This document shows positions 1 through 64,000 of a stretch of 64,000 nt of DNA, piece by piece (the stretch's first letter is position 1; every line of letters begins with the position of its first letter). The position numbers were made by a program, and so were the translations under genes. The DNA lies in the NCBI RefSeq assembly GCF_029338515.1, contig NZ_CP119988.1:558001-622000 (forward strand). Direction: 5' to 3'. This DNA is from Haloglomus litoreum (GTDB lineage Archaea > Halobacteriota > Halobacteria > Halobacteriales > Haloarculaceae). A model generated the notes under the pieces. That model saw only the letters and a list, made by a program, of their open reading frames with translations. It was not told where the DNA came from and made no database searches.

Positions 1-1887
1 GAGCCACTCGACAGCCTCGTCGCGCCCGTCACACTCGAGGTCACCATCGTCCGTCCGGCGAGCGATGACCCCGATTCCCGGTCGGACCTGGCAGACCGTG
101 TCGTCGATGCCATCCGACGGCGCACGGGCGACAGTCAGGCGCCGCTCGATTCACTGTTCGAGGCACACGCCCTCCCCATGCTCCTTATCGACCCGGAGAC
201 CGGCGCCATCATCGATGCGAACCGGGCCGCGGTCGCCTTCTATGGGTACACGATCGCCGAACTCACCGCGATGTCGATCGACGATATCAACACCCTCGAC
301 CCTGCCGAAGTGGCCGACCGGCGCCGCCAGGCCGCCGACTCGCCGGGCAAACAGTTCATCTTCGAGCACCGGACGAAATCCGGGGACCTCCGCATGGTCG
401 AGGTCAACTCGACGTCCATCCAGTACGGTGACCGGACGGTCCTGTTCTCCATCATCCAGGACATCACCGCCCGGACGGAGGCCGAACACCATCTGCACAG
501 CGCGAGGAACCACTACCAGCGCCTCGCCGAACAGAACGTCGTCGGCGTGTACGTCATCGAGGACGAGGTGTTCACCTACGTCAATCCGAAGATGGCCGAG
601 ATCTTCGGGACGACACCGGCGGCGATGATCGGGACCTCGGTCTTCGAGTACGTCGCCGCCACCGACAGGGACCGGGTCCGCAGCCGTCTCGCTGCACGGG
701 AAACCGGGGACCAGGACTCGGTCCATTACACGTTCGCGGGCGAACGCACTGACGGGGAGCCGCTGGTCCTGGAGGCTCACGGGGGGCGGGTCGAGACACC
801 GGACGGCGTCCAGATCATCGGCACGCTGCTGGACATCACGGAACGTGAGGCCCAGGAGAGTGAACTCCGACGGCTCTCGCAGGCCCTCGAGTACGCAGCG
901 CCGGCCGTCTACATCACGAACGCCGACTCCATCATCGAGTACGTGAACCCGGCGTTCGAGCGCATCACCGGCTACACCGAAGCGGAGGCGCTCGGCGAGA
1001 CCCCGGCGATCATCAACTCCGGCCGGATGAGCGACGACTACTACCGACGGCTCTACCGGACCCTCCAGCGTGGCGAGGTGTGGGAGGAATCGATCATCGA
1101 TCGGCGAAAGAACGGCGAGCTGTACTACGCGTACCAGACGATCGCCCCGTATCTCGACGAGGACGGGGTGGTCGAGGGCTACGTCGCGATCCAGTCGGAC
1201 GTGACCGACGAGCGCATCAACCACCAGGTGATCGAGGTCTATCAGCGGATCCTCCGGCACAACCTGCGGAACAAACTGAACATCATTCGTGGCCATACGG
1301 AGCTCATGGAGCCGGCGGTGCTGGAGACGCCCCTCGAAGAGCACGTCGAGGCGATCGACCGGGCCGCCGCGACACTGGCGGAGCTGAGCGAGAAAGCCTA
1401 CATCGCGAGACACGTGCTGGAGGTCGACGACGAGACGCCGGCCTCGAATCTGGTCGAGGTGCTCGCTCGCGAGCAGGACGTCCTGGGGGACCAGTACCCG
1501 GACGCGACACTCGTACTCGAGGCACCGGACGAGCTGTGGGTGTACGGGGCCGGACGCGTGGAGGTGTGCGTCCGTGAGGTCCTCGAGAACGCGATCATCC
1601 ACAACGACACCTCCGCTCCGCGTGTCGAGGCGGAGCTGCGAGTGGACGAGACGGAATCGATGGCGGAACTCGTGATCCGCGATACCGGGCCCGGACTCAC
1701 GGACCTCGACCGGAAGCCGATCGAACTGGGGGGCGAAACGTCCCTGCTCCACGCGGAGGGTATCGGACTCTGGGTCGTCAACTGGGTGATGACGAGCCTC
1801 GGTGGGGAGGTCGAGTTCGCGGACAACGATCCCCGGGGCCTGGTCGTCACGCTCCGCTTCCCGTACGTCGACGACGCTGCAGAGTGA
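1..1887 (+). CDS. Multi-PAS sensor histidine kinase (5' end outside window)
   Basis: The reading frame is open from the first base, so the gene begins upstream of the window; 628 codons are visible. Three PAS domains follow one another, beginning near residues 46 (LFEAHALPMLLID), 166 (YQRLAEQNVVGVYVIED) and 290 (LEYAAPAVYITNADSI). Next come a phospho-acceptor box RILRHNLRNKLNIIRGH with His420 (window numbering) and a HATPase domain with N-box NAIIHND, G1 DTGPGL and G2 GIGLWVV. No membrane segment is visible, so this part is cytosolic. Haloarchaeal kinases of this type sense redox, light or small ligands through PAS domains; the signal here is unknown, and no response regulator lies beside it in the window. 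Confidence 0.93.
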   Translation, partial: EPLDSLVAPVTLEVTIVRPASDDPDSRSDLADRVVDAIRRRTGDSQAPLDSLFEAHALPMLLIDPETGAIIDANRAAVAFYGYTIAELTAMSIDDINTLDPAEVADRRRQAADSPGKQFIFEHRTKSGDLRMVEVNSTSIQYGDRTVLFSIIQDITARTEAEHHLHSARNHYQRLAEQNVVGVYVIEDEVFTYVNPKMAEIFGTTPAAMIGTSVFEYVAATDRDRVRSRLAARETGDQDSVHYTFAGERTDGEPLVLEAHGGRVETPDGVQIIGTLLDITEREAQESELRRLSQALEYAAPAVYITNADSIIEYVNPAFERITGYTEAEALGETPAIINSGRMSDDYYRRLYRTLQRGEVWEESIIDRRKNGELYYAYQTIAPYLDEDGVVEGYVAIQSDVTDERINHQVIEVYQRILRHNLRNKLNIIRGHTELMEPAVLETPLEEHVEAIDRAAATLAELSEKAYIARHVLEVDDETPASNLVEVLAREQDVLGDQYPDATLVLEAPDELWVYGAGRVEVCVREVLENAIIHNDTSAPRVEAELRVDETESMAELVIRDTGPGLTDLDRKPIELGGETSLLHAEGIGLWVVNWVMTSLGGEVEFADNDPRGLVVTLRFPYVDDAAE

Positions 1888-2005
1888 AACCGCACGACCA
1901 CGACGGTCGAGCGGCGGCTGTCCGGCCCGAGTGCGCGCCGCCCCGGCCTCGGGAGGCGGCGGCGAAGAGAAAGGGTGGTTGCCGCGGGGGTCGGCCGCGA
2001 ATCCG

Positions 2006-2359
2006 CTACCGGCCCAGCTTCTCGCGGGCGACCTTCATGCCGCCCGGCGTGATGATGACCTGGTCGTCGTCCTTCTGGACGACGTCGCCGCCGACCTCGG
2101 TGGCGACCTGCTTCAGTTCGTCGTAGATGTGCTCCATCGTGCGGTCGGAGGTGGTGTGCCGGGTGATGTCCGCGATGACGAGCCCGCCGTCGTAGACGGC
2201 GTCCTTGATGTCCACGACGTCCTGCTTGTCGCTGATCTCGGCGATGTGGACCTGGGTGCTGGCCTCGCTCGGACCGGCGTCGAAGTCGTCGATGTCGAGT
2301 TCGACGTACTCGTCGGCACTCCGCTGTCCTCCCCCGATGAGTTTGCTCATCAGTCCCAT
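2006..2359 (-). CDS. sepF: Cell division protein SepF
   Basis: This 117-aa protein has the archaeal SepF layout: a short N-terminal amphipathic membrane-targeting helix (MGLMSKLIGGG), an acidic linker, and a DUF552 domain (about residues 35-115) with DVVDIKDAVYDGGLVIADIT and a C-terminal IITPGGMKVAREKLG. Archaeal SepF anchors FtsZ to the membrane at mid-cell (established for Haloferax). A TATA-like gatttaagcc on the minus strand lies about 26 nt before this ATG, which supports a leaderless start; an internal ATG three codons in is the alternative. It is convergent with the kinase gene and divergent from the DUF1028 gene. Confidence 0.93.
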   Translation of the reverse strand: MGLMSKLIGGGQRSADEYVELDIDDFDAGPSEASTQVHIAEISDKQDVVDIKDAVYDGGLVIADITRHTTSDRTMEHIYDELKQVATEVGGDVVQKDDDQVIITPGGMKVAREKLGR

Positions 2360-2511
2360 AACGAGACGACTGGCCCCCTCGGGCTTAAATCCGCGTCAGA
2401 CACGCGTCACATCGGCGCTCCACGGTGTTTCGGCCGAGGGAGTGCCCGGTGGTCCCAGCGCCCGCCGTCCCGCCACCCGACTTTTTGCCGTCTCCGCCGC
2501 TACCACGCGAC

Positions 2512-3234
2512 GTGACCTTCAGCATCTGTGTCCACGAGTCCTACGAGGACGAGGCGGGTGACGAACAGCGCCGCTTCGGCGTCGCCGTCACCACCCGCCT
2601 CGCCGGGGTCGGCACGCTCTGTCCGTTCGTCAACGAGTACGGGGCGGTCGCCACCCAGTCGCTCGTCAACGTCTCGCTGGGCGAGCGCGGCGTCGAGTAC
2701 CTCGCCGACGGGCTCGCGGTCGAGGACGCACTGGAGGCGCTGCTCAACGCCGACGACGGCCGCGAGACCCGCCAGCTCCACGGCGTCGACGCCGACGGGA
2801 CGTTCGCGTTCTCCGGCGACGAGTGCGGGGACCACTACGGCGACCGCGAGGGCGACGGCTACACCGTCGCCGGCAACCTTCTGACGGGGCCCGAGGTGCT
2901 GGACGCCGTCACCGAGACGTACGAGGCGAGCGACCGGGACGAGCCGCTACCCGAGCGCCTCGTCGACGCGCTCGCCGCCGGCCACGACGAGGGCGGCGAC
3001 AAGCGCGAGGAACTCGTGGTCCAGAGCGCCGCGCTCCGGGTCGTCGACACCGCGCACCCGGACCCCGCCACGGCGCCGTACCAGCACGACCTGCGGGTCG
3101 ACGCCTCGGAGACGCCCATCGCGGACCTCCGCGAGACGTACGAACTGGCCGTGCAGAGCCACGAGACCGCCATGGAGCTGTACGAGGACGCCTACGAGGA
3201 CGACGCGATGGACGCGGCCGAGGGCGTGGAGTAG
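2512..3234 (+). CDS. DUF1028 family protein
   Basis: The 240-aa product begins VTFSICVHES and continues FGVAVTTRLAGVGTLCPF and GAVATQSLVNVSLGERGVEYL, the signature of DUF1028, a family proposed to adopt an Ntn-hydrolase-like fold; its substrate is unknown. The frame is open further upstream to an ATG at 2425, but the T-rich box gactttttgcc about 27 nt before the GTG at 2512 and alignment of the family N-terminus favour the GTG. The C-terminal 60 residues are acidic and probably helical. It is a single gene, divergent from sepF. Confidence 0.85.
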   Translation: MTFSICVHESYEDEAGDEQRRFGVAVTTRLAGVGTLCPFVNEYGAVATQSLVNVSLGERGVEYLADGLAVEDALEALLNADDGRETRQLHGVDADGTFAFSGDECGDHYGDREGDGYTVAGNLLTGPEVLDAVTETYEASDRDEPLPERLVDALAAGHDEGGDKREELVVQSAALRVVDTAHPDPATAPYQHDLRVDASETPIADLRETYELAVQSHETAMELYEDAYEDDAMDAAEGVE

Positions 3235-3331
3235 GAGCCGAGCCAGACTGTCGCTCGCGACAGCTACCGGGCAGCGGCGACCAGGGAGACGTAGGAAGCC
3301 CCGGCGGGCTCGACCGCTCCGGGACTCGCTG

Positions 3332-3432
3332 TCTCCGAAAATCGGAGATTTTCGGGAGTGAGCGAATCGAAGATTCGCGAGCTACGAGGGAACTCCGTTC
3401 CCTCGATATGACGAGAGAGCTTCGCTCTCTCG
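3332..3432. repeat. Array of four perfect short hairpins with 3-nt loops
   Basis: Four unrelated palindromes follow one another, each with perfect arms of 7-9 bp and exactly three loop bases: TCTCCGA-aaa-TCGGAGA (3332-3348), GCGAATC-gaa-GATTCGC (3362-3378), CGAGGGAAC-tcc-GTTCCCTCG (3385-3405) and CGAGAGAGC-ttc-GCTCTCTCG (3412-3432). Arm sequences differ while the shape is kept, which points to structure rather than sequence being what is maintained or copied. They lie downstream of the DUF1028 gene and could also stop transcription. Confidence 0.75.
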
Positions 3433-3463
3433 AACCACGGTCCTCGGGTTCGCTCCGCTCACC

Positions 3464-3521
3464 CTGCGGTCCTTGCGTCCTCCGGGACGGGTCGAGCCCG
3501 CCGCCCCTTCCATTCCCACCC
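3464..3521 (+). repeat. Dispersed 58-bp repeat, copy A
   Basis: It runs from CTGCGGTCCTTGCGTC to CCCCTTCCATTCCCACCC and contains CGGGTCGAGCCCGCCG. It is nearly identical to the inverted copy at 21837-21894 and related to the copies at 3641, 21469 and 43750. It is in opposite orientation to copy B, 119 bp away. Confidence 0.7.
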
Positions 3522-3640
3522 GAAAGCCGCTGGCCCACGGAGCGACGCACCAAGCTAGCTCGGTGTGGACGCGACCTCAACGGACGAGCAGTCGACGCAC
3601 AGTGCTGGCTCGGTGCGTACGTGCTCCGGAGAACCTCACC

Positions 3641-3697
3641 GGGCGGGACTGAAAGGGGCCGGCGGCTCGGGGAAGGCGGGCGACGCAAGGACCGCAG
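3641..3697 (-). repeat. Dispersed 57-bp repeat, copy B
   Basis: Read on the minus strand it runs from CTGCGGTCCTTGCGTCGC to GCCGGCCCCTTTCAGTCCCG. It closely resembles the copy at 43750-43806 (same AGCCGCCGGCCCCTTTCAGT block), so the family has at least two sub-types. Confidence 0.7.
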
Positions 3698-3861
3698 CGC
3701 AAGCCCGGACCGGCGGCGACCGCAGGGAGCCGCCGCATGCCCGGACCGCAGCGAGCCCCCCGACCCGAGCCGCCGGGGGCTTTCGAGCTGGCCGTGGTGG
3801 AGGCTGGACCGTCGAAGACCCCCGCACACGGGCGGGAACCGTATCTCTGGGCGACGTGCTT

Positions 3862-4866
3862 CTATACGGGCCGCCAGCCGCGCAGGAACGCCACACAGAG
3901 CCCGCCGGCGCCCAGCGCGAACGGGATGGCGGCGGTCCGCAGGAGGAGGACCGCGGCGGCTGCGGCGGCCGCGGCTGCACCCGTCACGAGCGTGAGCGCG
4001 CCCGCGAGCAGGAGGTCGTAGGCGCCCAGGCTCGCGGGCACGGGGACGACGCTGGCGGCCTGCGGGAGCGGGATGACCACGACGATGGGGAGCCACGCGA
4101 CCGGCGCGCCGGCCCCCGAGAGCGCCACCCACAGCGCCGTCGCCGTCAGCACCTGCTCGAGGAGCCCGCCGAGCGCGATGAGCGCGAGCAGGTCCGGGCG
4201 GTCGCGGAACAGCCCGATCCGCTCGCGGTACCGGGCGACGGCCGCCTCGACGGCCGCGCGGTCGAGCGGCTCCGCGCGCCAGAGGCCGGAGACGCGGGCG
4301 ACGACCGGCGCGAGGACGGCGACCAGACCTCGCGAGAGCTGCCGGCGGAGTACCACGAGGACGACGCCGACGACGAGGATGACGCCGAGCGCGCCCGCCA
4401 GGGTGAGCAGGACGACGCGCTGGGAGTTCCCGCCGAGCAGGAGCACCGCGCCGAGCGCCAGCGACACCAGCACCTGCGAGCCGGACTTGACGTACTTCGC
4501 GACCGAGCGCACCGCGAGCGCGCCGCTGTAGGTGGTGTCGGTCGTCACGCCGATGAACCGCGCCATGATGGGCTCGGAGGTGACCGGGCCCGCCGGGCTG
4601 AGCGTGTCGAAGAAGTCGCCCGCGAGCGCGAACTGGACCCCCTGCGGGCCGGTGAGCCCGTCGCCCAGCGGCCGCACCGAGGCCCACACGCCGATGCCGT
4701 CGGCGGCGCCCTCCAGCACCACGAGGACGGCGACGACGGCGGCGACCGAGAGCGTCACCGCCCCGAGGCGGTCGAGGACGGTGCCGACGCCGACGAACCA
4801 GAGGTACGCCGCCAGCGCCGCCGCTCCGAGGCCGGCGCCGACGGCGAACCGGACGTAGCCGCGCAC
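3862..4866 (-). CDS. Lysylphosphatidylglycerol synthase TM-domain (UPF0104) membrane protein
   Basis: This 334-aa protein has about eight hydrophobic helices and the UPF0104/LPG_synthase_TM pattern, including FALAGDFFDTLSPAGPVTSEPIMARF and IPLPQAASVVPVPASLGAYD. Relatives are integral membrane proteins linked to lipid or glycan transfer and flipping (for example AglD/AglR-type neighbours); no catalytic domain is fused here. A TTG at 4893 would extend it by nine residues, but the box ccttttgc lies 28 nt before the GTG at 4866, so I chose the GTG. An Ala-rich run (TGAAAAAAAAAVLLL) occurs in the last third. Confidence 0.83.
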   Translation of the reverse strand: MRGYVRFAVGAGLGAAALAAYLWFVGVGTVLDRLGAVTLSVAAVVAVLVVLEGAADGIGVWASVRPLGDGLTGPQGVQFALAGDFFDTLSPAGPVTSEPIMARFIGVTTDTTYSGALAVRSVAKYVKSGSQVLVSLALGAVLLLGGNSQRVVLLTLAGALGVILVVGVVLVVLRRQLSRGLVAVLAPVVARVSGLWRAEPLDRAAVEAAVARYRERIGLFRDRPDLLALIALGGLLEQVLTATALWVALSGAGAPVAWLPIVVVIPLPQAASVVPVPASLGAYDLLLAGALTLVTGAAAAAAAAAVLLLRTAAIPFALGAGGLCVAFLRGWRPV

Positions 4867-4991
4867 GGTCGGCGTGTCGGCCAGTCGCTGCAAAAGGACT
4901 CCGGCCGACGGCGGCCCGGTCGCCGGCGACCTGCCGGCGTTCGTCCCTCGATGCGGGGACGAACTATGTGTCCGGGCGTCGTGCGGACGGT

Positions 4992-5393
4992 ATGGCCGCG
5001 ATACCCGACGAGTACCACGACCTGTTCGAGAAGCCGACCATCGCCCATCTCTCGACGCTGTTGCCCGACGGTTCGCCCCACAGCGCGCCGGTATGGATCG
5101 ACTACGACGCCGACGCCGAGCGGGTGCTGGTCAACACCGAGCGCGACCGCCGCAAGGAGAAGAACGTCCGCGGCGACCCGCGCGTGGCGGTCAGCATGAC
5201 CGACCCCGACAACCCCTACCGGATGCTCGCGCTCCGGGGCGAGGTCGACGAGATCACGACCGAGGGCGCCCGCGAGCACATCGACGAACTCGCAGGACAG
5301 TACATGGGAGAGGAAGACTACCCGAACCCCATCCAGACCGAGCGGGTCATCCTGGAGATCGCGGTCGAGCACGTCTCCGCGATGGGGGAGTAG
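4992..5393 (+). CDS. PPOX-class F420/flavin-dependent oxidoreductase
   Basis: The 133-aa single-domain protein has the split-barrel FMN/F420-binding fold signature: PTIAHLSTLLPDGSPHSAPVWIDYD, VLVNTERDRRKEKNVRGDPRVAVSM and LRGEVDEITTEGA. Members reduce small substrates with F420H2 or flavin; haloarchaea make F420, but the substrate here is unknown. The start is placed at the second ATG (MAAIPDEYHD), with an actatgtg box at about -27; an in-frame start eight codons upstream is possible. It stands alone, divergent from the membrane protein gene. Confidence 0.87.
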   Translation: MAAIPDEYHDLFEKPTIAHLSTLLPDGSPHSAPVWIDYDADAERVLVNTERDRRKEKNVRGDPRVAVSMTDPDNPYRMLALRGEVDEITTEGAREHIDELAGQYMGEEDYPNPIQTERVILEIAVEHVSAMGE

Positions 5394-5403
5394 GGAAAAT
5401 GGT

Positions 5404-5442
5404 GGAATAAATCATATAATTCGAAATTAAATAATTTATTCC
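5404..5442. terminator. AT-rich inverted repeat, possible terminator/promoter block
   Basis: GGAATAAAT (5404-5412) and ATTTATTCC (5434-5442) form 9-bp arms around an AT-only loop that itself holds aattcgaaatt. It starts 11 nt after the oxidoreductase stop codon in otherwise GC-rich DNA, so it is a good candidate terminator. A further TATA-like gtttatacgg at 5454-5463 may drive the next gene. Confidence 0.5.
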
Positions 5443-5593
5443 CATTTCTATGCGTTTATACGGCTGATTGATTCCGAGAATGGCGAGTTCGGCGCGAAAC
5501 GCTCTCTTCGTCTGCCCGTTCGGTCCTCGTGATTCCCGTCGGCCGAGAACCGTGGGCCAGTAGATGCCACGCCGACGCCTCTATACGGACGTT

Positions 5594-6481
5594 ATGGACG
5601 TTCGCAACTGGATATCCGAACACCGGTTCGTCAGTTTCGTCCTCGTGACGTACGCGTTCACGTGGACGTTCCACGCCGCCCTCTTCCAGCTCGGGCTGCC
5701 GCAGTCGTGGACCTTCTCCGTGCTGGCCGGGCTGGGCGCCTACGGCCCGGTCGTGGGCGCGGCGGTCGTCGTCTGGGCCAGCGGCGGTGACCTGCGGTCG
5801 TGGGTCGGGCAGGCGTTCCGGTGGCGGGTCCACCCGGTCTGGTGGGCCGTCGCGCTGCTGCTCCCGGCGTTCATCATCGTCGGGGCGACGGGCGTGTTCG
5901 TCCTGCTGGGCGGTGACCTCGTCGTCACCGGGCTGGAGACGCTGGTCGTCTACCCGTTCCTGCTGCTGTACGTCCTCGTCATCGGTGGGGGGCAGGAGGA
6001 ACTGGGCTGGCGCGGCTTCGCCCAACCGTATCTTCAGGAGCGCTACGGGGCGCTCGCCGCGGCGCTCGGAATCGGCGTCGTCTGGGCGACGTGGCACGCG
6101 CCCCTGTTCATCCTCCCCGGGGCGACCCAGGGCGGGTTCGACTTCGCGCTCTACTTCGGCGGCATCCTCGCCGAGTCCGTCATCCTCGCGTGGGTCTACA
6201 ACAGCACCGGCGGGAGCGTCCTCCTTGCCGGGCTGTTCCACGCCGGCAACAACGTCGCGATGAACTGGTACCCCGTCAACAACGTGCTGTTCGTCGACGG
6301 CATCCGCGACGAGTGGGTCGCGTCGACGGGCCAGCTGGCCGCGTTCGTGGTCCTGGCGCTCCTGGTCGTCCTCATCGTCGCCACGTACGGCCCACGGCGG
6401 CTCGCGCGCCGGCCCGTCCCGACGCTGCCGCTGGCGGAGCCGCCGGCGCCGGCGACCCCTCACGAGCGACCGTCGGACTGA
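5594..6481 (+). CDS. CPBP-family intramembrane metalloprotease
   Basis: This 295-aa membrane protein has about eight helices and the three CPBP (CAAX-protease/bacteriocin-processing) motifs: EELGWRGFAQPYL, WATWHAPLF and FHAGNNVAMN, which supply the glutamates and histidines of the active site. Family members cleave substrates within the membrane; in archaea their targets are mostly unknown. An in-frame ATG ten codons upstream (5564) would add a basic MPRRRLYTDV stretch; I chose MDVRNWISEH because the first helix follows at the expected distance. The C-terminus is Pro/Arg-rich and cytosolic. Confidence 0.87.
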   Translation: MDVRNWISEHRFVSFVLVTYAFTWTFHAALFQLGLPQSWTFSVLAGLGAYGPVVGAAVVVWASGGDLRSWVGQAFRWRVHPVWWAVALLLPAFIIVGATGVFVLLGGDLVVTGLETLVVYPFLLLYVLVIGGGQEELGWRGFAQPYLQERYGALAAALGIGVVWATWHAPLFILPGATQGGFDFALYFGGILAESVILAWVYNSTGGSVLLAGLFHAGNNVAMNWYPVNNVLFVDGIRDEWVASTGQLAAFVVLALLVVLIVATYGPRRLARRPVPTLPLAEPPAPATPHERPSD

Positions 6482-6502
6482 GCACGGCACGCGACGGAAA
6501 GG

Positions 6503-6540
6503 GGACCGCTACAGGTTCAGCGGCGCGGACCGCTACAGGT
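6503..6540. repeat. 14-bp direct repeat across the end of the M32 peptidase gene
   Basis: GGACCGCTACAGGT occurs at 6503-6516 and again at 6527-6540, 24 bp apart. The second copy spans the stop codon of the minus-strand peptidase gene, so the 3' end of the gene, including the CTG-TAG stop context, has been duplicated. Confidence 0.6.
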
Positions 6541-8089
6541 CTAGGTCGTACAGCGTCCCGTACTTCTCGCGGACGTAGTCGAGGAAGTAGTCGGCGGTGA
6601 ACTCCTCGCCGGTCGCCTGCTTCACCAGTTCGTTCGTCTCGTACTTCGCGCCGTGGCGGTGGACGTTCTCGGTGAGCCAGTCGTGGAGGTCGTCGAACTC
6701 ACCCCGCGAGATCTTCCCCTCGAGGTCGTCGATGTCGTCCTCCGCGGCGGCGTAGAGCTGGGCGGCCAGTACCGAGCCCAGCGTGTAGGTCGGGAAGTAG
6801 CCGAAGGAGCCGTGCGACCAGTGGATGTCCTGCAGGCAGCCTGTCGCATCGTTTTCCGGCCGGATGCCGAGATACTCCTCCATCTTCTCGTTCCACACGC
6901 CGGGCACGTCGGCCACGTCGAGGTCGCCGTGGACGAGGTCCTGCTCGATCTCGTAGCGCAGGACGATGTGCATGTGGTAGGTCAGCTCGTCCGCCTCGAC
7001 CCGGATGAGGTTGTCGTCGTACACCTGATTGGCGGCCTCGAAGGCGTCACGCGGCGTGAGGTCCTCGGCCGAGGGGAAGTGCTCGGCGAAGGTCGGGAGG
7101 AAGTGCTCCCACCACGCCGCCGAGCGCCCGACGTGGTTCTCCCAGAGCCGGGACTGCGACTCGTGGACCGAGAGGCCCCGGTGGGAGCCGAGGGGCGTGC
7201 CGTACTCGTCGTCGCGCAGGCCGAGCGTGTAGGTGGCGTGGCCGAACTCGTGGACCGTCGAGGAGAGCGCGTCGACGGGGTTCTCGGGGTCGAACCGCGT
7301 CGTGACGCGGGCGTCGAACTGGTTGCCCGTCGAGAACGGGTGCGTCGAGCGGTCGAGGCGGCCGTGCTCCCAGGGGTAGCCGAGTTCGTCGAGCGCGTCG
7401 CGCGCGACCTCCTCCTGGATGTCGGGGTCGTACTCGTCGTCGAAGGCGTCCGCGGCGAGCGTCACGTCCGACTCGGCGATGGCGTCGATGATGGGGACCA
7501 GTTCCTCGCGGAGCCGGGTGAGCACCCGGTCCGCGACCTCGAGGTCGAGGTAGGGCTCGTAGTCGGCGAACAGGACCGCGTACGGGTCGGCGTCGGGGTC
7601 GATGTGCGCGGCGTACTCGCGCTTCAGCTCCAGGAGGGTCTCGACCTTCGGCGCGAACTGCTCCCACTCGGACTCCTCGCGGGCCTGCTCCCAGACCGGC
7701 AGGGCGTTACTCGTCTCCTCGGAGATGCGCTCGACGAGGTCCTGCGGCACGGAGGCCTCGCGCTCGTACTCGCGGCGGATCTCCCGGACGACGGCCGCCT
7801 GCTCGTCGGTGAGGTCCGCCCCGTCGAGGTCGTCCAGCAGGTCGCCCACGGCATCGGCGGTGAGCTTCTCGTGGCCGACGCTGGAGAGCGCGGACTGCTG
7901 TTTCGAGCGGGCGGGCGTGCCGCCCTCGGGCATCATCACCTGCTGGTCCCAGGAGAGGACCATGCCGCCGTCCTGGAGGTAGGTCACCTGTCGATACCGG
8001 TCGAGCAGGTCGTGGTACGCGTCCGGTGCCCCGGCGTGGGGGCTCTCGCTGTCGGTAGCCGCGTCGGAGGGCTGTTGCTCGGTCGCCAT
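6533..8089 (-). CDS. Metallocarboxypeptidase, family M32
   Basis: The 518-aa protein matches thermostable carboxypeptidase Taq/Pfu type enzymes: the zinc motif HEFGH (STVHEFGHATYTLG), HESQSRLWENHVGRS, and the family N-terminus YRQVTYLQDGGMVLSWDQQVMMPEGG. M32 enzymes are metal-dependent, usually dimeric cytosolic exopeptidases that remove C-terminal residues. Length fits the family (about 500 aa). The ATG giving MATEQQPSD is preferred over one ten codons upstream because gttgatacc lies at about -27 from it. The N-terminal 30 residues are a disordered acidic tail. Confidence 0.94.
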   Translation of the reverse strand: MATEQQPSDAATDSESPHAGAPDAYHDLLDRYRQVTYLQDGGMVLSWDQQVMMPEGGTPARSKQQSALSSVGHEKLTADAVGDLLDDLDGADLTDEQAAVVREIRREYEREASVPQDLVERISEETSNALPVWEQAREESEWEQFAPKVETLLELKREYAAHIDPDADPYAVLFADYEPYLDLEVADRVLTRLREELVPIIDAIAESDVTLAADAFDDEYDPDIQEEVARDALDELGYPWEHGRLDRSTHPFSTGNQFDARVTTRFDPENPVDALSSTVHEFGHATYTLGLRDDEYGTPLGSHRGLSVHESQSRLWENHVGRSAAWWEHFLPTFAEHFPSAEDLTPRDAFEAANQVYDDNLIRVEADELTYHMHIVLRYEIEQDLVHGDLDVADVPGVWNEKMEEYLGIRPENDATGCLQDIHWSHGSFGYFPTYTLGSVLAAQLYAAAEDDIDDLEGKISRGEFDDLHDWLTENVHRHGAKYETNELVKQATGEEFTADYFLDYVREKYGTLYDLDL

Positions 8090-8149
8090 GGGCGGTGGGA
8101 CGGCCGCGTGCGGTATCAACCTCCCGGCGGGGGCAGTCCGCGTACGGTG

Positions 8150-9403
8150 TCAGTCCCCGCCGCTCGTGCCTCCCCCGAACGTCTCGGCCAGGAGCCGGTA
8201 GACCCGGTAACACCGGTCCAGCACGGCCAGTGAGACGGATTCGTCGGCGGTGTGGGCCTCGCCGGGTTCGGCGGCGCCACAGACCACGGGGTCGGTGCCG
8301 GCGCGGTCGGCCAGCCACCCGGCATCGGTCGCGTGTGGTTTGACGACGTGCTCGGGCGCCGGTTCGGGTGCAACGACTCCGTCGGCGTCGCGCCCGAGCG
8401 GGTCGTCCGGGTGCCCGTGTGCCGCCCGGGCGGCCGCGAGCGCGGCGTCGGCGAACGCCCCGTCACGGCAGGCCATCGGCGGGAGGTCCTGGTCGACGGT
8501 CCAGTCCACGTGTTCGTCGCCCGCCGCTCGCCCGATGTCGGCGCGGTCGCCCGGGACCGTCCGCTCGTCGACGGTCACCTCGCAGCGCTCGGGGATGACG
8601 TTCCAGGCGTCGCCGCCCTCGATGCCGGTGACGGCGACGCTGCTCGCGAGGTCGTGGCCCAGCACGGTCGCCGTGGGCGCGTCGAGGTCGCGCACGATGT
8701 CGACGGCGTCGGTCGCGTGGTAGACGGCGTTGTCCCCGCGCTCGGGTTCGCTCGCGTGGGCGGCCCGTCCGTGCGCGACGAGCGTGGACGCACGCCGGCC
8801 CTTGTGCGCGACCGCCACGTCCGTCACGCCGTCGGCGGAGTAGCCGGTCGACCCCTCGCCGACGACGGCCCATTCGGGGGCGAAGCCGTCCTCGATGGCC
8901 GCCCGACAGCCCTCGCCCCCGACCTCCTCGCCGACGAAGGAAGCGAAGACGAGCCGCGGGCCGCCGTCGGGGAGCGTCGCGTCCCGGAACGCGACCACGA
9001 GCGCGGCGAGCGACCCCTTCATGTCGGCACTCCCGCGGCCGTACAGGCGACCGTCGCGCTCCGCCACGACGTACTCGGTCCCGGTGTCGCCCCCGTCGTC
9101 GACCACCTGCGAGTCGTCCGGCGGGACCACGTCGTGGTGCCCGACGAGCGCGAGCGTCGGCGTCTCCGTGTCGGCGGGCGGCGCCATCGCATCGCCGTCG
9201 GGGGACCGGGCTGCGAGGACGTTCCCGTGGTCGTCGCGGGCCACGGCGGCGTCGGTCTCTTCGCGGAGCCACGATTCGAGGTGGTCGCCGGCGGCCGTCT
9301 CGTCCTCGTGGCTGGGGGTGGCGACCAGGTCCCGGGTCAGGGCGCGAACGTCCGCCGGGGCATCCGGCAGGGCGTCGGGTGGGTCGGCGGCCGATCCGGT
9401 CAT
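8150..9403 (-). CDS. M20-family metallopeptidase (ArgE/DapE-like)
   Basis: This 417-aa product has the M20 two-zinc architecture: ALVGHHDVVPP (first metal ligand), LYGRGSADMKGSLAALV (bridging Asp), FASFVGEEVGGEG (general base and ligand), a lid/dimerisation domain near residues 190-300 and the last metal ligand near GEAHTADE. The family deacylates amino acids or cleaves small peptides; the exact substrate (succinyl-diaminopimelate, acetyl-ornithine or other) cannot be told. Start MTGSAADPP is backed by gcgttttgtcc at about -27. Its gene neighbour is another peptidase on the same strand, 60 bp downstream. Confidence 0.87.
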   Translation of the reverse strand: MTGSAADPPDALPDAPADVRALTRDLVATPSHEDETAAGDHLESWLREETDAAVARDDHGNVLAARSPDGDAMAPPADTETPTLALVGHHDVVPPDDSQVVDDGGDTGTEYVVAERDGRLYGRGSADMKGSLAALVVAFRDATLPDGGPRLVFASFVGEEVGGEGCRAAIEDGFAPEWAVVGEGSTGYSADGVTDVAVAHKGRRASTLVAHGRAAHASEPERGDNAVYHATDAVDIVRDLDAPTATVLGHDLASSVAVTGIEGGDAWNVIPERCEVTVDERTVPGDRADIGRAAGDEHVDWTVDQDLPPMACRDGAFADAALAAARAAHGHPDDPLGRDADGVVAPEPAPEHVVKPHATDAGWLADRAGTDPVVCGAAEPGEAHTADESVSLAVLDRCYRVYRLLAETFGGGTSGGD

Positions 9404-9554
9404 GTCCGACCCTGCCGCCGGCACGGACAAAACGCTCCCGGCGTCCGTCACCGTGACGTGCCGAACGACCTGCTCCGGGGCCGTACCCTGTGAAACATTC
9501 ACGGACTGCCGCGGTCACAAACGTTTTGTCACGTCGTGGCATACCACGGACCGT

Positions 9555-9731
9555 ATGGCGACCGCCGACGAGAGCGTTTTCGACGACTTCCTGGCGGACC
9601 GTGGGCACGAAACCGAGAGCGAGAGCACCACCTGGGAGCGCGACTACAACAAGAAGCGCTGCCCGGAGTGTTCTGGCATCCACGACCTCGAGGCCGCGGA
9701 CTGCTCGGTGTGCGGCTGGACACCGACCTGA
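9555..9731 (+). CDS. Small zinc-finger protein (HVO_0416-like)
   Basis: A 58-aa acidic protein ending in a CPECSGIHDLEAADCSVCGW zinc ribbon (two CxxC pairs 12 residues apart). The conserved tail WERDYNKKRCPEC and CSVCGWTPT resembles the haloarchaeal HVO_0416-type micro-proteins; that family link is from memory. Such proteins are abundant in Haloferax, where several affect motility and biofilm; the role of this one is unknown. A T-rich box acgttttgtc lies 25-34 nt upstream. It is divergent from the M20 gene. Confidence 0.8.
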   Translation: MATADESVFDDFLADRGHETESESTTWERDYNKKRCPECSGIHDLEAADCSVCGWTPT

Positions 9732-9887
9732 CGGGCCGGGCCTGCACTCCGGAGGGCCGTCTGCGTCCCTCGCTGGGGCGGGTTCGCCTGCCGTCCGTTC
9801 CGGGGGCGTAGCGGCCTCCTACCCCGGCCGCGTAGCGGCCTTCTCCTGACGAACAGCGTTATACAGGAGGGGGGCCTGTGCCCGATA

Positions 9888-11729
9888 ATGAGTCAGCCCC
9901 ACGTAACGCGCCTCTTCGGTGGTCCCGGGAGCGGGAAGACCACCGCCCTGCTCGACAAGGTGGACGAGATGCTGGACGAGGGGGTCGACATCCGTGACAT
10001 CCTCGTCGTCTCCTACACCCGGGCCGCCGCCCAGGAGGTCCGCGAACGCCTTGCCGAGCGGCTGGACCGCTCGCCCAAATCGTTGAAGGGGAACGTCTGC
10101 ACGATGCACGCGAAGGCGTACGAGCTGCTGAACCTCTCGCGTGGCGATGTCGTCGGCGAGGAGCACAAGGAGGAGTTCTGCGACGACTACGGCCTCGAGT
10201 TCGAGGACGAGAACGACAGTGGCCGCCGCCGCTCGGCCCGCTCGACGACCATCGGCAACAAGATCATCGCCACCTCGCAGTGGCTCCAGCGGACCCGCCG
10301 CGACGTGGCCGACTGGTACGACGTCCCCTTCCAGTGGGACGAGGAGGAGGTCCGCCTCCCGCCGGATATCGACGAGAAGGCCCAGACCGGCAACAAGTAC
10401 ACGCCGACGTGGTCGAGCGACGACGACCGCATCGACGTGCCCGAGGCCATCCGGGCGTGGCGCACGTTCAAGGGCGAACAGGGCGTCGTCGGCTTCGCCG
10501 ACATGCTCGAGCGGGTCCAGCAGCGCTCGAAGGTCCCGAACGTCGACCACCTCGTCATCGACGAGTTCCAGGACATCACGACGCTGCAGTACTCGGTGTA
10601 CGAGGAGTGGCGGCCCCACATGGACTCGGTCCTCATCGCCGGCGACGACGACCAGGTCGTCTACGCCTGGCAGGGCGCCGACCCGAACCTCCTGCTCGAC
10701 GAGCAGGTCGACGACGACAACGTCCTCCCGAACTCCTACCGGCTCCCCTCGCGCATCCTCAACGTCGTCAACCGGCAGATCCGACACATCGAGAAGCGCC
10801 AGGAGAAGGACCTCAAGCCGCGGAAACAGGGTGGCTCCTTCGAGGCCGTCCGGAACCCCTCCATCGTCGAGCTCTCGCGGAACGTCCGCAACACCGTCGA
10901 GGAGGACGAGGACGGCACCGCGATGATCCTGTTCCGCGCGCGCTACCAGATGTTCCAGTTCGTCGACGAGTTCATCAAGCAGGGGATGCCGTTCGTCTCA
11001 CTGACGGACACGCGGCTGTGGACGGACCGCCTGCAGGGCTACGTCTCCGCCGTCGAGAAACTCGACGAGGACGAGCACATCACCGGACTGGAGGCGCGCC
11101 GGCTGGCGGAGATGCTCGCGGACTCGGCCTTCGGCACCGGCGGCCGCGACGACATGTTCGACGCCATCGACGACCTGCAGGAGCAGAACGGGGTCGACGA
11201 CCTCGCCGAGATGCAGGTCGCCCCCGAGTTCGTCCAGGAGCACGCCCCCTTCGCGCCCGGCCCGGCCAGCGCCGGCGACATGCTCACGCGGGTCTCGAAC
11301 TTCCAGGAGCGCTCCGTCGAGGCCTACTTCAAGGGCGGCTACCGCGGGATGGACCCGAACCGCATCCGGGTGGGCACCATCCACTCCGCGAAGGGTCGCG
11401 AGGCCGACCACGTCTTCGTCGGCACCGATCTCACGGAGAAGGTGGTCGAGCAGATGTCGGCCTCCGTCGACGAGGAGGACCTCCCGCCGGGCGTCGAGTT
11501 CGACAAGCGCGCCGACCCCGTGCCCGTCCTGACGGACAACGAGCGCCGTGTCTTCTACGTCGGCATGTCGCGTGCCCGCGAGCGCCTGGTCATCATGGAG
11601 AACCTCATCAACGGGGCCCCGACGCTCCCGCTGGACGTGCTCATCGAGAACCAGCCCTCGGACCTGTCGCTGGGCGAGCTGGTCGAGCGGGCCCAGGAGC
11701 CGCTCGCCGAGCCGGCCGAAGCGGAGTAG
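9888..11729 (+). CDS. UvrD/Rep-family superfamily 1 DNA helicase
   Basis: The 613-aa protein has all SF1A helicase motifs: Walker A GGPGSGKTT (residues 11-19), Ia SYTRAAAQEVRERL, II VIDEFQD, III AGDDDQVVYAWQGA, IV region YRLPSRI, V TIHSAKGREADHVFVG and VI YVGMSRARERL. These enzymes unwind DNA with 3'-5' polarity in repair or restart. This lineage is widespread in haloarchaea and shorter than bacterial UvrD (about 720 aa), without a C-terminal tudor-like tail. A gcgttatacagg box lies about 25 nt upstream of the ATG. Confidence 0.93.
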   Translation: MSQPHVTRLFGGPGSGKTTALLDKVDEMLDEGVDIRDILVVSYTRAAAQEVRERLAERLDRSPKSLKGNVCTMHAKAYELLNLSRGDVVGEEHKEEFCDDYGLEFEDENDSGRRRSARSTTIGNKIIATSQWLQRTRRDVADWYDVPFQWDEEEVRLPPDIDEKAQTGNKYTPTWSSDDDRIDVPEAIRAWRTFKGEQGVVGFADMLERVQQRSKVPNVDHLVIDEFQDITTLQYSVYEEWRPHMDSVLIAGDDDQVVYAWQGADPNLLLDEQVDDDNVLPNSYRLPSRILNVVNRQIRHIEKRQEKDLKPRKQGGSFEAVRNPSIVELSRNVRNTVEEDEDGTAMILFRARYQMFQFVDEFIKQGMPFVSLTDTRLWTDRLQGYVSAVEKLDEDEHITGLEARRLAEMLADSAFGTGGRDDMFDAIDDLQEQNGVDDLAEMQVAPEFVQEHAPFAPGPASAGDMLTRVSNFQERSVEAYFKGGYRGMDPNRIRVGTIHSAKGREADHVFVGTDLTEKVVEQMSASVDEEDLPPGVEFDKRADPVPVLTDNERRVFYVGMSRARERLVIMENLINGAPTLPLDVLIENQPSDLSLGELVERAQEPLAEPAEAE

Positions 11730-11850
11730 ACGGGCCGCCGGCCTCGATTTCTCCAGTCCCGCCTCGCCCCACCAGCCCACCTCGGTCGATGCCCCGTCCG
11801 CCGCGTGTCTGACGGGGATACTTGATACTCCGTACCAAACCGTCGGTCGG

Positions 11851-12129
11851 ATGGCGTCACGCTCCCCCGAGGCCGCTGGGGACGGATGGGGAGACGACGA
11901 CGAGGAACCGACCGCGACCGCACATCGGGACCCCGCGACGGGGCCGCCCGAGAGCCGCGAGCGACATCTGCGGGCGAAGGTGGCCGAACTGGAGGCCGAG
12001 CTGGACCGCAACCGGAACCGGGTCCAGCAGGTCATCGACCAGTACGAGTCCATCATCGACCAGCGACCGGCGGACGAGCCCCGGAACTGGGGCCCACTCT
12101 CCCGCTTCCGGGACTGGCTCACGGGCTGA
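11851..12129 (+). CDS. Small coiled-coil protein, function unknown
   Basis: A 92-aa protein with an acidic disordered N-terminal third and a predicted coiled coil in the middle (RHLRAKVAELEAELDRNRNRVQQVIDQYE written as heptads of charged and Leu/Val residues), then a conserved-looking tail PLSRFRDWLTG. No family recognised. A gatacttgatac box about 25-35 nt before the ATG supports its own promoter. It follows the helicase gene by 121 bp on the same strand. Confidence 0.65.
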   Translation: MASRSPEAAGDGWGDDDEEPTATAHRDPATGPPESRERHLRAKVAELEAELDRNRNRVQQVIDQYESIIDQRPADEPRNWGPLSRFRDWLTG

Positions 12130-12298
12130 CCGGCGACGTTCACACGTCACCGGTGCCCACCGACACGCACGTCGAGCGGCGGCTCTCCCATCGGAACACG
12201 ACAGAAATCGAGAATCGTCAATATTTCTCGGATATTCTGGATATTCGGAGGGAATCTGGCGAACTACGCTTATCTCCTCTGCGCGCGTTCTGGAGGGC

Positions 12299-13186
12299 AT
12301 GAGCGCAGAAGCCGTCGATTCGAGCGGACGGACCCGGTCGCCGGGGACAGTCACGGGCTTCGTCGAGACGAACGGGGTCGAGACGTACTACGAACGCCGC
12401 GGCGACGGACCGCCGGTCGTGTTCGTCCACGGCGCCGTCATGGACACGCGGATGTGGGCGCCACAGGTGGACGCACTCGCCGACGCCTACACCGTCGTCT
12501 CGTACGATGTGCGGGGCCACGGCCGGACCGGGGGCTCCGGCGTCGACGAGTACGCGGCCGAGCTGTTCGCCGCGGACCTCCACGCGCTCCTGGGGGCGCT
12601 CGATATCGAGCGGCCGGTCATCTGCGGGCTCTCGATGGGCGGGATGATCGCCCAGGCGTACGCCGCCGAGCACCCCGAGAACGTGGCCGGGCTCGTCCTC
12701 GCGGACACGTTCACGGCGGCGCCCGTCGGCCCGTCCGGGCGGGCCATCTTCGCCGGCGACCGCCTCATCGCCCGGCTCAGCCCGTACGTCAGCTACAAGC
12801 GGCTGAACCGACTCAAGATGCGCCTCGGGAACCTGCTCGCGCCGGGTGTCTCCGGCGATATCGGGACGGTCCAGGGGCTCATCGACGACGGGCCGACGAT
12901 GGCGCCCGCGGAGCTGCGGAAGGTCGTCCGCTCGCTCGGTGCGTTCGCCGACGACGACTTCGATGTCTCGACGGTGACGGCACCGACACAGGTGCTGTAC
13001 GGCGAGCACGAGCCGGGCCTCCTGGGTGAGATGGCCGTGTACATACAGGAGCATCTCCCGAACGCCGTCGCCGGACCGGTGATCGTCCCGGACGCGGGGC
13101 ACGCCTCGAACCTCGACAACCCCGCGTTCTTCACGGAGACGGTGCGGGCGTTCCTGAGCGAGCACGCGGCCTGGAACGCCACGTGA
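12299..13186 (+). CDS. Alpha/beta-fold hydrolase
   Basis: The 295-aa protein has the alpha/beta hydrolase core: oxyanion-hole segment VFVHGAVMDTRMW, nucleophile elbow GLSMGG (Ser), acid near YGEHEPG and catalytic His in PDAGHASNLDNPAFF. It most resembles 3-oxoadipate enol-lactonase/haloperoxidase-like hydrolases; the substrate is unknown. The ATG at 12299 has a cgcttatct box at about -27. The 100 bp before it are unusually AT-rich with three ATATT units (12220-12245), possibly an operator. Confidence 0.87.
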   Translation: MSAEAVDSSGRTRSPGTVTGFVETNGVETYYERRGDGPPVVFVHGAVMDTRMWAPQVDALADAYTVVSYDVRGHGRTGGSGVDEYAAELFAADLHALLGALDIERPVICGLSMGGMIAQAYAAEHPENVAGLVLADTFTAAPVGPSGRAIFAGDRLIARLSPYVSYKRLNRLKMRLGNLLAPGVSGDIGTVQGLIDDGPTMAPAELRKVVRSLGAFADDDFDVSTVTAPTQVLYGEHEPGLLGEMAVYIQEHLPNAVAGPVIVPDAGHASNLDNPAFFTETVRAFLSEHAAWNAT

Positions 13187-13204
13187 CGGCGCCCAGGGGT
13201 CCCG

Positions 13205-13845
13205 CTACTCGGTGCCGAAGAGCCTGACCGCCCGGTCGGTCGTCCCCGCGGCGATTCCCAGTCCGTAGCGTCCCCGAACCCGTCGAGTCGCTCTCGGGCC
13301 GCTGCCACGTCCCGGAGGTGGTCACCGGGGACGCAGGCGTCCAGCAGGGCCGCCAGCGCGTCGAGTGCGACCGGGCGGTAGTCGAGCAGCTCGACGGCGA
13401 CGTTCACCCGCCGCTCGTCGTACGCCACGAACGGGAACCGCTCGGTGTCGTTGTCGTGGTGGTGGCCGTGGAGCACCCAGCCGTCCCACCACTCGGGCGC
13501 GTCCGCCGGCCGGTGGGTGCAGTAGAACCGGTAGTCGCCGGCCTCGACGACGCAGGCCTCGACCACCGGGAACGGGGCGTCTCCCGGATCCAGTCCCACG
13601 TCGTGGTTCCCGCGGACGAGCAGGCCGCCGCCGAGGCGCTCGAACCGCTCGACCGTCTCGCCCCCGTCGCGCATGTCCATCGCCACGTCGCCGAGGTGGA
13701 GCAGCGTGTCGTCGGGGCCGACGACCTCGTGATGGCGCCCGAGGAGGGCGTCGTCCATCTCGCCGGCCGACGAGAACGGGCGGTCGCAGTACTCGATGAT
13801 GTTGGCGTGCCCGAAGTGGTGGTCGGAGGCGACGAAGCGGGTCAT
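13205..13845 (-). CDS. Calcineurin-like metallophosphoesterase, frameshifted near its C-terminus
   Basis: The frame from the ATG at 13845 encodes a phosphoesterase with SDHHFGHANIIEY, HLGDVAMD, VRGNHDV and LHGHHHDN, the two-metal active site of the calcineurin-like fold. After VAAARERLDGFGDA the frame runs on with non-homologous, basic sequence for about 160 codons into the antisense of the hydrolase gene. In the next frame the same DNA gives YGLGIAAGTTDRAVRLFGTE and a stop at 13205, 18 bp from the converging hydrolase stop. I infer loss of one base at about 13266-13270. Without the shift the protein would be about 213 aa, which suits this family. Confidence 0.75.
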
Positions 13846-13963
13846 ATCGGCCCGAGCGCTGCCCCCGGAAAGGGGGTTTCGCCGCCACGTCGACCGGTGG
13901 CACGGAACACGACGAGGTGGCTGTTCCGGGCCGCTTAACCGGCCTCGTGGCCTCCATCCGGTA

Positions 13964-14968
13964 ATGTCACTGGCCATCCGGACCGACGACCTCGTGAAGG
14001 ACTACGGCGACGTCCGGGCGCTGGACGGCCTCTCGCTGGAGGTGGAGCAGGGGGAGTTCTTCGGGCTGCTCGGGCCCAACGGCGCCGGCAAGACGACGTT
14101 CATCAACACGCTCGTCGGCCTCGCGCGGGCGACGAGCGGGACCGCCGAGGTGTTCGGCCACGACGTGGAGGCCGACTACCGCGAGGCCCGCAACCGCATC
14201 GGCCTCGCTCCGCAGGAGTTCAACGTGGACCGCTTCTTTCCCATCCGCGAGGTGCTCGAGCACAAGGCCGGCTACCACGGTGTCCCGCCGGCCGAGGCGA
14301 GCGAGCGCGCCGACGAGGCGCTCCGCACCGTCGGCATCTACGACAAGCGCGACACGCGGTTCGACTGGCTCTCGGGCGGGATGAAACGGCGGTTCCTGCT
14401 CGCCCGGGCGCTCGTGACGGATCCGGACCTGCTCATCCTCGACGAACCCACGGCCGGCGTCGACGTCGAACTGCGCCGTGACCTCTGGGAGCTCATCGAG
14501 CGGCTCAACGCCGGCGGCACGACCATCCTCCTCACGACCCACTACATCGAGGAGGCCGAACGCCTCTGCGACCGCGTGGCAATCATGGACGAGGGGCGGC
14601 GCGTCGAGGTGGCCACGCCCGACGAGTTACGGGCCCGTGGGACCGACACGGTCCGCCTGACGCTCGGCGAGCGGCCCGCGGCGGTCCCGGAGGAGGTATT
14701 GGCCATCGGCGGCGTGCAGGACGCCCACGTCGACGGGGACGTGCTGTCCGTGACGGCCGCCGGCGGCGGGCGCGTCGCGCCCGACCTGATGCGGACGCTC
14801 GAATCCGCGGGCCACCGGGTCGTCGACCTCGACATCCGGCGGGCCTCGCTGGAGGAGGTGTTCGTCGCCATGACGCGGGTGGCCGACGAGGCGGACGACG
14901 AGACCACCGAGAACGGCCACGACGCCGGGCGCGAGGTCGCCGCCACGACCGGAGGGAGCGATGACTGA
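13964..14968 (+). CDS. ABC transporter ATP-binding protein (DrrA/multidrug type)
   Basis: The 334-aa ATPase has Walker A GPNGAGKTT, Q-loop APQEFNVDRFFPIREV, signature LSGGMKRR, Walker B LLILDEPTAG and H-loop TTHYIEEA, followed by the DrrA-type C-terminal regulatory domain. It would power an ABC-2 exporter with the permease encoded by the next gene, whose ATG overlaps this stop codon by 8 nt. A cttaacc box lies about 27 nt before the start. The permease is broken by an insertion, so this ATPase is at present probably an orphan unless the insertion leaves. Confidence 0.94.
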   Translation: MSLAIRTDDLVKDYGDVRALDGLSLEVEQGEFFGLLGPNGAGKTTFINTLVGLARATSGTAEVFGHDVEADYREARNRIGLAPQEFNVDRFFPIREVLEHKAGYHGVPPAEASERADEALRTVGIYDKRDTRFDWLSGGMKRRFLLARALVTDPDLLILDEPTAGVDVELRRDLWELIERLNAGGTTILLTTHYIEEAERLCDRVAIMDEGRRVEVATPDELRARGTDTVRLTLGERPAAVPEEVLAIGGVQDAHVDGDVLSVTAAGGGRVAPDLMRTLESAGHRVVDLDIRRASLEEVFVAMTRVADEADDETTENGHDAGREVAATTGGSDD

Positions 14969-15299
14969 GGACGACGGAGCCACCCGGACCGACGGGGGGA
15001 CACTCGGCGTCGGCACCGGGTCCGCCTCGACCAGCGCCCGCGGCGTCGGCTTCCGGTCGCTGCTCAAACGCGAGATACTCCGGTTCGTCCGGCGCCCGCG
15101 CAACACCTTCCTCCCGCCCGCCATCACGAACATCCTCTACTTCGCCGTCTTCGGGGTCGTGCTGGGCGGGCGCATCGACCAGATCGCGGGCTTCGACTAC
15201 ATCCTCTTCATCCTGCCCGGCCTCGTCGTGCTGGGCGCCATCTCCAACGCCTTCGAGAACAGCGCGTTCTCCATCTTCCACGGCCGCTGGAACGACTAC
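14961..15299 (+). pseudogene. ABC-2 permease, 5' portion (interrupted by integrative element)
   Basis: These 113 codons encode an N-terminal tail, RSLLKREILRFVRRPRN and two helices typical of ABC-2 permeases, ending FSIFHGRWNDY. The frame then enters the integrated element, adds FLRQST and stops at 15320. The rest of the gene resumes in frame at 18835 with IHEVLTSPLSYREQ. The two halves share the direct repeat GGAACGACTAC, and joining them gives an uninterrupted 285-aa permease. Its start overlaps the ATPase gene. Confidence 0.93.
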
Positions 15300-15308
15300 T
15301 TCCTGCGC
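15285..15308. other. Left attachment site (attL) of the integrative element
   Basis: Core CGACTAC (15293-15299) is flanked by CGCTGGAA (15285-15292) and TTCCTGCG (15300-15307), inverted arms with one mismatch. The left arm is permease coding sequence, the right arm belongs to the element. Seven bases between inverted arms is the usual spacing of tyrosine-recombinase core sites. Confidence 0.8.
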
Positions 15309-15320
15309 CAGAGTACGTAG

Positions 15321-16454
15321 GAATTGAGTAAGCGCGTGGGGAGACGCATCCCGAAAGAGCACCAGCGGCCGTCTTCGGGCTGACGGCCTTCCCCTGTGCT
15401 ATCCACGAGCGCGGCCTGTGGCGGTTGTGTGACCATCCGTGCGCCCCGTGCCGGCACAGGTACCCCGGAGTGAGGACCGGCTGGGGATGGGGCACAGCCC
15501 GACGAGAGCGGGGGCAGTAAGAACATTAACCGCGCGTGCGCAGCAAGTATTTAGTCACCTACCGTCCGAAATATTTGAAATTTGACTCCAATCTCGGAAG
15601 TGGCGCTTTTTCTTGAAATACCAAAACAGAATAACAGGGAGTATGGAAGATGTTTTCTATTCTGATATTCTTTGAGCAGAAAATGAATATTTTGCAATAT
15701 ACTTTGAGGGCCTTGGTTGATGAGTCGGTGTGCGCGCGTCAGAAGGTACGTTTCGGAACCTCTGTGGTCGAACCTCGGGGTTTTAGTCTTTAGGTTGGCT
15801 CTCCCCGATCTAAGAACCAGCAATAAACTCCGGATTTGGATTTGGGGATTCAGACACGAGAGAGTCTGAGAACAGGGATTAGGCCCCCCTATTTGAACCC
15901 TTTACCATTAATATCAGTAACGCGGTGCCGACGACTGGCGCCGAAGCACGGACGACCGCAGATTGTGGGGGTATGTCTCCGACCGAGGCATACCTCCCGG
16001 CCACGTAGGCCAATAGACCGGATTCCCGCTTCCTCGATGAGCCCGACCGTTGCCGACAAAGGCGCGGAGGGTAACGATTCGTGACCGACCACAAGGGGTC
16101 GGCATATGAAGCAGGGAGTTAGGACTTGGTTGAGGTAACTACGTTGCAAAGTGCCTTCGATTGGTCGTCACCCCCACTAAGGGGGGAGAGTGCAGCTTTA
16201 GAACGCCCCGTCAATGCGTCGGAACGCTTAGTGTTGATCTCCGGCCATCCTCGGGTAAGATGGCCCGGAGGGAGAATAGAAGATAGTCAGTCAGTAGTGA
16301 CTCTGTTGAAATTCTCCACACCTGACAGTACCGGCGTGACCGATACAGAGGATGGGTTCAGCAAACATTGGTGAGGGTTTCAGTCACTCTGCCATGGGCA
16401 AATCCGTCAGGTGCCCCACAAAATATTCATCCACATGATTGAGAGTAGACAACC
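15321..16454. other. Non-coding left part of the element
   Basis: About 1.1 kb without a convincing gene. 15321-15520 is GC-rich, then 15530-15850 is the most AT-rich DNA in the window. Open frames here (for example the minus-strand one at 15551-15823) lack the acidic composition of real haloarchaeal proteins. On the minus strand near 15889-15960 a short stretch reads VRASAPVVGTALLILMV, similar to the N-terminal segment of haloarchaeal pilins, followed at once by a stop, possibly a gene remnant. A TATA-like acaaaatattc near 16418 serves the lipoprotein gene. Confidence 0.55.
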
Positions 16455-17132
16455 ATGTCCCTGCCCTCCCGGCGTCGCCTCCTCGAAGCCCTCGCTATAG
16501 GTGCAACTACAATCTCGGGATGCAGTTCGCTGACTGGGATGTCCAGCGAGGAGTCACCATCTTCTGGTACGCCAGAGAGCGGTACGTTGACATCGACCCC
16601 CAAAGAGACGCCCTTGCCAACACCTGTTAAGAACCCTCGCGCCTCACCTGCCCCGACGTGCCGTGAGGGCTACTACTCCCTTAGTCCGTGGTGGGTCGTC
16701 GTCGGCCCGGGGCCAGTCGGAGGATTCAGACTCTCTCTTGATCAGCACAGCTTCGCGCACGGTGACACCCTTACAGCCACGCTGACGAATGTAACCAGCA
16801 CACCACGACTGACCGGGAACAAGTCGAAATTCGATATCCAATATCGGTCGGAGAATGGGTGGCACACGATTCTTGGAAACGAGTATGAGCAGCCGGATTT
16901 CCTTGACGACGGAGTGAGGCATGAGCCAGAAGAAGGGTTCACATGGAAACTCCCTCTCACCCAGCAGGGGCTGTCGAATGCTGGTGATGAGTACAATAGA
17001 TTCCAGGTCTGCACCTCGCTTGCCGCAGGAGACTACCGCTTCGTCTACTGGGGAGTATCGTTTCAGCAGAGGGCCAAGAGTGACGATGAAGAATACGCTG
17101 TCGGAGTCCGGTTTACGCTCTCCGAGGACTAA
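16455..17132 (+). CDS. Tat-exported lipoprotein of the integrative element
   Basis: The 225-aa protein starts MSLPSRRRLLEALAIGATTI followed by SGC: a twin-arginine signal and lipobox, so it is probably exported folded and lipid-anchored at Cys23. A Ser/Thr/Pro-rich linker (to about residue 65) leads to a beta-rich globular domain with SLDQHSFAHGDTLTATLTNV and GDYRFVYWGVSF, like the Ig-like domains found in many haloarchaeal plasmid and provirus lipoproteins. Two or more cysteines remain in the mature part. The role is unknown; a surface-exclusion or attachment function would be a guess. Promoter box acaaaatattc is at about -30. Confidence 0.75.
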   Translation: MSLPSRRRLLEALAIGATTISGCSSLTGMSSEESPSSGTPESGTLTSTPKETPLPTPVKNPRASPAPTCREGYYSLSPWWVVVGPGPVGGFRLSLDQHSFAHGDTLTATLTNVTSTPRLTGNKSKFDIQYRSENGWHTILGNEYEQPDFLDDGVRHEPEEGFTWKLPLTQQGLSNAGDEYNRFQVCTSLAAGDYRFVYWGVSFQQRAKSDDEEYAVGVRFTLSED

Positions 17133-17162
17133 CTATTCACAGGCCGACTCGCGCTCTGTATA

Positions 17163-17202
17163 CAGCAGGACTGCTGAAACCTATCACCCACTGGGGGTTT
17201 CA
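17163..17202 (+). terminator. Inverted repeats after the lipoprotein gene
   Basis: CAGCAG-ga-CTGCTG (17163-17176) abuts TGAAACC (17175-17181) paired with GGTTTCA (17196-17202) over a 14-nt loop. The pair lies between the converging lipoprotein and integrase genes and could end either transcript. Confidence 0.4.
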
Positions 17203-17275
17203 ACAAGGCCAGAAACCGATTAGTCCACCTGCGGCGCCCGAGGAACGCCGCCTTCCGCCAATCAAACCCCTTCTG

Positions 17276-18271
17276 TCAAGCGTAAGGGTCGAACAGACGG
17301 GATTCTTCTTTAGCTTCGTCTTTCGACTGTTGGAGATAGATGAGAGTTGTATCGAGTTCGTCGTGGCCGAGAAGGCTTTGAAGTGAGCGAATATCGATAT
17401 CTGACCGGATAGCCTGCATCGCAAAGGAGTGACGGAGTGTGTGAGCTGTCACCCGGTGGATTTTCCGCCCATCGGAATACTCTGCGATAACCTCCTGTAG
17501 ACCGGCTTCTTCTGCTGCCTCTTTGATCATCTGTCCGATATAGGCACCGGAGATGTGTTCGCGCTTGTTCGTCGGGAACAGATACGGGGATTCATCGGCG
17601 TAGGTCATACTCTCTCGACCGCCGTAATCCAGCCATTGCGAGAGATGAAACCCGATGTATTCCTCGTTATAGGACACAAGGCGGCTGTTTTCTGATTTCA
17701 TCGGAGGGATGAAGATAGATTTGTCCTTGCGATCTATATTATCTACCTTACACTTCGCTAATTCTCCCCGGCGAAAGCCGCAGTTGAACATCAGACGAAT
17801 CATCAACTCATTCCTGAGTCTCGGGGCCGGAACATTATCCACTAACTCCGAAACTTCGTCAGACATTAAGTACGGAAATTCGTCCTGTGTAGTGTCCGAA
17901 AGGCCAGATTTCTTTTTCGTATCACCACGGAGAAAGCGTTTGTCGTCGCTATCAAGGCCGTCATACGGATTCTCCGGCACGTCCGGCATATCGAACCGTT
18001 CCTCCAACTTCTCCATATCTTGATAGAATTTTGAGATAGCCGACACCCGCTGACTGATAGTGGTGGGGGCCATCCCTTCGTCAGTCAACTCCTCGATGAA
18101 AACGAGCAAGTCCACAGAGTCGGCATCCCACACACTCTTGTCTCGGTTCTCCGAAAGCCAGTCCCGCCAATTCTCTGCGTGCCGGGCGTACCGCTTGACG
18201 GTCGAATCTGCCGAGCCACGCCCTCTGCGCTTCTTGAAACGGTCTACAGCCTTTTCAAACGCCTCCGTCAT
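17276..18271 (-). CDS. Tyrosine recombinase / integrase (XerC/D-like)
   Basis: The 331-aa protein has an N-terminal SAM-like core-binding domain (about residues 5-100) and a catalytic domain with the full active-site set: Arg167 in CGFRRGELA, His277 and Arg280 in AHTLRHSF, His303 in LLGHDELD and nucleophile Tyr312 in TLIYLQ. It should cut and rejoin DNA at the element ends, where a 7-bp core between inverted arms is seen. Its ATG overlaps the stop of the upstream regulator gene (ATGA), implying translational coupling. The gene lies inside the element and reads away from the right end. Confidence 0.95.
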   Translation of the reverse strand: MTEAFEKAVDRFKKRRGRGSADSTVKRYARHAENWRDWLSENRDKSVWDADSVDLLVFIEELTDEGMAPTTISQRVSAISKFYQDMEKLEERFDMPDVPENPYDGLDSDDKRFLRGDTKKKSGLSDTTQDEFPYLMSDEVSELVDNVPAPRLRNELMIRLMFNCGFRRGELAKCKVDNIDRKDKSIFIPPMKSENSRLVSYNEEYIGFHLSQWLDYGGRESMTYADESPYLFPTNKREHISGAYIGQMIKEAAEEAGLQEVIAEYSDGRKIHRVTAHTLRHSFAMQAIRSDIDIRSLQSLLGHDELDTTLIYLQQSKDEAKEESRLFDPYA

Positions 18272-18771
18272 TCCTCAGTCCTCCGGTAGTACGTCGGGCC
18301 ACCCTGCTCCGGCTGCCCGGCGATCTCCACCATATTCGTCTGTTCTGCCAGCCGGGTTAGTGCCTGAGTCACCTCCATTTCATCGCGGTCAATCCTTTCC
18401 GCGATTTCTGCTGGCTGGATAGAGCCAGAGTGAGGTAAAGACTTGAATATTTCATTCTTAAGGTTCGTTTTCTCTGAAGCGCCGACTTCCTCCTCCAGCG
18501 TGTTAACCCGGCGGTCAAGACTGCTCAGGGTATCCTGTATGCTGCTGAGAGTCCCGTCAATCGATTCCAACACTTCGGTAGTATCATCGGCTGTCCCACT
18601 CTCATCCCGCCCTCTGGGCACGGCGGGACCCTCCTCGGACAACTCGTGAGCGACAGCAGTACGGATGAGATCGGAGAGGCTGGAATACTCCACCGACTCA
18701 GATACCGCTTCGTCCCACTCCTCCTTTTGTGAGGGGGATACCGTCAGATTGACGCGCTTCCTGTCTGCCAT
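18268..18771 (-). CDS. Ribbon-helix-helix-like DNA-binding protein of the element
   Basis: The 167-aa protein begins MADRKRVNLTVSPSQKEEWD and continues SLSDLIRTAVAHEL, an RHH-type N-terminal DNA-binding pattern. A coiled-coil region follows (TEVLESIDGTLSSIQDTLSSL), then a C-terminal winged-helix-like part (IQPAEIAERIDRDEMEVTQALTRLAE). The layout fits a dimeric regulator or recombination directionality partner of the integrase; similar small genes sit just upstream of integrases in other haloarchaeal elements. The start is chosen at MADRKR because gttttattcat lies about 25-30 nt upstream; an earlier in-frame ATG would run across the attachment site. Confidence 0.78.
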   Translation of the reverse strand: MADRKRVNLTVSPSQKEEWDEAVSESVEYSSLSDLIRTAVAHELSEEGPAVPRGRDESGTADDTTEVLESIDGTLSSIQDTLSSLDRRVNTLEEEVGASEKTNLKNEIFKSLPHSGSIQPAEIAERIDRDEMEVTQALTRLAEQTNMVEIAGQPEQGGPTYYRRTEE

Positions 18772-18818
18772 TACGACTCTACTGACACACGGGCTATGAA
18801 TAAAACTTGTGTAAGATA

Positions 18819-18840
18819 GCACAGGAACGACTACATCCAC
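18819..18840. other. Right attachment site (attR) of the integrative element
   Basis: Element arm GCACAGGAA (18819-18827), core CGACTAC (18828-18834), then permease codons beginning ATCC. Pairing the element arm here with the element arm at the left end (TTCCTGCGC, 15300-15308) rebuilds an attP with 9-bp arms that match at eight positions. Confidence 0.8.
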
Positions 18841-19353
18841 GAGGTACTCACCTCGCCGCTCTCCTATCGCGAGCAGGTTGCGGCCTACACCCTCGCGTCG
18901 ATGCTCCGGGGCCTGATGGTCGGGTTCATCATCGTCGGGGTCGGGCTCGTCTTCCTGCCGTTCGCCATCGACCGCTCGTTCGTCCCCATCGAGCGGCCGT
19001 TCTACCTCGTCGCGTTCATGCTGGTCGTGACCACGCTGTTCGCCTCGTTCGGCGTCATGGGCGGGCTCTGGGCCGAGGACTTCGACTACCTGACGGTGCT
19101 CAACCAGTTCATCCTCCGGCCGCTCGTCTTCTTCGGCGGCGTCTTCTACTCGCTGGACGTCCTGCCGCCGCTGTACCGGACGCTCTCGCTGCTGAACCCG
19201 ATGATCTACATGGTCAACGGCGTCCGCTACGGCTTCCTCGGCTACGCAGACGTGGATCCGAACGCCTCGCTGGTCGTCCTGACGGGGCTGACGGTAGTCG
19301 TCATCGCGGCGAACGTGGCGCTGTTCCGGCGCGGATACGGACTCATCGACTGA
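18835..19353 (+). pseudogene. ABC-2 permease, 3' portion
   Basis: From the end of the element the frame reads IHEVLTSPLSYREQVAAYTL and continues through four hydrophobic segments (LRGLMVGFIIVGVGLVFL, FYLVAFMLVVTTLFASFG, PLVFFGGVFYSLDVLP, LVVLTGLTVVVIAANVAL) to a stop. This is the C-terminal two thirds of an ABC-2 permease, in frame with the 5' part at 14961-15299. An internal ATG at 18901 could be used, but a protein without the first helices is unlikely to work. Confidence 0.92.
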
Positions 19354-19488
19354 AGCGAGCTTTCTACTCGTCGGGTTTCCTCGCGCTCGCTCCGCTCGCG
19401 CGGTATACAGGCGCTCGGAGGATACCTGATGCGGCGGATACCCGGACGCCAGTCCGTGCTCAAACCACCCGTCGTGACCGTCGGAACC

Positions 19489-19746
19489 TCATTCATCCCC
19501 CGACTGGCTCTCCGCTCCAACGTCAGGTGTGACCGCCTCGACCAGCGAGAGCAGGATTATCGCGAAGACGAGGAATCCGCCACCCAGCGCTAGAATGAGG
19601 CTGAGGCCGAAATTGCCGCCGAAATCGTCGTCACAGCACGGTGTCGGAGAGTCCGTGGTCGATTGCGCGGCGGCAGGACTCCCGACACCGGCTACCAGGC
19701 AGATGACGACGACCCAGCGGACGAGGGGTGCGGTCACGTCGGCCAC
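19489..19746 (-). CDS. Small exported membrane protein, unknown
   Basis: An 85-aa product with an N-terminal signal-like segment (VRWVVVICLVAGVGSPAAA), a short exposed part PTPCCDDDFGGNF with a Cys pair and acidic cluster, one further membrane helix (LSLILALGGGFLVFAIILLSLV) and a short acidic tail. It starts with GTG; a nearby ATG is out of frame. I recognise no family. It converges on the ABC permease remnant. Confidence 0.6.
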   Translation of the reverse strand: MADVTAPLVRWVVVICLVAGVGSPAAAQSTTDSPTPCCDDDFGGNFGLSLILALGGGFLVFAIILLSLVEAVTPDVGAESQSGDE

Positions 19747-19794
19747 CCATGAACGAACTATGATCGGTTTTCTGCCGATTTCTGGGGGACTGAC

Positions 19795-21216
19795 CTACCG
19801 GTTCAGCGTGTGGATGGCCTCGCCGCGCGCGTTCATCACGGCCTCCATCGACGCCTCCGCGAGCGTCGGGTGCGTGTGGACCGTCGAGGCGACGTCCTCC
19901 AGCCGGGCGCCCATCTCGATGGCGAGCGCGAACTCGGCGATGAGTTCCGACGCCTCGGGCGCGACGATCTGCGCGCCCAGCACGAACTCGGACTCCCCGT
20001 CGGCGACCACGCGGACGAACCCCTCGGGCTCGTTCAGCGTGAGCGCGCGCCCGGAGGCGTTCATCGGCATCTTCCCGACGACGGGCTCGAAGCCGGCCTC
20101 GGTGGCCTCGTCGGCGGTCATGCCGACGGTGGCGACCTCCGGGTCCGTGAACACGGCCGCCGGCATCGCCTGGTAGTCGAGGCCGGCGGGTTCGCCGGCG
20201 ACCACGTCGGCGGCGACCTCGCCCTCCTTCGAGGCCTTGTGTGCGAGCATCGGCTCGCCGGCCACGTCGCCGATGGCGAACACGTGGTCGACGGCCGTGC
20301 GGCACTGGTCGTCGGTCGGGATGAAGCCGTTGTCGTCCGTCTCGATGCCCAGCGCCTCGAGGTTCATCGTGTCGGTCACGGGTTCGCGCCCGACCGCCTG
20401 GAGGACGACATCGGCGGCGAACTCCGTCTGGTTCTCGTCCTCGTCGACGGTCGTGACGCGCAGGCCCGTCGGCGTCTCGGTCCAGGCGTCGGCGGCCTCA
20501 CCGAACCGGAACTCCACGCCGAGTTCCTCGGCGCGCTTGCGGACCACGCGCGAGATGTCGTCCTCGTACGCGGGCAGGGCCGAGTCCAGCATCTCGACGA
20601 CGGTCACGTCGGCGCCGAGCTTCGCGAACGTCGTCGACAGCTCCATCCCGATGTAGCCCGCCCCGACCACGAGCATCCGGTCGGGCACCTCGTCCATCGC
20701 GAGCGCCCCGGTCGAGGAGATGACGTGCTCGCCGTCGAAGTCGAACGGGACCGCCGTCGGCCGCGAGCCGGTCGCGATGATGGCGTGCTCGAACTCCAGC
20801 GACTCGCTGCCCTGCCCCTCGCCCTGGTGGGCCACCCGGACCTTGTTCTCGGAGGCGAACTCCGCGCGCCCCTCGACGAGGTTGACGCCGTTCGCCTTGC
20901 AGAGCTTCTCGACGCCGCCCGTGAGCTGGCCGACCACCTCGTCCTTCCAGCCCTTCAGCCGGGCCATGTCGACGGCGGGGTCGGCGTGGATGCCCATCTC
21001 CTCGGACTCGCCCGCCGTGTGTGCGCGGTCCGCGGCGGTGATGTACGCCTTCGAGGGGATGCAGCCCTCGTTGAGGCAGGTCCCGCCGTACGCGTCCTTC
21101 TCGACGAGTGTCGTGTCGATGCCCTGCTGGGCGGCGCGGATGGCGGCCACGTAGCCACCCGGGCCCGCGCCCACGACGAGGAGGTCCGTTCCGGTTGAGA
21201 TGTCTCCGACGACCAT
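19795..21216 (-). CDS. lpdA: Dihydrolipoamide dehydrogenase
   Basis: This 473-aa FAD enzyme has the dinucleotide motif VVGAGPGGYVAAIRAAQ, the redox-active disulfide GGTCLNEGCIPSK (Cys47, Cys52), the NAD motif VVGAGYIGMELSTTFAKLG, the second FAD motif VFAIGDVAGEPMLAHKA and the C-terminal interface with HTHPTLAEA supplying the catalytic His-Glu pair. It reoxidises dihydrolipoamide in 2-oxoacid dehydrogenase complexes or glycine cleavage. In other haloarchaea it commonly follows pdhA-B-C genes, but here it stands alone between a small membrane protein gene and a repeat-rich stretch. Confidence 0.96.
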   Translation of the reverse strand: MVVGDISTGTDLLVVGAGPGGYVAAIRAAQQGIDTTLVEKDAYGGTCLNEGCIPSKAYITAADRAHTAGESEEMGIHADPAVDMARLKGWKDEVVGQLTGGVEKLCKANGVNLVEGRAEFASENKVRVAHQGEGQGSESLEFEHAIIATGSRPTAVPFDFDGEHVISSTGALAMDEVPDRMLVVGAGYIGMELSTTFAKLGADVTVVEMLDSALPAYEDDISRVVRKRAEELGVEFRFGEAADAWTETPTGLRVTTVDEDENQTEFAADVVLQAVGREPVTDTMNLEALGIETDDNGFIPTDDQCRTAVDHVFAIGDVAGEPMLAHKASKEGEVAADVVAGEPAGLDYQAMPAAVFTDPEVATVGMTADEATEAGFEPVVGKMPMNASGRALTLNEPEGFVRVVADGESEFVLGAQIVAPEASELIAEFALAIEMGARLEDVASTVHTHPTLAEASMEAVMNARGEAIHTLNR

Positions 21217-21383
21217 GCACCCGGTCTCACGCGGCGGGTACTAAAACTGGCAGGTCTTGCCGCTCGATCCGATGAGTGTTGGAGGGCGGTGGAATCGTCC
21301 CGCAACGGTCCCTGTGCTACCAATGGCGGCAACCACGACGACCGGACCGGAACCACCTCGAAAGCCCCCGCCCGCTCGACTTC

Positions 21384-21430
21384 CGTCAGAGCAAGCTCTG
21401 ACGACTTCTGGCTCGCTCCGCTCGCCAGAA
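21384..21430. repeat. Two adjacent hairpins
   Basis: CGTCAGAGC-aa-GCTCTGACG (21384-21403) is followed by TTCTGGC (21406-21412) and GCCAGAA (21424-21430). The first shares its GTCAGAGC/GCTCTGAC arms with a hairpin inside the ABC permease gene at 28083-28101. Confidence 0.65.
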
Positions 21431-21468
21431 CGGCCGGGAGTCGCTGCGCTCCTCGCTCGCGTTGCTCG

Positions 21469-21527
21469 CTGCGGTGCTTGCTTCCTCCGGACCGGGTCGA
21501 GACGGGCGGCCCCTTTCAGTCCCACCC
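21469..21527 (+). repeat. Dispersed 59-bp repeat, copy C
   Basis: It runs from CTGCGGTGCTTGCTTCCTCC to GGCCCCTTTCAGTCCCACCC. It is an inverted partner of copy D 310 bp away and mixes features of both sub-types (CGGGTCGAG block with a TTTCAGTCCC end). Confidence 0.7.
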
Positions 21528-21836
21528 TGTTGCCCGTCTCACCGAGCGTTCGTGCGTGGTGGTTCCGGGCGAGCACGGTGTCCCCACACCTCCCCGCGCG
21601 AGCGCGGCGGTAGGCCTCGTCACCCCTCGCTTCGCTCGGGCGACTCGGCCGAGACGCGCTCGCGCGCTTCCTTTGCTCGGAACCAGCCGGCCGACCAGCC
21701 GCCATCCGACCGGGAGCGCGGGGCGCCACGCGCCCCGAGCGAACGGCGAAGCCGTGAGCCGCGTGGCCGAGCGCAAGCGAGGCCCGCGCGACCTGGGGAA
21801 GGGCAGGGGCGCCGCTCCGCACGGCAGGCCACCTCC

Positions 21837-21894
21837 GGGTGGGAATGGAAGGGGCGGTGGGCTCGACCCGTCCCGGACGACGTAAGCACCGCAG
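21837..21894 (-). repeat. Dispersed 58-bp repeat, copy D
   Basis: On the minus strand it reads from CTGCGGTGCTTACGTCGTCC to CCCCTTCCATTCCCACCC, nearly the same as copy A at 3464-3521. Confidence 0.7.
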
Positions 21895-22064
21895 GGAGTG
21901 AACGGAGTGAGCGACCGAGGAGCGCAACGAGGCCCGGACGGTCGAGCCCACCGGGGCTTCCTATCCGGTTCCGCTGTTGTCGAGGCTCGGGGGTAGATAC
22001 TCGAACGAGAGGATCGGACAAACATTCTGGACAGAGATCATCTATTTGCGTTCGATTGGGTGAA

Positions 22065-22298
22065 CTACGTCTCGCAGTAGCCGTGTTTGCGGATGCACTG
22101 CAGCATCTCCTCGCGCTCGGTGTGCTTGTGGAGTCGCGTGGGGGTGTCGCAGTAGTACGTCTCGCCGTCGAAGCGGAGCGTCACCTCGTGTTCGCCGCCG
22201 AACGCCTCGGTCCGGACGACCACGCGGGTCCCGTTCTCGATGCTGTCGAGTAGTTCCTCGGCGTCGCACTCTCCCTGCTCGATGACCTCGGTCGTCAT
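22065..22298 (-). CDS. Small conserved-looking haloarchaeal protein, unknown
   Basis: A 77-aa acidic protein: an N-terminal helical part (EQGECDAEELLDSIENG), a beta segment TRVVVRTEAFGGEHEVTLRFDGETYYC and a His/Cys-containing tail RLHKHTEREEMLQCIRKHGY. Codon use is typical of the genome. No function can be assigned; the Cys and His residues could bind a metal. It lies downstream of, and on the same strand as, the HxlR regulator gene, 57 bp away. Confidence 0.7.
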   Translation of the reverse strand: MTTEVIEQGECDAEELLDSIENGTRVVVRTEAFGGEHEVTLRFDGETYYCDTPTRLHKHTEREEMLQCIRKHGYCET

Positions 22299-22355
22299 TG
22301 GCGACGCGTACGCCGGCGCCCGGCAAGAGCGTTCGGTGGGTGGCGACGGCCGGGG

Positions 22356-22715
22356 TCAGGCGTCCGTGGGCGCGGCGAGGTGCTCCTGGCCCCACTCCCG
22401 CATCGCCACGATGATGGGCTCCAGCGAGCGGCCCCGCTCGGTCAGGGAGTACTCCACCCGGAACGGCTTCTCGCTCACGACCTCGCGGGTGACGAGGCCG
22501 TGCTCCTCCAGGTCCTCCAGTGAGTCGGACAGTACCTTCGAGGAGACCCCGTCGACGGCCTCCTTCAGGGCGTTGAACCCCTGGGGGCCCTCCTTCAGCA
22601 GCCGGTGGACGATGACCGGGTGCCACTTCCGCCCGAGGATGGTCGCGGTCGAGGTGATGGGACACCACTCCTCGCCCGCACACCAGACCTCGAGTCGACC
22701 GTCGTGCTCGCTCAT
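22356..22715 (-). CDS. HxlR-family winged-helix transcriptional regulator
   Basis: The 119-aa protein has the HxlR winged helix: CPITSTATILGRKWHPVIVH, FNALKEAVDGVSSKVLSDSL (recognition helix) and the wing VVSEKPFRVEYSLTERG. The N-terminal part has two cysteines (VWCAGEEWCP), as in HxlR/YodB proteins that respond to electrophiles or redox state; that response is inference. The start MSEHDGRLE fits a ccttatctc box about 25 nt upstream; a start five codons earlier is possible. It is divergent from the exchanger gene. Confidence 0.9.
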   Translation of the reverse strand: MSEHDGRLEVWCAGEEWCPITSTATILGRKWHPVIVHRLLKEGPQGFNALKEAVDGVSSKVLSDSLEDLEEHGLVTREVVSEKPFRVEYSLTERGRSLEPIIVAMREWGQEHLAAPTDA

Positions 22716-22873
22716 GCCCGGAGCTACCATCCCCTCCCGAGATAAGGTTACCTCCGGAAAGTGAGTGGTGCGCAGGTGCGCCGGTCCGCCTCGACCGGAC
22801 GGCGGTGCGCTCCGGGGTGGCCGTGCGCTCCATGCCACGACGTTTTTGCTCGGGGCGGTCGCACGCCCGGCAG

Positions 22874-23896
22874 ATGCTCCGGTTGCTGGAACTCTCGGTC
22901 ATCGCCGTCGTGGCGACCGCCGTCGTCTGGAAGGGGAGCGAGTGGCTCGAGGGCGCCAGCAAGAACCTCTCGGCGCACTACGGCCTCCCGCCGGTCGTGC
23001 AGGGGGCCGTCGTCGTGGCCATCGGGTCGTCGTTCCCCGAGCTGGTGAGCGTCGTCCTGAGCACGGCCCCGCCGCCCATCGGCGCCGGGCAGTTCGACCT
23101 CGGCGTGAGCGCCGTCGTCGGCTCGGCCGTGTTCAACCTGCTCGTCATCCCCGCAGTGTCGGGCATCCTCGGCGACGAGGTGTCTGCCTCGCGCGCCATC
23201 GTCTACAAGGAGGCCCAGTTCTACATGGTCGCCGTCTCGGCCGTCGTGATCACGTTCGCGCTGGCGGTCATCTACTACCCCGTTCCCGAGGACCGGCTCG
23301 TCGGAACCGTCACGCGGCCGCTGGCGGCCATCCCGGTGCTGCTGTACGGCGTCTACGTCTTCACACAGTACCAGGACACGAACGACTTCGACGCGCCCGA
23401 CGCCGGCGAGATCGACATCGCGCGCCAGTGGGGCTGGCTCGCGCTCAGTCTCGTCGTCATCGCGGTCGCCGTCGAGGGACTGGTGGAGGCGGCCGTCGGC
23501 TTCGGCGACTTCTTCGGGACCCCCTCCTTCCTCTGGGGGCTCACCGTCATCGCGGCCGGGACCTCGCTCCCGGACACGCTCGTCTCCGTCCGTGCCGCCC
23601 AGGAGAACCGCGGCGAGACCTCGCTGGCGAACGTGCTCGGGAGCAACGTCTTCGACCTGCTCGTCGCCGTGCCGGTCGGCGTCCTCATCGTCGGCGCCGT
23701 CCCGGTCAACTTCGGCGTCGCGGTGCCGCTGCTGGGCTTTCTCACCGTGGCGACCGTCATCGTCTTCGGCTTCCTCCGGACGGAGCTGACCCTGTCGGTC
23801 CGGGAGTCCTACGCCCTGCTCGGGCTGTACGCCGTCTTCATCGTCTGGATGGTACTGGAGACGTTCGGCGTGCTCGGGTTCGTCCCCGGGGCGTAG
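22874..23896 (+). CDS. Sodium/calcium exchanger family (CaCA) membrane protein
   Basis: The 340-aa protein has two alpha-repeats characteristic of cation/Ca2+ antiporters, VAIGSSFPELVSVVLS near residue 55 and IAAGTSLPDTLVSVRAAQ near residue 230, each followed by GSNVFDLL-like or GSAVFNLLV motifs, and about ten helices. Such proteins exchange Ca2+ for Na+ or H+ across the cytoplasmic membrane. The ATG giving MLRLLELSV has a cgacgtttttgctc box 25-30 nt upstream, preferred over an in-frame ATG 23 codons earlier. Confidence 0.9.
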   Translation: MLRLLELSVIAVVATAVVWKGSEWLEGASKNLSAHYGLPPVVQGAVVVAIGSSFPELVSVVLSTAPPPIGAGQFDLGVSAVVGSAVFNLLVIPAVSGILGDEVSASRAIVYKEAQFYMVAVSAVVITFALAVIYYPVPEDRLVGTVTRPLAAIPVLLYGVYVFTQYQDTNDFDAPDAGEIDIARQWGWLALSLVVIAVAVEGLVEAAVGFGDFFGTPSFLWGLTVIAAGTSLPDTLVSVRAAQENRGETSLANVLGSNVFDLLVAVPVGVLIVGAVPVNFGVAVPLLGFLTVATVIVFGFLRTELTLSVRESYALLGLYAVFIVWMVLETFGVLGFVPGA

Positions 23897-23953
23897 ACGG
23901 TGCAGAACCAGTGGCCCGGGCATCGGTGACCCGGAGCTCGTGATCGGCGGCGC

Positions 23954-24394
23954 TCACGCGAGCGGCTGCCGGTCCGTCAGCACGGCCACGACGACGGCGT
24001 ACGCGACGACGTGCATCACGCCCAGCACGGCCACGCCCGCGGTCGTCGCGCCGGGGAGCGTGGACGCGAAGTTGAGCGTGACGGCGGAGGCCAGCACCAC
24101 GACCGTCGCGAGGGCGGTGAAGTTGCGCTTCGGACGCGCTGTGTACCGCGCGAGTACGGCGTAGAGGACGGCCCCGCCGAGCACCGCGACCGCGGTGGCG
24201 AGGGCCACGGGGACGATGCCGAGCGGCTCGAAGGCGGCCACGCCCGCGACCCGTGCGCCACCGAGCAACAGCAGGTTGGCGAGGACGGCGGCCACGAAGC
24301 CGATGCCGACCCGGCGGCGGAACGACCCGAGCGTCGCCGCTACGGACTCCCGCTCCGACTCCACGACCGCTGATTCCTCTATTCGAGTTGCCAT
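23954..24394 (-). CDS. Four-helix membrane protein (DUF6069-like)
   Basis: The 146-aa protein has four hydrophobic helices in the pattern of DUF6069: GFVAAVLANLLLLGGARVAG, PVALATAVAVLGGAVLYAVLA, ALATVVVLASAVTLNF and AVLGVMHVVAYAVVVAVL, with a conserved-looking MHVVAY. The family name is from memory and its function is unknown. Start MATRIEESAVV is supported by a gtttatgc box at about -27. It converges on the exchanger gene. Confidence 0.72.
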   Translation of the reverse strand: MATRIEESAVVESERESVAATLGSFRRRVGIGFVAAVLANLLLLGGARVAGVAAFEPLGIVPVALATAVAVLGGAVLYAVLARYTARPKRNFTALATVVVLASAVTLNFASTLPGATTAGVAVLGVMHVVAYAVVVAVLTDRQPLA

Positions 24395-24498
24395 GCCGCA
24401 CGTACGCGCGCCAGGAGCATAAACCTGAGAGTGCCATATGGCCCCACCGAGGTCCGTGCCCCCCATCGGGCGTCATCCGGAGCCGCCCCGGGTCCGTT

Positions 24499-25479
24499 CT
24501 AGGCCCACGCGTCCCGGTGGAAGCGGGCGTAGTCGTGGATTTCACGGGGCTCCGCCCCCGTCGCGCGGCGCACGTCGTCGGTCGGCTCGGACTGCCCCCG
24601 GAGGCGCGCGATGGTGTAGATGACACACTGGACGAGCGCGAACCCGAGGTCGTCGCCCAGGCGGTCGGAGTGCCAGAGGAACCGCGGGACGGAGGGTCGG
24701 ACGTACTCGACCTCGCGACCGAGTTCCGCGCTCAGCACCGCGGCCACGTCGTCGAACGTGAGCCGCTCGGGCCCCGTCGGCTCGTAGGCCGCCACCCCCG
24801 GCTCCAGTTCCGCAGTCGGGTCGACCCCGGGGCCGGCCTCCCCCACCAGCGCCGCGACGCCGACGGCGGCCACGTCGCGGGCGTCGACCATCGCCAGCGC
24901 GGCGCCGCCGGCGGGCACCCAGATCTCGTCGCTCCCCCAGATGGCCCGCCGGTGGAACGTGTGCAGGTTGTCCATGAAGAAGCCCGCACGGACGAACGTC
25001 GACGCCACGCCGCGCTCGCGGAGGCGTGCCTCCAGCCGCGCGTGCGGGAGCCACGGGTTCCGGTCGGCACCCTGCACGGAGAGCAGCACGCACGACGCGC
25101 CCGCCTCCGCGAGGCGGTCCACGAACGGGAACATCCGGTCCTCGACGGCGCTCACGTCGCCCGGCCGGACCAGGAACACCTCCGACACGCCCGCGAGCGC
25201 CGGGCCGTACGTCTCGGGCTCGTCGAAGGAGAAGCGGACGGCCTCCACGGCCGGGGGGTCGCCGGCCGCCTCCCCCGCTGTCCCGGCGCGCTCCCCCGCG
25301 GCAGCGTCGGCGACGCCGCCGTCTGTCGCCTCCTCGACGACGTCGAACCCGAGGTCGGCCAGCGCGCGCTCCGGGTCGCGCGAGGCGACCCGGACGGGGA
25401 CGCCGCGGTCGTGGAGTTCGCCCACGACGTGCCGACCGACCGTCCCGGTCGCGCCGGTGACGAGGACCCTCCCGGCCAT
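24499..25479 (-). CDS. NmrA-like NAD(P)-binding Rossmann protein
   Basis: The 326-aa protein has a Rossmann fold start VLVTGATGTVGRHVVGELHDRG and the NmrA-type substrate-domain pattern (VLLSVQGADRNPWLPHARLEARLR, TFVRAGFFMDNL, MVDARDVAAVGVAAL). Relatives bind NADP(H) as redox sensors or reduce quinones. Its ATG overlaps the stop of the upstream gene by one base (TGATG), so the two are co-transcribed; a divergent HxlR regulator lies beyond. The insert of about 30 residues rich in Ala/Gly (GVADAAAGERAGTAG) is low complexity. Confidence 0.87.
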   Translation of the reverse strand: MAGRVLVTGATGTVGRHVVGELHDRGVPVRVASRDPERALADLGFDVVEEATDGGVADAAAGERAGTAGEAAGDPPAVEAVRFSFDEPETYGPALAGVSEVFLVRPGDVSAVEDRMFPFVDRLAEAGASCVLLSVQGADRNPWLPHARLEARLRERGVASTFVRAGFFMDNLHTFHRRAIWGSDEIWVPAGGAALAMVDARDVAAVGVAALVGEAGPGVDPTAELEPGVAAYEPTGPERLTFDDVAAVLSAELGREVEYVRPSVPRFLWHSDRLGDDLGFALVQCVIYTIARLRGQSEPTDDVRRATGAEPREIHDYARFHRDAWA

Positions 25480-26123
25480 CACTCCGGCCCCCCGACCTTC
25501 GGGAGCTCGCGGCGATACAGGTCGCCCTCCAGGCAGTCGAGGATGAGCCGGGCCACGTCCGCTCGCGCGACGGACTCGAAGCCGAGGTCGATGTCGCCGG
25601 CGCGGTAGTCCCCCTCGCCCTCGCCGTCGACCAGCCGGGGCGCCCGGACGACGGTCCAGTCGAGGTCGGTCGCGCGGACGTGTTCGACGTGGGTCTCGGC
25701 GTCCGCGAGCACCTCGCGGACGAGCAGTTTGAGGAGGCCGCCCATCACGCGGTCCTGGAGGCTCGGCGATTCGCCCGGCTCGCGGACGCCCGCGCCGACG
25801 AGCGTGACGAACCGTTCGACGCCGGCCTCCGCCATCGCCTGCGTGATGCGGTCGCCGGCGACCGTCAGCAGGTCGTCCGGCCCGTCCCCGGTCTGCCCGA
25901 GGACGCTCACCACGGCGTCGACAGACTGTCCTCGGGGGGAGACCGCCTCGGTCACGCCATCGCCGGTGTAGGCGTCGCCCTCGACGACGGTCAGCCCCTC
26001 GCCGGCGACGGGGAACCCGTCGGGCGAGCGGACGAAGGCCACGACCTCGTGTCCGCGGTCGAGCGCCTGCCGCACGAGTGGGACGCCGGTCCGCCCCGAC
26101 GCGCCGAAGACGGTGATTCGCAT
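25479..26123 (-). CDS. NAD(P)-binding SDR-like oxidoreductase
   Basis: The 214-aa protein starts MRITVFGASGRTGVPLVRQA and contains RFVTLVGAGV and LDWTVVRAPRLVDG, the atypical SDR/NAD(P)H-dependent flavin-reductase-like (BVR-B/YwnB) pattern. It is the first gene of a two-gene operon with the NmrA-like protein. A GTG two codons upstream is an alternative start. An agatatac TATA-like box lies 22-30 nt before the ATG. The divergent HxlR gene makes regulation by that protein likely, as is common for HxlR/quinone-reductase pairs. Confidence 0.87.
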   Translation of the reverse strand: MRITVFGASGRTGVPLVRQALDRGHEVVAFVRSPDGFPVAGEGLTVVEGDAYTGDGVTEAVSPRGQSVDAVVSVLGQTGDGPDDLLTVAGDRITQAMAEAGVERFVTLVGAGVREPGESPSLQDRVMGGLLKLLVREVLADAETHVEHVRATDLDWTVVRAPRLVDGEGEGDYRAGDIDLGFESVARADVARLILDCLEGDLYRRELPKVGGPE

Positions 26124-26157
26124 ACCCACCGATACGGCACGATGGCAGATATACGAT

Positions 26158-26179
26158 CCACTTCACGACCTCGTAGTGG
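26158..26179. promoter_or_regulatory. Inverted repeat between divergent HxlR and oxidoreductase genes
   Basis: CCACT-tc-ACG-acct-CGT-AGTGG forms an interrupted 8+8 dyad. It lies just upstream of the minus-strand TATA box (26145-26152) and about 90 bp before the HxlR start, the place expected for an operator shared by the two transcription units. Confidence 0.45.
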
Positions 26180-26271
26180 GGTCTGCGGGGGTGTTCGACC
26201 ATAGATACGCTTAGAGAAGCCATACACTATCCGAACACAAGCGTAAGGGCGGTCGCGCACCATCGGGACGT

Positions 26272-26718
26272 ATGGACCCGGATCTGCCCCGCGGCCGCGA
26301 GGCGGCCATCGCGAAGCGGGAGTCCCTCTCTGCCGAGGAGCGCGAGCGGATGGAGGCGACCGTCTCGGACCTGCTGGAGCTGTTCGGCAGGGCCCACACC
26401 ATCGGCATCCTGCGGACGTTCGCGCTGTCGACGGAGCCGTGGCGGTTCTCCGAGCTGGAGGACGAACTCGGCGTCTCGCCGAACACGCTCTCCGCGCGCC
26501 TGAAGGAGCTCGTCGGGGCGGGCCTGCTCACCCGGACCTCCTACGACGAGATCCCACCGCGCGTCGAGTACGAGGCGACCGAGAAGGCCGAGGCCCTGTT
26601 CCCCGCGTTCGGCCACATCCACCGCTGGGCCCACGAGCACCGGCTCGAACCCGTCGACGGCGGGGCCGAGGGTGAGACGGCCGCGCCCGGCGCGAGCGCC
26701 GAGGCGGACGACGACTGA
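26272..26718 (+). CDS. HxlR-family transcriptional regulator
   Basis: The 148-aa protein has an N-terminal helical extension and an HxlR winged helix: LLELFGRAHTIGILRTFALS, FSELEDELGVSPNTLSARL, LTRTSYDEIPPRVEYEATEK. It has no cysteine, unlike the regulator at 22356, so a thiol switch is not available. The C-terminal 25 residues are a disordered acidic tail. It is transcribed divergently from the two-gene Rossmann-protein operon, which it probably controls. Confidence 0.88.
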   Translation: MDPDLPRGREAAIAKRESLSAEERERMEATVSDLLELFGRAHTIGILRTFALSTEPWRFSELEDELGVSPNTLSARLKELVGAGLLTRTSYDEIPPRVEYEATEKAEALFPAFGHIHRWAHEHRLEPVDGGAEGETAAPGASAEADDD

Positions 26719-26872
26719 CCGCGTCCCCGTGACGCCCCACCGGCTCGCCCTGGCTTCACGGACTCGTAGCAGGTTCGTCCCCGTGAACGCCCACATATAA
26801 CCCGCAGGCGGCCCTACGAGCCGTACTGGGAACTACGCGCGCCGCCCGCGACACGAGCGGCATCCCCGCAGC

Positions 26873-28009
26873 ATGACACAGGAGACAGACACACGACGGA
26901 CGAACGGGACTGGCGAGGCGGTCACGGCCGACGGGGCCACGACGGACCGCGAGCGCGCCACGGACGACGCGTACGCCATCGCCGGGGAGGGCATCGAGGT
27001 GACCTACAGCGACGGCACCCGCGCGGTTCGGGGGGTGGACCTCCACGTCCCGCGTGGGGAGTTCTTCGGCTTCCTCGGGCCGAACGGGGCCGGGAAGACC
27101 ACTACTATCAAGACGCTCTCGACGCTGCTCTCGCCGACCGGCGGCAGCGTGCGCGTCAACGGCTTCGACGTCGCGACCGAGTCCCGGAAGGTCCGCGAAT
27201 CCATCGGCTACATGGCCCAGGAGACCAGCGTCGACCCCGAGCTGACCGCCCGCGAGAACATCCGGTTCGCGTGCGAGGCCTACGGGGTCCCCCGGGGCGA
27301 GCGCGCCGAGCGCATCGACGAGCTGCTCGACCTGGCGGACCTCGCGGACGTGGCCGACAAGGAGGCCGACGAGTTCTCCGGCGGGATGAAGAAGCGGCTG
27401 GACGCCGCGACAGCCCTGGTCCACCGGCCGCCGCTGGTCTTCCTCGACGAGCCGACCACCGGGCTGGACCCGAAGGCGCGCAACCGCCTCTGGGACTACT
27501 TCCGGCGCATCAACGAGCAGGGCACGACGGTCTTCCTCACGACCCAGTACCTCGAGGAGGCCGACCAGCTCTGCGACCGCCTCTCGGTCATCGCCGAGGG
27601 CGAGATCGTCGCGACGGGCTCGCCGGACGAGCTGAAGCGCCGCGTCGGCGGCGAGATCCTCGACATCGAACTGGCCGGCGTCGAGGGTGTCGACCCCGGG
27701 AGCGGGGACGCCGCTGCCGGCGCGGACGATGGCGACGCCGACCCCCGCCAGCGTGCCGTCGCGGTCGCCCGCGAGGCGGACCTGTTCACCGACGCGGCCG
27801 TCGAGACGACGGCCGACGGCCTCACCGTCACCGCGGAGGACGCCCGTGCCCACGGGACGGACCTGCTGGTCGCGCTGCGCGACGCGGGCATCGGCGTCAC
27901 GGGGTTCAACATCCGCGCGCCGACGCTCGACGATGTGTTCCTCGCCATCACCGGCGAGGAACTGGACGAGGCCGACGAGGACGCCGAGGCCGCGGAGGTG
28001 ACGGCATGA
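26873..28009 (+). CDS. ABC transporter ATP-binding protein (DrrA-like)
   Basis: The 378-aa protein has Walker A GPNGAGKTTT, Q-loop YMAQETSVDPELTARENI, signature FSGGMKKR, Walker B LVFLDEPTTG and H-loop TTQYLEEA (Gln in place of the usual His). Then comes a DrrA C-terminal domain with an acidic insert, and a disordered acidic N-terminal tail of about 35 residues. With the next gene (ATG overlapping its stop, ATGA) it forms a drug- or lipid-type ABC-2 exporter. It resembles, but is not a recent copy of, the exporter at 13964. Confidence 0.95.
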   Translation: MTQETDTRRTNGTGEAVTADGATTDRERATDDAYAIAGEGIEVTYSDGTRAVRGVDLHVPRGEFFGFLGPNGAGKTTTIKTLSTLLSPTGGSVRVNGFDVATESRKVRESIGYMAQETSVDPELTARENIRFACEAYGVPRGERAERIDELLDLADLADVADKEADEFSGGMKKRLDAATALVHRPPLVFLDEPTTGLDPKARNRLWDYFRRINEQGTTVFLTTQYLEEADQLCDRLSVIAEGEIVATGSPDELKRRVGGEILDIELAGVEGVDPGSGDAAAGADDGDADPRQRAVAVAREADLFTDAAVETTADGLTVTAEDARAHGTDLLVALRDAGIGVTGFNIRAPTLDDVFLAITGEELDEADEDAEAAEVTA

Positions 28010-28977
28010 GCGCGCCCGGCGATGGCGGCTCGGACGGCCCGGTGGTGGCGCCCGACGGCGGTTCCGCCGAAGGCGGAGCCTCGTCAGAGCTTCGCTCTGA
28101 CGGCGGCACGACCGCTGCAGCCACCGCCGCCGAGGGCCCGACGCTGGAGCGCTCGGCCAACTCCTTCCTCGGCGACGTGTGGACCAACTTCAAGCGCTGG
28201 AACCTGAAGGCCGTCCGCAACCCGTTCGTCCTGGTCGTCTCGCTGGTCCAGCCCATCATCTTCCTCGTCCTGTTCACGCAGGTGTTCGGCAACATCGCCG
28301 GCCGCGCGCTGCCGGGCGGCATCTCCTACGAGACGTACCTCGTTCCGGCCATCGCCATCCAGGTGTCGCTGGCCGCCGCGGTCACCTCGGGCATCGGCCT
28401 CGTCAACGACATCGAGGAGGGGATGTTCGAGAAGGTGCTCGTCAGCCCGATGAACCGGGCGGCGGTCTTCCTCGGGAAGACGATGGCGGAGCTGCTGCGC
28501 ATCGGCATCCAGATCTGCATCATCCTCGTACTGGGCGTGGCGCTCGGGGCGAACGTCGCGACGGGTGTCCTCGGCGCGCTGGGCATCGTCGCCGTCGGCG
28601 TCCTGTTCTCGCTCTGGTTCATCGCCTTCTCGAACACGCTGGCCGTGCTGACGAAGGACCAGGAGTCGACCATCATCGCGGCGAACCTGCTGCAGTTCCC
28701 GCTCCTGTTCCTCTCCTCGGCGTTCCTGCCGCTGGAGGCGCTACCGGGGTGGATCCAGACGGTCGCGACGCTCAACCCCGTCACCTACGGCGTGGACGCC
28801 GCCCGCGCCATCATCCTCGACGCCGACGTGATGACGGTCATCGAGGTGTCGCTGGGCTACGGCGGCGCGCTCGACACCGTCGTTCCGGCGCTGGCGGTGC
28901 TGCTGGCGCTCGACCTCGTGCTGGGTGCGGTGGCCGTCTACATGCTCTCACGGGCGACCAGTTCGAAGGTGCAGTAG
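28006..28977 (+). CDS. ABC-2 type permease (DrrB-like)
   Basis: The 323-aa protein has a long Gly/Ala/Ser-rich N-terminal tail (residues 1-45), then six helices of the ABC-2 fold including NPFVLVVSLVQPIIFLVLFT, GIGLVNDIEEGMFEKVLVSP (the EEG/coupling region), LLFLSSAFLPLEALPGW and NPVTYGVDAARAI. It is the membrane half of the exporter with the overlapping upstream ATPase. The tail contains two DNA-level hairpins (28063-28101) that translate as Gly/Ser/Ala-rich sequence and look inserted. Confidence 0.94.
   Translation: MSAPGDGGSDGPVVAPDGGSAEGGASSELRSDGGTTAAATAAEGPTLERSANSFLGDVWTNFKRWNLKAVRNPFVLVVSLVQPIIFLVLFTQVFGNIAGRALPGGISYETYLVPAIAIQVSLAAAVTSGIGLVNDIEEGMFEKVLVSPMNRAAVFLGKTMAELLRIGIQICIILVLGVALGANVATGVLGALGIVAVGVLFSLWFIAFSNTLAVLTKDQESTIIAANLLQFPLLFLSSAFLPLEALPGWIQTVATLNPVTYGVDAARAIILDADVMTVIEVSLGYGGALDTVVPALAVLLALDLVLGAVAVYMLSRATSSKVQ
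28063..28101. repeat. Two 3-nt-loop hairpins inside the permease N-terminal linker
   Basis: TCCGCC-gaa-GGCGGA (28063-28077) and GTCAGAGC-ttc-GCTCTGAC (28083-28101) are perfect palindromes with three loop bases, the same shape as the hairpins at 3332-3432. The second has the same arms as the intergenic hairpin at 21385-21402. Confidence 0.7.
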
Positions 28978-29026
28978 GACGCCGTGCGCTGCCGGGCCCG
29001 GGCCCCCAGCCGGGCGACCTGCCGCC

Positions 29027-30448
29027 TCACGGGACGGGGTCGAAGTACGCGGCCAGTTCCGCCCCGAACGGCTCGGCCAGTTCCGCCACCGCCGCGCCCG
29101 CGAGCACGTCGTAGCCGTCCTCCAGGGACGATTCGACGTGAGGGCCGAGCGAGCAGTCGAACAGTTCCGTCTCGGCCAGCCCCGCGGGCGTCCGCACGTC
29201 GCGCGGGCGCTCGACCACGTACCGGTCGCCGTCGAGGAACGGGCCGTAGACGGTCTCGTCGTCGGCGTACTTCCCGTAGAACCCCTCGGCGTGCTGGCGC
29301 ACCGCGACCGGTGGCCCCCCGTGTCGCTCGACCGCCGGCAACTCGGCGACCGCGCACTCCACGAGCAGGGCCGCGACCGGTTCGCCGTCGCCCTCGCCGG
29401 CCGCATCGCTCGTCGCGGCGTCCTGTGCGAACCGGTCGGCGCGGACGGGCTCGAACCCTCGCCGTTCGAGTTCGTCGCGGAGGCCGGCCAGCGAGCGGTC
29501 GAGCTGCGGGTAGAGCTGGTCATCGACCACGTCGGGCGCGCGGAACCGGATCGCCACGGGGTGGGTCCCGCGGTCCGCCACCGCATCGCGGACGGCCGCC
29601 GCGTCCAGCGGTTCGAGGTCGCGGGGCTCGAAGGGCGCCGCGCGGGGGTCCGCCAGCAGGTCGCGGGCGTAGTGGATCAGCCGCCCGACCGCCTCGGCGC
29701 TGCAGACCGCGGCCACGTTCCGCTCGGGGTCGGTGGGGTCGATGACCACGAGCGGGTCGTCGAACGAGGCGCGGCCGTGGCAAGAGGGGTCGAGTTCGAC
29801 GGGCGGGTGCCACTCGTCGGCCGCGGCCTCGCAGAGGGCGCGGAAGCCGCCGTACTCCAGGACGAGCAGCTCCGTGAGGTAGCCCGAGAACCCCTTCGTC
29901 CGGAGGTCGGAGCCGTACGCGCCGATGCCCTTCAGGAACGCTTTCGCGACCACGACCTCGGCCGCCAGCGCGCCGTCGAGCCGCTCGCGGAGGTACTGCG
30001 TGTGGAACGGCGTCCGGTCGACGGCCGACCGGATGGCCGTCGCGTCGTCGAGCCGGTAGCACGGCACGAGGTCCACGTCGAAGCCGTCCACCTCGCCCTT
30101 CACGTACGGGTGTTCGGCGTACTCCTCGTGGCCGTCTGGCAGGACGGTGTGGCCGACCTCCAGGCCGTAGCGCTCCAGTTCGGCGCGCTCGATGTCCGGC
30201 GGGAACCGGACGAACACGTCGAGGTCGCGGTCCCCCGAGAGCCAGGTCCCGCGGGCGGTCGAGCCGACGCGCACGACGTCGGCCTCGACGTCGAGGTCCG
30301 CGACGGCGGCCTCGGCGCGCTCGACGACCTCGGTCGCGGCGCGCTCCATCTCGGCCCGCTCGGCGTCGTCCGGCAGGACCCGCTCGCGGACCCCGGCCAC
30401 GACCCGGTCGAACGGGTCCTCGCCACCCGCGTCGGCGTCGTCGCTCAT
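29027..30448 (-). CDS. cca: CCA-adding enzyme (tRNA nucleotidyltransferase, class I)
   Basis: The 473-aa protein is the archaeal class I CCA-adding enzyme: nucleotidyltransferase motif VGSTARGTWLSGDRDLDVFV with Asp75 and Asp77, the third carboxylate in GFDVDLVPCYR, then KAFLKGIGAYGSDLRTKGFSGY and the tail domains with LVECAVAELPAVERHGGPPV and YGKYADDETVYGPFLDGDRY. It completes or repairs the CCA end of tRNAs, which haloarchaeal tRNA genes such as those in this window do not encode. It is divergent from tRNA-Asn. An Asp/Gly-rich linker (SDAAGEGDGEP) interrupts the C-terminal half. Confidence 0.95.
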   Translation of the reverse strand: MSDDADAGGEDPFDRVVAGVRERVLPDDAERAEMERAATEVVERAEAAVADLDVEADVVRVGSTARGTWLSGDRDLDVFVRFPPDIERAELERYGLEVGHTVLPDGHEEYAEHPYVKGEVDGFDVDLVPCYRLDDATAIRSAVDRTPFHTQYLRERLDGALAAEVVVAKAFLKGIGAYGSDLRTKGFSGYLTELLVLEYGGFRALCEAAADEWHPPVELDPSCHGRASFDDPLVVIDPTDPERNVAAVCSAEAVGRLIHYARDLLADPRAAPFEPRDLEPLDAAAVRDAVADRGTHPVAIRFRAPDVVDDQLYPQLDRSLAGLRDELERRGFEPVRADRFAQDAATSDAAGEGDGEPVAALLVECAVAELPAVERHGGPPVAVRQHAEGFYGKYADDETVYGPFLDGDRYVVERPRDVRTPAGLAETELFDCSLGPHVESSLEDGYDVLAGAAVAELAEPFGAELAAYFDPVP

Positions 30449-30569
30449 GGCCGCGGGTTGGCGGGTCCCGGTCGAAAGCGTGGCGGTCCGACGGGGTCGT
30501 GGCGCCGTCTCGCACGCTGCCGGCGAAGCGAAAGCGGTTTTTATCCGACCGCTCTACCCCTGATTGCGC

Positions 30570-30673
30570 GCCGCCTTAGCTCAGTTGGTAGAGCACCTCG
30601 CTGTTAAGGTGCGCGGGGTTGCCCGCGGGCCGCAGACACGAGGTGGTCCCAGGTTCGAGCCCTGGAGGTGGCG
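30570..30673 (+). tRNA. tRNA-Asn(GTT) with a 31-nt intron
   Basis: Acceptor GCCGCCT pairs with AGGTGGC, D-stem GCTC/GAGC, anticodon stem CCTCG/CGAGG and T-arm CCAGG-TTCGAGC-CCTGG; discriminator G, no CCA encoded. Anticodon GTT is at 30603-30605. An intron (30607-30637) follows position 37. The precursor folds into a bulge-helix-bulge: 4-bp helix of 30601-30604 with 30632-30635, 3-nt bulges TAA (30605-30607) and ACA (30636-30638), each cut after its second base. Confidence 0.95.
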
Positions 30674-30811
30674 TCCCGCCCGACGTTCTCCGGCGAGCGG
30701 TTTCATCCGCGAGCGACAGCTACGTCGGGTCGGACGGCCACCGAAGGGCTCGAGCCGGCGAGTCGCAGCCCGGGAAGCGAACAGCGTGAGCGACCCGGAA
30801 CGTCTCGACTC

Positions 30812-30833
30812 GTTCGAGCCCTGGAGGTGGCGT
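30812..30833 (+). repeat. 22-bp duplicate of the tRNA-Asn 3' end
   Basis: GTTCGAGCCCTGGAGGTGGC plus GT repeats 30653-30674, the T-arm and acceptor 3' half of tRNA-Asn, 159 bp downstream. The DNA after each copy is also similar (CGTTCTCC then GAGC and GCGAG). This is what a former attachment site or a diverged tandem duplication would leave. Confidence 0.75.
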
Positions 30834-30972
30834 TCCTGCGGCCGTTCTCCTCGAGCAGTCCACCCTGCGAGTATCCCGTCCGGTCCCGGAGTGGTTCCGT
30901 CCCCGAGCGACCCGCATCGACAGGCCGTCCCACTGCGAACGTTGATGTGTCCGTGTGTCGTACTGGCACGCC

Positions 30973-31353
30973 ATGGTCGGGCGTGGGCGTCGGGAGCCGG
31001 GCGGCGGTGTCCGGTACGGGACACGCATCGAGGACGGGGAGGTGTACGTCCAGCACGAGGACGGTCCGCTCCGCGTCGGTGCGGCCGAGACCGCCATCGA
31101 GGCCGTCGGCGGCCCGGCGTGGACCATCGACTACTCCGACTGGGAGCGCGAGCGCTACCCCGACCTCGACACGAGCGACGAGGGGATGGTGGTCGACGTG
31201 CGCGACATGCTGGCGGCGATGGAGCACGACGGTGCGTTCGTCGAGTCGCTGCGGGCGCTTCCCGACCGCCCCCGCGACGGCGACGCGCTCTCGCCCCGGA
31301 TGGGGCTGTTCGTCGGCAAGCTGCTCGAGAACCTCCAGTCCGGCGTGGAGTGA
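30973..31353 (+). CDS. Acidic hypothetical protein
   Basis: A 126-aa soluble protein: MVGRGRREPGG, then a beta-rich section RYGTRIEDGEVYVQHEDGPL, an AIEAVGG-WTIDYSDWERERYPDLDT middle and a helical end VVDVRDMLAAMEHDGAFVESL and LFVGKLLENL. Codon use and acidity are those of a real haloarchaeal gene. An in-frame GTG six codons upstream is an alternative start. No family recognised. Confidence 0.68.
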   Translation: MVGRGRREPGGGVRYGTRIEDGEVYVQHEDGPLRVGAAETAIEAVGGPAWTIDYSDWERERYPDLDTSDEGMVVDVRDMLAAMEHDGAFVESLRALPDRPRDGDALSPRMGLFVGKLLENLQSGVE

Positions 31354-31372
31354 CCGGACGCCGCCGGATCGG

Positions 31373-31388
31373 TCAAACCGCTGTTTGT
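31373..31388. promoter_or_regulatory. TCAAAC-N4-GTTTGT palindrome, third copy
   Basis: TCAAAC-cgct-GTTTGT. Its end is 42 nt before the ATG at 31431, the same distance as the copy before the second SIMPL gene (62199-62214) and within 2 nt of the first (61269-61284). Confidence 0.6.
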
Positions 31389-31430
31389 GCCTCCGGGTGG
31401 TTGATGTCCTGTCCGTCCACACTACTGGAT

Positions 31431-31679
31431 ATGCCCGACACCTCCGCCCCCCTTGCCCTCCCCGTGCCGCGCGGTCTGCAGCGGTCGATGGTGGGTCTCG
31501 TGGCCCTCCTCAGGACGGCCGCGTTCTGGCTCTCGGTCGCGCTGCCGGTCGTCTACCCGGTCGTGCTGCTCGGCTCGCTCGAGATGCTGCCGCTGCTGCT
31601 TGGCGCCCACGTCCTCGCTGTCACCCTCGGCCACGGGCACCAGCCGGGCGGCAGCATCCTGTCCACAGGAACTGGTTGA
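31431..31679 (+). CDS. Small membrane protein, unknown
   Basis: An 82-aa protein with two hydrophobic helices (MVGLVALLRTAAFWLSVALPVV and LGSLEMLPLLLGAHVLAVTL) separated by a short turn and ending in a Gly/His-rich tail (GHGHQPGG). An in-frame ATG at 31404 would add nine residues. I prefer 31431 because the upstream palindrome then has the spacing seen at two other genes. Its function is unknown; the shared regulatory motif suggests co-expression with envelope proteins. Confidence 0.6.
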   Translation: MPDTSAPLALPVPRGLQRSMVGLVALLRTAAFWLSVALPVVYPVVLLGSLEMLPLLLGAHVLAVTLGHGHQPGGSILSTGTG

Positions 31680-31799
31680 ATGTTCGTTCAAACTCGGGCT
31701 TCGGGACAGGTATTCGACTGACCGTTCGGTATCACTTCAAAAGCCGGTGAGTCCCGGAGAAAATTCTAATCCAACAGTCAGTCAGTGCTGGACTGCTGC

Positions 31800-32414
31800 A
31801 TGACATCGCGCGACACGTTCACGACAGTACTGTTCGTCGCCGTCGCCGCCGTCGTGGCGGTGGGTGCCCTCACGGCGCCCGCCGCCGCGGCCGGCGAGGA
31901 TGCCGACGTCGACGTCGCCGTCGAGGGTGACTCCGACGGGGCGACCGTCAACGTCACCGCCAACGACCGGAGCCGGTCGGTCACCGTCCCGCCGGAGGAC
32001 GGCGGCCCCGGCCTCCCGGGGGCTCCGGAACCGCCCGAGGACCCCGAGCTCCCGTCCCCCGGTGCCCCGACCACCACCGCCGGCGAGAGCGTCGGTGTGA
32101 CCGTCGAGGGCGACGAGAGCGGCGCCACGGTGAGCTACGAATCGCCGGCCCGCGACGGCTCGGTCAGCCTCCCGCCGGAGGACGCTCCCGGTCCGGGTGT
32201 TCCCTCCCCGCCGACGACCGGGGCCGAGCGAACGGTCAACGTGACCGTCGAGGGTGACGGGAGCGGCGCGAACGTGACCTACGAGTCGCCGGTCCGCGAC
32301 GGCTCGGTCAGCCTCCCGCCGGAGGACGGCGGCGGCCCGTCACCGCCGGCGCTCCCCGACCCGCCGACGCAGCCGCCCGAGCTGCCGTCCCTGCCGGTCC
32401 CGCTGCCCGCCTGA
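31800..32414 (+). CDS. Secreted protein with three internal repeats and Pro-rich spacers
   Basis: The 204-aa protein has a Sec-type signal (LFVAVAAVVAVGALTAPAAAA) and three copies of a beta-like unit, residues 37-68, 97-128 and 145-176, each of the form V-V-EGD-SGA-V-Y-SP-RDGSVSLPPED. Pro/Gly-rich spacers (PEPPEDPELPSPGAP and PSPPALPDPPTQPPELP) join them. NVT sequons in units 1 and 3 could be N-glycosylated. Units 2 and 3 are close copies; unit 1 is diverged. No membrane anchor follows, so it is probably released or cell-wall associated. No family recognised. Confidence 0.78.
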   Translation: MTSRDTFTTVLFVAVAAVVAVGALTAPAAAAGEDADVDVAVEGDSDGATVNVTANDRSRSVTVPPEDGGPGLPGAPEPPEDPELPSPGAPTTTAGESVGVTVEGDESGATVSYESPARDGSVSLPPEDAPGPGVPSPPTTGAERTVNVTVEGDGSGANVTYESPVRDGSVSLPPEDGGGPSPPALPDPPTQPPELPSLPVPLPA

Positions 32415-32490
32415 CGCGTTCGAGGACCCCCGTTCTTCTGTGCCGCGCCGGGCATCTCCCGGGCGACAGCATCGCCTGTAGCGACCGTAT

Positions 32491-33408
32491 TCAGTCCGCG
32501 AGCTGGCGCTCGAGGAACGCGCCCTCGCGCTCGACGACCGCCTCGAAGCGGTCGTGGTAGGGGTCGAAGTGGTCGCCGTCGATGCGGACCCGCTCGACGT
32601 CGTCGAGGCGCTGGACCGTCGCGTCGACGGCGCTCCCCGGGACGAGCTGGTCCTCGCGCGCCTCGACCAGCAGCGCCGGGCAGTCCACCCGCCCGGCGTG
32701 CTCGACCGGCCGGTAGGTCGCCACCGTGAGCAGGATGCGCGCGGCACAGCGGTTCCACTCGTCCTCGTCGAGGTCGTCGGGGACGAGCGCCCGATAGCCC
32801 GCCTCGGAGCCGGGGGTGCTGAGCGCCGCCAGCTCCCCCGGCTGGCCGACGACGGGGATGTACCGCGGCTCGCGGAAGGTGTACTTGCGCGCGAAGTCGT
32901 CGAGCGCCGCGACGGTCGCCTCGATGCCGAACGAGAGCCCGTTCTGCTCGACGAGGTACGGGAGCGTCCGCAGCCCGTCGAGGAACGGCACCTGCCCCAC
33001 GTACGCGTCGGCGTCCTCGCGGGCGGCCGTGACGAGCGCGTGGCCGCCGGAGAACGACGACCCCCACACCGCCAGCCGGTCGCCGTCGACCCCCTCCAGC
33101 GAGCGGGCGTGGTCGACCGCGGCGCGCCAGTCCGTGAGGTGGCGGTCCGGCGAGACGAGGTTGCGCGGTTCGCCGGCACTGTCGCCGAACGACCGGTAGT
33201 CGAACAGGAGGACGGCGAACCCGCGCTCGGCGAACGCCTCGGCGAACGCGGGCAACCGCATCTCCCGCGTGGCGGCGAACCCGTGGGCCATCACCACGAC
33301 CGGCGGGTCCGCGGTGTCGGCCATCGCGGGCTCCTCCGGCCGGTAGAGCCACGCCGCGCACAGCGTCCCCTCGGACTCGAAATCGGCGTCCTCGCGCTCG
33401 TACTGCAT
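32491..33408 (-). CDS. Alpha/beta hydrolase (esterase/peptidase-like)
   Basis: The 305-aa protein has VVVMAHGFAATREMRLPAFA (oxyanion region), VLLFDYRSFGDSAGEPR, the nucleophile elbow VWGSSFSGGHAL, and Asp and His near VEAREDQLVPG and DGDHFDPY. The length and central cap segment match haloarchaeal dienelactone-hydrolase/YcjY-like enzymes. The substrate is unknown. The minus-strand box gatttatacag lies 27-35 nt before the ATG. Confidence 0.87.
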   Translation of the reverse strand: MQYEREDADFESEGTLCAAWLYRPEEPAMADTADPPVVVMAHGFAATREMRLPAFAEAFAERGFAVLLFDYRSFGDSAGEPRNLVSPDRHLTDWRAAVDHARSLEGVDGDRLAVWGSSFSGGHALVTAAREDADAYVGQVPFLDGLRTLPYLVEQNGLSFGIEATVAALDDFARKYTFREPRYIPVVGQPGELAALSTPGSEAGYRALVPDDLDEDEWNRCAARILLTVATYRPVEHAGRVDCPALLVEAREDQLVPGSAVDATVQRLDDVERVRIDGDHFDPYHDRFEAVVEREGAFLERQLAD

Positions 33409-33568
33409 GGTGGACGGGTTCGACGGGAAGCTGTATAAATCGGGGTGCCGGGCTTCTACCCAAGCGGTGTGGATATCTTGATAGTCGCGAACTCTGGCAT
33501 CTTATGGGATACCTATCTGGATAATTCGCGTCCGGCTGCTCCCCGGAATCCTCCCCGGGGTCCTCCGC

Positions 33569-34186
33569 TCAGTCGGCTTCGACGAACCGCTCCGGGACGT
33601 GGTCCTGGAGGTCCGGCGGGAGTCGCGGGACGAGGTGGTCCGCGAGCCGGGCCCACAGCGCGGCCAGTCGGCGCCGGAGCGCGACGTAGGCCGTCGAGAC
33701 GGCCAGGACGCCGCCGACGACCGGGAGCGTCCCGTCGACCAGCAGCACCGTCGGGACGGCCGCCACGGTGGCGACGAGGAGGTCCTCGGGCGCGCCGTCG
33801 TAGCGGACCCAGCGCCGGGGGGCGAGCCACCGGCCGTGGTAGTGGCTGTAGACGGCTCGCTCGGAGCCGGCCTCCCACGGCCGGAGTTCGAGGCCGCCGC
33901 CGAACGCGTCCATGGTCGCGTGGAGCGCGGCGCCACCCAGGAACGCGGCCGCGGCAACCGTCGCCATCGACGGGGCCATCACGGCGAGCACAAGCGCCAG
34001 GAGCGCCGTCCCGGCGGCGTACACCGGGAAGTGGAGGGTCCGCCGGTGGCCGGCGTAGATGTCCAGGTCGGGGACCAGGCCGCCCAGCCCCGCCGCGGCG
34101 GCGGCCGTGGGGGCGTGCTCGGGCGCGACGAGGGCCGTCAGGCTCGCGACCCCCGCGGCGACCAGCACGTGTGTGGTGGCCATCAT
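33569..34186 (-). CDS. YdjM-type membrane-bound metal-dependent hydrolase (DUF457)
   Basis: The 205-aa protein starts MMATTHVLVAAGVASLTALV, with conserved His near the N-terminus, GGLVPDLDIYAGHRRTLHFPVY (the His/Asp metal motif of DUF457), ALHATMDAFGGGLELRPW and four hydrophobic segments. Family members are predicted inner-membrane metal-dependent hydrolases (E. coli YdjM); the substrate is not known. The next ATG (MATTH) is an equally possible start. It is divergent from the DUF2238-like gene, with about 100 bp between. Confidence 0.85.
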   Translation of the reverse strand: MMATTHVLVAAGVASLTALVAPEHAPTAAAAAGLGGLVPDLDIYAGHRRTLHFPVYAAGTALLALVLAVMAPSMATVAAAAFLGGAALHATMDAFGGGLELRPWEAGSERAVYSHYHGRWLAPRRWVRYDGAPEDLLVATVAAVPTVLLVDGTLPVVGGVLAVSTAYVALRRRLAALWARLADHLVPRLPPDLQDHVPERFVEAD

Positions 34187-34284
34187 CGACCACGCTTGGT
34201 GGCGCCGTGATTTACACGTGTCGTGCGACGCCGACCCACACCGGGCGCCGGGCAGTTAAGTCACTCCCCGGGCTATCGACCGGC

Positions 34285-34926
34285 GTGCGTCGAACGGCCC
34301 TCCTTCCGAACTCCCGGCAGGCGAGCCGGGGGCTCCAGGTCGCCATCGTCGCCGTCCTCCTGGTGGGACTAGCGACGCGGAACCTCAGCGTCGTGGTGAA
34401 CGCGGCGCTCTCGCTGGCGGTCACCGTCCTCCCCGCGGTGCTGGCTCGCGACCACGACCTCCACCTCGACTCCTGGCTGGTGTTCGTCCTGACGCTCGCG
34501 CTGTTCCTGCACAGCCTCGGGATGCTCGGACTGTACGACGGCGTCTGGTGGTACGACCACGCCACCCACACGCTTTCGGCCATGCTGGTGGCCGGTGTCG
34601 GCTACGCGACCGTCCGGGCGCTGGACCGCCACTCCGACGCCGTCCACTTCCCGCCGCGGTTCCTCGCCGTCTTCATCGTGCTGTTCACGCTCGCGGCGGG
34701 CGTCCTGTGGGAGGTCATGGAGTTCATGGCCCGCGAGGTCGCCGAGGCGCTCGCGCTGGACCCCGTACTCGTCCAGTACGGCCTCGGGGACAGCCTCGTC
34801 GACCTCGTCTTCGACACGGTGGGCGCGCTGGTGGTGGCGCTGTTCGGGACCCACCGGTTCGAGTCACTCGCCGACCGGGTGGTCGAGTGGCTGGAACGGC
34901 GCCGCGGCGGCCATCGCGACGGCTGA
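34285..34926 (+). CDS. DUF2238-like membrane protein
   Basis: The 213-aa protein has six helices and the pattern DGVWWYDHATHTLSAMLVAG, GVLWEVMEFMAREVAEAL and GLGDSLVDLVFDTVGALVVA, like the YjdF/DUF2238 inner-membrane family; the conserved His, Glu and Asp residues in the membrane suggest metal or proton handling. The GTG start follows a gttaagtcac box at about -27. The frame is open upstream for several hundred bases but without similar composition. Confidence 0.8.
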   Translation: MRRTALLPNSRQASRGLQVAIVAVLLVGLATRNLSVVVNAALSLAVTVLPAVLARDHDLHLDSWLVFVLTLALFLHSLGMLGLYDGVWWYDHATHTLSAMLVAGVGYATVRALDRHSDAVHFPPRFLAVFIVLFTLAAGVLWEVMEFMAREVAEALALDPVLVQYGLGDSLVDLVFDTVGALVVALFGTHRFESLADRVVEWLERRRGGHRDG

Positions 34927-35029
34927 GTGGGGCCGTCCGGCCCGGGGGCGAGGCTCCACCGGAGAACGCGGCGGTCGGGCGTCACGCCCGGACCGAACGT
35001 CTAAACGCCGTCGCGGACTACCGGCGTGC

Positions 35030-36016
35030 GTGAACCGCGAGCAGGTCGCGAGCGGGCTGCTGGCCCTCCTGGCGGTGCTGGCGCTGGGCGGCGTCGCCGC
35101 CACCCTGAACCCGCCGACCGGTGGTTCGGGGGGCGGCTCCGGCAGCGGTGAGGGGGCCGGTATCGGGTCGGACTCGTCGTTCAGGCCCGGCGGCGGGTTC
35201 GAGCCGGTCGACCCGCCGGAGCTGAACCTGCCGGAGTGGCTCGGCCCGCTCGTCGCGCTCGTCGTCCTGCTCCTCACGGCCTACGGCTGCTACGAGCTGT
35301 ACCGCGAGTACGGTCCCCGCCAGCTGCTCGGGGGTGCGGCTGCGGTCGCCGCGGCCGCGCTGGCCCTCTATGCCCTCCTGTCGCTCCTCGATGGGGCCGG
35401 CAGCCCCGACCGCGGCAGTGCCCTCCCATCCGAGCGGCTCTCCCCGTCCGGGGGTGGTGCGAGCGCGGGCGAGACGGTCACGCGGGCGGTCGACCCGCCG
35501 ACGGCGCTGCTGGTGGTGCTCGGGCTCGCCCTCATCGGGGCGGTCGTGGTGATCGTCCGGGCGAGCGGTGACGAGGAGGTCGAACTCGAGACCCCCGCGT
35601 CCACCGAGGACCCGCCCGAGACGGACGTGAGCGCCGTGGCGGACGCGGCCGGCCGGGCGGCCGACCGCATCGAGGCGGACGCCGACCTGGAGAACGCCGT
35701 CTTCCGCGCCTGGCGCGAGATGACCGCCGACCTCCCCGTCGACAGCCCCGACACGAGCACGCCGGCCGAGTTCGCCGACGCCGCGGTCGCTGCCGGGATG
35801 GACCGGACGGACGTGGCCGAGCTGACCCGCCTCTTCGAGGAGGTCCGCTACGGCGACCGGCCGGCGACCGACGAGCGCGCCGCGAACGCGACCGCCGCGC
35901 TCCGCCGCATCGAGCGGTCGTACGGCGACGAACCGGTCGACGGGCCGGCAGGTGCGGCCGGCGGCGGATCGATCGACGAGTGGGTCGACGACCCCGGAAC
36001 GGAGGACGACGGATGA
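35030..36016 (+). CDS. DUF4129 domain membrane protein
   Basis: The 328-aa protein has an N-terminal helix, a Gly/Ser-rich outer loop, three more helices (LVALVVLLLTAYGCYELY, LLGGAAAVAAAALALYALLSLL, ALLVVLGLALIGAVVVIV) and a cytosolic C-terminal DUF4129 domain (VFRAWREMTADLPV, TPAEFADAAVAAGMDRTDVAELTRLFEEVRYG). In bacteria and archaea this domain accompanies DUF58 and transglutaminase proteins linked to MoxR ATPases. It is the first gene of a four-gene overlapping operon; the TGA is inside ATGA of the next gene. A GTG start is used. Confidence 0.87.
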   Translation: MNREQVASGLLALLAVLALGGVAATLNPPTGGSGGGSGSGEGAGIGSDSSFRPGGGFEPVDPPELNLPEWLGPLVALVVLLLTAYGCYELYREYGPRQLLGGAAAVAAAALALYALLSLLDGAGSPDRGSALPSERLSPSGGGASAGETVTRAVDPPTALLVVLGLALIGAVVVIVRASGDEEVELETPASTEDPPETDVSAVADAAGRAADRIEADADLENAVFRAWREMTADLPVDSPDTSTPAEFADAAVAAGMDRTDVAELTRLFEEVRYGDRPATDERAANATAALRRIERSYGDEPVDGPAGAAGGGSIDEWVDDPGTEDDG

Positions 36017-36723
36017 ACGTCCGCGACGCCCTCGCGGCCGTCGGCGCCGTCGCGGTCCTCGGTGGCGTGGCCGTGCTGGTGGAGCCGTCGCTCGCGAACC
36101 TGGTCGGCATCCGGTCCGACCGCGCTCTGGTGACCGCACTGGCCCTGGTCGCGGCGGTCCAGGGGCTGTTCGCGGTCCTCGCCCGGGTGCGCAGCGAGGG
36201 TCGGGCGGCCGACCCGCCTGACGCCGAGCGCCGGTTCCGTGCGGCCGTCCCGGGCGACGAGTTCGACAGGCTGCTGGCCGATCTCCCGGACCTGCGGGTC
36301 AAGCGGCGCAACGAGGAGCGCGCGGCGGTCCGCGAGCGGCTCGAGGCGCTCGCCGTCGAGGTGCTCGTCGCCCGCGGGCTGGACGAGGCGACCGCCCGCG
36401 ACCACCTCGAAGCCGGCACATGGACCGCCGACGAGCGCGCGTCGAGTTTCTTCGTCCCGGCGGCGGAGCGGGATCTGTCGGTCGAGGCACGGCTCAGGGA
36501 CGCGTTCGGCTCGGACCTGGCGTTCTCCCGCCGGGCGCGCCGTGTCGTCGCCGCCATCGCGGCCCACGCCGAACGCGAGGTGCCGCCGCCCGGGGCCGGG
36601 GCTCGCGAGGCCCCGGGCGCGTCCGGCGACGGTCCCCCTGGGGGGAGGGGGACGGCCGGCACCACCACGAACGCCGACCGTGTCGACCGCGCCGCCGCCG
36701 ACGGGGGTGGCGGAGGTGAGTAG
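36013..36723 (+). CDS. DUF7269-like membrane protein
   Basis: The 236-aa protein has two N-terminal helices (VGAVAVLGGVAVLV and VTALALVAAVQGLFAVLA) and a soluble helical domain with FDRLLADLPDLRVKRRNEER and an Arg-rich AFGSDLAFSRRARRVVAAI, ending in a disordered Gly-rich tail. Haloarchaeal genes in this position between DUF4129 and DUF58 genes carry the DUF7269 label (from memory). It starts within the stop of the upstream gene and overlaps the next by 8 nt. The cytosolic domain probably contacts its operon partners. Confidence 0.78.
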   Translation: MNVRDALAAVGAVAVLGGVAVLVEPSLANLVGIRSDRALVTALALVAAVQGLFAVLARVRSEGRAADPPDAERRFRAAVPGDEFDRLLADLPDLRVKRRNEERAAVRERLEALAVEVLVARGLDEATARDHLEAGTWTADERASSFFVPAAERDLSVEARLRDAFGSDLAFSRRARRVVAAIAAHAEREVPPPGAGAREAPGASGDGPPGGRGTAGTTTNADRVDRAAADGGGGGE

Positions 36724-38182
36724 CGGGACCGGTGGCCCGCATCTGGGTGACCCCCGCGACCCGGGGAACCGGGCGACGCCGGGCGGGAGCATCGAGCGGG
36801 CGACCCTGCGGTGGCGTGGCGTGACGGCGTTCGCGCTGCTGGCGGGCGCGCTCGGGGTGTTGCTGTCGCGGCCGTCGCTGCTCCTCGCGGGCGCGGCCGG
36901 CGTCCTGTTCGGCGGGGCCGCGCGCGCCGCCGGGCCACCGACGGCGGCGGTCGCCGTCGAGCGCGAGGTCGCGCGGGAGCGGGCCGACCCCGACGAGTCC
37001 GTCCGCGTCACCGTCACCGTCGCGAACGTCGGCGACGCGCTGCTCCCCGACGTGCGGGTCGTGGACGGGGTCCCCGGCGCGCTGACGGTCGCCGAGGGGA
37101 CGCCCCGCCACGCCACCGCGCTCCGACCGGGCAAGCGGGCGACGTTCTCGTACGAGGTCCGGGCCAGCCGCGGCCGGCACCGCTTCACCCCGGCGACGGT
37201 CCTCCTGCGGGGGTTCTCGGGGGCGGTCGAGCGGGAGGTGGCGGTGCCCGCGGACCCGCCGGGCACCACGGCCCGTGACGATCCCGCCGCCGCCGACATC
37301 GAGGTCGCCGACGATTCCGACGACGCCGCCGACACCGGGGCCGACGACGATACCGACGGCGACGGGAACCCGGCGGCCAACACCGGGACGCTCGTCTGCG
37401 TGCCGCGGCTCGACGAGGGGGGCTCGGTCCCGCTCCGCCCGCAGACGACCGGCTTCAGCGGCCGCGTCACGACCGATCTCGGGGGGTCCGGCGCGGAGTT
37501 CCACTCCGTCCGCGAGTACCGCCCCGGCGACCCGCTCTCCCGGGTCGACTGGGCGCGGGTCGCCCGGACGGGCGAATTCGCGACCCGTCAGTTCCGCGAG
37601 GAGCGGGCCGCGACGGTCGTCTGCCTGCTGGACACGCGCGAATCGGCGTACCAGGCGCCCGCCCCCGGCGCACCGACGGCCCTCGAGCGGAGCGTGGCCG
37701 CCGCGGGGACGGCGTTCACCGCGCTGCTGGACGCCGGCGACCGGGCCGGCATCGCGGCCTGGGGGCCGACACCGTGCTGGCTCGGCCCCGGAACGGGCAG
37801 CGAACACCGGGCCCGGGCCCGTGACCTGCTCGGCACGCATCCGGCGTTCGATCCGATGCCGCCGGACGGGACCTTCCTCCCGAGCATCGCCCGCCGCCGG
37901 GTGGAGCGACGGCTCCCGGCGGACGCCCAGGTGCTGCTGTTCAGCCCACTGGTCGACGACCGGCTCGTCGACCTCGCCCGGCGGCTGGACGCCTACGGCC
38001 ATCGCGTGACGGTCGTGAGTCCCGACCCGACCGCGGGGGACACGGCAGGCCGGACACTGGCCGCAATCGAGCGCGACCGGCGGCTCTCGACGCTACGCGG
38101 GGCCGGCCTCCGTGTCGTCGACTGGGGGGCGGAACCGCTCGCGGCCGCCCTCGTGCGGGCCGACCGGCGGTGGTCGGCGTGA
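36716..38182 (+). CDS. DUF58 domain protein
   Basis: The 488-aa protein has two N-terminal helices, a beta-sandwich-like segment (VRVTVTVANVGDALLPDVRVVDGVP), an acidic Asp-rich insert (about residues 195-220) and the DUF58 motif EFHSVREYRPGDPLSRVDW near residues 261-279. A vWA-like fold follows (TVVCLLDTRESAYQ; QVLLFSPLVDD). DUF58 proteins work with MoxR AAA+ ATPases, but none is in this window. GTG at 36716 overlaps the upstream stop; a GTG three codons earlier is possible. Confidence 0.9.
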   Translation: MSSGTGGPHLGDPRDPGNRATPGGSIERATLRWRGVTAFALLAGALGVLLSRPSLLLAGAAGVLFGGAARAAGPPTAAVAVEREVARERADPDESVRVTVTVANVGDALLPDVRVVDGVPGALTVAEGTPRHATALRPGKRATFSYEVRASRGRHRFTPATVLLRGFSGAVEREVAVPADPPGTTARDDPAAADIEVADDSDDAADTGADDDTDGDGNPAANTGTLVCVPRLDEGGSVPLRPQTTGFSGRVTTDLGGSGAEFHSVREYRPGDPLSRVDWARVARTGEFATRQFREERAATVVCLLDTRESAYQAPAPGAPTALERSVAAAGTAFTALLDAGDRAGIAAWGPTPCWLGPGTGSEHRARARDLLGTHPAFDPMPPDGTFLPSIARRRVERRLPADAQVLLFSPLVDDRLVDLARRLDAYGHRVTVVSPDPTAGDTAGRTLAAIERDRRLSTLRGAGLRVVDWGAEPLAAALVRADRRWSA

Positions 38183-38754
38183 GCGCCGACGCCGGGTCCG
38201 GGGTGGTGGCCGGCGACCCGAACGAGCGACCCGGGACGGGGGCCGACCGGGACGAGGGCGGGGACGACCGGTTCGACCCGCGCCCGCCGCGTGCGGCGCT
38301 GGCGGTGGTGCTGCTCCCGGGGGCCGTCTCAGCGCTCGCGCTGCTGGCGGGCGGCCCGGCGGCGCTCGCGGGTGCGCTCGGGCTCGGACTGCTCGCCGTC
38401 GGGACGCGGTCCGGTCGCCGGGACGCCGTCGGCGGCGGCGGCCTCGCGCTGCTGGCGGGGACGCTGCTGGCGGGCGCGTTCGGCGCCGACGCTGCTGCGC
38501 TGCTCGTCGCTGCGGGCGCCGGACTGGTGGCCTGGGACACTGCCGAGCACGCGGTCGGGCTGGGCGAGCAGCTCGGTCGCCGGGCGAGCGTGCTCCGCGT
38601 CGTCGCCATCCATGCGGCGGCGAGCGGCCTGCTCGCGGCGCTCGGTGCCGGCGTCGCCTACGCCGTCTTCCGGCTCGCCGGCGTCGGGTCGCCGCTCGCG
38701 CTCGTGCTGTTGCTGGCCGGCGCCGTGACCCTGCTGAGCGTCCTCCGTGGCTGA
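38179..38754 (+). CDS. DUF7519-like membrane protein
   Basis: The 191-aa protein has a 35-residue acidic N-terminus and five or six very hydrophobic Ala/Leu/Gly-rich helices, with WDTAEHAVGLGEQLGR between them (conserved in proteins that end DUF58 operons and carry the DUF7519 label; from memory). GTG overlaps the DUF58 stop (GTGA). It is the last gene of the operon. Function unknown. Confidence 0.75.
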   Translation: MSADAGSGVVAGDPNERPGTGADRDEGGDDRFDPRPPRAALAVVLLPGAVSALALLAGGPAALAGALGLGLLAVGTRSGRRDAVGGGGLALLAGTLLAGAFGADAAALLVAAGAGLVAWDTAEHAVGLGEQLGRRASVLRVVAIHAAASGLLAALGAGVAYAVFRLAGVGSPLALVLLLAGAVTLLSVLRG

Positions 38755-38800
38755 CCGATAGACCGCAGGCTTATGCGGCAACGGCCCCTGCATTGGGGTA

Positions 38801-40570
38801 GTGCTGCCTTCGGGTATCGACCCGCTCTTGCTCGTGTACGTGCTGGCGTTCGGCGGCGCGGCGCTGGTCTGCTTCGGCAGTCTCGCGCTCGCCCGTGACA
38901 TCACGGACCCCGAGACACGGCGCGGGCTGGTCTGGCTGCTTGCGCTGAGCGGCGGCTGGGCCGCCACGCACGTCGGGTTCCTCCTGGCCCCGGCGAACGG
39001 GCTGAAGATGGCCTTCTACCTCGGCGGGCTGGTGGTCGGGCTGGCGACGGTCGGCCCCTGGCTCTACTTCTGCTCGGCGTACACCGGCCGGACCCTCCAC
39101 CGGGACCCCACCTACCGCCGGGTCGCCGTCGTCGCCTTCGTCGCCATCTCGCTCCTGAAGGTGACCAACCCGCTCCACGGCCTCTACGTCACCCCGATGC
39201 CGGCCGCGACACCGTTCCCGCATCTGGCGGTCGAACCCGGGGCGCTCCACTGGATCGTCGCGGGACTGGCCTACACCCTGACGGGGTTCGGCGGCTTCGC
39301 GCTGTTCGACCGGTTCCGCCGGGCTGGCGCCGACACGGGGCCGCTGTTCGCGCTGCTGGTCCTCGTCGGCCTCCCCATCGGGCTGGACCTGGTCGGCTAC
39401 GCCACCCCGTTCCTCATCGAGATCACCCACGAGCCGCTCGGGGTGGCCGTCTTCGCCGTCGGGGCGCTGGTCCTCTACACCGAACGGTTCACGGCGGTCC
39501 GCCTCACGAGCGACGTCGACGACCCCGTCATCGTGCTCGACGGGGACGACCACGTCCGCGACTACAACGAACAGGCTGTGGCCGCGTTCCCGGCGCTGGA
39601 GACGGGGAGCGGCCAGCCCCTCTCGAGTGTGGTGCCGGCGCTGGCGACCCCCCTCGACGTGGCCGACCGCGGCGGCGAGCCGGTCCCCGACGCCGACGCT
39701 GCGCCGGCCGACGATGCGGCAGCCGGCGACCCCGGCGCACCCGTCGACTCCGACCCGCCGGTGGTGCCCGTAGCCAGCGACGGCGAGACGCGGTACTACC
39801 GTCCGTCGACGACATCGGTCGAGCTGGGGGGCACCAGTCACGGGCGCCGCCTCGTCCTCGTTGACGTGTCCGAGACCGAGCGACAGCGGCGCGCCCTGGA
39901 GCGACAGAACGAGCGGCTCGACCGGTTCGCCAGCGCCGTGTCGCACGACCTCCGGAACCCGCTGAACGCCGCGAGCGCCCAGCTCGAGGTCGCCCGTGCG
40001 CAGCTCGACGGGGAGAACCGCCACCTCGACGCGGTCGCCGACGAGCAGGCGCGGATGGAGCGGATGATCGCCGACCTCCTGACGCTGGCCCGCGAGGGGC
40101 GCGATATCGGGGGGACCGAACCGGTCTCGCTCGCGGCGCTCGCCCAGGACTGCTGGTCACGGGTCGAGCCCGGCGAGCGCGACGCCACGCTCGAGGTCGG
40201 CTCGGATCTCCGGTTCGAGGCCGATCCCGACCGGCTGACGCAGGTGCTGGAGAACCTCTTCCGGAATGCGGTGGAGCACGGCTCCACGGAGTCCGATGCG
40301 GCCGCCTCCGACGAGCACGCCGGCGTGACGGTCCGCGTCGGCGCGCTCGCGGATGGCGACGGGTTCTACGTTGCCGACGACGGTCCCGGGATCTCGGCTG
40401 ACCGCCGCGACCGGGTCTTCGAGACCGGCCACACCACTGCCGACGGTGGGACCGGGTTCGGACTGGCCATCGTCGAGGAGATCGTCACGGCTCACGGCTG
40501 GGAGGTGCGTGCCGTCGAGAGCGAGCGCGGCGGGGCCCGCTTCGAGATCCGTGGCGTCGACCCGGTCTGA
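38801..40570 (+). CDS. Sensor histidine kinase with N-terminal 7TM domain
   Basis: The 589-aa protein has seven N-terminal helices (about residues 8-230, histidine-kinase 7TM type), a PAS-like segment starting VDDPVIVLDGDDHVRDYNEQ, HisKA box FASAVSHDLRNPLNAA with His382, and HATPase motifs NLFRNAVEHG, DDGPGIS and GTGFGLAIVEE. It is membrane-bound with cytosolic catalysis. The GTG start is leaderless: cttatgc lies 25-32 nt before it. It follows the DUF58 operon by 46 bp but has its own promoter. No partner response regulator is adjacent; haloarchaea often use stand-alone kinases. Confidence 0.92.
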   Translation: MLPSGIDPLLLVYVLAFGGAALVCFGSLALARDITDPETRRGLVWLLALSGGWAATHVGFLLAPANGLKMAFYLGGLVVGLATVGPWLYFCSAYTGRTLHRDPTYRRVAVVAFVAISLLKVTNPLHGLYVTPMPAATPFPHLAVEPGALHWIVAGLAYTLTGFGGFALFDRFRRAGADTGPLFALLVLVGLPIGLDLVGYATPFLIEITHEPLGVAVFAVGALVLYTERFTAVRLTSDVDDPVIVLDGDDHVRDYNEQAVAAFPALETGSGQPLSSVVPALATPLDVADRGGEPVPDADAAPADDAAAGDPGAPVDSDPPVVPVASDGETRYYRPSTTSVELGGTSHGRRLVLVDVSETERQRRALERQNERLDRFASAVSHDLRNPLNAASAQLEVARAQLDGENRHLDAVADEQARMERMIADLLTLAREGRDIGGTEPVSLAALAQDCWSRVEPGERDATLEVGSDLRFEADPDRLTQVLENLFRNAVEHGSTESDAAASDEHAGVTVRVGALADGDGFYVADDGPGISADRRDRVFETGHTTADGGTGFGLAIVEEIVTAHGWEVRAVESERGGARFEIRGVDPV

Positions 40571-40708
40571 GGCCGTCCGTCGGTAGAGCGTCCCGTGGCT
40601 TCCTCCCTGCTCGTCCAGTGACGCCGGTCGAACCAGTCGACACAGCCATCGCCTGCAGCTCACGGGTCGGTCCGCGGATTCAAACCCGGGGACGCCCTAT
40701 CCCCGTCC

Positions 40709-41236
40709 ATGTACGCGGTCGTCGGGTGTTCGAACTGCGAGGCGCTGTGGGTCGTGGAGGGGCGGCCCGACACCACGTCCTGCCCGCGTTGCGAGACACG
40801 ACACCGGCACAAGAAGCTCAAGAAGTTCGTCACCTGCGACACCGCCGAGGCCGCGAAGGACGCGCGGTCGCGGCTGCTCGCGAAGCGCGGCGGGTTCGCC
40901 GACGCCGCCCGCGACCTCGACTCGTTCGAGCGCCTCGGCGAGACGGCGATGGAGTCGGGGATGAGCGACGAGGCGTTCCTCGCGGCGTCCGGGCTGGACC
41001 CCGACGAGGTGGAGGCGGCGGGCGAGCGCGCCGAGTCGGGCCGGGAGCGGAGTCTCTCGCGGGAGGAAGCCGTCCGGACGGCGCTCCGGGAGCTGGACGC
41101 GCCCGACGGGACGGCAGTCCGGGAGTTCGCCGCCGACCACGGTGTCCCGGCCGACTACGTGGACCGTCTCCTCGGGAAACTCGAACGGGCGGGCGAGGTG
41201 ACCCGGACGAGCGACGGGGGGTACCGCCTGCTGTGA
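40709..41236 (+). CDS. DUF5817 zinc-ribbon and winged-helix protein
   Basis: The 175-aa protein begins MYAVVGCSNCEALWVVEGRP, with a zinc ribbon (CSNC and CPRC), then RHRHKKLKKFVTCDTAEAAKDARSRLLAKR, and ends with a winged-helix-like part (VREFAADHGVPADYVDRLLGKLERAGEV). This matches the haloarchaeal DUF5817 family. The combination suggests nucleic-acid binding. It overlaps the next gene by 4 nt (GTGA). Confidence 0.85.
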   Translation: MYAVVGCSNCEALWVVEGRPDTTSCPRCETRHRHKKLKKFVTCDTAEAAKDARSRLLAKRGGFADAARDLDSFERLGETAMESGMSDEAFLAASGLDPDEVEAAGERAESGRERSLSREEAVRTALRELDAPDGTAVREFAADHGVPADYVDRLLGKLERAGEVTRTSDGGYRLL

Positions 41237-41697
41237 GCCGGGACGACCCGCCGGAGGACGATGCGTCGGAGTACGACGACCTCGGTCCGAACGGCGGCCT
41301 CGGGGGCGCCGGTGACGACCTCGCCCCGGCGGGCCTGGAGGCGGTCTCGCTCGCCGACCTCGACCCCGGGCCGCTCGTGACGGGCGCGTTCGTCGGCCTC
41401 GCGGGCCTGCTGTTCCTGCTCCAGCCGGTGGTGCCGTTCGTCGAGCTGGGTGCGCTGCGAGTCCGCCCGGTCGCGCTCTCGGCGCTCGCGCTGGCGGTCG
41501 GGCTCTGGGTCGGCGCGGCGGTCTACCTCCGCCGCGGGAAGCGGCTGGTCGGCGGTGCCCACGGCGTCGGTGCGGTCGGGTGGTCCGGCATCGTTCTCGG
41601 GACCGCCGCGGGCAACGGGACCGTCCTGCTGGGGGCCATCGTCGTCCTCGTGGTCGGGATGGTCGCGCTGGCGGTGGAGTCACGCCGGTACACGTAG
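41233..41697 (+). CDS. Small four-helix membrane protein
   Basis: The 154-aa protein has an acidic N-terminus of about 50 residues and four helices (PLVTGAFVGLAGLLFLLQPV, RPVALSALALAVGLWVGAAV, GVGAVGWSGIVLGTAAGNG, TVLLGAIVVLVVGMVAL). It starts with GTG inside the DUF5817 stop codon, so the two are translated together. No known family. Confidence 0.7.
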   Translation: MSRDDPPEDDASEYDDLGPNGGLGGAGDDLAPAGLEAVSLADLDPGPLVTGAFVGLAGLLFLLQPVVPFVELGALRVRPVALSALALAVGLWVGAAVYLRRGKRLVGGAHGVGAVGWSGIVLGTAAGNGTVLLGAIVVLVVGMVALAVESRRYT

Positions 41698-41810
41698 TCT
41701 CTTCGAAGCAATTCTCATACGTCCTGGGTTCAGTATGTGACGGGATTATTACTTGAATATCTCACGCATAACTGTCAAGGTTCGCATACAGTCGATGGCC
41801 GGTCGACCGC

Positions 41811-42305
41811 TCAGCCCGTCCCGACGTGCCGGGCCAGCACGTCCCCCAGCGCCCGTCCGACGACACGCTCGCCCACCTCGTCCAGCGGTACCCACTCGTG
41901 GGCGGTGATCTCCTCGATCTCGACGGGGTTGGCGTCGGTGTCCACCGGCCGGCGGTTGCGCTCCTCGCAGCGGAGGACTGTCGTCAGGTTGCGCTGGACG
42001 CCGTCCGGACGGTCGAGGAAGTACGAGTAGCAGTCCAGCACCGCGACGGCGCGCACGTCCAGTCGCGTCTCCTCGCGGACCTCGCGCTCGGCGGCGGCGT
42101 GGACGGACTCGTCCGGTTCGACGCCGCCGCCCGGGAGCGACCAGTCGCCGTTCGACCACCGGATGCAGAGCGCCCGCCCGTCGCGGACGACGAGGCATTT
42201 CACCGTCGGCCGGACGCGACAGGCCTCGGGGTCCGGGTCGGTCAACGGCGCCTCCGGGGCCGCCGGATGGGTCTCCCAGGCAGCCGGGCCGTAGCGCTCG
42301 TACAT
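41811..42305 (-). CDS. Nudix hydrolase
   Basis: The 164-aa protein has an N-terminal segment MYERYGPAAWETHP, KCLVVRDGRALCIRWSNGDWSLPGGG and a complete Nudix box (G-VEPDE-S-AAEREVREET-RLDV pattern). These enzymes cleave nucleoside diphosphates linked to another moiety; the substrate is not evident. Its ATG lies one base after the hmgA stop codon, so it is in the hmgA operon. The pairing may be only historical, or may relate to prenyl/nucleotide-diphosphate metabolism. Confidence 0.9.
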   Translation of the reverse strand: MYERYGPAAWETHPAAPEAPLTDPDPEACRVRPTVKCLVVRDGRALCIRWSNGDWSLPGGGVEPDESVHAAAEREVREETRLDVRAVAVLDCYSYFLDRPDGVQRNLTTVLRCEERNRRPVDTDANPVEIEEITAHEWVPLDEVGERVVGRALGDVLARHVGTG

Positions 42306-42306
42306 C

Positions 42307-43551
42307 CTACCGCCCCAGCTCCGCGTGCGCGCTCGCGAGGTGCGAGGAGGCGAGCGCGCCCAGGAGGGACAGTTCGCCGGCCAGCGCCCCCGTGGCGATG
42401 ACCTCCGCGAGCGCATCGGCGTTCGAGCCGGCGGGGTCGCCGCCGCCCCGCACCCCGAGCACGTCCAGCGCCTCGGCCTGCGTGGGGAGCTTCGTCCCGC
42501 CGCCGACGGTGCCCACCTCCAGCGACGCGAGCGTGATGCTTGCGTAGAGGGCCTCCCCGGTTCCGTCCTCGGTCTCCACCTCGCGCACGTCCGCGGTCGT
42601 GATAGCGTTGCTCCCCTCGACCACCTGCGCGGCGTCCTGCCCGGTTGCGAGGAAGGCGGCGGCGACGGTGTTGGCGGCATGGGCGTTGAAGCCCAGCGAC
42701 CCCGCTTTGGCGCTCCCGACGAGGTTCTTGCGCGTGTTGGCCTCCGCGATGGCGTCGGGCGTGGTCTTCAGCACGGACTCGACCGTCTCCGCGGGGATGA
42801 TGACATCGGCTGCGACGGTGCGGCCCCGCCCCTCGACGCTGTTGACCGCAGCGGGCTTCTTGTCCGAGCAGAGGTTGCCCGACAGGGCGACGAGCGAGGC
42901 GGGCGTCTCGGCCTCGACGACCTCGCAGGCCTCCTCGGTCGCGATGGTTGCCATGTTCATCCCCATCGCGTCCTTCGTGTCGTACGCGAACCGGAGGAAG
43001 ACGTTGTCCCCGACGACGTAGGGGGTCACGTCCCGGAGTTCGCCGTGGCTGGTCGTCGCTTCGGCGGCCTCGCGCAGCGCCGGGACGTTCGCCCGGACCC
43101 ACGAGGCGACCTCGCTGGCCTCGCCCACGTCCCGGACCCGGAAGACGGGCGCCCGGGTCATCGCGTTCTTCAGCACCCGGGCGGTCGCGCCGCCGCCGGC
43201 CCGGATGGCCGCACAGCCCCGATTCACGGACGCGACTAGCGCGCCCTCCGTCGTCGCGAGCGGGAGGTACTCGTCGCCGGAGGCGGCCTCGCCGTCGACG
43301 GGGACGGGCCCGACGACGCCCATCGGCACCTGCGCGGCGCCCACCATGTTCTCGATGTTGGCCTCGGCGTCGGCCGCGTCGAAGGTGTACGAGCCGATGG
43401 CGTCGAGGTCGGCCGCCGTCTCGGCGGCGAGCAACTCCCGGCGGGCGGCCGCGGCGGTCGCGGCGTCGGCGTGCTCCTCCAGTTCGTACAGGCGCAGGTC
43501 GCCCTCGCGGACCCGCTCGGCCAGGTCGGCGGCGTCGGCGTCCTCGGTCAT
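42307..43551 (-). CDS. hmgA: HMG-CoA reductase (NADPH), class I
   Basis: The 414-aa enzyme has ENMVGAAQVPMGVVGPV, the catalytic Glu in ATTEGALVASVNRG, NADPH-binding DAMGMNMAT, GTVGGGTKLPTQAEAL and the C-terminal His in ASSHLASAHAELGR. It reduces HMG-CoA to mevalonate, the committed step towards the isoprenoid ether lipids of haloarchaea, and is the target of statin drugs. It is soluble, with no membrane domain, as in other archaea. Nudix gene is directly downstream. Confidence 0.97.
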   Translation of the reverse strand: MTEDADAADLAERVREGDLRLYELEEHADAATAAAARRELLAAETAADLDAIGSYTFDAADAEANIENMVGAAQVPMGVVGPVPVDGEAASGDEYLPLATTEGALVASVNRGCAAIRAGGGATARVLKNAMTRAPVFRVRDVGEASEVASWVRANVPALREAAEATTSHGELRDVTPYVVGDNVFLRFAYDTKDAMGMNMATIATEEACEVVEAETPASLVALSGNLCSDKKPAAVNSVEGRGRTVAADVIIPAETVESVLKTTPDAIAEANTRKNLVGSAKAGSLGFNAHAANTVAAAFLATGQDAAQVVEGSNAITTADVREVETEDGTGEALYASITLASLEVGTVGGGTKLPTQAEALDVLGVRGGGDPAGSNADALAEVIATGALAGELSLLGALASSHLASAHAELGR

Positions 43552-43863
43552 GGCCGTCGGGTCGGGGCGTTCTCGCGTAAGGCTTCGGGTCTATAGGTCG
43601 GAGGCTGTGGCTTGCGTGGTAGTGGTCGAACTGACGGGGCCAGCGAGCAGTTCTTGAACGCCCCCGGCGGCTGCGGTCGCGCGCCTCGCTGTGCTCCTCG
43701 GGGTCCGGGCGTGTGGCGCTCACTGCGTTCGCGCCATTCCGGGCGTTCCCTGCGGTGCTTGCGTCGTCGTGCTTCCCGCAGCCGCCGGCCCCTTTCAGTC
43801 CCGCCCTGTGGCTGGCTCGGCCGAGCGATGGCGGTCGGCTGGCTCGGCCGAGCGTTCGCGCGT
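43552..43863. other. 312-bp intergenic stretch with one dispersed repeat
   Basis: No gene visible. It contains the promoter side of hmgA and a 57-bp dispersed repeat (43750-43806) followed by two copies of GGCTGGCTCGGCCGAGCG (about 43811 and 43837), a 26-bp-spaced direct repeat with an internal CTCGGCCGAG palindrome. Confidence 0.65.
43750..43806 (+). repeat. Dispersed 57-bp repeat, copy E
   Basis: It runs from CTGCGGTGCTTGCGTCGTCG to GGCCCCTTTCAGTCCCGCCC and is most like copy B at 3641-3697. Confidence 0.7.
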
Positions 43864-44310
43864 TCACCCCTGCACCACGAGCAGCACGGTGTTCCCGCGC
43901 CGGTCGACGTACGGGCTTCCGGCGGGTGGTTTCACGTCGAACTCGACGGTCCCCTCGGCCTGGTTGGCCCCCAGTTTCGGGTCGAGCCGCATCCTGACCG
44001 TGCCGTTCCGGTCGGTCTTCGCCACCCGTGGCCCGTCGAGGCGGGCCGAGCCGCTCCGGGCGACGACGGTCGCGTTCGCTACCCCGCCGCCGTCGGGGTC
44101 CACGACGCGGACGGTCACGTTCGTCTCGCCGGGGGCGGTGACCTCGGGGTGGGGGGCCACGTCGAGTTCCGTCACGCCAAGCCCCGACAGGCCGGACACC
44201 ATGTTCAGCATCACGCCGAGGCTGGCGACGCCCACCACCAGCGCGATGACCAGCCGGACAGGGAGCCCCTCGATGCCGCGGTCGTCCTCGGAGAGTCGTC
44301 TCGTTCGCAC
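43864..44310 (-). CDS. Membrane-anchored protein with Ig-like/carboxypeptidase-regulatory domain
   Basis: The 148-aa protein starts VRTRRLSEDDRGIEGLPVRL, then one hydrophobic helix (VIALVVGVASLGVMLNMVSGL) and a beta-rich extracellular part with NVTVRVVDPDGGGVANATVV and DRNGTVRMRLDP, like the Ig-like/CarboxypepD_reg domains on haloarchaeal surface proteins. The charged-then-hydrophobic N-terminus is also pilin-like. NVT and NAT sites could be glycosylated. The GTG start is placed by a ggttcaaacc box at about -27. Confidence 0.72.
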   Translation of the reverse strand: MRTRRLSEDDRGIEGLPVRLVIALVVGVASLGVMLNMVSGLSGLGVTELDVAPHPEVTAPGETNVTVRVVDPDGGGVANATVVARSGSARLDGPRVAKTDRNGTVRMRLDPKLGANQAEGTVEFDVKPPAGSPYVDRRGNTVLLVVQG

Positions 44311-44402
44311 GGGGCGGCTGGTGCGGCATCCGGTTTGAACCTTCGTGGGCCCGCCGCACGGATTCCACATCCTACAAGCGGTCTCGCGTGCCGCGTTCGG
44401 GC

Positions 44403-44813
44403 ATGAGCGAGCGCCTCGGCCGGCTGGAACCGTTCCTGCTCATCGCGGCCGGCGGATTCGTCGGGGCCGCGCTCCGGTTCGCCGTCGCCGAGGCCCTGCC
44501 GGCCCAGGCGCTCCCGTGGGGCACCCTCGCGGCCAACGTCGCCGGGGCCTTCCTCCTGAGTCTCCTCCTCTACGAGAACCGGCTCGTCGGGAGCCTCGGC
44601 CCGGAGACACGACTCGTCGTCGGTACCGGCTTCTGCTCGTCGTTCACGACGTACTCGACGTTCGCCGTCGAGACGGCCGCGCTCGCCGGGCTCCCCGGCA
44701 TCGGCGCGGGTGCCGGGATGCCGATGCTCGCCGTCGCCAACGTCGCGCTGAACTACGCGCTCGGCTTCGCCGCCATCGGTCTCGGGCAGGTCGTCGCCCG
44801 GGTGCTAGCATGA
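44403..44813 (+). CDS. crcB1: Fluoride ion channel CrcB/Fluc, subunit 1
   Basis: The 136-aa protein has four helices and the Fluc motifs GGFVGAALRFAVAE, the pore Asn in TLAANVAGAFLLSLL, and GFCSSFTTYSTFAVE (Phe box and central Na+ region). Fluc channels export F- as dual-topology dimers. A second crcB gene begins in this stop codon (ATGA), so the channel is probably a heterodimer of the two subunits, as in other organisms with paired genes. An in-frame GTG five codons upstream is an alternative start. Confidence 0.92.
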   Translation: MSERLGRLEPFLLIAAGGFVGAALRFAVAEALPAQALPWGTLAANVAGAFLLSLLLYENRLVGSLGPETRLVVGTGFCSSFTTYSTFAVETAALAGLPGIGAGAGMPMLAVANVALNYALGFAAIGLGQVVARVLA

Positions 44814-45157
44814 CCGACCCGACGCTGCTGGTGGGCCTCGGCGGCGTCGCCGGCGCGCTCGCGCGCCACCTCCTCGGCGAGCGCATCGAGGAGGCCACCT
44901 ACGACACGCTGGCGGTGAACGTGATCGGCTCGTTCCTGCTGGGCGTGCTGGTCGCGGTGCCAGTCGGGAGCGACCTGCTTCTCCTGGCGGGGACGGGCTT
45001 CTGCGGCGCGTTCACGACGTTCTCCTCGTTCGCGTACGAGACGGTCCGGCTGGCCGAGGGTGGCTACGGCTGGCGGGCGGTGCGGAACGCGGTCGTGAAC
45101 CTGGTCGGGGCGCTGGTGGCCGTGGGGCTCGGGACGGTGGTGGCGGGCCTGCTCTGA
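44810..45157 (+). CDS. crcB2: Fluoride ion channel CrcB/Fluc, subunit 2
   Basis: The 115-aa protein has GLGGVAGALARHLLGERI, TLAVNVIGSFLLGVLV (pore Asn) and GFCGAFTTFSSFAYETVRL, with four helices. It overlaps crcB1 by 4 nt. The two subunits share the motifs but differ elsewhere, as expected for a fixed-orientation pair. Arg/Lys distribution suggests opposite insertion of the two, which I did not compute. Confidence 0.92.
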   Translation: MTDPTLLVGLGGVAGALARHLLGERIEEATYDTLAVNVIGSFLLGVLVAVPVGSDLLLLAGTGFCGAFTTFSSFAYETVRLAEGGYGWRAVRNAVVNLVGALVAVGLGTVVAGLL

Positions 45158-45205
45158 GAACCCGCCGGGCCAACCTATACGGTCCAGCCACCCGCACTCC
45201 ACCCG

Positions 45206-46075
45206 ATGCTCTCGCTCGCGGACGCCGAACTCGTCGACCTGAGTATCGGCCTCGAACCCGGGGCGGCCAGCGAGCCCTGGCCCCCCGACGTGGAGTACTT
45301 CGACCACGCCGACGGCGCGCAGTTGCTCTCGGAGAACCTGCAGGGACTGGGCTACGACGTCGACGCCGAGGACTTCCCCGACGGCCAGGGGCTCGCCTGG
45401 GAGGAGGTCCACGCCATCCCCCACACGGGGACCCACCTCGACGCGCCGTGGCACTACGGCGCCGAATCCGGCGGCGAGCCCGCCCGGACCATCGACGAGG
45501 TGCCCCTGGAGTGGTGCCGCGGGAACGCCGTGGTGCTGGACGTGCGGGACATCGAGCCCGGCGCCGAGATCACGCCCGACGACATCGACGCCCGCCTCGA
45601 CGCGCTGGACCACGACCTGAGTGCGGGCGAACTCGTCTTCCTCCAGACCGGCGCCGACGAGCTGTGGGGCGAGGCCGCCTACCTCCAGCAGTTCCCGGGG
45701 ATGGGCGCCGCGGCGACGAAGCACCTCGTCGAGCAGGGCGTACGGGTCATCGGCACCGACGCGTACGGGTTCGACAAGCCGTTCGCCGAGATGGGCCGCC
45801 GGTTCGCGGACTCGGGCGAGGACGCTGAACTGTGGCCGGCCCACTTCGCCGGGCGGGAGGTGGAGTACTGCCAGATCGAGAAGATGGCGAACCTCGACCG
45901 GCTCCCCCGGAGGACGGACGTGCCGGTGGTCTGTTTCCCCGTCAGCATCGAGGGTGCCTCGGCGGGCTGGGTCCGCCCGGTGGCGATGTTCGAGCCCGGG
46001 ACGCTCGCCGATGGCGGCGACGAACTCGCGACCGACGGTGGGATGAGGGTCGGGGACGGAGGTGGTTCCCGATGA
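45206..46075 (+). CDS. Cyclase-family metal-dependent hydrolase (kynurenine formamidase-like)
   Basis: The 289-aa protein has the cyclase/KynB metal motif HTGTHLDAPWHY, with further conserved residues in GTDAYGFDKPFAEMG and a C-terminal VVCFPVSIEGASAGWVRPV. It probably hydrolyses an amide or ring (formylkynurenine, isatin or similar). It shares an operon with a fumarylacetoacetate-hydrolase-like gene (ATGA overlap), a pairing typical of aromatic-compound breakdown. A cctatacgg box is at about -27. Confidence 0.87.
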   Translation: MLSLADAELVDLSIGLEPGAASEPWPPDVEYFDHADGAQLLSENLQGLGYDVDAEDFPDGQGLAWEEVHAIPHTGTHLDAPWHYGAESGGEPARTIDEVPLEWCRGNAVVLDVRDIEPGAEITPDDIDARLDALDHDLSAGELVFLQTGADELWGEAAYLQQFPGMGAAATKHLVEQGVRVIGTDAYGFDKPFAEMGRRFADSGEDAELWPAHFAGREVEYCQIEKMANLDRLPRRTDVPVVCFPVSIEGASAGWVRPVAMFEPGTLADGGDELATDGGMRVGDGGGSR

Positions 46076-47124
46076 GACTCGCTACCATCGAGGTCGAGAC
46101 GCCGGTCGGCCGCGAGCGCCGGCTCTGTGTCCGCGACGAGGACCGCGCGGAGACCGACCCGGGGTCGCTGGTCGACGTGACCAGCGGCTACACGTGGCTC
46201 TTGGAGCGTGACGGCGAACCGGCTGCCCGCGAGCACGCGGCCGCGGTGACGCCATCTGACATACGCGAGTTCCTCCGCCGAGGGGACCGGGCACTCGACG
46301 CTGCACGCGAGGCACTCGATGGCGTTCCCGCTCCCGGCGACACCGACGGGTCGGCGGCACGGGCCGACGGTGATGCCGGCGAGCACGTCCGAACCGAGGA
46401 CGGCGCTCGCGTCCGGTTCTCCCCCGCCGAGGACGGCGTCCGTCTGCTCGCCCCGATTCCCCGACCCAACACGCTCCGCGATTTCATGGCCTACGAGGAG
46501 CACGTCCGCAACACGCTGGGCGAGCCGCCCGCGGTCTGGTTCGACATCCCCGTCTGCTACAAGGGGAACCCCGATACGGTGGTCGGCCCGGGCGACACGG
46601 TGGCGTGGCCCGACTACTCCGACCTCTGGGACTACGAACTCGAACTGGCCGCGGTGATCGGCAAGCGGGGCACCGACCTCGATCCCGACGAGGCCGACGA
46701 CTACATCGCGGGCTACACCGTGTTCAACGACTTCTCCGCGCGGGACACGCAGGGCGAGGAGATGGACGCGAACCTCGGTCCGGCGAAGGGGAAGGACTTC
46801 GCCAACGCGCTCGGCCCCTACCTCGTCACGGCGGACGCGTTCGACCCGACCGCGGCGACCATGACCGCCGAGGTCGACGGCGAGACGTGGTCGGAGGGCA
46901 CCCCCGGCGAGATGCACCACTCGTTCGCCGACATCGTCGCGCACGTCTCGGACAGCGAGCCGCTCCACCCCGGCGACGTGCTCGGCTCCGGTACCGTCGG
47001 CGAGGGCTGTGGGCTCGAGCTCGGGCAGTTCCTCGAGGACGGCGCGACCGTGGCGCTGGAGGTGGAGGGTATCGGTCGGCTGGAGAACACGGTCGTCGCG
47101 ACGGACGAGGGGGACGGCGGGTAG
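46072..47124 (+). CDS. Fumarylacetoacetate hydrolase family protein
   Basis: The 350-aa protein has the FAH fold signatures: RPNTLRDFMAYEEHVRN, WDYELELAAVIGKRG, YTVFNDFSARDTQGEEM, AKGKDFANALGPYLVT and GSGTVGEGCGLELGQFLEDG, with metal ligands E-x-E (ELE) and Asp. FAH-family enzymes cleave C-C bonds or isomerise/decarboxylate ring-cleavage products. The Gly/Asp-rich section around residues 90-110 looks like a linker between the N-terminal domain and the catalytic domain. It is cotranscribed with the cyclase. Confidence 0.9.
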   Translation: MRLATIEVETPVGRERRLCVRDEDRAETDPGSLVDVTSGYTWLLERDGEPAAREHAAAVTPSDIREFLRRGDRALDAAREALDGVPAPGDTDGSAARADGDAGEHVRTEDGARVRFSPAEDGVRLLAPIPRPNTLRDFMAYEEHVRNTLGEPPAVWFDIPVCYKGNPDTVVGPGDTVAWPDYSDLWDYELELAAVIGKRGTDLDPDEADDYIAGYTVFNDFSARDTQGEEMDANLGPAKGKDFANALGPYLVTADAFDPTAATMTAEVDGETWSEGTPGEMHHSFADIVAHVSDSEPLHPGDVLGSGTVGEGCGLELGQFLEDGATVALEVEGIGRLENTVVATDEGDGG

Positions 47125-47133
47125 GACGAACGC

Positions 47134-47709
47134 TCAGTTCTCGGAGAGCTTCCGGAACGCGACCTCGAAGTCGTCGCTGTCCAGCTCCGTCGCCGTCCGG
47201 TCCAGCTCGGACTGGAGCGCCTCGATGCGGGCCTCCAGCTCCCGGTACTCCTCGCTGCTGGAGAGCTCCTCCTCGCTCTTCTGGGTCACGAGCGCCGCGC
47301 GCTTCGACACCAGGGCGTACAGGTCGCGGAGCTGGCTGTCGTAGTCCGCCCGGGAGAACAGGTTCGAGACCGCGGCCAGCAGCTCGTCGCGCAGGATGGG
47401 CTTGACGAGGTAATCGTCGAAGCCCATCTCGATGATGTCGAAGTCGGGCTCGACGGCCGTCACCATCGCCACCTGGCAGTCGTACCCGGTCTCGCGGATG
47501 TGCCTGAGCACCTCGTCGCCCGACATCTCGGGCATCAGCCGGTCGATGAGCGCCACGTCGATGTCCTCGTCGAACGCCTCGATGGCCTCGTTCCCCCCGT
47601 AGGCGACCCGGGTCTCGTGCCCCTCGTCGAGCCACGCCGCGTACAGGTCCGCCAGGTCGGGCTCGTCGTCGACCACCAGCACCGTCCGGGTGGCGTCGTC
47701 TGCGGTCAT
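47134..47709 (-). CDS. HalX-domain response regulator
   Basis: The 191-aa protein has a receiver domain (VLVVDDEPDLADLYAAWL; phospho-Asp in VALIDRLMPEMSG; VTAVEPDFDIIEMGFDDYLVKP) and a C-terminal HalX helical domain (SRADYDSQLRDLYALVSKRA, then an ELEARIEALQSELDRT coiled coil). HalX regulators are typical of haloarchaea; HalX has no obvious DNA-binding motif. It converges with the FAH gene. No kinase is adjacent; two kinases occur elsewhere in the window. Confidence 0.93.
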   Translation of the reverse strand: MTADDATRTVLVVDDEPDLADLYAAWLDEGHETRVAYGGNEAIEAFDEDIDVALIDRLMPEMSGDEVLRHIRETGYDCQVAMVTAVEPDFDIIEMGFDDYLVKPILRDELLAAVSNLFSRADYDSQLRDLYALVSKRAALVTQKSEEELSSSEEYRELEARIEALQSELDRTATELDSDDFEVAFRKLSEN

Positions 47710-47853
47710 CGCTCACCCCCCCGCGCCGCTCGTCCCCGGGCGCCTACCACCGAGTTCTGTCGACACCGGGTCACGTCGGTCATCACTACACCGACCGTAT
47801 TGACTCGGGAATCTTATAATTGTGGTCGGGGGCCAGGGACGAAGTGGTGCAGG

Positions 47854-48270
47854 CTACTGCGGTATTTCGTCGCCCAGTTCGTAGGACTCCGCCCAGTTGA
47901 TACGTGGATGGTCGATATCTGCCGAGAAGCGGAGCTCCATCTTCTGCTCGGTTGCCTCGTTGACGTCGACCCAGTAGAGCGTCTCCTCAGCCGGGTATCT
48001 GACGATGAACGCGTCGATCTCCCCCTCGTACGTCTCCTCGTGATAGCTCCCATCCCTCGTCGTCTGTGAGTGCGTGTTGAATCGGATGGTCTCCGGTTTG
48101 TTCGACCAGGCGGTCTTGCACTGGATACGGTACAGTGCTTCACCGTCATCGAGTACGAGGTCGTACTTGTCGTTGTCACCGAACGGAACCGAGACGCTGT
48201 AGCCCCGTGTTACGAGCTCCTGCAGGACGTATGCCTCGGTCTCGTCACCTCTGTCCTTGCTGTTCCTCAC
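47854..48270 (-). CDS. PD-(D/E)XK nuclease-like protein
   Basis: The 138-aa protein reads RGDETEAYVLQELVTRGYSV, PFGDNDKYDLVLDDGEALYR and IQCKTAW: Glu, Asp and the Q-x-K of a PD-(D/E)XK nuclease core. It resembles the group I intron-associated endonuclease-like family that is scattered in archaea, often near mobile DNA. Base composition is slightly more AT-rich than neighbours. It lies 79 bp downstream of tRNA-Asp on the same strand, a common integration neighbourhood. No restriction methyltransferase is nearby. Confidence 0.8.
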   Translation of the reverse strand: MRNSKDRGDETEAYVLQELVTRGYSVSVPFGDNDKYDLVLDDGEALYRIQCKTAWSNKPETIRFNTHSQTTRDGSYHEETYEGEIDAFIVRYPAEETLYWVDVNEATEQKMELRFSADIDHPRINWAESYELGDEIPQ

Positions 48271-48349
48271 GACAGCCTGGACTGCATCGCCGTCGGCGAA
48301 AAGGGTTGGCCGAAGCGGCCGCTCGGGCTTCGATTCGCGGAGAGGAAAG

Positions 48350-48422
48350 CGCCCGGAGCGGGATTTGAACCCGCGTCACAACCGTGACAGGGTTGTATGA
48401 TGGGCCACTACACCATCCGGGC
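48350..48422 (-). tRNA. tRNA-Asp(GTC)
   Basis: On the minus strand acceptor GCCCGGA pairs with TCCGGGC, with discriminator G at 48350. The anticodon loop CTGTCAC holds GTC, and the T-arm is CGGGTTCAAATCCCG. There is no intron and no encoded CCA. A TATA-like gccttaagtc lies about 27 nt upstream of its 5' end. Confidence 0.96.
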
Positions 48423-48774
48423 GTGCAACTCTTCGTAGCCCGGTTTTCGACTTAAGGCTTTCCAACCTGTGACCGAGTCGTCCCGTGATACCGCGACGCA
48501 TCGGTGGTGTGTGGGCGTGGCACAGGAATCGGACGGCGACCGATGAACGGTGGGGACACGGTCGGTGTGAGGTGTGTTCGCAACGTCGTCATGTTTTTAG
48601 TACTCTCGCACGTTGGGAGAGCATACGCTGCCCCTGGCGGGGCACCCGGTCGGCGGCCCACCGGGGGCCGGACCGGTGACGCGTAGCGGTAGCCGTCGCG
48701 TTCAGCAACGCTTATTATCGGCCCGCCGATAACTGGCTGTAGTATCTCGTGACCGTGTTCTCACCCGCCCACCC
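48423..48774. promoter_or_regulatory. Intergenic promoter region of tRNA-Asp and the RNA polymerase operon
   Basis: About 350 bp with no gene. On the plus strand cgcttattatcgg (48709-48721) is a strong TATA candidate about 60 nt before rpoH, implying a leader of about 35 nt. A second T-rich box tttttagtactc (48594-48605) could start a longer leader with GC-rich hairpins between 48630 and 48690. On the minus strand the tRNA-Asp promoter lies near 48445. Confidence 0.5.
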
Positions 48775-49005
48775 ATGGTAGACGTAACCGACCACGAACT
48801 CGTTCCGGAGCACGAGCTTCTCGATGAGGAGGTCCTCGAGGAGGTGCTCGACGAGTACGACATCGACCGCACCGACCTGCCGAAGATCAAGCGCCGCGAC
48901 CCCGGCCTCTCGGCCATCGACGCCGAGCCGGGCGACGTGGTGAAGGTGACCCGTGATTCCCGGACGACAGACCAGGCCATCGTGTATCGACTGGTGGTAG
49001 AATGA
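48775..49005 (+). CDS. rpoH: DNA-directed RNA polymerase subunit H (Rpo5)
   Basis: The 76-aa protein matches archaeal subunit H/RPB5 C-terminal domain: [41 protein letters not shown] and [22 protein letters not shown]. It forms part of the polymerase jaw. It is the first gene of the polymerase operon and overlaps rpoB'' by 4 nt (ATGA). Confidence 0.97.
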
Positions 49006-50573
49006 GCATGGACAGAGAGACCCGTCGGACGATCTCGCGACAGTACTTCTCCCGTGAACGCCTGGCCGAGCACCACTTCCGCTCGTTCAACGCGTTCCTC
49101 AACAGCGGGATGCAGGAGGTGGTCGACGAGAAGGAGACCATCGACACCGACATCGGCGACAAGGAAGGGCAAGAGCCCGTCCGCGTCGACCTGGGCAACG
49201 TCCGCATCACGACGCCGCGCGTGCGTGAGGCGGACGGCTCCGAGGAGCTGCTCTACCCGCAGGAGGCCCGCCTGCGGAACATCACCTACTCCGCGCCGGT
49301 GTTCATGGAAATGACCATCGTGCGCGGGGGCGAGGAGGAGGAGGAGCACATCGTCGACCAGTCCGAGACGAAGGTCGGCCGGATGCCGATCATGATCGGC
49401 TCGGACAAGTGCAACATCGCGGACTTCAGCCACGAGGAGCTCATCGAGATCGGCGAGGACCCCGCCGACCCCGGTGGCTACTTCATCGTCAACGGCTCCG
49501 AGCGCGTCCTGATGACGAGCGAGGACCTCGCGCCGAACAAGATCCTCGCCGAGTACGACTCGAAGTACGGCGACGAGATCCAGGTCGCGAAGACGTTCAG
49601 CCAGCGCCGGGGCTACCGCGCGCTGGTGCTCTGTGAGCGCAACCGCGAGGGCCTGCTCGAGGTCTCGTTCCCGTCGGTCTCGGGGAGCATCAACTTCGTC
49701 ACGCTCGTGCGGGCGCTCGGCCTCGAATCCGACGAGGAGATCGTCCACCGGGTCAGCGACGACCCCGAGGTCGTGAAGTTCATGCTGGAGAACCTGGAGG
49801 CCGCCGAGGTCGAGACGACCGAGGAGGCCATCGAGAAGCTGGGCAAGCGCGTCGCCAGCGGCCAGGGGAAGAACTACCAGCTCAAGCGCGCCAACTACGT
49901 CATCGACCGCTACCTCCTGCCGCACCTCCACGAGGAGGGCGTCGACGAGGAGGAGGTCCGCATCAACAAGTCCTACTACCTCTGCCGGATGGCCGAGGCG
50001 TGTTTCGAGCTCGCGCTCGGGCGGCGCGACTCCGACGACAAGGACCACTACGCCAACAAGCGCCTCAAGGTGAGCGGCGACCTGATGAAGGACCTGTTCC
50101 GGACGGCGCTCAACAAGCTGGCACGCGACGTGAAGTACCAGCTCGAGCGCGCCAACATGCGCAACCGGAACCTCTCGGTGTCGACCGTCGTCCGTTCGGA
50201 CGTGCTGACCGAGCGCCTCGAGCACCCCATCGCGACGGGGAACTGGGTCGGCGGGCGCTCGGGCGTGAGCCAGCTGGTCGACCGCACCGACTACATGGGT
50301 GTCCTCTCGCACCTGCGCCGGCTCCGCTCGCCGCTCTCGCGGAGCCAGCCCCACTTCGAGGCGCGTGACCTGCACGCCACCCAGTGGGGGCGCATCTGTC
50401 CTTCCGAGACGCCGGAGGGGCCGAACTGTGGGCTGGTGAAGAACTTCGCCCAGGCGATGGAGCTGAGCCAGAACGTCGAGGACGAGATCGAGCTCAAGCG
50501 CGAGCTCGCGACGATGGGCGTCGAGGGCATCCCCGGTGTCGAGACGCCGGGCACCCAGCCCGCGGACGACTGA
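49002..50573 (+). CDS. rpoB2: DNA-directed RNA polymerase subunit B'' (Rpo2N)
   Basis: The 523-aa protein is the N-terminal half of the split beta-like subunit: protrusion and lobe domains, [37 protein letters not shown] and, at the end, [20 protein letters not shown] of the fork region. The split point is that of other euryarchaea with B''/B'. Overlaps rpoH; 66 bp separate it from rpoB'. No intein is present. Confidence 0.97.
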
Positions 50574-50639
50574 CACGATGCAGGACACGAGCACGGTGGC
50601 GGCACACCCGAACACGCGAACGCGGCACACCAACACGAC

Positions 50640-52466
50640 ATGAGTCAGGGACGAGAAGCCAAGGTCTACGTGAACGGCAGTCTGGTCGGAACGCACCCCG
50701 AGCCCCGGGAACTCGCGGACAACATCCGCGAGGCCCGGCGGCGCGGCGAAATCAGTGACATGGTCAACGTCTCGGTCAAGGGACGCACCAACGAGGTCAT
50801 CGTCAACGCGGACGCCGGCCGGGCCCGGCGCCCGCTGCTGGTCATCGAGGACGGCGAGCCCCTCGCCAGCGAGGAGGAGGTCGAGGCGATGAAGGAGGGC
50901 GAACTGGCGTTCGAGGACCTCGTCGAGCGGGGCTACGTCGAGTTCATCGACGCCGAGGAGGAGGAGGACATCTACGTCGCCGTCGACGAGACGGATCTCA
51001 CCGAGCAGCACACCCACCTCGAGATCGACCCGCAGCTCATCTTCGGTATCGGCGCGGGGATGATCCCCTACCCGGAGCACAACGCGAGCCCGCGGATCAC
51101 GATGGGGTCGGGGATGATCAAGCAGTCGCTGGGGCTGCCGAGCGCGAACTACCGTATCCGGCCGGACACGCGCCAGCACCTGCTGCACTACCCGCAGCTC
51201 TCGCTGGTCAAGACCCAGACGACCGAGCAAATCGGCTACGACGAGCGCCCGGCGGCACAGAACTTCGTCGTCGCCGTCATGTCCTACGAGGGGTTCAACA
51301 TCGAGGACGCGCTGGTCCTGAACGAGGGTAGCGTCGACCGCGCGCTCGCTCGCTCGCACTTCTTCCGGACCTACGAGGGCGAGGAGCGCCGCTACCCGGG
51401 CGGTCAGGAGGACCGCTTCGAGATCCCGGACGACGAGGTGCGTGGCGCCCGCGGCGAGGACGCCTACACGCATCTCGACGAGGACGGCCTGGTCAACCCC
51501 GAGACGCGCGTCGGCGAGAACGACGTCCTGCTCGGGAAGACCTCGCCGCCGCGGTTCCTCGAGGAGCCCGACGACATGGGTGGCCTCTCGCCGCAGAAGC
51601 GCCGGGAGACGAGTGTCACGATGCGCTCGGGCGAATCGGGCGTCGTGGACACGGTCACGCTGATGGAGGGCGAGGACGGCTCGAAGCTCTCGAAGGTCTC
51701 CGTGCGCGACGAGCGTATCCCGGAACTCGGGGACAAGTTCGCCTCCCGACACGGCCAGAAGGGTGTCGTCGGTCACATCGCCCCCCAGGAGGACATGCCG
51801 TTCACGCAGGAGGGCGTGGTGCCGGACCTCATCCTCAACCCGCACGCGCTGCCGTCGCGGATGACGGTCGGTCACGTGCTGGAGATGCTGGGCGGCAAGG
51901 TCGGCTCCCTGGAGGGCCGACGTGTCGACGGTACCGCCTTCACGGGCGAGGACGAGGAGGAACTCCGTGAGGCACTGATCGACCGCGGTTTCAAGGACTC
52001 CGGGAAGGAGGTCATGTACTCCGGGGTCACGGGCGAGCGTATCGAGGCCGAGATCTTCGTCGGGACCATCTTCTACCAGAAGCTCTACCACATGGTCTCG
52101 AACAAGATCCACGCCCGCTCGCGCGGCCCGGTGCAGGTGCTGACCCGTCAGCCGACCGAGGGCCGTGCCCGCGAGGGCGGCCTCCGTGTCGGGGAGATGG
52201 AGCGCGACGTGCTCATCGGGCACGGCGCGGCGCTGGCGCTCAAGGAACGGCTGCTGGACGAGTCCGACCGCGAGCAGATCTACGTCTGTGCCCAGTGTGG
52301 CATGACGGCGGTCGAGAACGTCGAGCAGCGCCGGGTCTACTGCCCCAACTGCGGCGAGGAGACGGACGTCCACGAGGTGGAGATGAGCTACGCGTTCAAG
52401 CTCCTCCTGGACGAGATGAAGGCGCTCGGCATCGCCCCGCGCGTCGAACTGGCGGACGCGGTCTAA
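50640..52466 (+). CDS. rpoB1: DNA-directed RNA polymerase subunit B' (Rpo2C)
   Basis: The 608-aa protein carries the catalytic half of the beta-like subunit: [74 protein letters not shown] and [20 protein letters not shown]. Zinc ligands are in [22 protein letters not shown] (two CxxC). Length is normal and no intein interrupts it. The ATG is 66 bp after rpoB''. Confidence 0.97.
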
Positions 52467-52472
52467 TCCACT

Positions 52473-55445
52473 ATGTCAACAGGCCAATCCCCCAAGGAGA
52501 TCGGGTCGCTCAGCTTCGGGCTGATGGACCCCGAGGAGTACCGCGAGATGTCGGCCACGAAGGTCATCACGGCCGACACGTACGACGACGACGGGTTCCC
52601 CATCGACATGGGGCTGATGGACCCCCGGCTGGGCGTCATCGACCCCGGGCTGGAGTGCAAGACCTGCGGCAAGCACAGCGGCTCCTGTAACGGCCACTTC
52701 GGCCACATCGAGCTGGCCGCGCCCGTCATCCACGTCGGGTTCTCGAAGCTCATCCGGCGCCTGCTGCGCGGGACGTGCCGGGAGTGCTCGCGGCTCTGCC
52801 TGACCGAGGACGAGGCCCGCGAGTTCCGCTCGCGGCTCACCCGAACTCGCCAGCTCGGTGAGGACCTCAACGACGTGACCAAAGCGGCGATCCGGCAGGC
52901 CCGCAAGAAGGACCGCTGCCCGCACTGTGGCGAGGTCCAGTACGACATCCAGCACGAGAAGCCGACCACCTACTACGAGGTCCAGGACGTGCTCCACTCG
53001 GAGTACTCCGAGATGGTCGCCGCCGCGATGGAGGGCCGGCCGGTCACGCAGCTCGACGAGGACGAGGACACCGAGCGCGAGCCGATGCCGCCCCAGGAGC
53101 TCTCCGAGGAGACCGGCATCGAGGTCTCGCGCATCAACGAGATCCTCTCGGCCGAGTTCCGGCCGAAGGAGGACATGCGCAAGAAGCTGGAGAAGGCCCT
53201 CTCCATCGACCTCACCGAGGAGGACATGAACAAGCTGATGCCCAGCGACATCCGGGACTGGTTCGAGGACATCCCGGACGAGGACATCGAGACGCTGGGC
53301 ATCGACCCCTCGAAGTCCCGACCGGAGTGGATCATCCTGACCGTCCTGCCGGTCCCGCCCGTGACGGCGCGCCCGTCCATCACGCTGGACAACGGCCAGC
53401 GCTCCGAGGACGACCTCACGCACAAGCTGGTCGACATCATCCGCATCAACCAGCGGTTCATGGAAAATCGTGAGGCTGGTGCGCCCCAGCTCATCATCGA
53501 GGACCTCTGGGAACTGCTCCAGTACCACGTGACGACGTTCATGGACAACGAGATCTCGGGCACGCCGCCGGCCCGGCACCGCTCGGGCCGCCCGCTGAAG
53601 ACGCTCTCCCAGCGCCTGAAGGGCAAGGAGGGCCGCTTCCGTGGCTCGCTGTCCGGCAAGCGTGTCAACTTCTCCGCCCGGACCGTCATCTCGCCGGACC
53701 CGACCCTCTCGCTCAACGAGGTCGGCGTCCCCGAGCGCGTGGCCAGCGAGATGACCCAGACGATGAACGTCAACGAGCGGAACCTGGCCGACGCTCGCCG
53801 GTACGTCTCCAACGGCCCCGAAGGGCATCCGGGTGCGAACTACGTCCGGCGGCCGGACGGCCGCCGACTCAAGGTCACCGAGAAGAACTGCGAGGAGCTC
53901 GCCGAGAAGGTCGAGCCCGGCTGGGAGGTCGCACGTCACCTCATCGACGGCGACATCGTCATCTTCAATCGGCAGCCGTCGCTCCACCGGATGTCCATCA
54001 TGGCCCACGAGGTGGTCGTGATGCCGTACAAGACGTTCCGCCTGAACACGGTCGTCTGCCCGCCGTACAACGCCGACTTCGACGGCGACGAGATGAACAT
54101 GCACGCGCTCCAGAACGAGGAGGCGCGTGCCGAGGCACGGGTGCTGATGCGGGTCCAGGAGCAGATCCTCTCGCCCCGCTTCGGCGAGAACATCATCGGC
54201 GCCATCCAGGACCACATCTCCGGGACCTACCTCCTCACCCACGAGAACCCGCACTTCAACGAGACGCAGGCGCTGGACCTGCTCCGGGCGACCTCTATCG
54301 ACGAACTGCCCGCCTCCGACGGCGAGGACGAGGAGACCGGCGAGCCGTACTGGACCGGCCGCACGGTCTTCTCGGAGCTCCTGCCCGACGACCTCGACCT
54401 GGAGTTCACCTCCAGCGCGGGCGACACGGTCCTCATCGAGGACGGCCAGCTGACGGAGGGGACCATCGACGAGGACGCCGTCGGGGCGTTCGGCGGCGAG
54501 ATCGTCGACACCATCTGCAAGCTCCACTCGAACACCCGCGCGAGGCAGTTCGTCAACGAGGTGGCGACGCTCGCGATGCGCTCGATCATGCACTTCGGGT
54601 TCTCGCTGGCCATCGACGACGAGTCCATCGAGCCCGAGGCCGAGGCCCAGATCGACGAGGCCATCGAGAACGCCGAGGAGCGGGTCCAGGAACTCATCTC
54701 GACCTACGACGCCGGCGAGCTGGAGTCGCTGCCCGGCCGCACCGTCGACGAGACGCTGGAGATGAAGATCATGCAGACGCTGGGCAAGGCCCGTGACTCC
54801 GCGGGTGACATCGCGGAGGACTACTTCGACGACGACAACCCCGCCGTCGTCATGGCGCGCTCCGGCGCGCGTGGGTCGATGCTGAACCTGACCCAGATGG
54901 CCGGCTGTGTCGGCCAGCAGGCGGTCCGGGGCGAGCGCATCAACCGCGGCTACGAGGGCCGCACGCTCTCCCATTACCTGCCCGACGACCTGTCGGCCGA
55001 CGCCCACGGCTTCGTGGAGAACTCCTACCGGAACGGGCTGACCCCGCGGGAGTTCTTCTTCCACGCGATGGGCGGCCGCGAGGGCCTGGTCGACACCGCC
55101 GTTCGAACGTCGAAGTCCGGCTACCTCCAGCGGCGGCTGATCAACGCGCTGTCGGAACTGGAGACGCAGTACGACGGCACCGTCCGGGATACCTCCGACA
55201 CCATCGTCCAGTTCGAGTTCGGCGAGGACGGCACCTCCCCGGTGCAGGTCTCCTCGAGCGACGACAACGACATCGACGTGGAGGCCATCACCGAGCGCGT
55301 CATGGACGAGGAGTTCGCGGACGAGGCCGAGAAGGAGCAGTTCCTCTCGCGCGCGGCCGTCGAGACGAACATCTCGGAGCACCAGGACTCCTGGAAGACC
55401 GGTCGCACCGCCGGCACGAGCACGGAGGTGGAGTCGGATGACTGA
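52473..55445 (+). CDS. rpoA1: DNA-directed RNA polymerase subunit A' (Rpo1N)
   Basis: The 990-aa subunit has the zinc clamp motif [20 protein letters not shown], a second cysteine/histidine cluster [30 protein letters not shown], the Mg2+-binding [12 protein letters not shown] of the active centre and the bridge-helix region [23 protein letters not shown]. The C-terminal tail of about 100 residues is acidic. It overlaps rpoA'' by 8 nt. Some haloarchaea carry inteins here; this gene does not. Confidence 0.98.
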
Positions 55446-56691
55446 CTACGACGTCTCCGACGACGCCGAGGCGCTCGTCGAGGACACCGACCTCCCGCGA
55501 CGGCTCAAGGACGAGGTGTACGAGGCCATCGAGGGCCGGGACGTGCCCACCGAGAAGGTCGACGAGATCGCCCAGGCCGTCGAGTCACGCTACCTCGAGA
55601 CGCGTGTCGACCCGCTCGACCCCGTCGGGACGGTGTCGGCGCAGTCCATCGGGGAGCCCGGCACCCAGATGACGATGAACACCTTCCACTACGCGGGCGT
55701 CGCGGAGATCGACGTCACGCAGGGGCTGCCCCGGCTCATCGAGCTGGTCGACGCCCGGAAGACCCCGGACACGCCGATGATGACGGTCCACCTCGAGGAC
55801 GAATACGCGGTCGACCGCGAGCGCGCCCACGAGGTCGTCTGGGGTATCGAGGCCACCCGCATCCTCGCGCTGGGTGACGTGTCCACGAACGTCGCGGACA
55901 TGATCGTCCGCATCGACCTCAACGAGGATACGCTCCACGAGCGCTGGCCCACGGTCGACGACACCGCCGAGATCGTCGAGGAGATCGCCTCCACCATCGA
56001 GAAGAAGCTGGGTGTCGAGACGAGCACGATGGTCGGCACGGACGGGTCGGCCATCGAGTTCGGCCCGGAGGACCCATCCTACCGGGACCTGCTCCAGCAG
56101 GTCGAGGAGCTGCGCGACATCGTGTTCAAGGGCATCGACGAGGTGTCCCGGGTCGTCATCCGGAAGGAGGAGATCGAGGACCCCGAGATCGCCGAGGAGC
56201 TCGACGCCGAGGAGGAGTTCGTCCTCTACACCGAGGGAAGTGCCTTCGGCGACGCCCTGAAGATCGAGGGTGTCGACGCCTCCCGGACGACGTGCAACAA
56301 CATCCACGAGATCCGCGCCGAGCTCGGCATCGAGGCGGCCCGCGAGGCCATCATCGAGGAGACGATGAACACGCTCGAGGAGCAGGGCCTCGACGACGTG
56401 AACATCCGCCACCTGATGCTGGTCGCGGACATCATGACCAACCGCGGCACCATCGAGTCCATCGGCCGGCACGGCATCTCCGGCAACAAGCAGTCCGTGC
56501 TCGCCCGCGCCGCGTTCGAGGTCACGGTCAACCACCTGCTCGACGCGGCCATCCACGGCGAGGTCGACGACCTCAACGGCGTCACGGAGAACGTCATCGT
56601 CGGCAAGCCCATCAAACTGGGCACCGGCGACGTGAACCTGCGGATGGGCGCGAAGCAGACCGGCGGGAGCGGCGGCCCGGCCGACGACTGA
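55438..56691 (+). CDS. rpoA2: DNA-directed RNA polymerase subunit A'' (Rpo1C)
   Basis: The 417-aa protein completes the largest subunit: trigger-loop region [40 protein letters not shown], and the C-terminal [20 protein letters not shown] with [20 protein letters not shown]. It ends the visible operon; the next gene is on the opposite strand, so nusA, rps12 and rps7, which usually follow, are not here. Confidence 0.97.
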
Positions 56692-56783
56692 GCGACTGGC
56701 TGACAGACTTCTGTCTTATACCTATCCCCGGGGACGAATACGAGAGATATATGGGAAAATATGGATTTTCTGTTTCAATAGAC

Positions 56784-57236
56784 TCAGCTCGACCCTTCTT
56801 CGCCTGATTCGTCCTCATCATCCTCCACGAGTGGGTCAAGCAGCGAGTCCTCATCCCGGAAGTCGACCTCGATGACACGCATCGCGTTGGCGATAGCGAC
56901 GACGCCGAGGCCAACGGCGGTCAGTAGGGCTCCGTCGTATACGTACGCCAAGACGGCGGCGGCAGCTGCCGAGAGCGTGATTATTCCATAGAGACCTGTT
57001 GAGGGTCGAAAGTCAGAGCGGGTGAGGTCAACCACGACGGCACCCAGCGAGGTGACAGACGCGATACCGCCCAAAAGAAGCACCGTCGGAAAGTCGCTGC
57101 CGTTTCCGGCCGCGTAGAGAGCCGTCAGGGCTGCTGCGGCGAGCCCGAAGATGAGCAGGAGGTTGCCCTCGGGCGACAGCCGGCCGTCGCGCTCGGGCCC
57201 CCGGGGCCCGCCGTCGCCGTCGTCCCCGTCGCTCAT
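56784..57236 (-). CDS. Four-helix membrane protein, unknown
   Basis: The 150-aa protein has an acidic N-terminus (MSDGDDGDGGPRGPERDG), four helices (LLLIFGLAAAALTALYAA, TVLLLGGIASVTSLGAVVV, LYGIITLSAAAAAVLAYVY, ALLTAVGLGVVAIANAMRVI) and a very acidic C-terminal tail. I recognise no family. It converges on rpoA'', and AT-rich DNA (56701-56783) between them probably holds both terminators. Confidence 0.72.
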   Translation of the reverse strand: MSDGDDGDGGPRGPERDGRLSPEGNLLLIFGLAAAALTALYAAGNGSDFPTVLLLGGIASVTSLGAVVVDLTRSDFRPSTGLYGIITLSAAAAAVLAYVYDGALLTAVGLGVVAIANAMRVIEVDFRDEDSLLDPLVEDDEDESGEEGSS

Positions 57237-57366
57237 ACCCGCGGGTCGGCAGCCTGGGGTATGTGCCTTGCGACCCCGGATGGTTCGGTCGGGCGCCGGC
57301 ACGGGGCGACCGGGGACCGTCGCGTGGCGGTCGACCGGCGTCGAGCGACGGTCGGGCCCCGGCCGG

Positions 57367-58842
57367 TCACTTCCGCCCGGTCCACTTCGCCAGCAGGAGC
57401 GTCCCCTCGAAGAGGACGATCATCGTCGCCGCGACGATGATGGGCGCCATCCCGGTCGGGTCCGGGCTGAACAGGAAGGCCAGGCCGGCGAACGCGCCCC
57501 AGAAGTAGAGGCGCTTGCTCGCCATCCATCCCCGCGTGACGATACCCATCATCAGCGCGAGGCTGATGAACAGGGGAATCTGGAAGATGATGGCGAAGCC
57601 GCCCAGCATCAGCACCATCAGGTCGAACGTCTCGGTCAGGCCGAACGCGATGACGGTGGCGTCCTCCGAGTAGAAGACGAAGTAGGTGAAGATGGCCGGC
57701 AGGACCAGGAAGTGCGCGAAGGCGACGCCGGCCGCCGCGAGGATGAGGCTGGTCGGGACGCTGGCGAGGTAGTAGCGGCGCTCTTTGGGGTAGAGCCCGG
57801 GCCGCATGAACAGGTAGGTCTCGTAGACGAACACCGGGAGCGAGATGACGAGCCCCGCGAGCGTGGCCATCTTCAGCCGCGCGAAGATGAGCGCCAGCGG
57901 GTTGTAGACGCGGGCACAGGCCGCACCGCCCTGGGCGATGTCGGGGTTGGCTGGGCACTGGGCGAGCTGGCCGGGCAGGTAGGTGAACCAGAGGAAGTTG
58001 ATGATCCGCTCGGCGAACGGGAAGACGACCGCCGAGACCACCGCCAGCACGACGATGACCACGCCCAGCCGCCGGACCATCTCCTCGATGTGGTCGGCCA
58101 GCGGCATCTCCTCGTCGCTGGCCGGCCCGTCCTGGTAGCCCTCCACGGTCGTCGTGGAGGTCGGGTCCGCGTACCCGCCGTCGGACTCCGTCTGACTGGC
58201 ACCAGGGGCCTCCCCTGCGGCGCCGTCGGCCTCGGCCGGCGGGGCGGCGGGCATCTCGCCCTGGCGGTCGCCCTCGACCGACTGCTCGGGTACGTTCGGG
58301 TTCGCGGGGTACGACTCGTCGTCCTCGTCGGGGTCGTACTCCGGCGTCTCCATCTCGACGTCCGGGAACGGGTCCTCCCAGTCCTCGGTGTCCTCGGGCC
58401 CCCACTGCTTGTCGGGGTCGCCCGCGGGTTCGAGGTCCGACTGCGAGACCGGCTCCGTGTCCGTCTCGGGGTCGGCGTCGGTGTCGCCCTGCGCGTCGGC
58501 ATCCGTCTCCGAGGGCTCCTCGGCGTCGGCCCCGTACGGACCGTCGCTGACGCGCTCGTCGGCCGCGGCCCCCGGGTCGTCCTCGGCGTCGAGCGGACGG
58601 TCGTCGTCGCCCCCCTCGACGGGCTCGTCGCTCGCATCCGTGGGGTCGTCGCCGTCCTCTTCGGGGTCGTCGACAGCCTCGGACGGCTCTTCGGACTCGT
58701 CGACGGGTTCGTCGGTGCCGTCCTCCTCGGACCCGTCGCTGTCGGAGCCGTCGCTCGCTGGCTCGTCGACAGCCTCGGACGGCTCTTCGGACTCGTCGTC
58801 GGCGTCGTCCGACGGTGGCCGGTCCGACCCCTCGTCGTCCAT
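57367..58842 (-). CDS. tatC: Twin-arginine translocase subunit TatC with long acidic N-terminus
   Basis: The last 260 residues are TatC: PLADHIEEMVRRLGVVIVVL, PLALIFARLKMATLAGLVISLPVFVYETYLFMRPGLYPKERRYY, FGLTETFDLMVLMLGGFAI and FIS-ALMMGIVTRGWMASKRLY, with six helices. It is the receptor that recognises twin-arginine signals, the main export route in haloarchaea. The first 230 residues are disordered, extremely Asp/Glu/Ser-rich, and include an internal duplication (SEEPSEAVDEP and SEEPSEAVDDP). The ATG at 58842 is chosen because upstream sequence is in another composition. Downstream of hisG on the same strand. Confidence 0.93.
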   Translation of the reverse strand: MDDEGSDRPPSDDADDESEEPSEAVDEPASDGSDSDGSEEDGTDEPVDESEEPSEAVDDPEEDGDDPTDASDEPVEGGDDDRPLDAEDDPGAAADERVSDGPYGADAEEPSETDADAQGDTDADPETDTEPVSQSDLEPAGDPDKQWGPEDTEDWEDPFPDVEMETPEYDPDEDDESYPANPNVPEQSVEGDRQGEMPAAPPAEADGAAGEAPGASQTESDGGYADPTSTTTVEGYQDGPASDEEMPLADHIEEMVRRLGVVIVVLAVVSAVVFPFAERIINFLWFTYLPGQLAQCPANPDIAQGGAACARVYNPLALIFARLKMATLAGLVISLPVFVYETYLFMRPGLYPKERRYYLASVPTSLILAAAGVAFAHFLVLPAIFTYFVFYSEDATVIAFGLTETFDLMVLMLGGFAIIFQIPLFISLALMMGIVTRGWMASKRLYFWGAFAGLAFLFSPDPTGMAPIIVAATMIVLFEGTLLLAKWTGRK

Positions 58843-58892
58843 CACCGGAACGTGCGGTCCATGCGCTTGTAAGCCTTCCCTCCTCGCGTCCC

Positions 58893-59783
58893 CTACTCGA
58901 CCAGGCGCTCGATTTCGGTGACGAGGATGTCCCGTGCACCGGCCTGTTTCAGTCGGGTGATCGTCTCGAACACCTCCCGCTCGTCGACGACGACGTGGAC
59001 CGCGACGGCCCCCTGTCCGTCGTCGCCCTCGTCCCCGGGCGTCGAGGATGCCCGGCTGTCGACGTCCATCACCGTCGGGCCGCCCATGCCGGGGATGACC
59101 TCCTCCACGGCCGCGAGCCGGTCCTTCGGGACGTTCATCATCAGGTAGCGCTTGTCCTCGGCCGCCAGGACGCTCTCGAGCGCGGTCGTGAGCTGGCGGA
59201 CCTTCTCGTCGTCGGCGCGCGACGGGTTCGCGTACAGTCGCACGGAGGACTGCAGCACCTCCTCGACGACCGCGAGTCGGTTCATCCGGAGCGTGGTCCC
59301 GGTGGAGGTGATGTCGACGATGGCGTCGGCCATCTCCACGTGCGGCGTGAGTTCCGTCGCGCCCGACACCTCGACGATGTCCGGGCTCACGTCGGTCCCC
59401 GCGAAGAAGTTCCGGGTCACGGTCGGGAACTCCGTGGCGACGGTGCCGCCCTCGAGGTCCGCGGCCTCGGTCACGTCGCCGTCCTCGGGGGCCGCGAGGA
59501 CGAGCCGGCACTTGCCGAACTCCAGGTCCAATAGCTCCGCGAGTCCCGCGCCGTGTTCGTGCTCGGACACCTGGTCGCGGCCGGTGATGCCGACCGCGGC
59601 GGCGCCGTCCGCGACGTAGGCGGGGATGTCGGCAGCCCGGGCGAACAGCACCTGCACGTCCGGATCGACGGTGTCGGCGTACAGCTTCCGGTCGCTCCCG
59701 TCCTCGACGTGGAGGCCCGCTCGCTCGAGGAGGTCCAGCGTCGGCTCGTGGAGGCGTCCCTTGTTGGGTACCGCGATGCGCAT
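58893..59783 (-). CDS. hisG: ATP phosphoribosyltransferase (long form)
   Basis: The 296-aa enzyme begins [20 protein letters not shown] and contains [48 protein letters not shown] and [11 protein letters not shown], then a C-terminal HisG_C regulatory domain with [13 protein letters not shown] and [14 protein letters not shown]. It condenses ATP with PRPP, the first step of histidine synthesis, and the C-terminal domain normally binds histidine for feedback inhibition. It is separated from other his genes, as usual in haloarchaea. Divergent from the DUF389 gene; tatC follows 50 bp after it. Confidence 0.97.
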
Positions 59784-59913
59784 ACCGCCCCCTCGCGGCC
59801 GACCGGGGAAGACGTTTCGGGCGGTACCCGCCGGCGGTTCGGGGCGGTGTCGGTCGGTGCCCGCCGCCGGCCGAACCACGAGTACTTATCCGGGGCCCGC
59901 GACAGACTCGCCC

Positions 59914-61284
59914 GTGCGACTCGTCCACGCCTCGCTCCCGCCGGGGACGTACGGCAAGGCCGTCGCGCTCCTCGAGGAGGAGGGCATCGACTACACGGTC
60001 ACTGAGGAGACCAGCGACCGCTACACGCACGTAGTGAGTTTCCCGCTCCCGACCAACGCCGTCGAACCGGTGCTCGCATCGCTACAGGATATCGGGGTCG
60101 ACGGGGACGCGATGACGGTCGTGACGGAGGCCCAGGCCGTCACCTCCGGGCAGTTCGAGTCGCTGGAGGAGCGGTTCGCCGAGGAGGAACCCAGCGAGGA
60201 CCGCATCGCCCAGGTCGAGCTCCGCGAGACCGCCGAGAGCCTCGCCTCCACCCCCGCGACCTACGTCTCCCTGACGGTCGTGAGTGCGGTGGTCGCGACG
60301 GCCGGACTGCTGCTGGACTCGCCGGCGACGGTCGTCGGGTCGATGGTCATCGCGCCGCTCATCGGCCCGGCGATGGCCGCTGCCGTTGGGACCGTCATCG
60401 ACGACGGTGAACTGTTCCGCCGCGGCGTGAAGTTCCAGGCCATCGGCGTCCTGCTCTCGGTTCTGGCGGCGACGGGCTTTGCGTTCCTCGTGGAGGCGAC
60501 CAACCTCGTCCAGGTGACCGACCCGCGAGCCATCGAGCAGGTTCGGGAGCGGCTCTCGCCGGACTTCCTCTCGCTCGCGGTCGCGCTCGGGGCCGGGACC
60601 GCGGGCGCGATCTCGCTCACCACCGGCGTCTCGACCGCGCTCGTCGGCGTCATGATCGCCGTCGCGCTCATCCCGCCCGCCGCAACCATCGGTATCGGCA
60701 TCGCCTACGGGCTGGAGGCGGTCGCGCTCTCGGCGGGCGTCCTCACGCTGGTCAACCTGCTCTCCATCGAACTGGCGGCGCTCATCGTCCTCTACTACGC
60801 CGGCTACGCCCCCGAGGGGTTCCTCCAGGCGAAGGGGGCCCGGATGGCGACCATCAAACGCGTCGGCGCGCTCCTCGTCGCCATCGCCCTCCTCTCGGTC
60901 TTCCTCGGTGGCGTCACCTACGACTCCTACCAGCAGGCTCGCACCGAAGACGCGATCCAGACCGCTATCGACGACGCGCTGGTCGAGGAGTACCCCGGGG
61001 TCGAGCGCCTCGACGTCGGCATCGACACCAGCCAGCGGTACCTCATCTTCGACCGCCCGACGGGGGTGAGCGTCACGGTCGGGGTGCCGCCGGGGACCGA
61101 TACGGCCGGACTGGTGACGACGCTCGACGCGACCATCGACGCCGCCGTCGGCCACGACGTCCGGCTGGAGGTCCGCTTCGTCACCGTCGAGCACGCCGAG
61201 CGGCTGTCCCGCCCCGCCCCGCCCGCGAGCGGGCCCCACGCGAGCGGCGGTCCCCCCGGCGTCGACGCTCAAACGGGCGTTTGA
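59914..61284 (+). CDS. DUF389/TIGR00341 membrane protein
   Basis: The 456-aa protein starts with a soluble ACT-like domain (VRLVHASLPPGTYGKAVALL to about residue 95) followed by the DUF389 membrane core: TYVSLTVVSAVVATAGLLLDSPATVVGSMVIAPLIGPAMAAAVG, GAGTAGAISLTTGVSTALVGVMIAVALIPPAATIGIG and AALIVLYYAGYAPEGF (quoted in part). It ends in an extracellular or cytosolic domain of about 120 residues. The family is widespread and its function unproven. The GTG is leaderless behind gtacttatcc. The stop codon lies inside the first regulatory palindrome. Confidence 0.88.
   Translation: MRLVHASLPPGTYGKAVALLEEEGIDYTVTEETSDRYTHVVSFPLPTNAVEPVLASLQDIGVDGDAMTVVTEAQAVTSGQFESLEERFAEEEPSEDRIAQVELRETAESLASTPATYVSLTVVSAVVATAGLLLDSPATVVGSMVIAPLIGPAMAAAVGTVIDDGELFRRGVKFQAIGVLLSVLAATGFAFLVEATNLVQVTDPRAIEQVRERLSPDFLSLAVALGAGTAGAISLTTGVSTALVGVMIAVALIPPAATIGIGIAYGLEAVALSAGVLTLVNLLSIELAALIVLYYAGYAPEGFLQAKGARMATIKRVGALLVAIALLSVFLGGVTYDSYQQARTEDAIQTAIDDALVEEYPGVERLDVGIDTSQRYLIFDRPTGVSVTVGVPPGTDTAGLVTTLDATIDAAVGHDVRLEVRFVTVEHAERLSRPAPPASGPHASGGPPGVDAQTGV
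61269..61284. promoter_or_regulatory. TCAAAC-N4-GTTTGA palindrome before the first SIMPL gene
   Basis: TCAAACG-gg-CGTTTGA is a perfect 16-bp palindrome. It overlaps the stop codon of the DUF389 gene, lies about 10 nt upstream of the TATA-like cacttttccc and 44 nt before the ATG. Position upstream of the TATA box suits an activator site. Confidence 0.65.
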
Positions 61285-61328
61285 CATTCGACGAGACACT
61301 TTTCCCACCCCGTTCCAGGCCGGGATGC

Positions 61329-62141
61329 ATGCGACGCAGCATCGCCGCGCTGAGCCTGGCGGTCCTCCTCGTGACCGCCGGATGCAGCGCCCCGCTCGGA
61401 CTGACAGGCGCCCCCAGCGATGGGGTGAACCAGAACCCCGACGCCGAACCCGGCGGCGGCGGGAGCCAGCCCGCCGTGGCACCGGCCGACCCGGCCCGGA
61501 CCATCCAGGTCGCCGCCAGTGGCACGGCCGAGGCCGAACCCGACCGCGCGGTCGTCAGCGTGGCGGTCGTGGCCCGCTCGGACGACATCTCGATCATCCG
61601 TGACCGGCTCGCGGCCAACGCCACGGAGATGCGCGAGGCGCTCGCCGAGGCCGGAATCGACGCCGAGCAGGTCGTCACCACCCGGTACGACATCCGGCAG
61701 AACTACCGCTACGACCCCGAGCGCAACCCCGACCAGCCCCGCTACCAGGGCCAGCACGCCTTCGCCATCACGCTGAACAACACCTCCCGTGCCGGCCAGA
61801 CGGTCGTGACGGCGCTGGAGAACGGCGCCAACCGCGTCGAGGGTGTCGAGTTCACGCTCACGGAGGAGACGCGCCGTGACCTCCGCAACGAGGCGCTCGC
61901 CGAGGCCGTCGAGGTCGGCCGTACCCAGGCAGAGACCGCCGCCGAGGGAACCGGACTCGACATCACCGGTGTCTCGACCGTCGAGACCGCCGAGACGAGC
62001 GTCCGGCCGTACCGCGTCCAGGAGACCGCGGCCTTCGCCGCCGCGGGCGACGGCGGCGGCGCCAGCACCACCTTCGAGGGCGGTACCGTCACCGTCCGCG
62101 CCCAGGCGCTGGTCACCTACAACGCCACGAGCACGAACTGA
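61329..62141 (+). CDS. SIMPL-domain lipoprotein 1
   Basis: The 270-aa protein has a Sec lipoprotein signal MRRSIAALSLAVLLVTAGC (Cys19 lipid-anchored), a Pro/Gly-rich linker and a SIMPL (BP26/OMP28-like) domain from about residue 58: TIQVAASGTAEAEPDRAVVS, EALAEAGIDAEQVVTTRYDI and a conserved NEALAEAVEVGRTQAETAA helix. The domain oligomerises in bacterial homologues; its function is unclear, possibly oxidative or envelope stress. It shares domain type and an upstream palindrome with the next gene. Two ATGs overlap out of frame at 61325 and 61329; only the second gives this protein. Confidence 0.88.
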   Translation: MRRSIAALSLAVLLVTAGCSAPLGLTGAPSDGVNQNPDAEPGGGGSQPAVAPADPARTIQVAASGTAEAEPDRAVVSVAVVARSDDISIIRDRLAANATEMREALAEAGIDAEQVVTTRYDIRQNYRYDPERNPDQPRYQGQHAFAITLNNTSRAGQTVVTALENGANRVEGVEFTLTEETRRDLRNEALAEAVEVGRTQAETAAEGTGLDITGVSTVETAETSVRPYRVQETAAFAAAGDGGGASTTFEGGTVTVRAQALVTYNATSTN

Positions 62142-62198
62142 CGGCTCCGACCGGGGACAATCGTCCCCCGGAGTCCTATTTTCTCCGTTCAGAACCGC

Positions 62199-62214
62199 TC
62201 AAACGCCCATTTGA
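62199..62214. promoter_or_regulatory. TCAAAC-N4-ATTTGA palindrome before the second SIMPL gene
   Basis: TCAAACG-cc-CATTTGA, one mismatch from a perfect palindrome. It is about 10 nt upstream of the TATA box ctatatct and 42 nt before the ATG, the same geometry as the site before SIMPL gene 1. Confidence 0.65.
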
Positions 62215-62256
62215 CGTTCCGCTCGCTATATCTCCGCTGACGGCGTCCGGGACGGT

Positions 62257-63075
62257 ATGTCCACACCGAGACGCTCCGTCGCGGCTGTCGCGACGGCCCT
62301 GCTGCTCCTGCTGGCCGGCTGTACAACCTTCAGCGTCGCCGCCGACACCGGTCCTGTCGCAGACCTCCCCGCCGATTCGGCCGCCCTCTCCGACCCGGTC
62401 GCCGCCTCGAACGACACCGCGGCCCCGACGGTCCACACGACCGGCGTCGGTGAGGTCTCGGCCGCCCCCGACGAGGCGGTCGTCTCCCTGACGGTCACCG
62501 CCCTCGCGCCGACGGCCGCCGAGGCCCGCGAGCGGGTCGCCGCCGACACCGAGGCGGTCCGCACGGCGCTGGCGGATGCGGGCTTCGAGACGGTCGAGAC
62601 GACCAGCTTCTCGCTCGTCGCCGACTACGACTACACCCGCGACGGCCGCGAGCTGCGCGGCTACCGCGCCACCCACGGCCTGGAGGTGACCACGACGCCC
62701 GACCGCGCCGGCGAGGCCGTCGATACCACCATCGCGGCCGCCGAGGAGCGCCGCTCGGGCGAGAGCACCGTCCGCGTCGATGCGGTCCGCTTCGGGCTGA
62801 CCGACGACGCCCGCGCCGCCGCCCGGACCGCGGCGCTGACGATGGCGACCGAGAACGCCCGTGCCGACGCCGACGCCGTGGCGAGCGCGGCCGGCCTCTC
62901 GGTCGACGGCGTCCGGTCGCTGTCGGTCGGCTCCCCTGCGGGCCCGGTGTTCTACTACGACCGGGCGGCCGACGACGGGGGCGCCGAGTCCGGCACCCCG
63001 ACCACCTTCACCCCCGGCGACGTGACCGTCACCGTCCAGGTGAGCGCGGTCTACACGCTGGCCGACGGGAACTGA
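62257..63075 (+). CDS. SIMPL-domain lipoprotein 2
   Basis: The 272-aa protein has a lipoprotein signal MSTPRRSVAAVATALLLLLA followed by GC (Cys22; the paired Arg could make it Tat-dependent) and a SIMPL domain: VHTTGVGEVSAAPDEAVVSL, ALADAGFETVETTSFSLVAD, RAHG-type beta strands and an AARTAALTMATENARADADAV helix. It is a diverged paralogue of the gene upstream (similar order of motifs, low overall identity by eye), with its own promoter and the shared palindrome. Confidence 0.88.
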   Translation: MSTPRRSVAAVATALLLLLAGCTTFSVAADTGPVADLPADSAALSDPVAASNDTAAPTVHTTGVGEVSAAPDEAVVSLTVTALAPTAAEARERVAADTEAVRTALADAGFETVETTSFSLVADYDYTRDGRELRGYRATHGLEVTTTPDRAGEAVDTTIAAAEERRSGESTVRVDAVRFGLTDDARAAARTAALTMATENARADADAVASAAGLSVDGVRSLSVGSPAGPVFYYDRAADDGGAESGTPTTFTPGDVTVTVQVSAVYTLADGN

Positions 63076-63181
63076 GCCGGATAGAGTCCGAGAACAACAG
63101 TTAATTTCGTTACCTGGAGAACAAGCTCCCAGTTCTTCGCCCCAGTGATTTACGCGCGAATCATCGAGGCGAGTCTGCAGG

Positions 63182-63793
63182 TCACTCCGAGTCCGACGGC
63201 TCGTCGTCCTCGAGCGCCTCGTCGGGGAGTGTGTCGGCGGGGGTCCCGGTGACCTCGTAGGCGTAGAACTCGTCGGGGTTCGGGAAGAAGCGTTCGGCGT
63301 CCTCGTGCTCGACGGTGGCGATGACGGTGCCGTCGCCCTGGCGGATGTGGCTGTACATCTTCTCGGCGGCGGTGGCGGTCCGGACGAGGTCGGCGGCCAG
63401 GCGCATCCGGTAGGCCCCCGCGATGAGGAGGATGGCCTCGTTGTCCAGGTCGATGCACTCGGTGGCGATGAAGACGTTGCCACTCGACTGGTTCTGGTAG
63501 ACTGCGGTCTCGTCGAAGTCGGTCCGTTCGTCGAACTCGGTGACGGTCTCGGCGTCGCTGCTGTCGACAAGGTAGCTCAGCCCCCAGCGGTCCTCCTCGA
63601 CGTCACCGGGCGCGACCGTCGCGGTGTCGGCCGCGAAGACGGTCAGCGTCTCGTACCCCTCCTCCTCGCGGGCGTCGGCCATCGCCCGGACCTCCTCGAT
63701 GGTCCGCTTCCATCCGTTCCGGACCACGTCCGGCGCACGGGCGATCCGTTCGAGTTCGTCGGGATTGGCCTCATCAGAGTTCAGGTGGACCAT
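63182..63793 (-). CDS. Haloarchaeal conserved protein (DUF7529-like)
   Basis: The 203-aa acidic soluble protein contains NGWKRTIEEVRAMADAREEEGYE, TLTVFAADTATVAPGDVEED, WGLSYLVDSSDA, VYQNQSSGNVFIATECIDLDNEAILLIAG and YRMRLAADLVRTATAAEKMY-HIRQGDGT (quoted in parts). I associate this pattern with an uncharacterised haloarchaeal family (DUF7529, from memory). No catalytic motif is evident. It converges with SIMPL gene 2; its ATG follows an AT-containing stretch atttatcc at about -27. Confidence 0.78.
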   Translation of the reverse strand: MVHLNSDEANPDELERIARAPDVVRNGWKRTIEEVRAMADAREEEGYETLTVFAADTATVAPGDVEEDRWGLSYLVDSSDAETVTEFDERTDFDETAVYQNQSSGNVFIATECIDLDNEAILLIAGAYRMRLAADLVRTATAAEKMYSHIRQGDGTVIATVEHEDAERFFPNPDEFYAYEVTGTPADTLPDEALEDDEPSDSE

Positions 63794-63843
63794 ACTGGTG
63801 GATTGGCGCCGGCGTGGATAAATGGTGTGTCGGCGGGGGCGCG

Positions 63844-64000
63844 TCAGATGGCGGGCACGTCTGTCCCGACCGGTTCTGCGGGCGCTCTCACTGGCACGAA
63901 CAGGTGGGAAGCCCCTGGCCGACCGACCATCCGACCGAGTTCCCCCCGACCCACGACCGTCACCCCGGAACGCCGAGCCCCAGCTCCAGCAGCAGCGAGA
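63844..64000 (-). CDS. Partial gene running off the right edge, unknown
   Basis: On the minus strand a frame is open from the window edge to a TGA at 63844-63846, about 51 codons, reading GVTVVGRGELGRMVGRPGAS and HLFVPVRAPAEPVGTDVPAI at its end. The composition looks like a protein C-terminus, but it is too short to identify and is less acidic than typical genes here, so it may be chance. Confidence 0.35.
   Translation of the reverse strand, partial: LAAAGAGARRSGVTVVGRGELGRMVGRPGASHLFVPVRAPAEPVGTDVPAI

Follow-up and report, generated by a model that had tools for sequence, protein, structure and literature searches.

A small, probably mobile element that severs an exporter permease gene in Haloglomus litoreum, and relatives that may carry a replacement

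Integrases with attachment sites in genes as a rule leave the end of the gene intact or rebuild it. In active lysogeny a protein gene is severed and excision restores it, with a regulatory effect. We know of no active-lysogeny element, and of no PICI, that brings along a replacement for its severed target gene. The integrases of helper-embedded PICIs choose and sever protein genes, excision restores these genes, and the process is tied to prophage induction (PMC10111431). Archaeal integrases usually target tRNA genes, as the first-pass annotation of the locus described here rightly stated, but protein-gene sites, mostly 3' ends, have also been published (PMC6563490, PMC8371274, PMC10264941). 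Thaumarchaeal elements with a tyrosine recombinase have short att repeats in protein genes, where they use the 3' ends and keep the gene, and EF-2 is a casposon target in Thaumarchaea too (PMC6563490). SNJ2-type integrases (SAM/Phage_integrase) are encoded in an operon with coiled-coil (Orf2) and MarR-like (Orf3) helpers (PMC8371274).

The present locus lies in a 64,000-nucleotide stretch of the Haloglomus litoreum genome, called the window below; the assembly of this genome is a single contig. An exporter operon is interrupted there by an integrated element:

13964..14968, + strand: gene for the DrrA-like ABC ATPase of the interrupted operon (start codon inferred; ABC_tran 1e-33, DrrA1-3_C 3e-7)
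14961..15299, + strand: 5' part of the severed ABC-2 permease gene, its first 113 codons, ending in WNDY (open reading frame; N-terminal part of PF01061; whole gene in two congeners)
15300..18823, no strand assigned: integrated element (15289-18834 with both 11-bp repeats, 3.5 kb; missing from congeners; composition)
18835..19353, + strand: 3' part of the ABC-2 permease gene, 172 codons (C-terminal part of PF01061; dN/dS 0.017-0.034 against congeners)

The ATPase matches the drrA subfamily model at 3.5e-79, under that model's cut-off, and the start codon of the permease is the ATG at 14961. As the first-pass annotation had it, the permease frame reads to WNDY at 15299 and is taken up again, with IHEVLTSP, from 18835; the severed frame runs six codons (FLRQST) into the element, to a stop at 15318-15320, and as long as the element sits there the 3' part is not translated as permease. 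Joining the flanks gives a 285-codon frame for an ABC2_membrane protein, a DrrA/DrrB-type ABC-2 permease, which at the sequence level agrees with the precise restoration on excision that had been claimed. A comparison with related genomes, which had been proposed as a check, found the gene unbroken in two congeners (G001 and G002), 94-96% identical and with GGAACGACTACATCC at the joint, which makes this a real empty attB; the split is not due to chance, because the gene is unbroken in these two. The element has a GC content of 54%, against about 70% in its flanks, and the genome of H. litoreum holds this permease solely as its two halves. Since the window's element carries no replacement permease, the exporter of its host would be knocked out, and H. 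litoreum can be regarded as an exporter mutant at present, which one excision would cure.

The ends of the element are marked by an 11-bp direct repeat, GGAACGACTAC, at 15289-15299 and 18824-18834, so the repeat reported earlier at both junctions is indeed there, within the following sites:

15289..15303, + strand: attL core GGAACGACTACTTCC (direct repeat with 18824-18838; family comparison)
18824..18838, + strand: attR core GGAACGACTACATCC (direct repeat; family comparison)
15314..15331, + strand: left arm motif TACGTAGGAATTGAGTAA, resembling the motif at 18797-18814 (equally far from the core in each of five elements)
18797..18814, + strand: right arm motif TGAATAAAACTTGTGTAA, 9 bp from the core (sequence and position kept in close relatives)

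The predicted attP, GCACAGGAA-CGACTAC-TTCCTGCGC, is symmetric at 8/9 arm positions, which matches the 9-bp arms with one mismatch described before, and relatives keep solely the inner GGA-N9-TCC symmetry of these arms. The 7 bp CGACTAC sit within the 15-bp core GGA-N9-TCC; attL and attR are identical over this 7-bp centre in all ten mapped elements, so the Xer-like 7-bp core given in the first-pass annotation holds. For the arm motif significance is reached in no more than 7/10 elements, with direct orientation in some and inverted in others, and for the left motif of the window's element taken alone significance is not reached (p 0.31). A scan of viral contigs for the arm motif gave chance matches only, with no integrase beside them.

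The genes and other features within the element are these:

17276..18271, - strand: XerA-like tyrosine recombinase (integrase), 331 aa (PF00589 1.5e-29; PF02899 3e-9; XerA_Arch 1e-40)
18268..18771, - strand: RHH - coiled coil - winged-helix protein (family alignment; AlphaFold2 mean pLDDT 73)
16455..17132, + strand: cargo lipoprotein, 225 aa, Tat/lipobox-type (signal read by eye), with a weak Ig-like match (open reading frame; Big_14 E 7e-4, under cut-off)
15945..16186, + strand: conserved structured non-coding segment (identity to two other elements; covariation)

The six residues of an R-K-H-R-H-Y active site (R167, K192, H277, R280, H303, Y312) are invariant in eight integrase family members, in keeping with the earlier statement that all catalytic residues are present, and integrase and att repeats together bear out that the element encodes an integrase and has inserted into a protein gene. 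The integrase gene overlaps the RHH/coiled-coil/winged-helix gene by 4 bp, a homologue of the RHH protein adjoins the integrase in the relatives examined, and this protein is probably an Int helper and repressor. Close homologues of the integrase are few among several hundred genomes and absent from the congeners; none was found in viral contigs, and phage and plasmid collections held only distant relatives, the best being 32% identical (a Natrinema plasmid). The segment 15945-16186 shows 82% and 71% identity to two other elements, its + strand has a z of -4.0 and 25 pairs changed on both sides against 9.8 when shuffled, and it is probably an RNA; an Rfam search of the element, including this segment, gave no match. 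The window's element has this segment and the lipoprotein gene instead of a substitute permease such as some relatives carry; its left part, 1.1 kb without coding sequence, gave no credible match to a decayed permease.

Homologous elements, whose existence elsewhere had been anticipated, occupy exactly the same permease codons in five other genomes (G240, G136, G428, G427 and G047), with integrases 45-78% identical. The host halves of the permeases cluster with their own congeners where congeners were sampled, and the insertions are for this reason apparently independent. Split-looking permeases in G355 and G381 were not attributed to this element, since they resemble a frameshift and a short duplication. 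Integrases 65-78% identical go to unrelated genes, and targets switch along the integrase tree between the permease, the DoxX 3' end, the EF-2 3' end and a histidine kinase; in the EF-2 and DoxX members the element rebuilds the stop codon. In the wider family (integrase 34-40%) exact repeats did not fix the att sites of most members, and att is plausible solely for TspO and PilB-type gene sites and one further case. PilB-type genes appear to house two of these more distant members.

In G136 and G427 a complete permease gene lies just inside the left end of the element, where its start codon overlaps the stop codon that ends the severed frame of the host, and G169 has a host stub followed by such a permease with the same start/stop overlap, the rest of the element and the 3' half being gone. 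All three cargo permeases lie at the same place, and those of G136 and G427 are intact and about 250 aa long; the three cluster together and apart from the permeases of the hosts, with values of 85/25 for all three, a weakly supported grouping, and 91/84 for two of them. These findings suggest that some elements replace what they break, and G136 and G427 (complete gene) and G169 (remnant) would thus carry a putative working substitute of the target.

Taken together, the locus very probably represents a small mobile element that integrates and belongs to a haloarchaeal family. The module of this family is the overlapping pair of RHH/coiled-coil/winged-helix and XerA-like integrase genes; the element severs an exporter, and some members would compensate with a permease of their own. 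A circular form, its excision and the use of attP are inferred from these sequences. The circular element, with an attP made of the core and the flanking arm motifs, would recombine with attB, which lies at the best-conserved 15-nt stretch of the permease gene (706 windows compared across 25 intact genes), so that the integrase could find its site in many hosts. Strand exchange would take place inside the 7-bp centre, and integration would cut the exporter gene in two; the arm motifs are probably bound by the RHH protein, which would set the direction as well as its own expression; in some members the permease at the left end, which overlaps the broken host frame, may be translationally coupled to it. 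We lean, with modest confidence, towards a strategy of target replacement, in which the integrase severs the exporter at its most conserved nucleotides and the element's own permease joins the operon by the start/stop overlap; the element would then be the exporter gene, its loss would be costly, alleles would be swapped between genera, G169 would be a finished replacement, and the window's element would have lost or never had its substitute.

A plain selfish insertion heading for loss, in a dispensable exporter, with no control of host genes and no compensation in the family, appears unlikely. The permease was not found at E 1e-22 in 116/391 haloarchaeal genomes and is therefore dispensable, the insertions seem young, and a spare permease is missing from most elements (3/5 of the other permease-targeting ones); however, three same-place cargo permeases with start/stop overlap, one outlasting its element, suggest that exporter loss is costly in at least some lineages. 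Selfish insertion and target replacement agree on the window's element and differ on compensation in the family.

The first-pass annotation had suggested that the element could be an on/off switch for the exporter, like developmental or phage-regulatory switches in bacteria. A regulated switch of this kind, with excision in a subpopulation or under some condition, comparable to active lysogeny or to developmental excision, is possible but unsupported, and we consider it improbable. Excision would give the exact frame back, the catalytic residues are intact, and the untranslated 3' half holds a dN/dS of 0.017-0.034 (0.04-0.10 in three other split hosts), from which it follows that the element either inserted recently or is excised again at regular intervals; the 3' halves appear to have been under selection until recently. 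A young insertion accounts for the same dN/dS, however, and the related integrases with unrelated targets, the replacement permeases of two relatives, which remove the need for a switch, and the permanent replacement in G169, which lacks the 3' half, all speak against the idea. The G136 attR has one extra base, so that excision there would shift the frame; neither an empty site nor a circle is known in the H. litoreum strain, and no condition-dependent excision is known.

That the permease copies of G136 and G427 are chance captures or duplicates is equally doubtful: they are confined to two complete elements and one remnant, but they are intact, at the same place, each overlapping a host stop codon, and closer to each other than to their hosts' genes. 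An assembly or sequencing artefact can practically be dismissed, the genome being a single contig and independent assemblies of relatives, which already refute it, showing the same architecture.

What makes this haloarchaeal integrase family notable is that in at least six genomes it cuts a transporter gene mid-way, some members bringing a complete substitute with its start codon placed for coupling. This suggests, in a form open to testing, how mobile DNA could turn indispensable and how transporter alleles could move between genera, and the family illustrates an integrase changing its target among protein genes. No published account of an element that brings a whole replacement for its severed target gene was found in the literature covered, which took in few subscription journals and so does not prove absence.

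Compared with known systems, the family resembles the thaumarchaeal elements in its short att repeats in protein genes and, in the EF-2 and DoxX members, the rebuilt stop codon, but differs in that the permease gene is hit in its middle and thereby severed, some members having a whole substitute gene (PMC6563490). Like the pilB2 element of NRC-1, which is absent in strain R1, it is haloarchaeal and sits in a protein gene with a short direct repeat. As in PICIs and active lysogeny, a protein gene is severed and excision would restore it, with no link to prophage induction or regulation known here. Archaeal XerA/dif provides the closest family model and the closest solved structure for the integrase, but the score (139.9 bits to XerA_Arch NF040815) is far under the equivalog cut-off of 220, and, unlike XerA with its role in chromosome dimer resolution, the family is mobile and patchy and not a conserved chromosomal gene. 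Unlike the suicidal archaeal integrases (SSV, pTN3, pT26-2), whose attP lies inside an int gene that is split on integration, the integrase gene here is whole, with the att sites outside it. SNJ2, compared here by description (family membership being 30% identity over 60%), likewise has a haloarchaeal recombinase whose gene shares an operon with those of helper proteins, but uses a 13-14-bp site at a tRNA gene 3' end where the present family uses protein-gene sites (PMC8371274), and RHH, coiled coil and winged helix are here joined in one protein. The dyad symmetry of archaeal protein-gene att sites, raised as a question in the same work (PMC8371274), is present here as GGA-N9-TCC.

In the haloarchaeal source genome, a single contig of 4.70 Mb of which the window spans 558001-622000, the gene of a DrrA/DrrB-type ABC-2 permease is broken after codon 113 by an insert of 3.5 kb (54% GC, against about 70% in its flanks). 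The permease gene starts 8 bp inside the end of the DrrA-like ABC ATPase gene, and joining the flanks of the insert gives a permease of 285 aa, so that the restoration of the frame by excision, as proposed in the first-pass annotation, is borne out in the sequence, and all of its coordinates held when the window was re-read. Comparison with related genomes that do not carry the element gave the same picture: two congeners have an uninterrupted permease gene of 94-96% identity that reads GGAACGACTACATCC across the joint, and the insert is therefore a real insertion whose empty site (attB) is known. The features of the locus are as follows.

About 13964-14968: DrrA-like ABC ATPase gene, upstream of the permease gene
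Left part of the element, 1.1 kb: no convincing gene
15945-16186, + strand: conserved non-coding segment, about 245 nt
16455-17132, + strand: lipoprotein-like gene
17276-18271, - strand, opposite to the lipoprotein-like gene: XerA-like recombinase gene
Preceding the recombinase gene with a 4-bp overlap, same strand: RHH-type protein gene, 167 aa

The tyrosine recombinase had been credited with a complete catalytic set, and all six residues are indeed there and do not vary among eight family members; of models and structures, archaeal XerA and XerD come nearest to it, and its score lies far below the XerA equivalog cut-off. The AlphaFold2 model of the 167-aa protein shows two RHH-like helices at the N-terminus, then a helix of 50 residues and a winged helix. 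Upstream of the lipoprotein gene, a stretch of 33-65 bp (16299-16364) has eight further copies in the same genome at 79-88% identity.

A search for integrase homologues in several hundred haloarchaeal genomes returned eleven relatives at 44-78% identity and many at 34-40%, and in the regions fetched from relatives an RHH-type protein gene adjoins the integrase gene. Six elements, the window's included, are inserted at identical codons of one and the same permease gene (G000, the window's genome; G240, Haloarchaeobius sp. FL176; G136; G428; G427; and G047). Four of the split host genes (those of G000, G136, G427 and G428) cluster in a permease tree with the intact genes of their congeners, and these four insertions are thus independent. 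Other targets, named from the joined frames rather than by family search, are the 3' ends of a DoxX gene (Halobellus rarus, G371) and of an EF-2 gene (G139, locus L068, att GATCGACTACTTCT), both gene ends being rebuilt, and the interior of a histidine kinase gene (Halopenitus persicus, G100), with TspO and PilB-type ATPase genes apparently entered internally in the wider family. Three to five changes of the permease label are needed on the integrase tree, so target changes are frequent. The permease-targeting element of G047 (L071) encodes a DUF1424 putative Rep protein and a SWIM zinc-finger protein (4947-5732 and 6606-7130), a gene content suggesting an integrative plasmid. In their non-coding part, the elements at L065, L066 and L067 have one or two copies of a G-rich, roughly 42-bp repeat (GAGAGGGAAAGGAAAGGGGACTACAGGGGATAGGATAGG), up to 95% identical between elements.

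Just inside their left ends, the elements of G136 and G427 each carry a whole permease gene of some 250 codons, with 63% identity to the joined permease of the window. Its start codon and the stop codon zone of the cut host frame overlap, as ATGA in G427 and as ATGAGTAG in G136. In our reading the severed exporter is thereby replaced by a substitute, presumably translated through coupling, to judge from the overlaps. A third genome, G169 (L093 7760-8826), has kept a stub of the host gene, a left end like that of the elements and a complete permease, again with the ATGA overlap, and lacks the integrase and the host 3' half; the locus looks like a finished gene replacement. The three internal permeases cluster together in the tree (85/25; pair 91/84), away from their hosts. 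The window's element has no replacement permease and no other close copy was found in its own genome, so its host lacks that permease for now, and only excision would bring it back. Host 3' halves downstream of the elements do not form part of any translated permease; measured against congeners, their dN/dS is 0.017-0.034 for the window and 0.04-0.10 for G136, G428 and G427. With about 35 synonymous changes against 2-4 amino-acid changes, the latter far fewer than long-lasting inactivation predicts, the sequences argue that the insertions are young or regularly undone. A dedicated on/off switch of the exporter through excision, as put forward in the first-pass annotation, is the less likely reading, given the spread of the integrase family over unrelated targets, the replacement permease genes of relatives and the finished replacement in G169.

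Within a 15-bp core, attL and attR are identical at positions 5-11 in all ten mapped elements; where the target is the permease, this 7-mer is CGA(C/G)TAC and the core GGA-N9-TCC or nearly so. The arms of the window's attP (the site on the inferred circle) are symmetric at 8/9 positions each, more than in relatives, which keep the inner arms only. Among 25 intact permease copies, the attB 15-mer falls where the gene is most conserved (sixth of 706 15-nt windows, the first being one base upstream), a protein-gene counterpart of the use of tRNA genes. To the left of the attP core, 9 bp away, lies TGAATAAAACTTGTGTAA; on the right side is a similar motif, whose orientation is direct in some elements and inverted in others. 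Tested singly, seven of ten elements give a significant match (p below 0.05 vs shuffles), the window's own not being among them. By analogy with the SNJ2 integrase, whose helper proteins are coiled-coil and MarR-like (PMC8371274), we infer that these motifs are candidate binding sites of the RHH protein.

The non-coding segment of the window is conserved in two Halopenitus persicus elements (L083 5796-6039 and L069 6597-6843; 82% and 71% identity), and the three elements have different integrases. Folding is favored on the + strand (z -4.0 against shuffles; -1.3 on the other), and, in a comparison of only three sequences, both partners differ in 25 of 86 predicted pairs, where shuffles give 9.8 and slid controls 0-4. 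Rfam gave no match and a covariance-model search of 292 genomes no further copies; the segment is probably a structured RNA, so far undescribed, that some of these elements carry.

Archaeal integrase sites in protein genes have been published, mostly at 3' ends, and EF-2 also serves as a thaumarchaeal casposon target (PMC6563490). Satellites that cut into prophage genes and release them are known from bacteria (PMC10111431), and a search of an open-access library gave no description of elements with a complete, coupled substitute for the severed gene. The wider-family elements at L081 and L084 seem to be inserted inside PilB-type ATPase genes and in this resemble the 10-kb pilB2 element of Halobacterium salinarum, which has an 8-bp repeat and is missing from strain R1 (PMC10264941).
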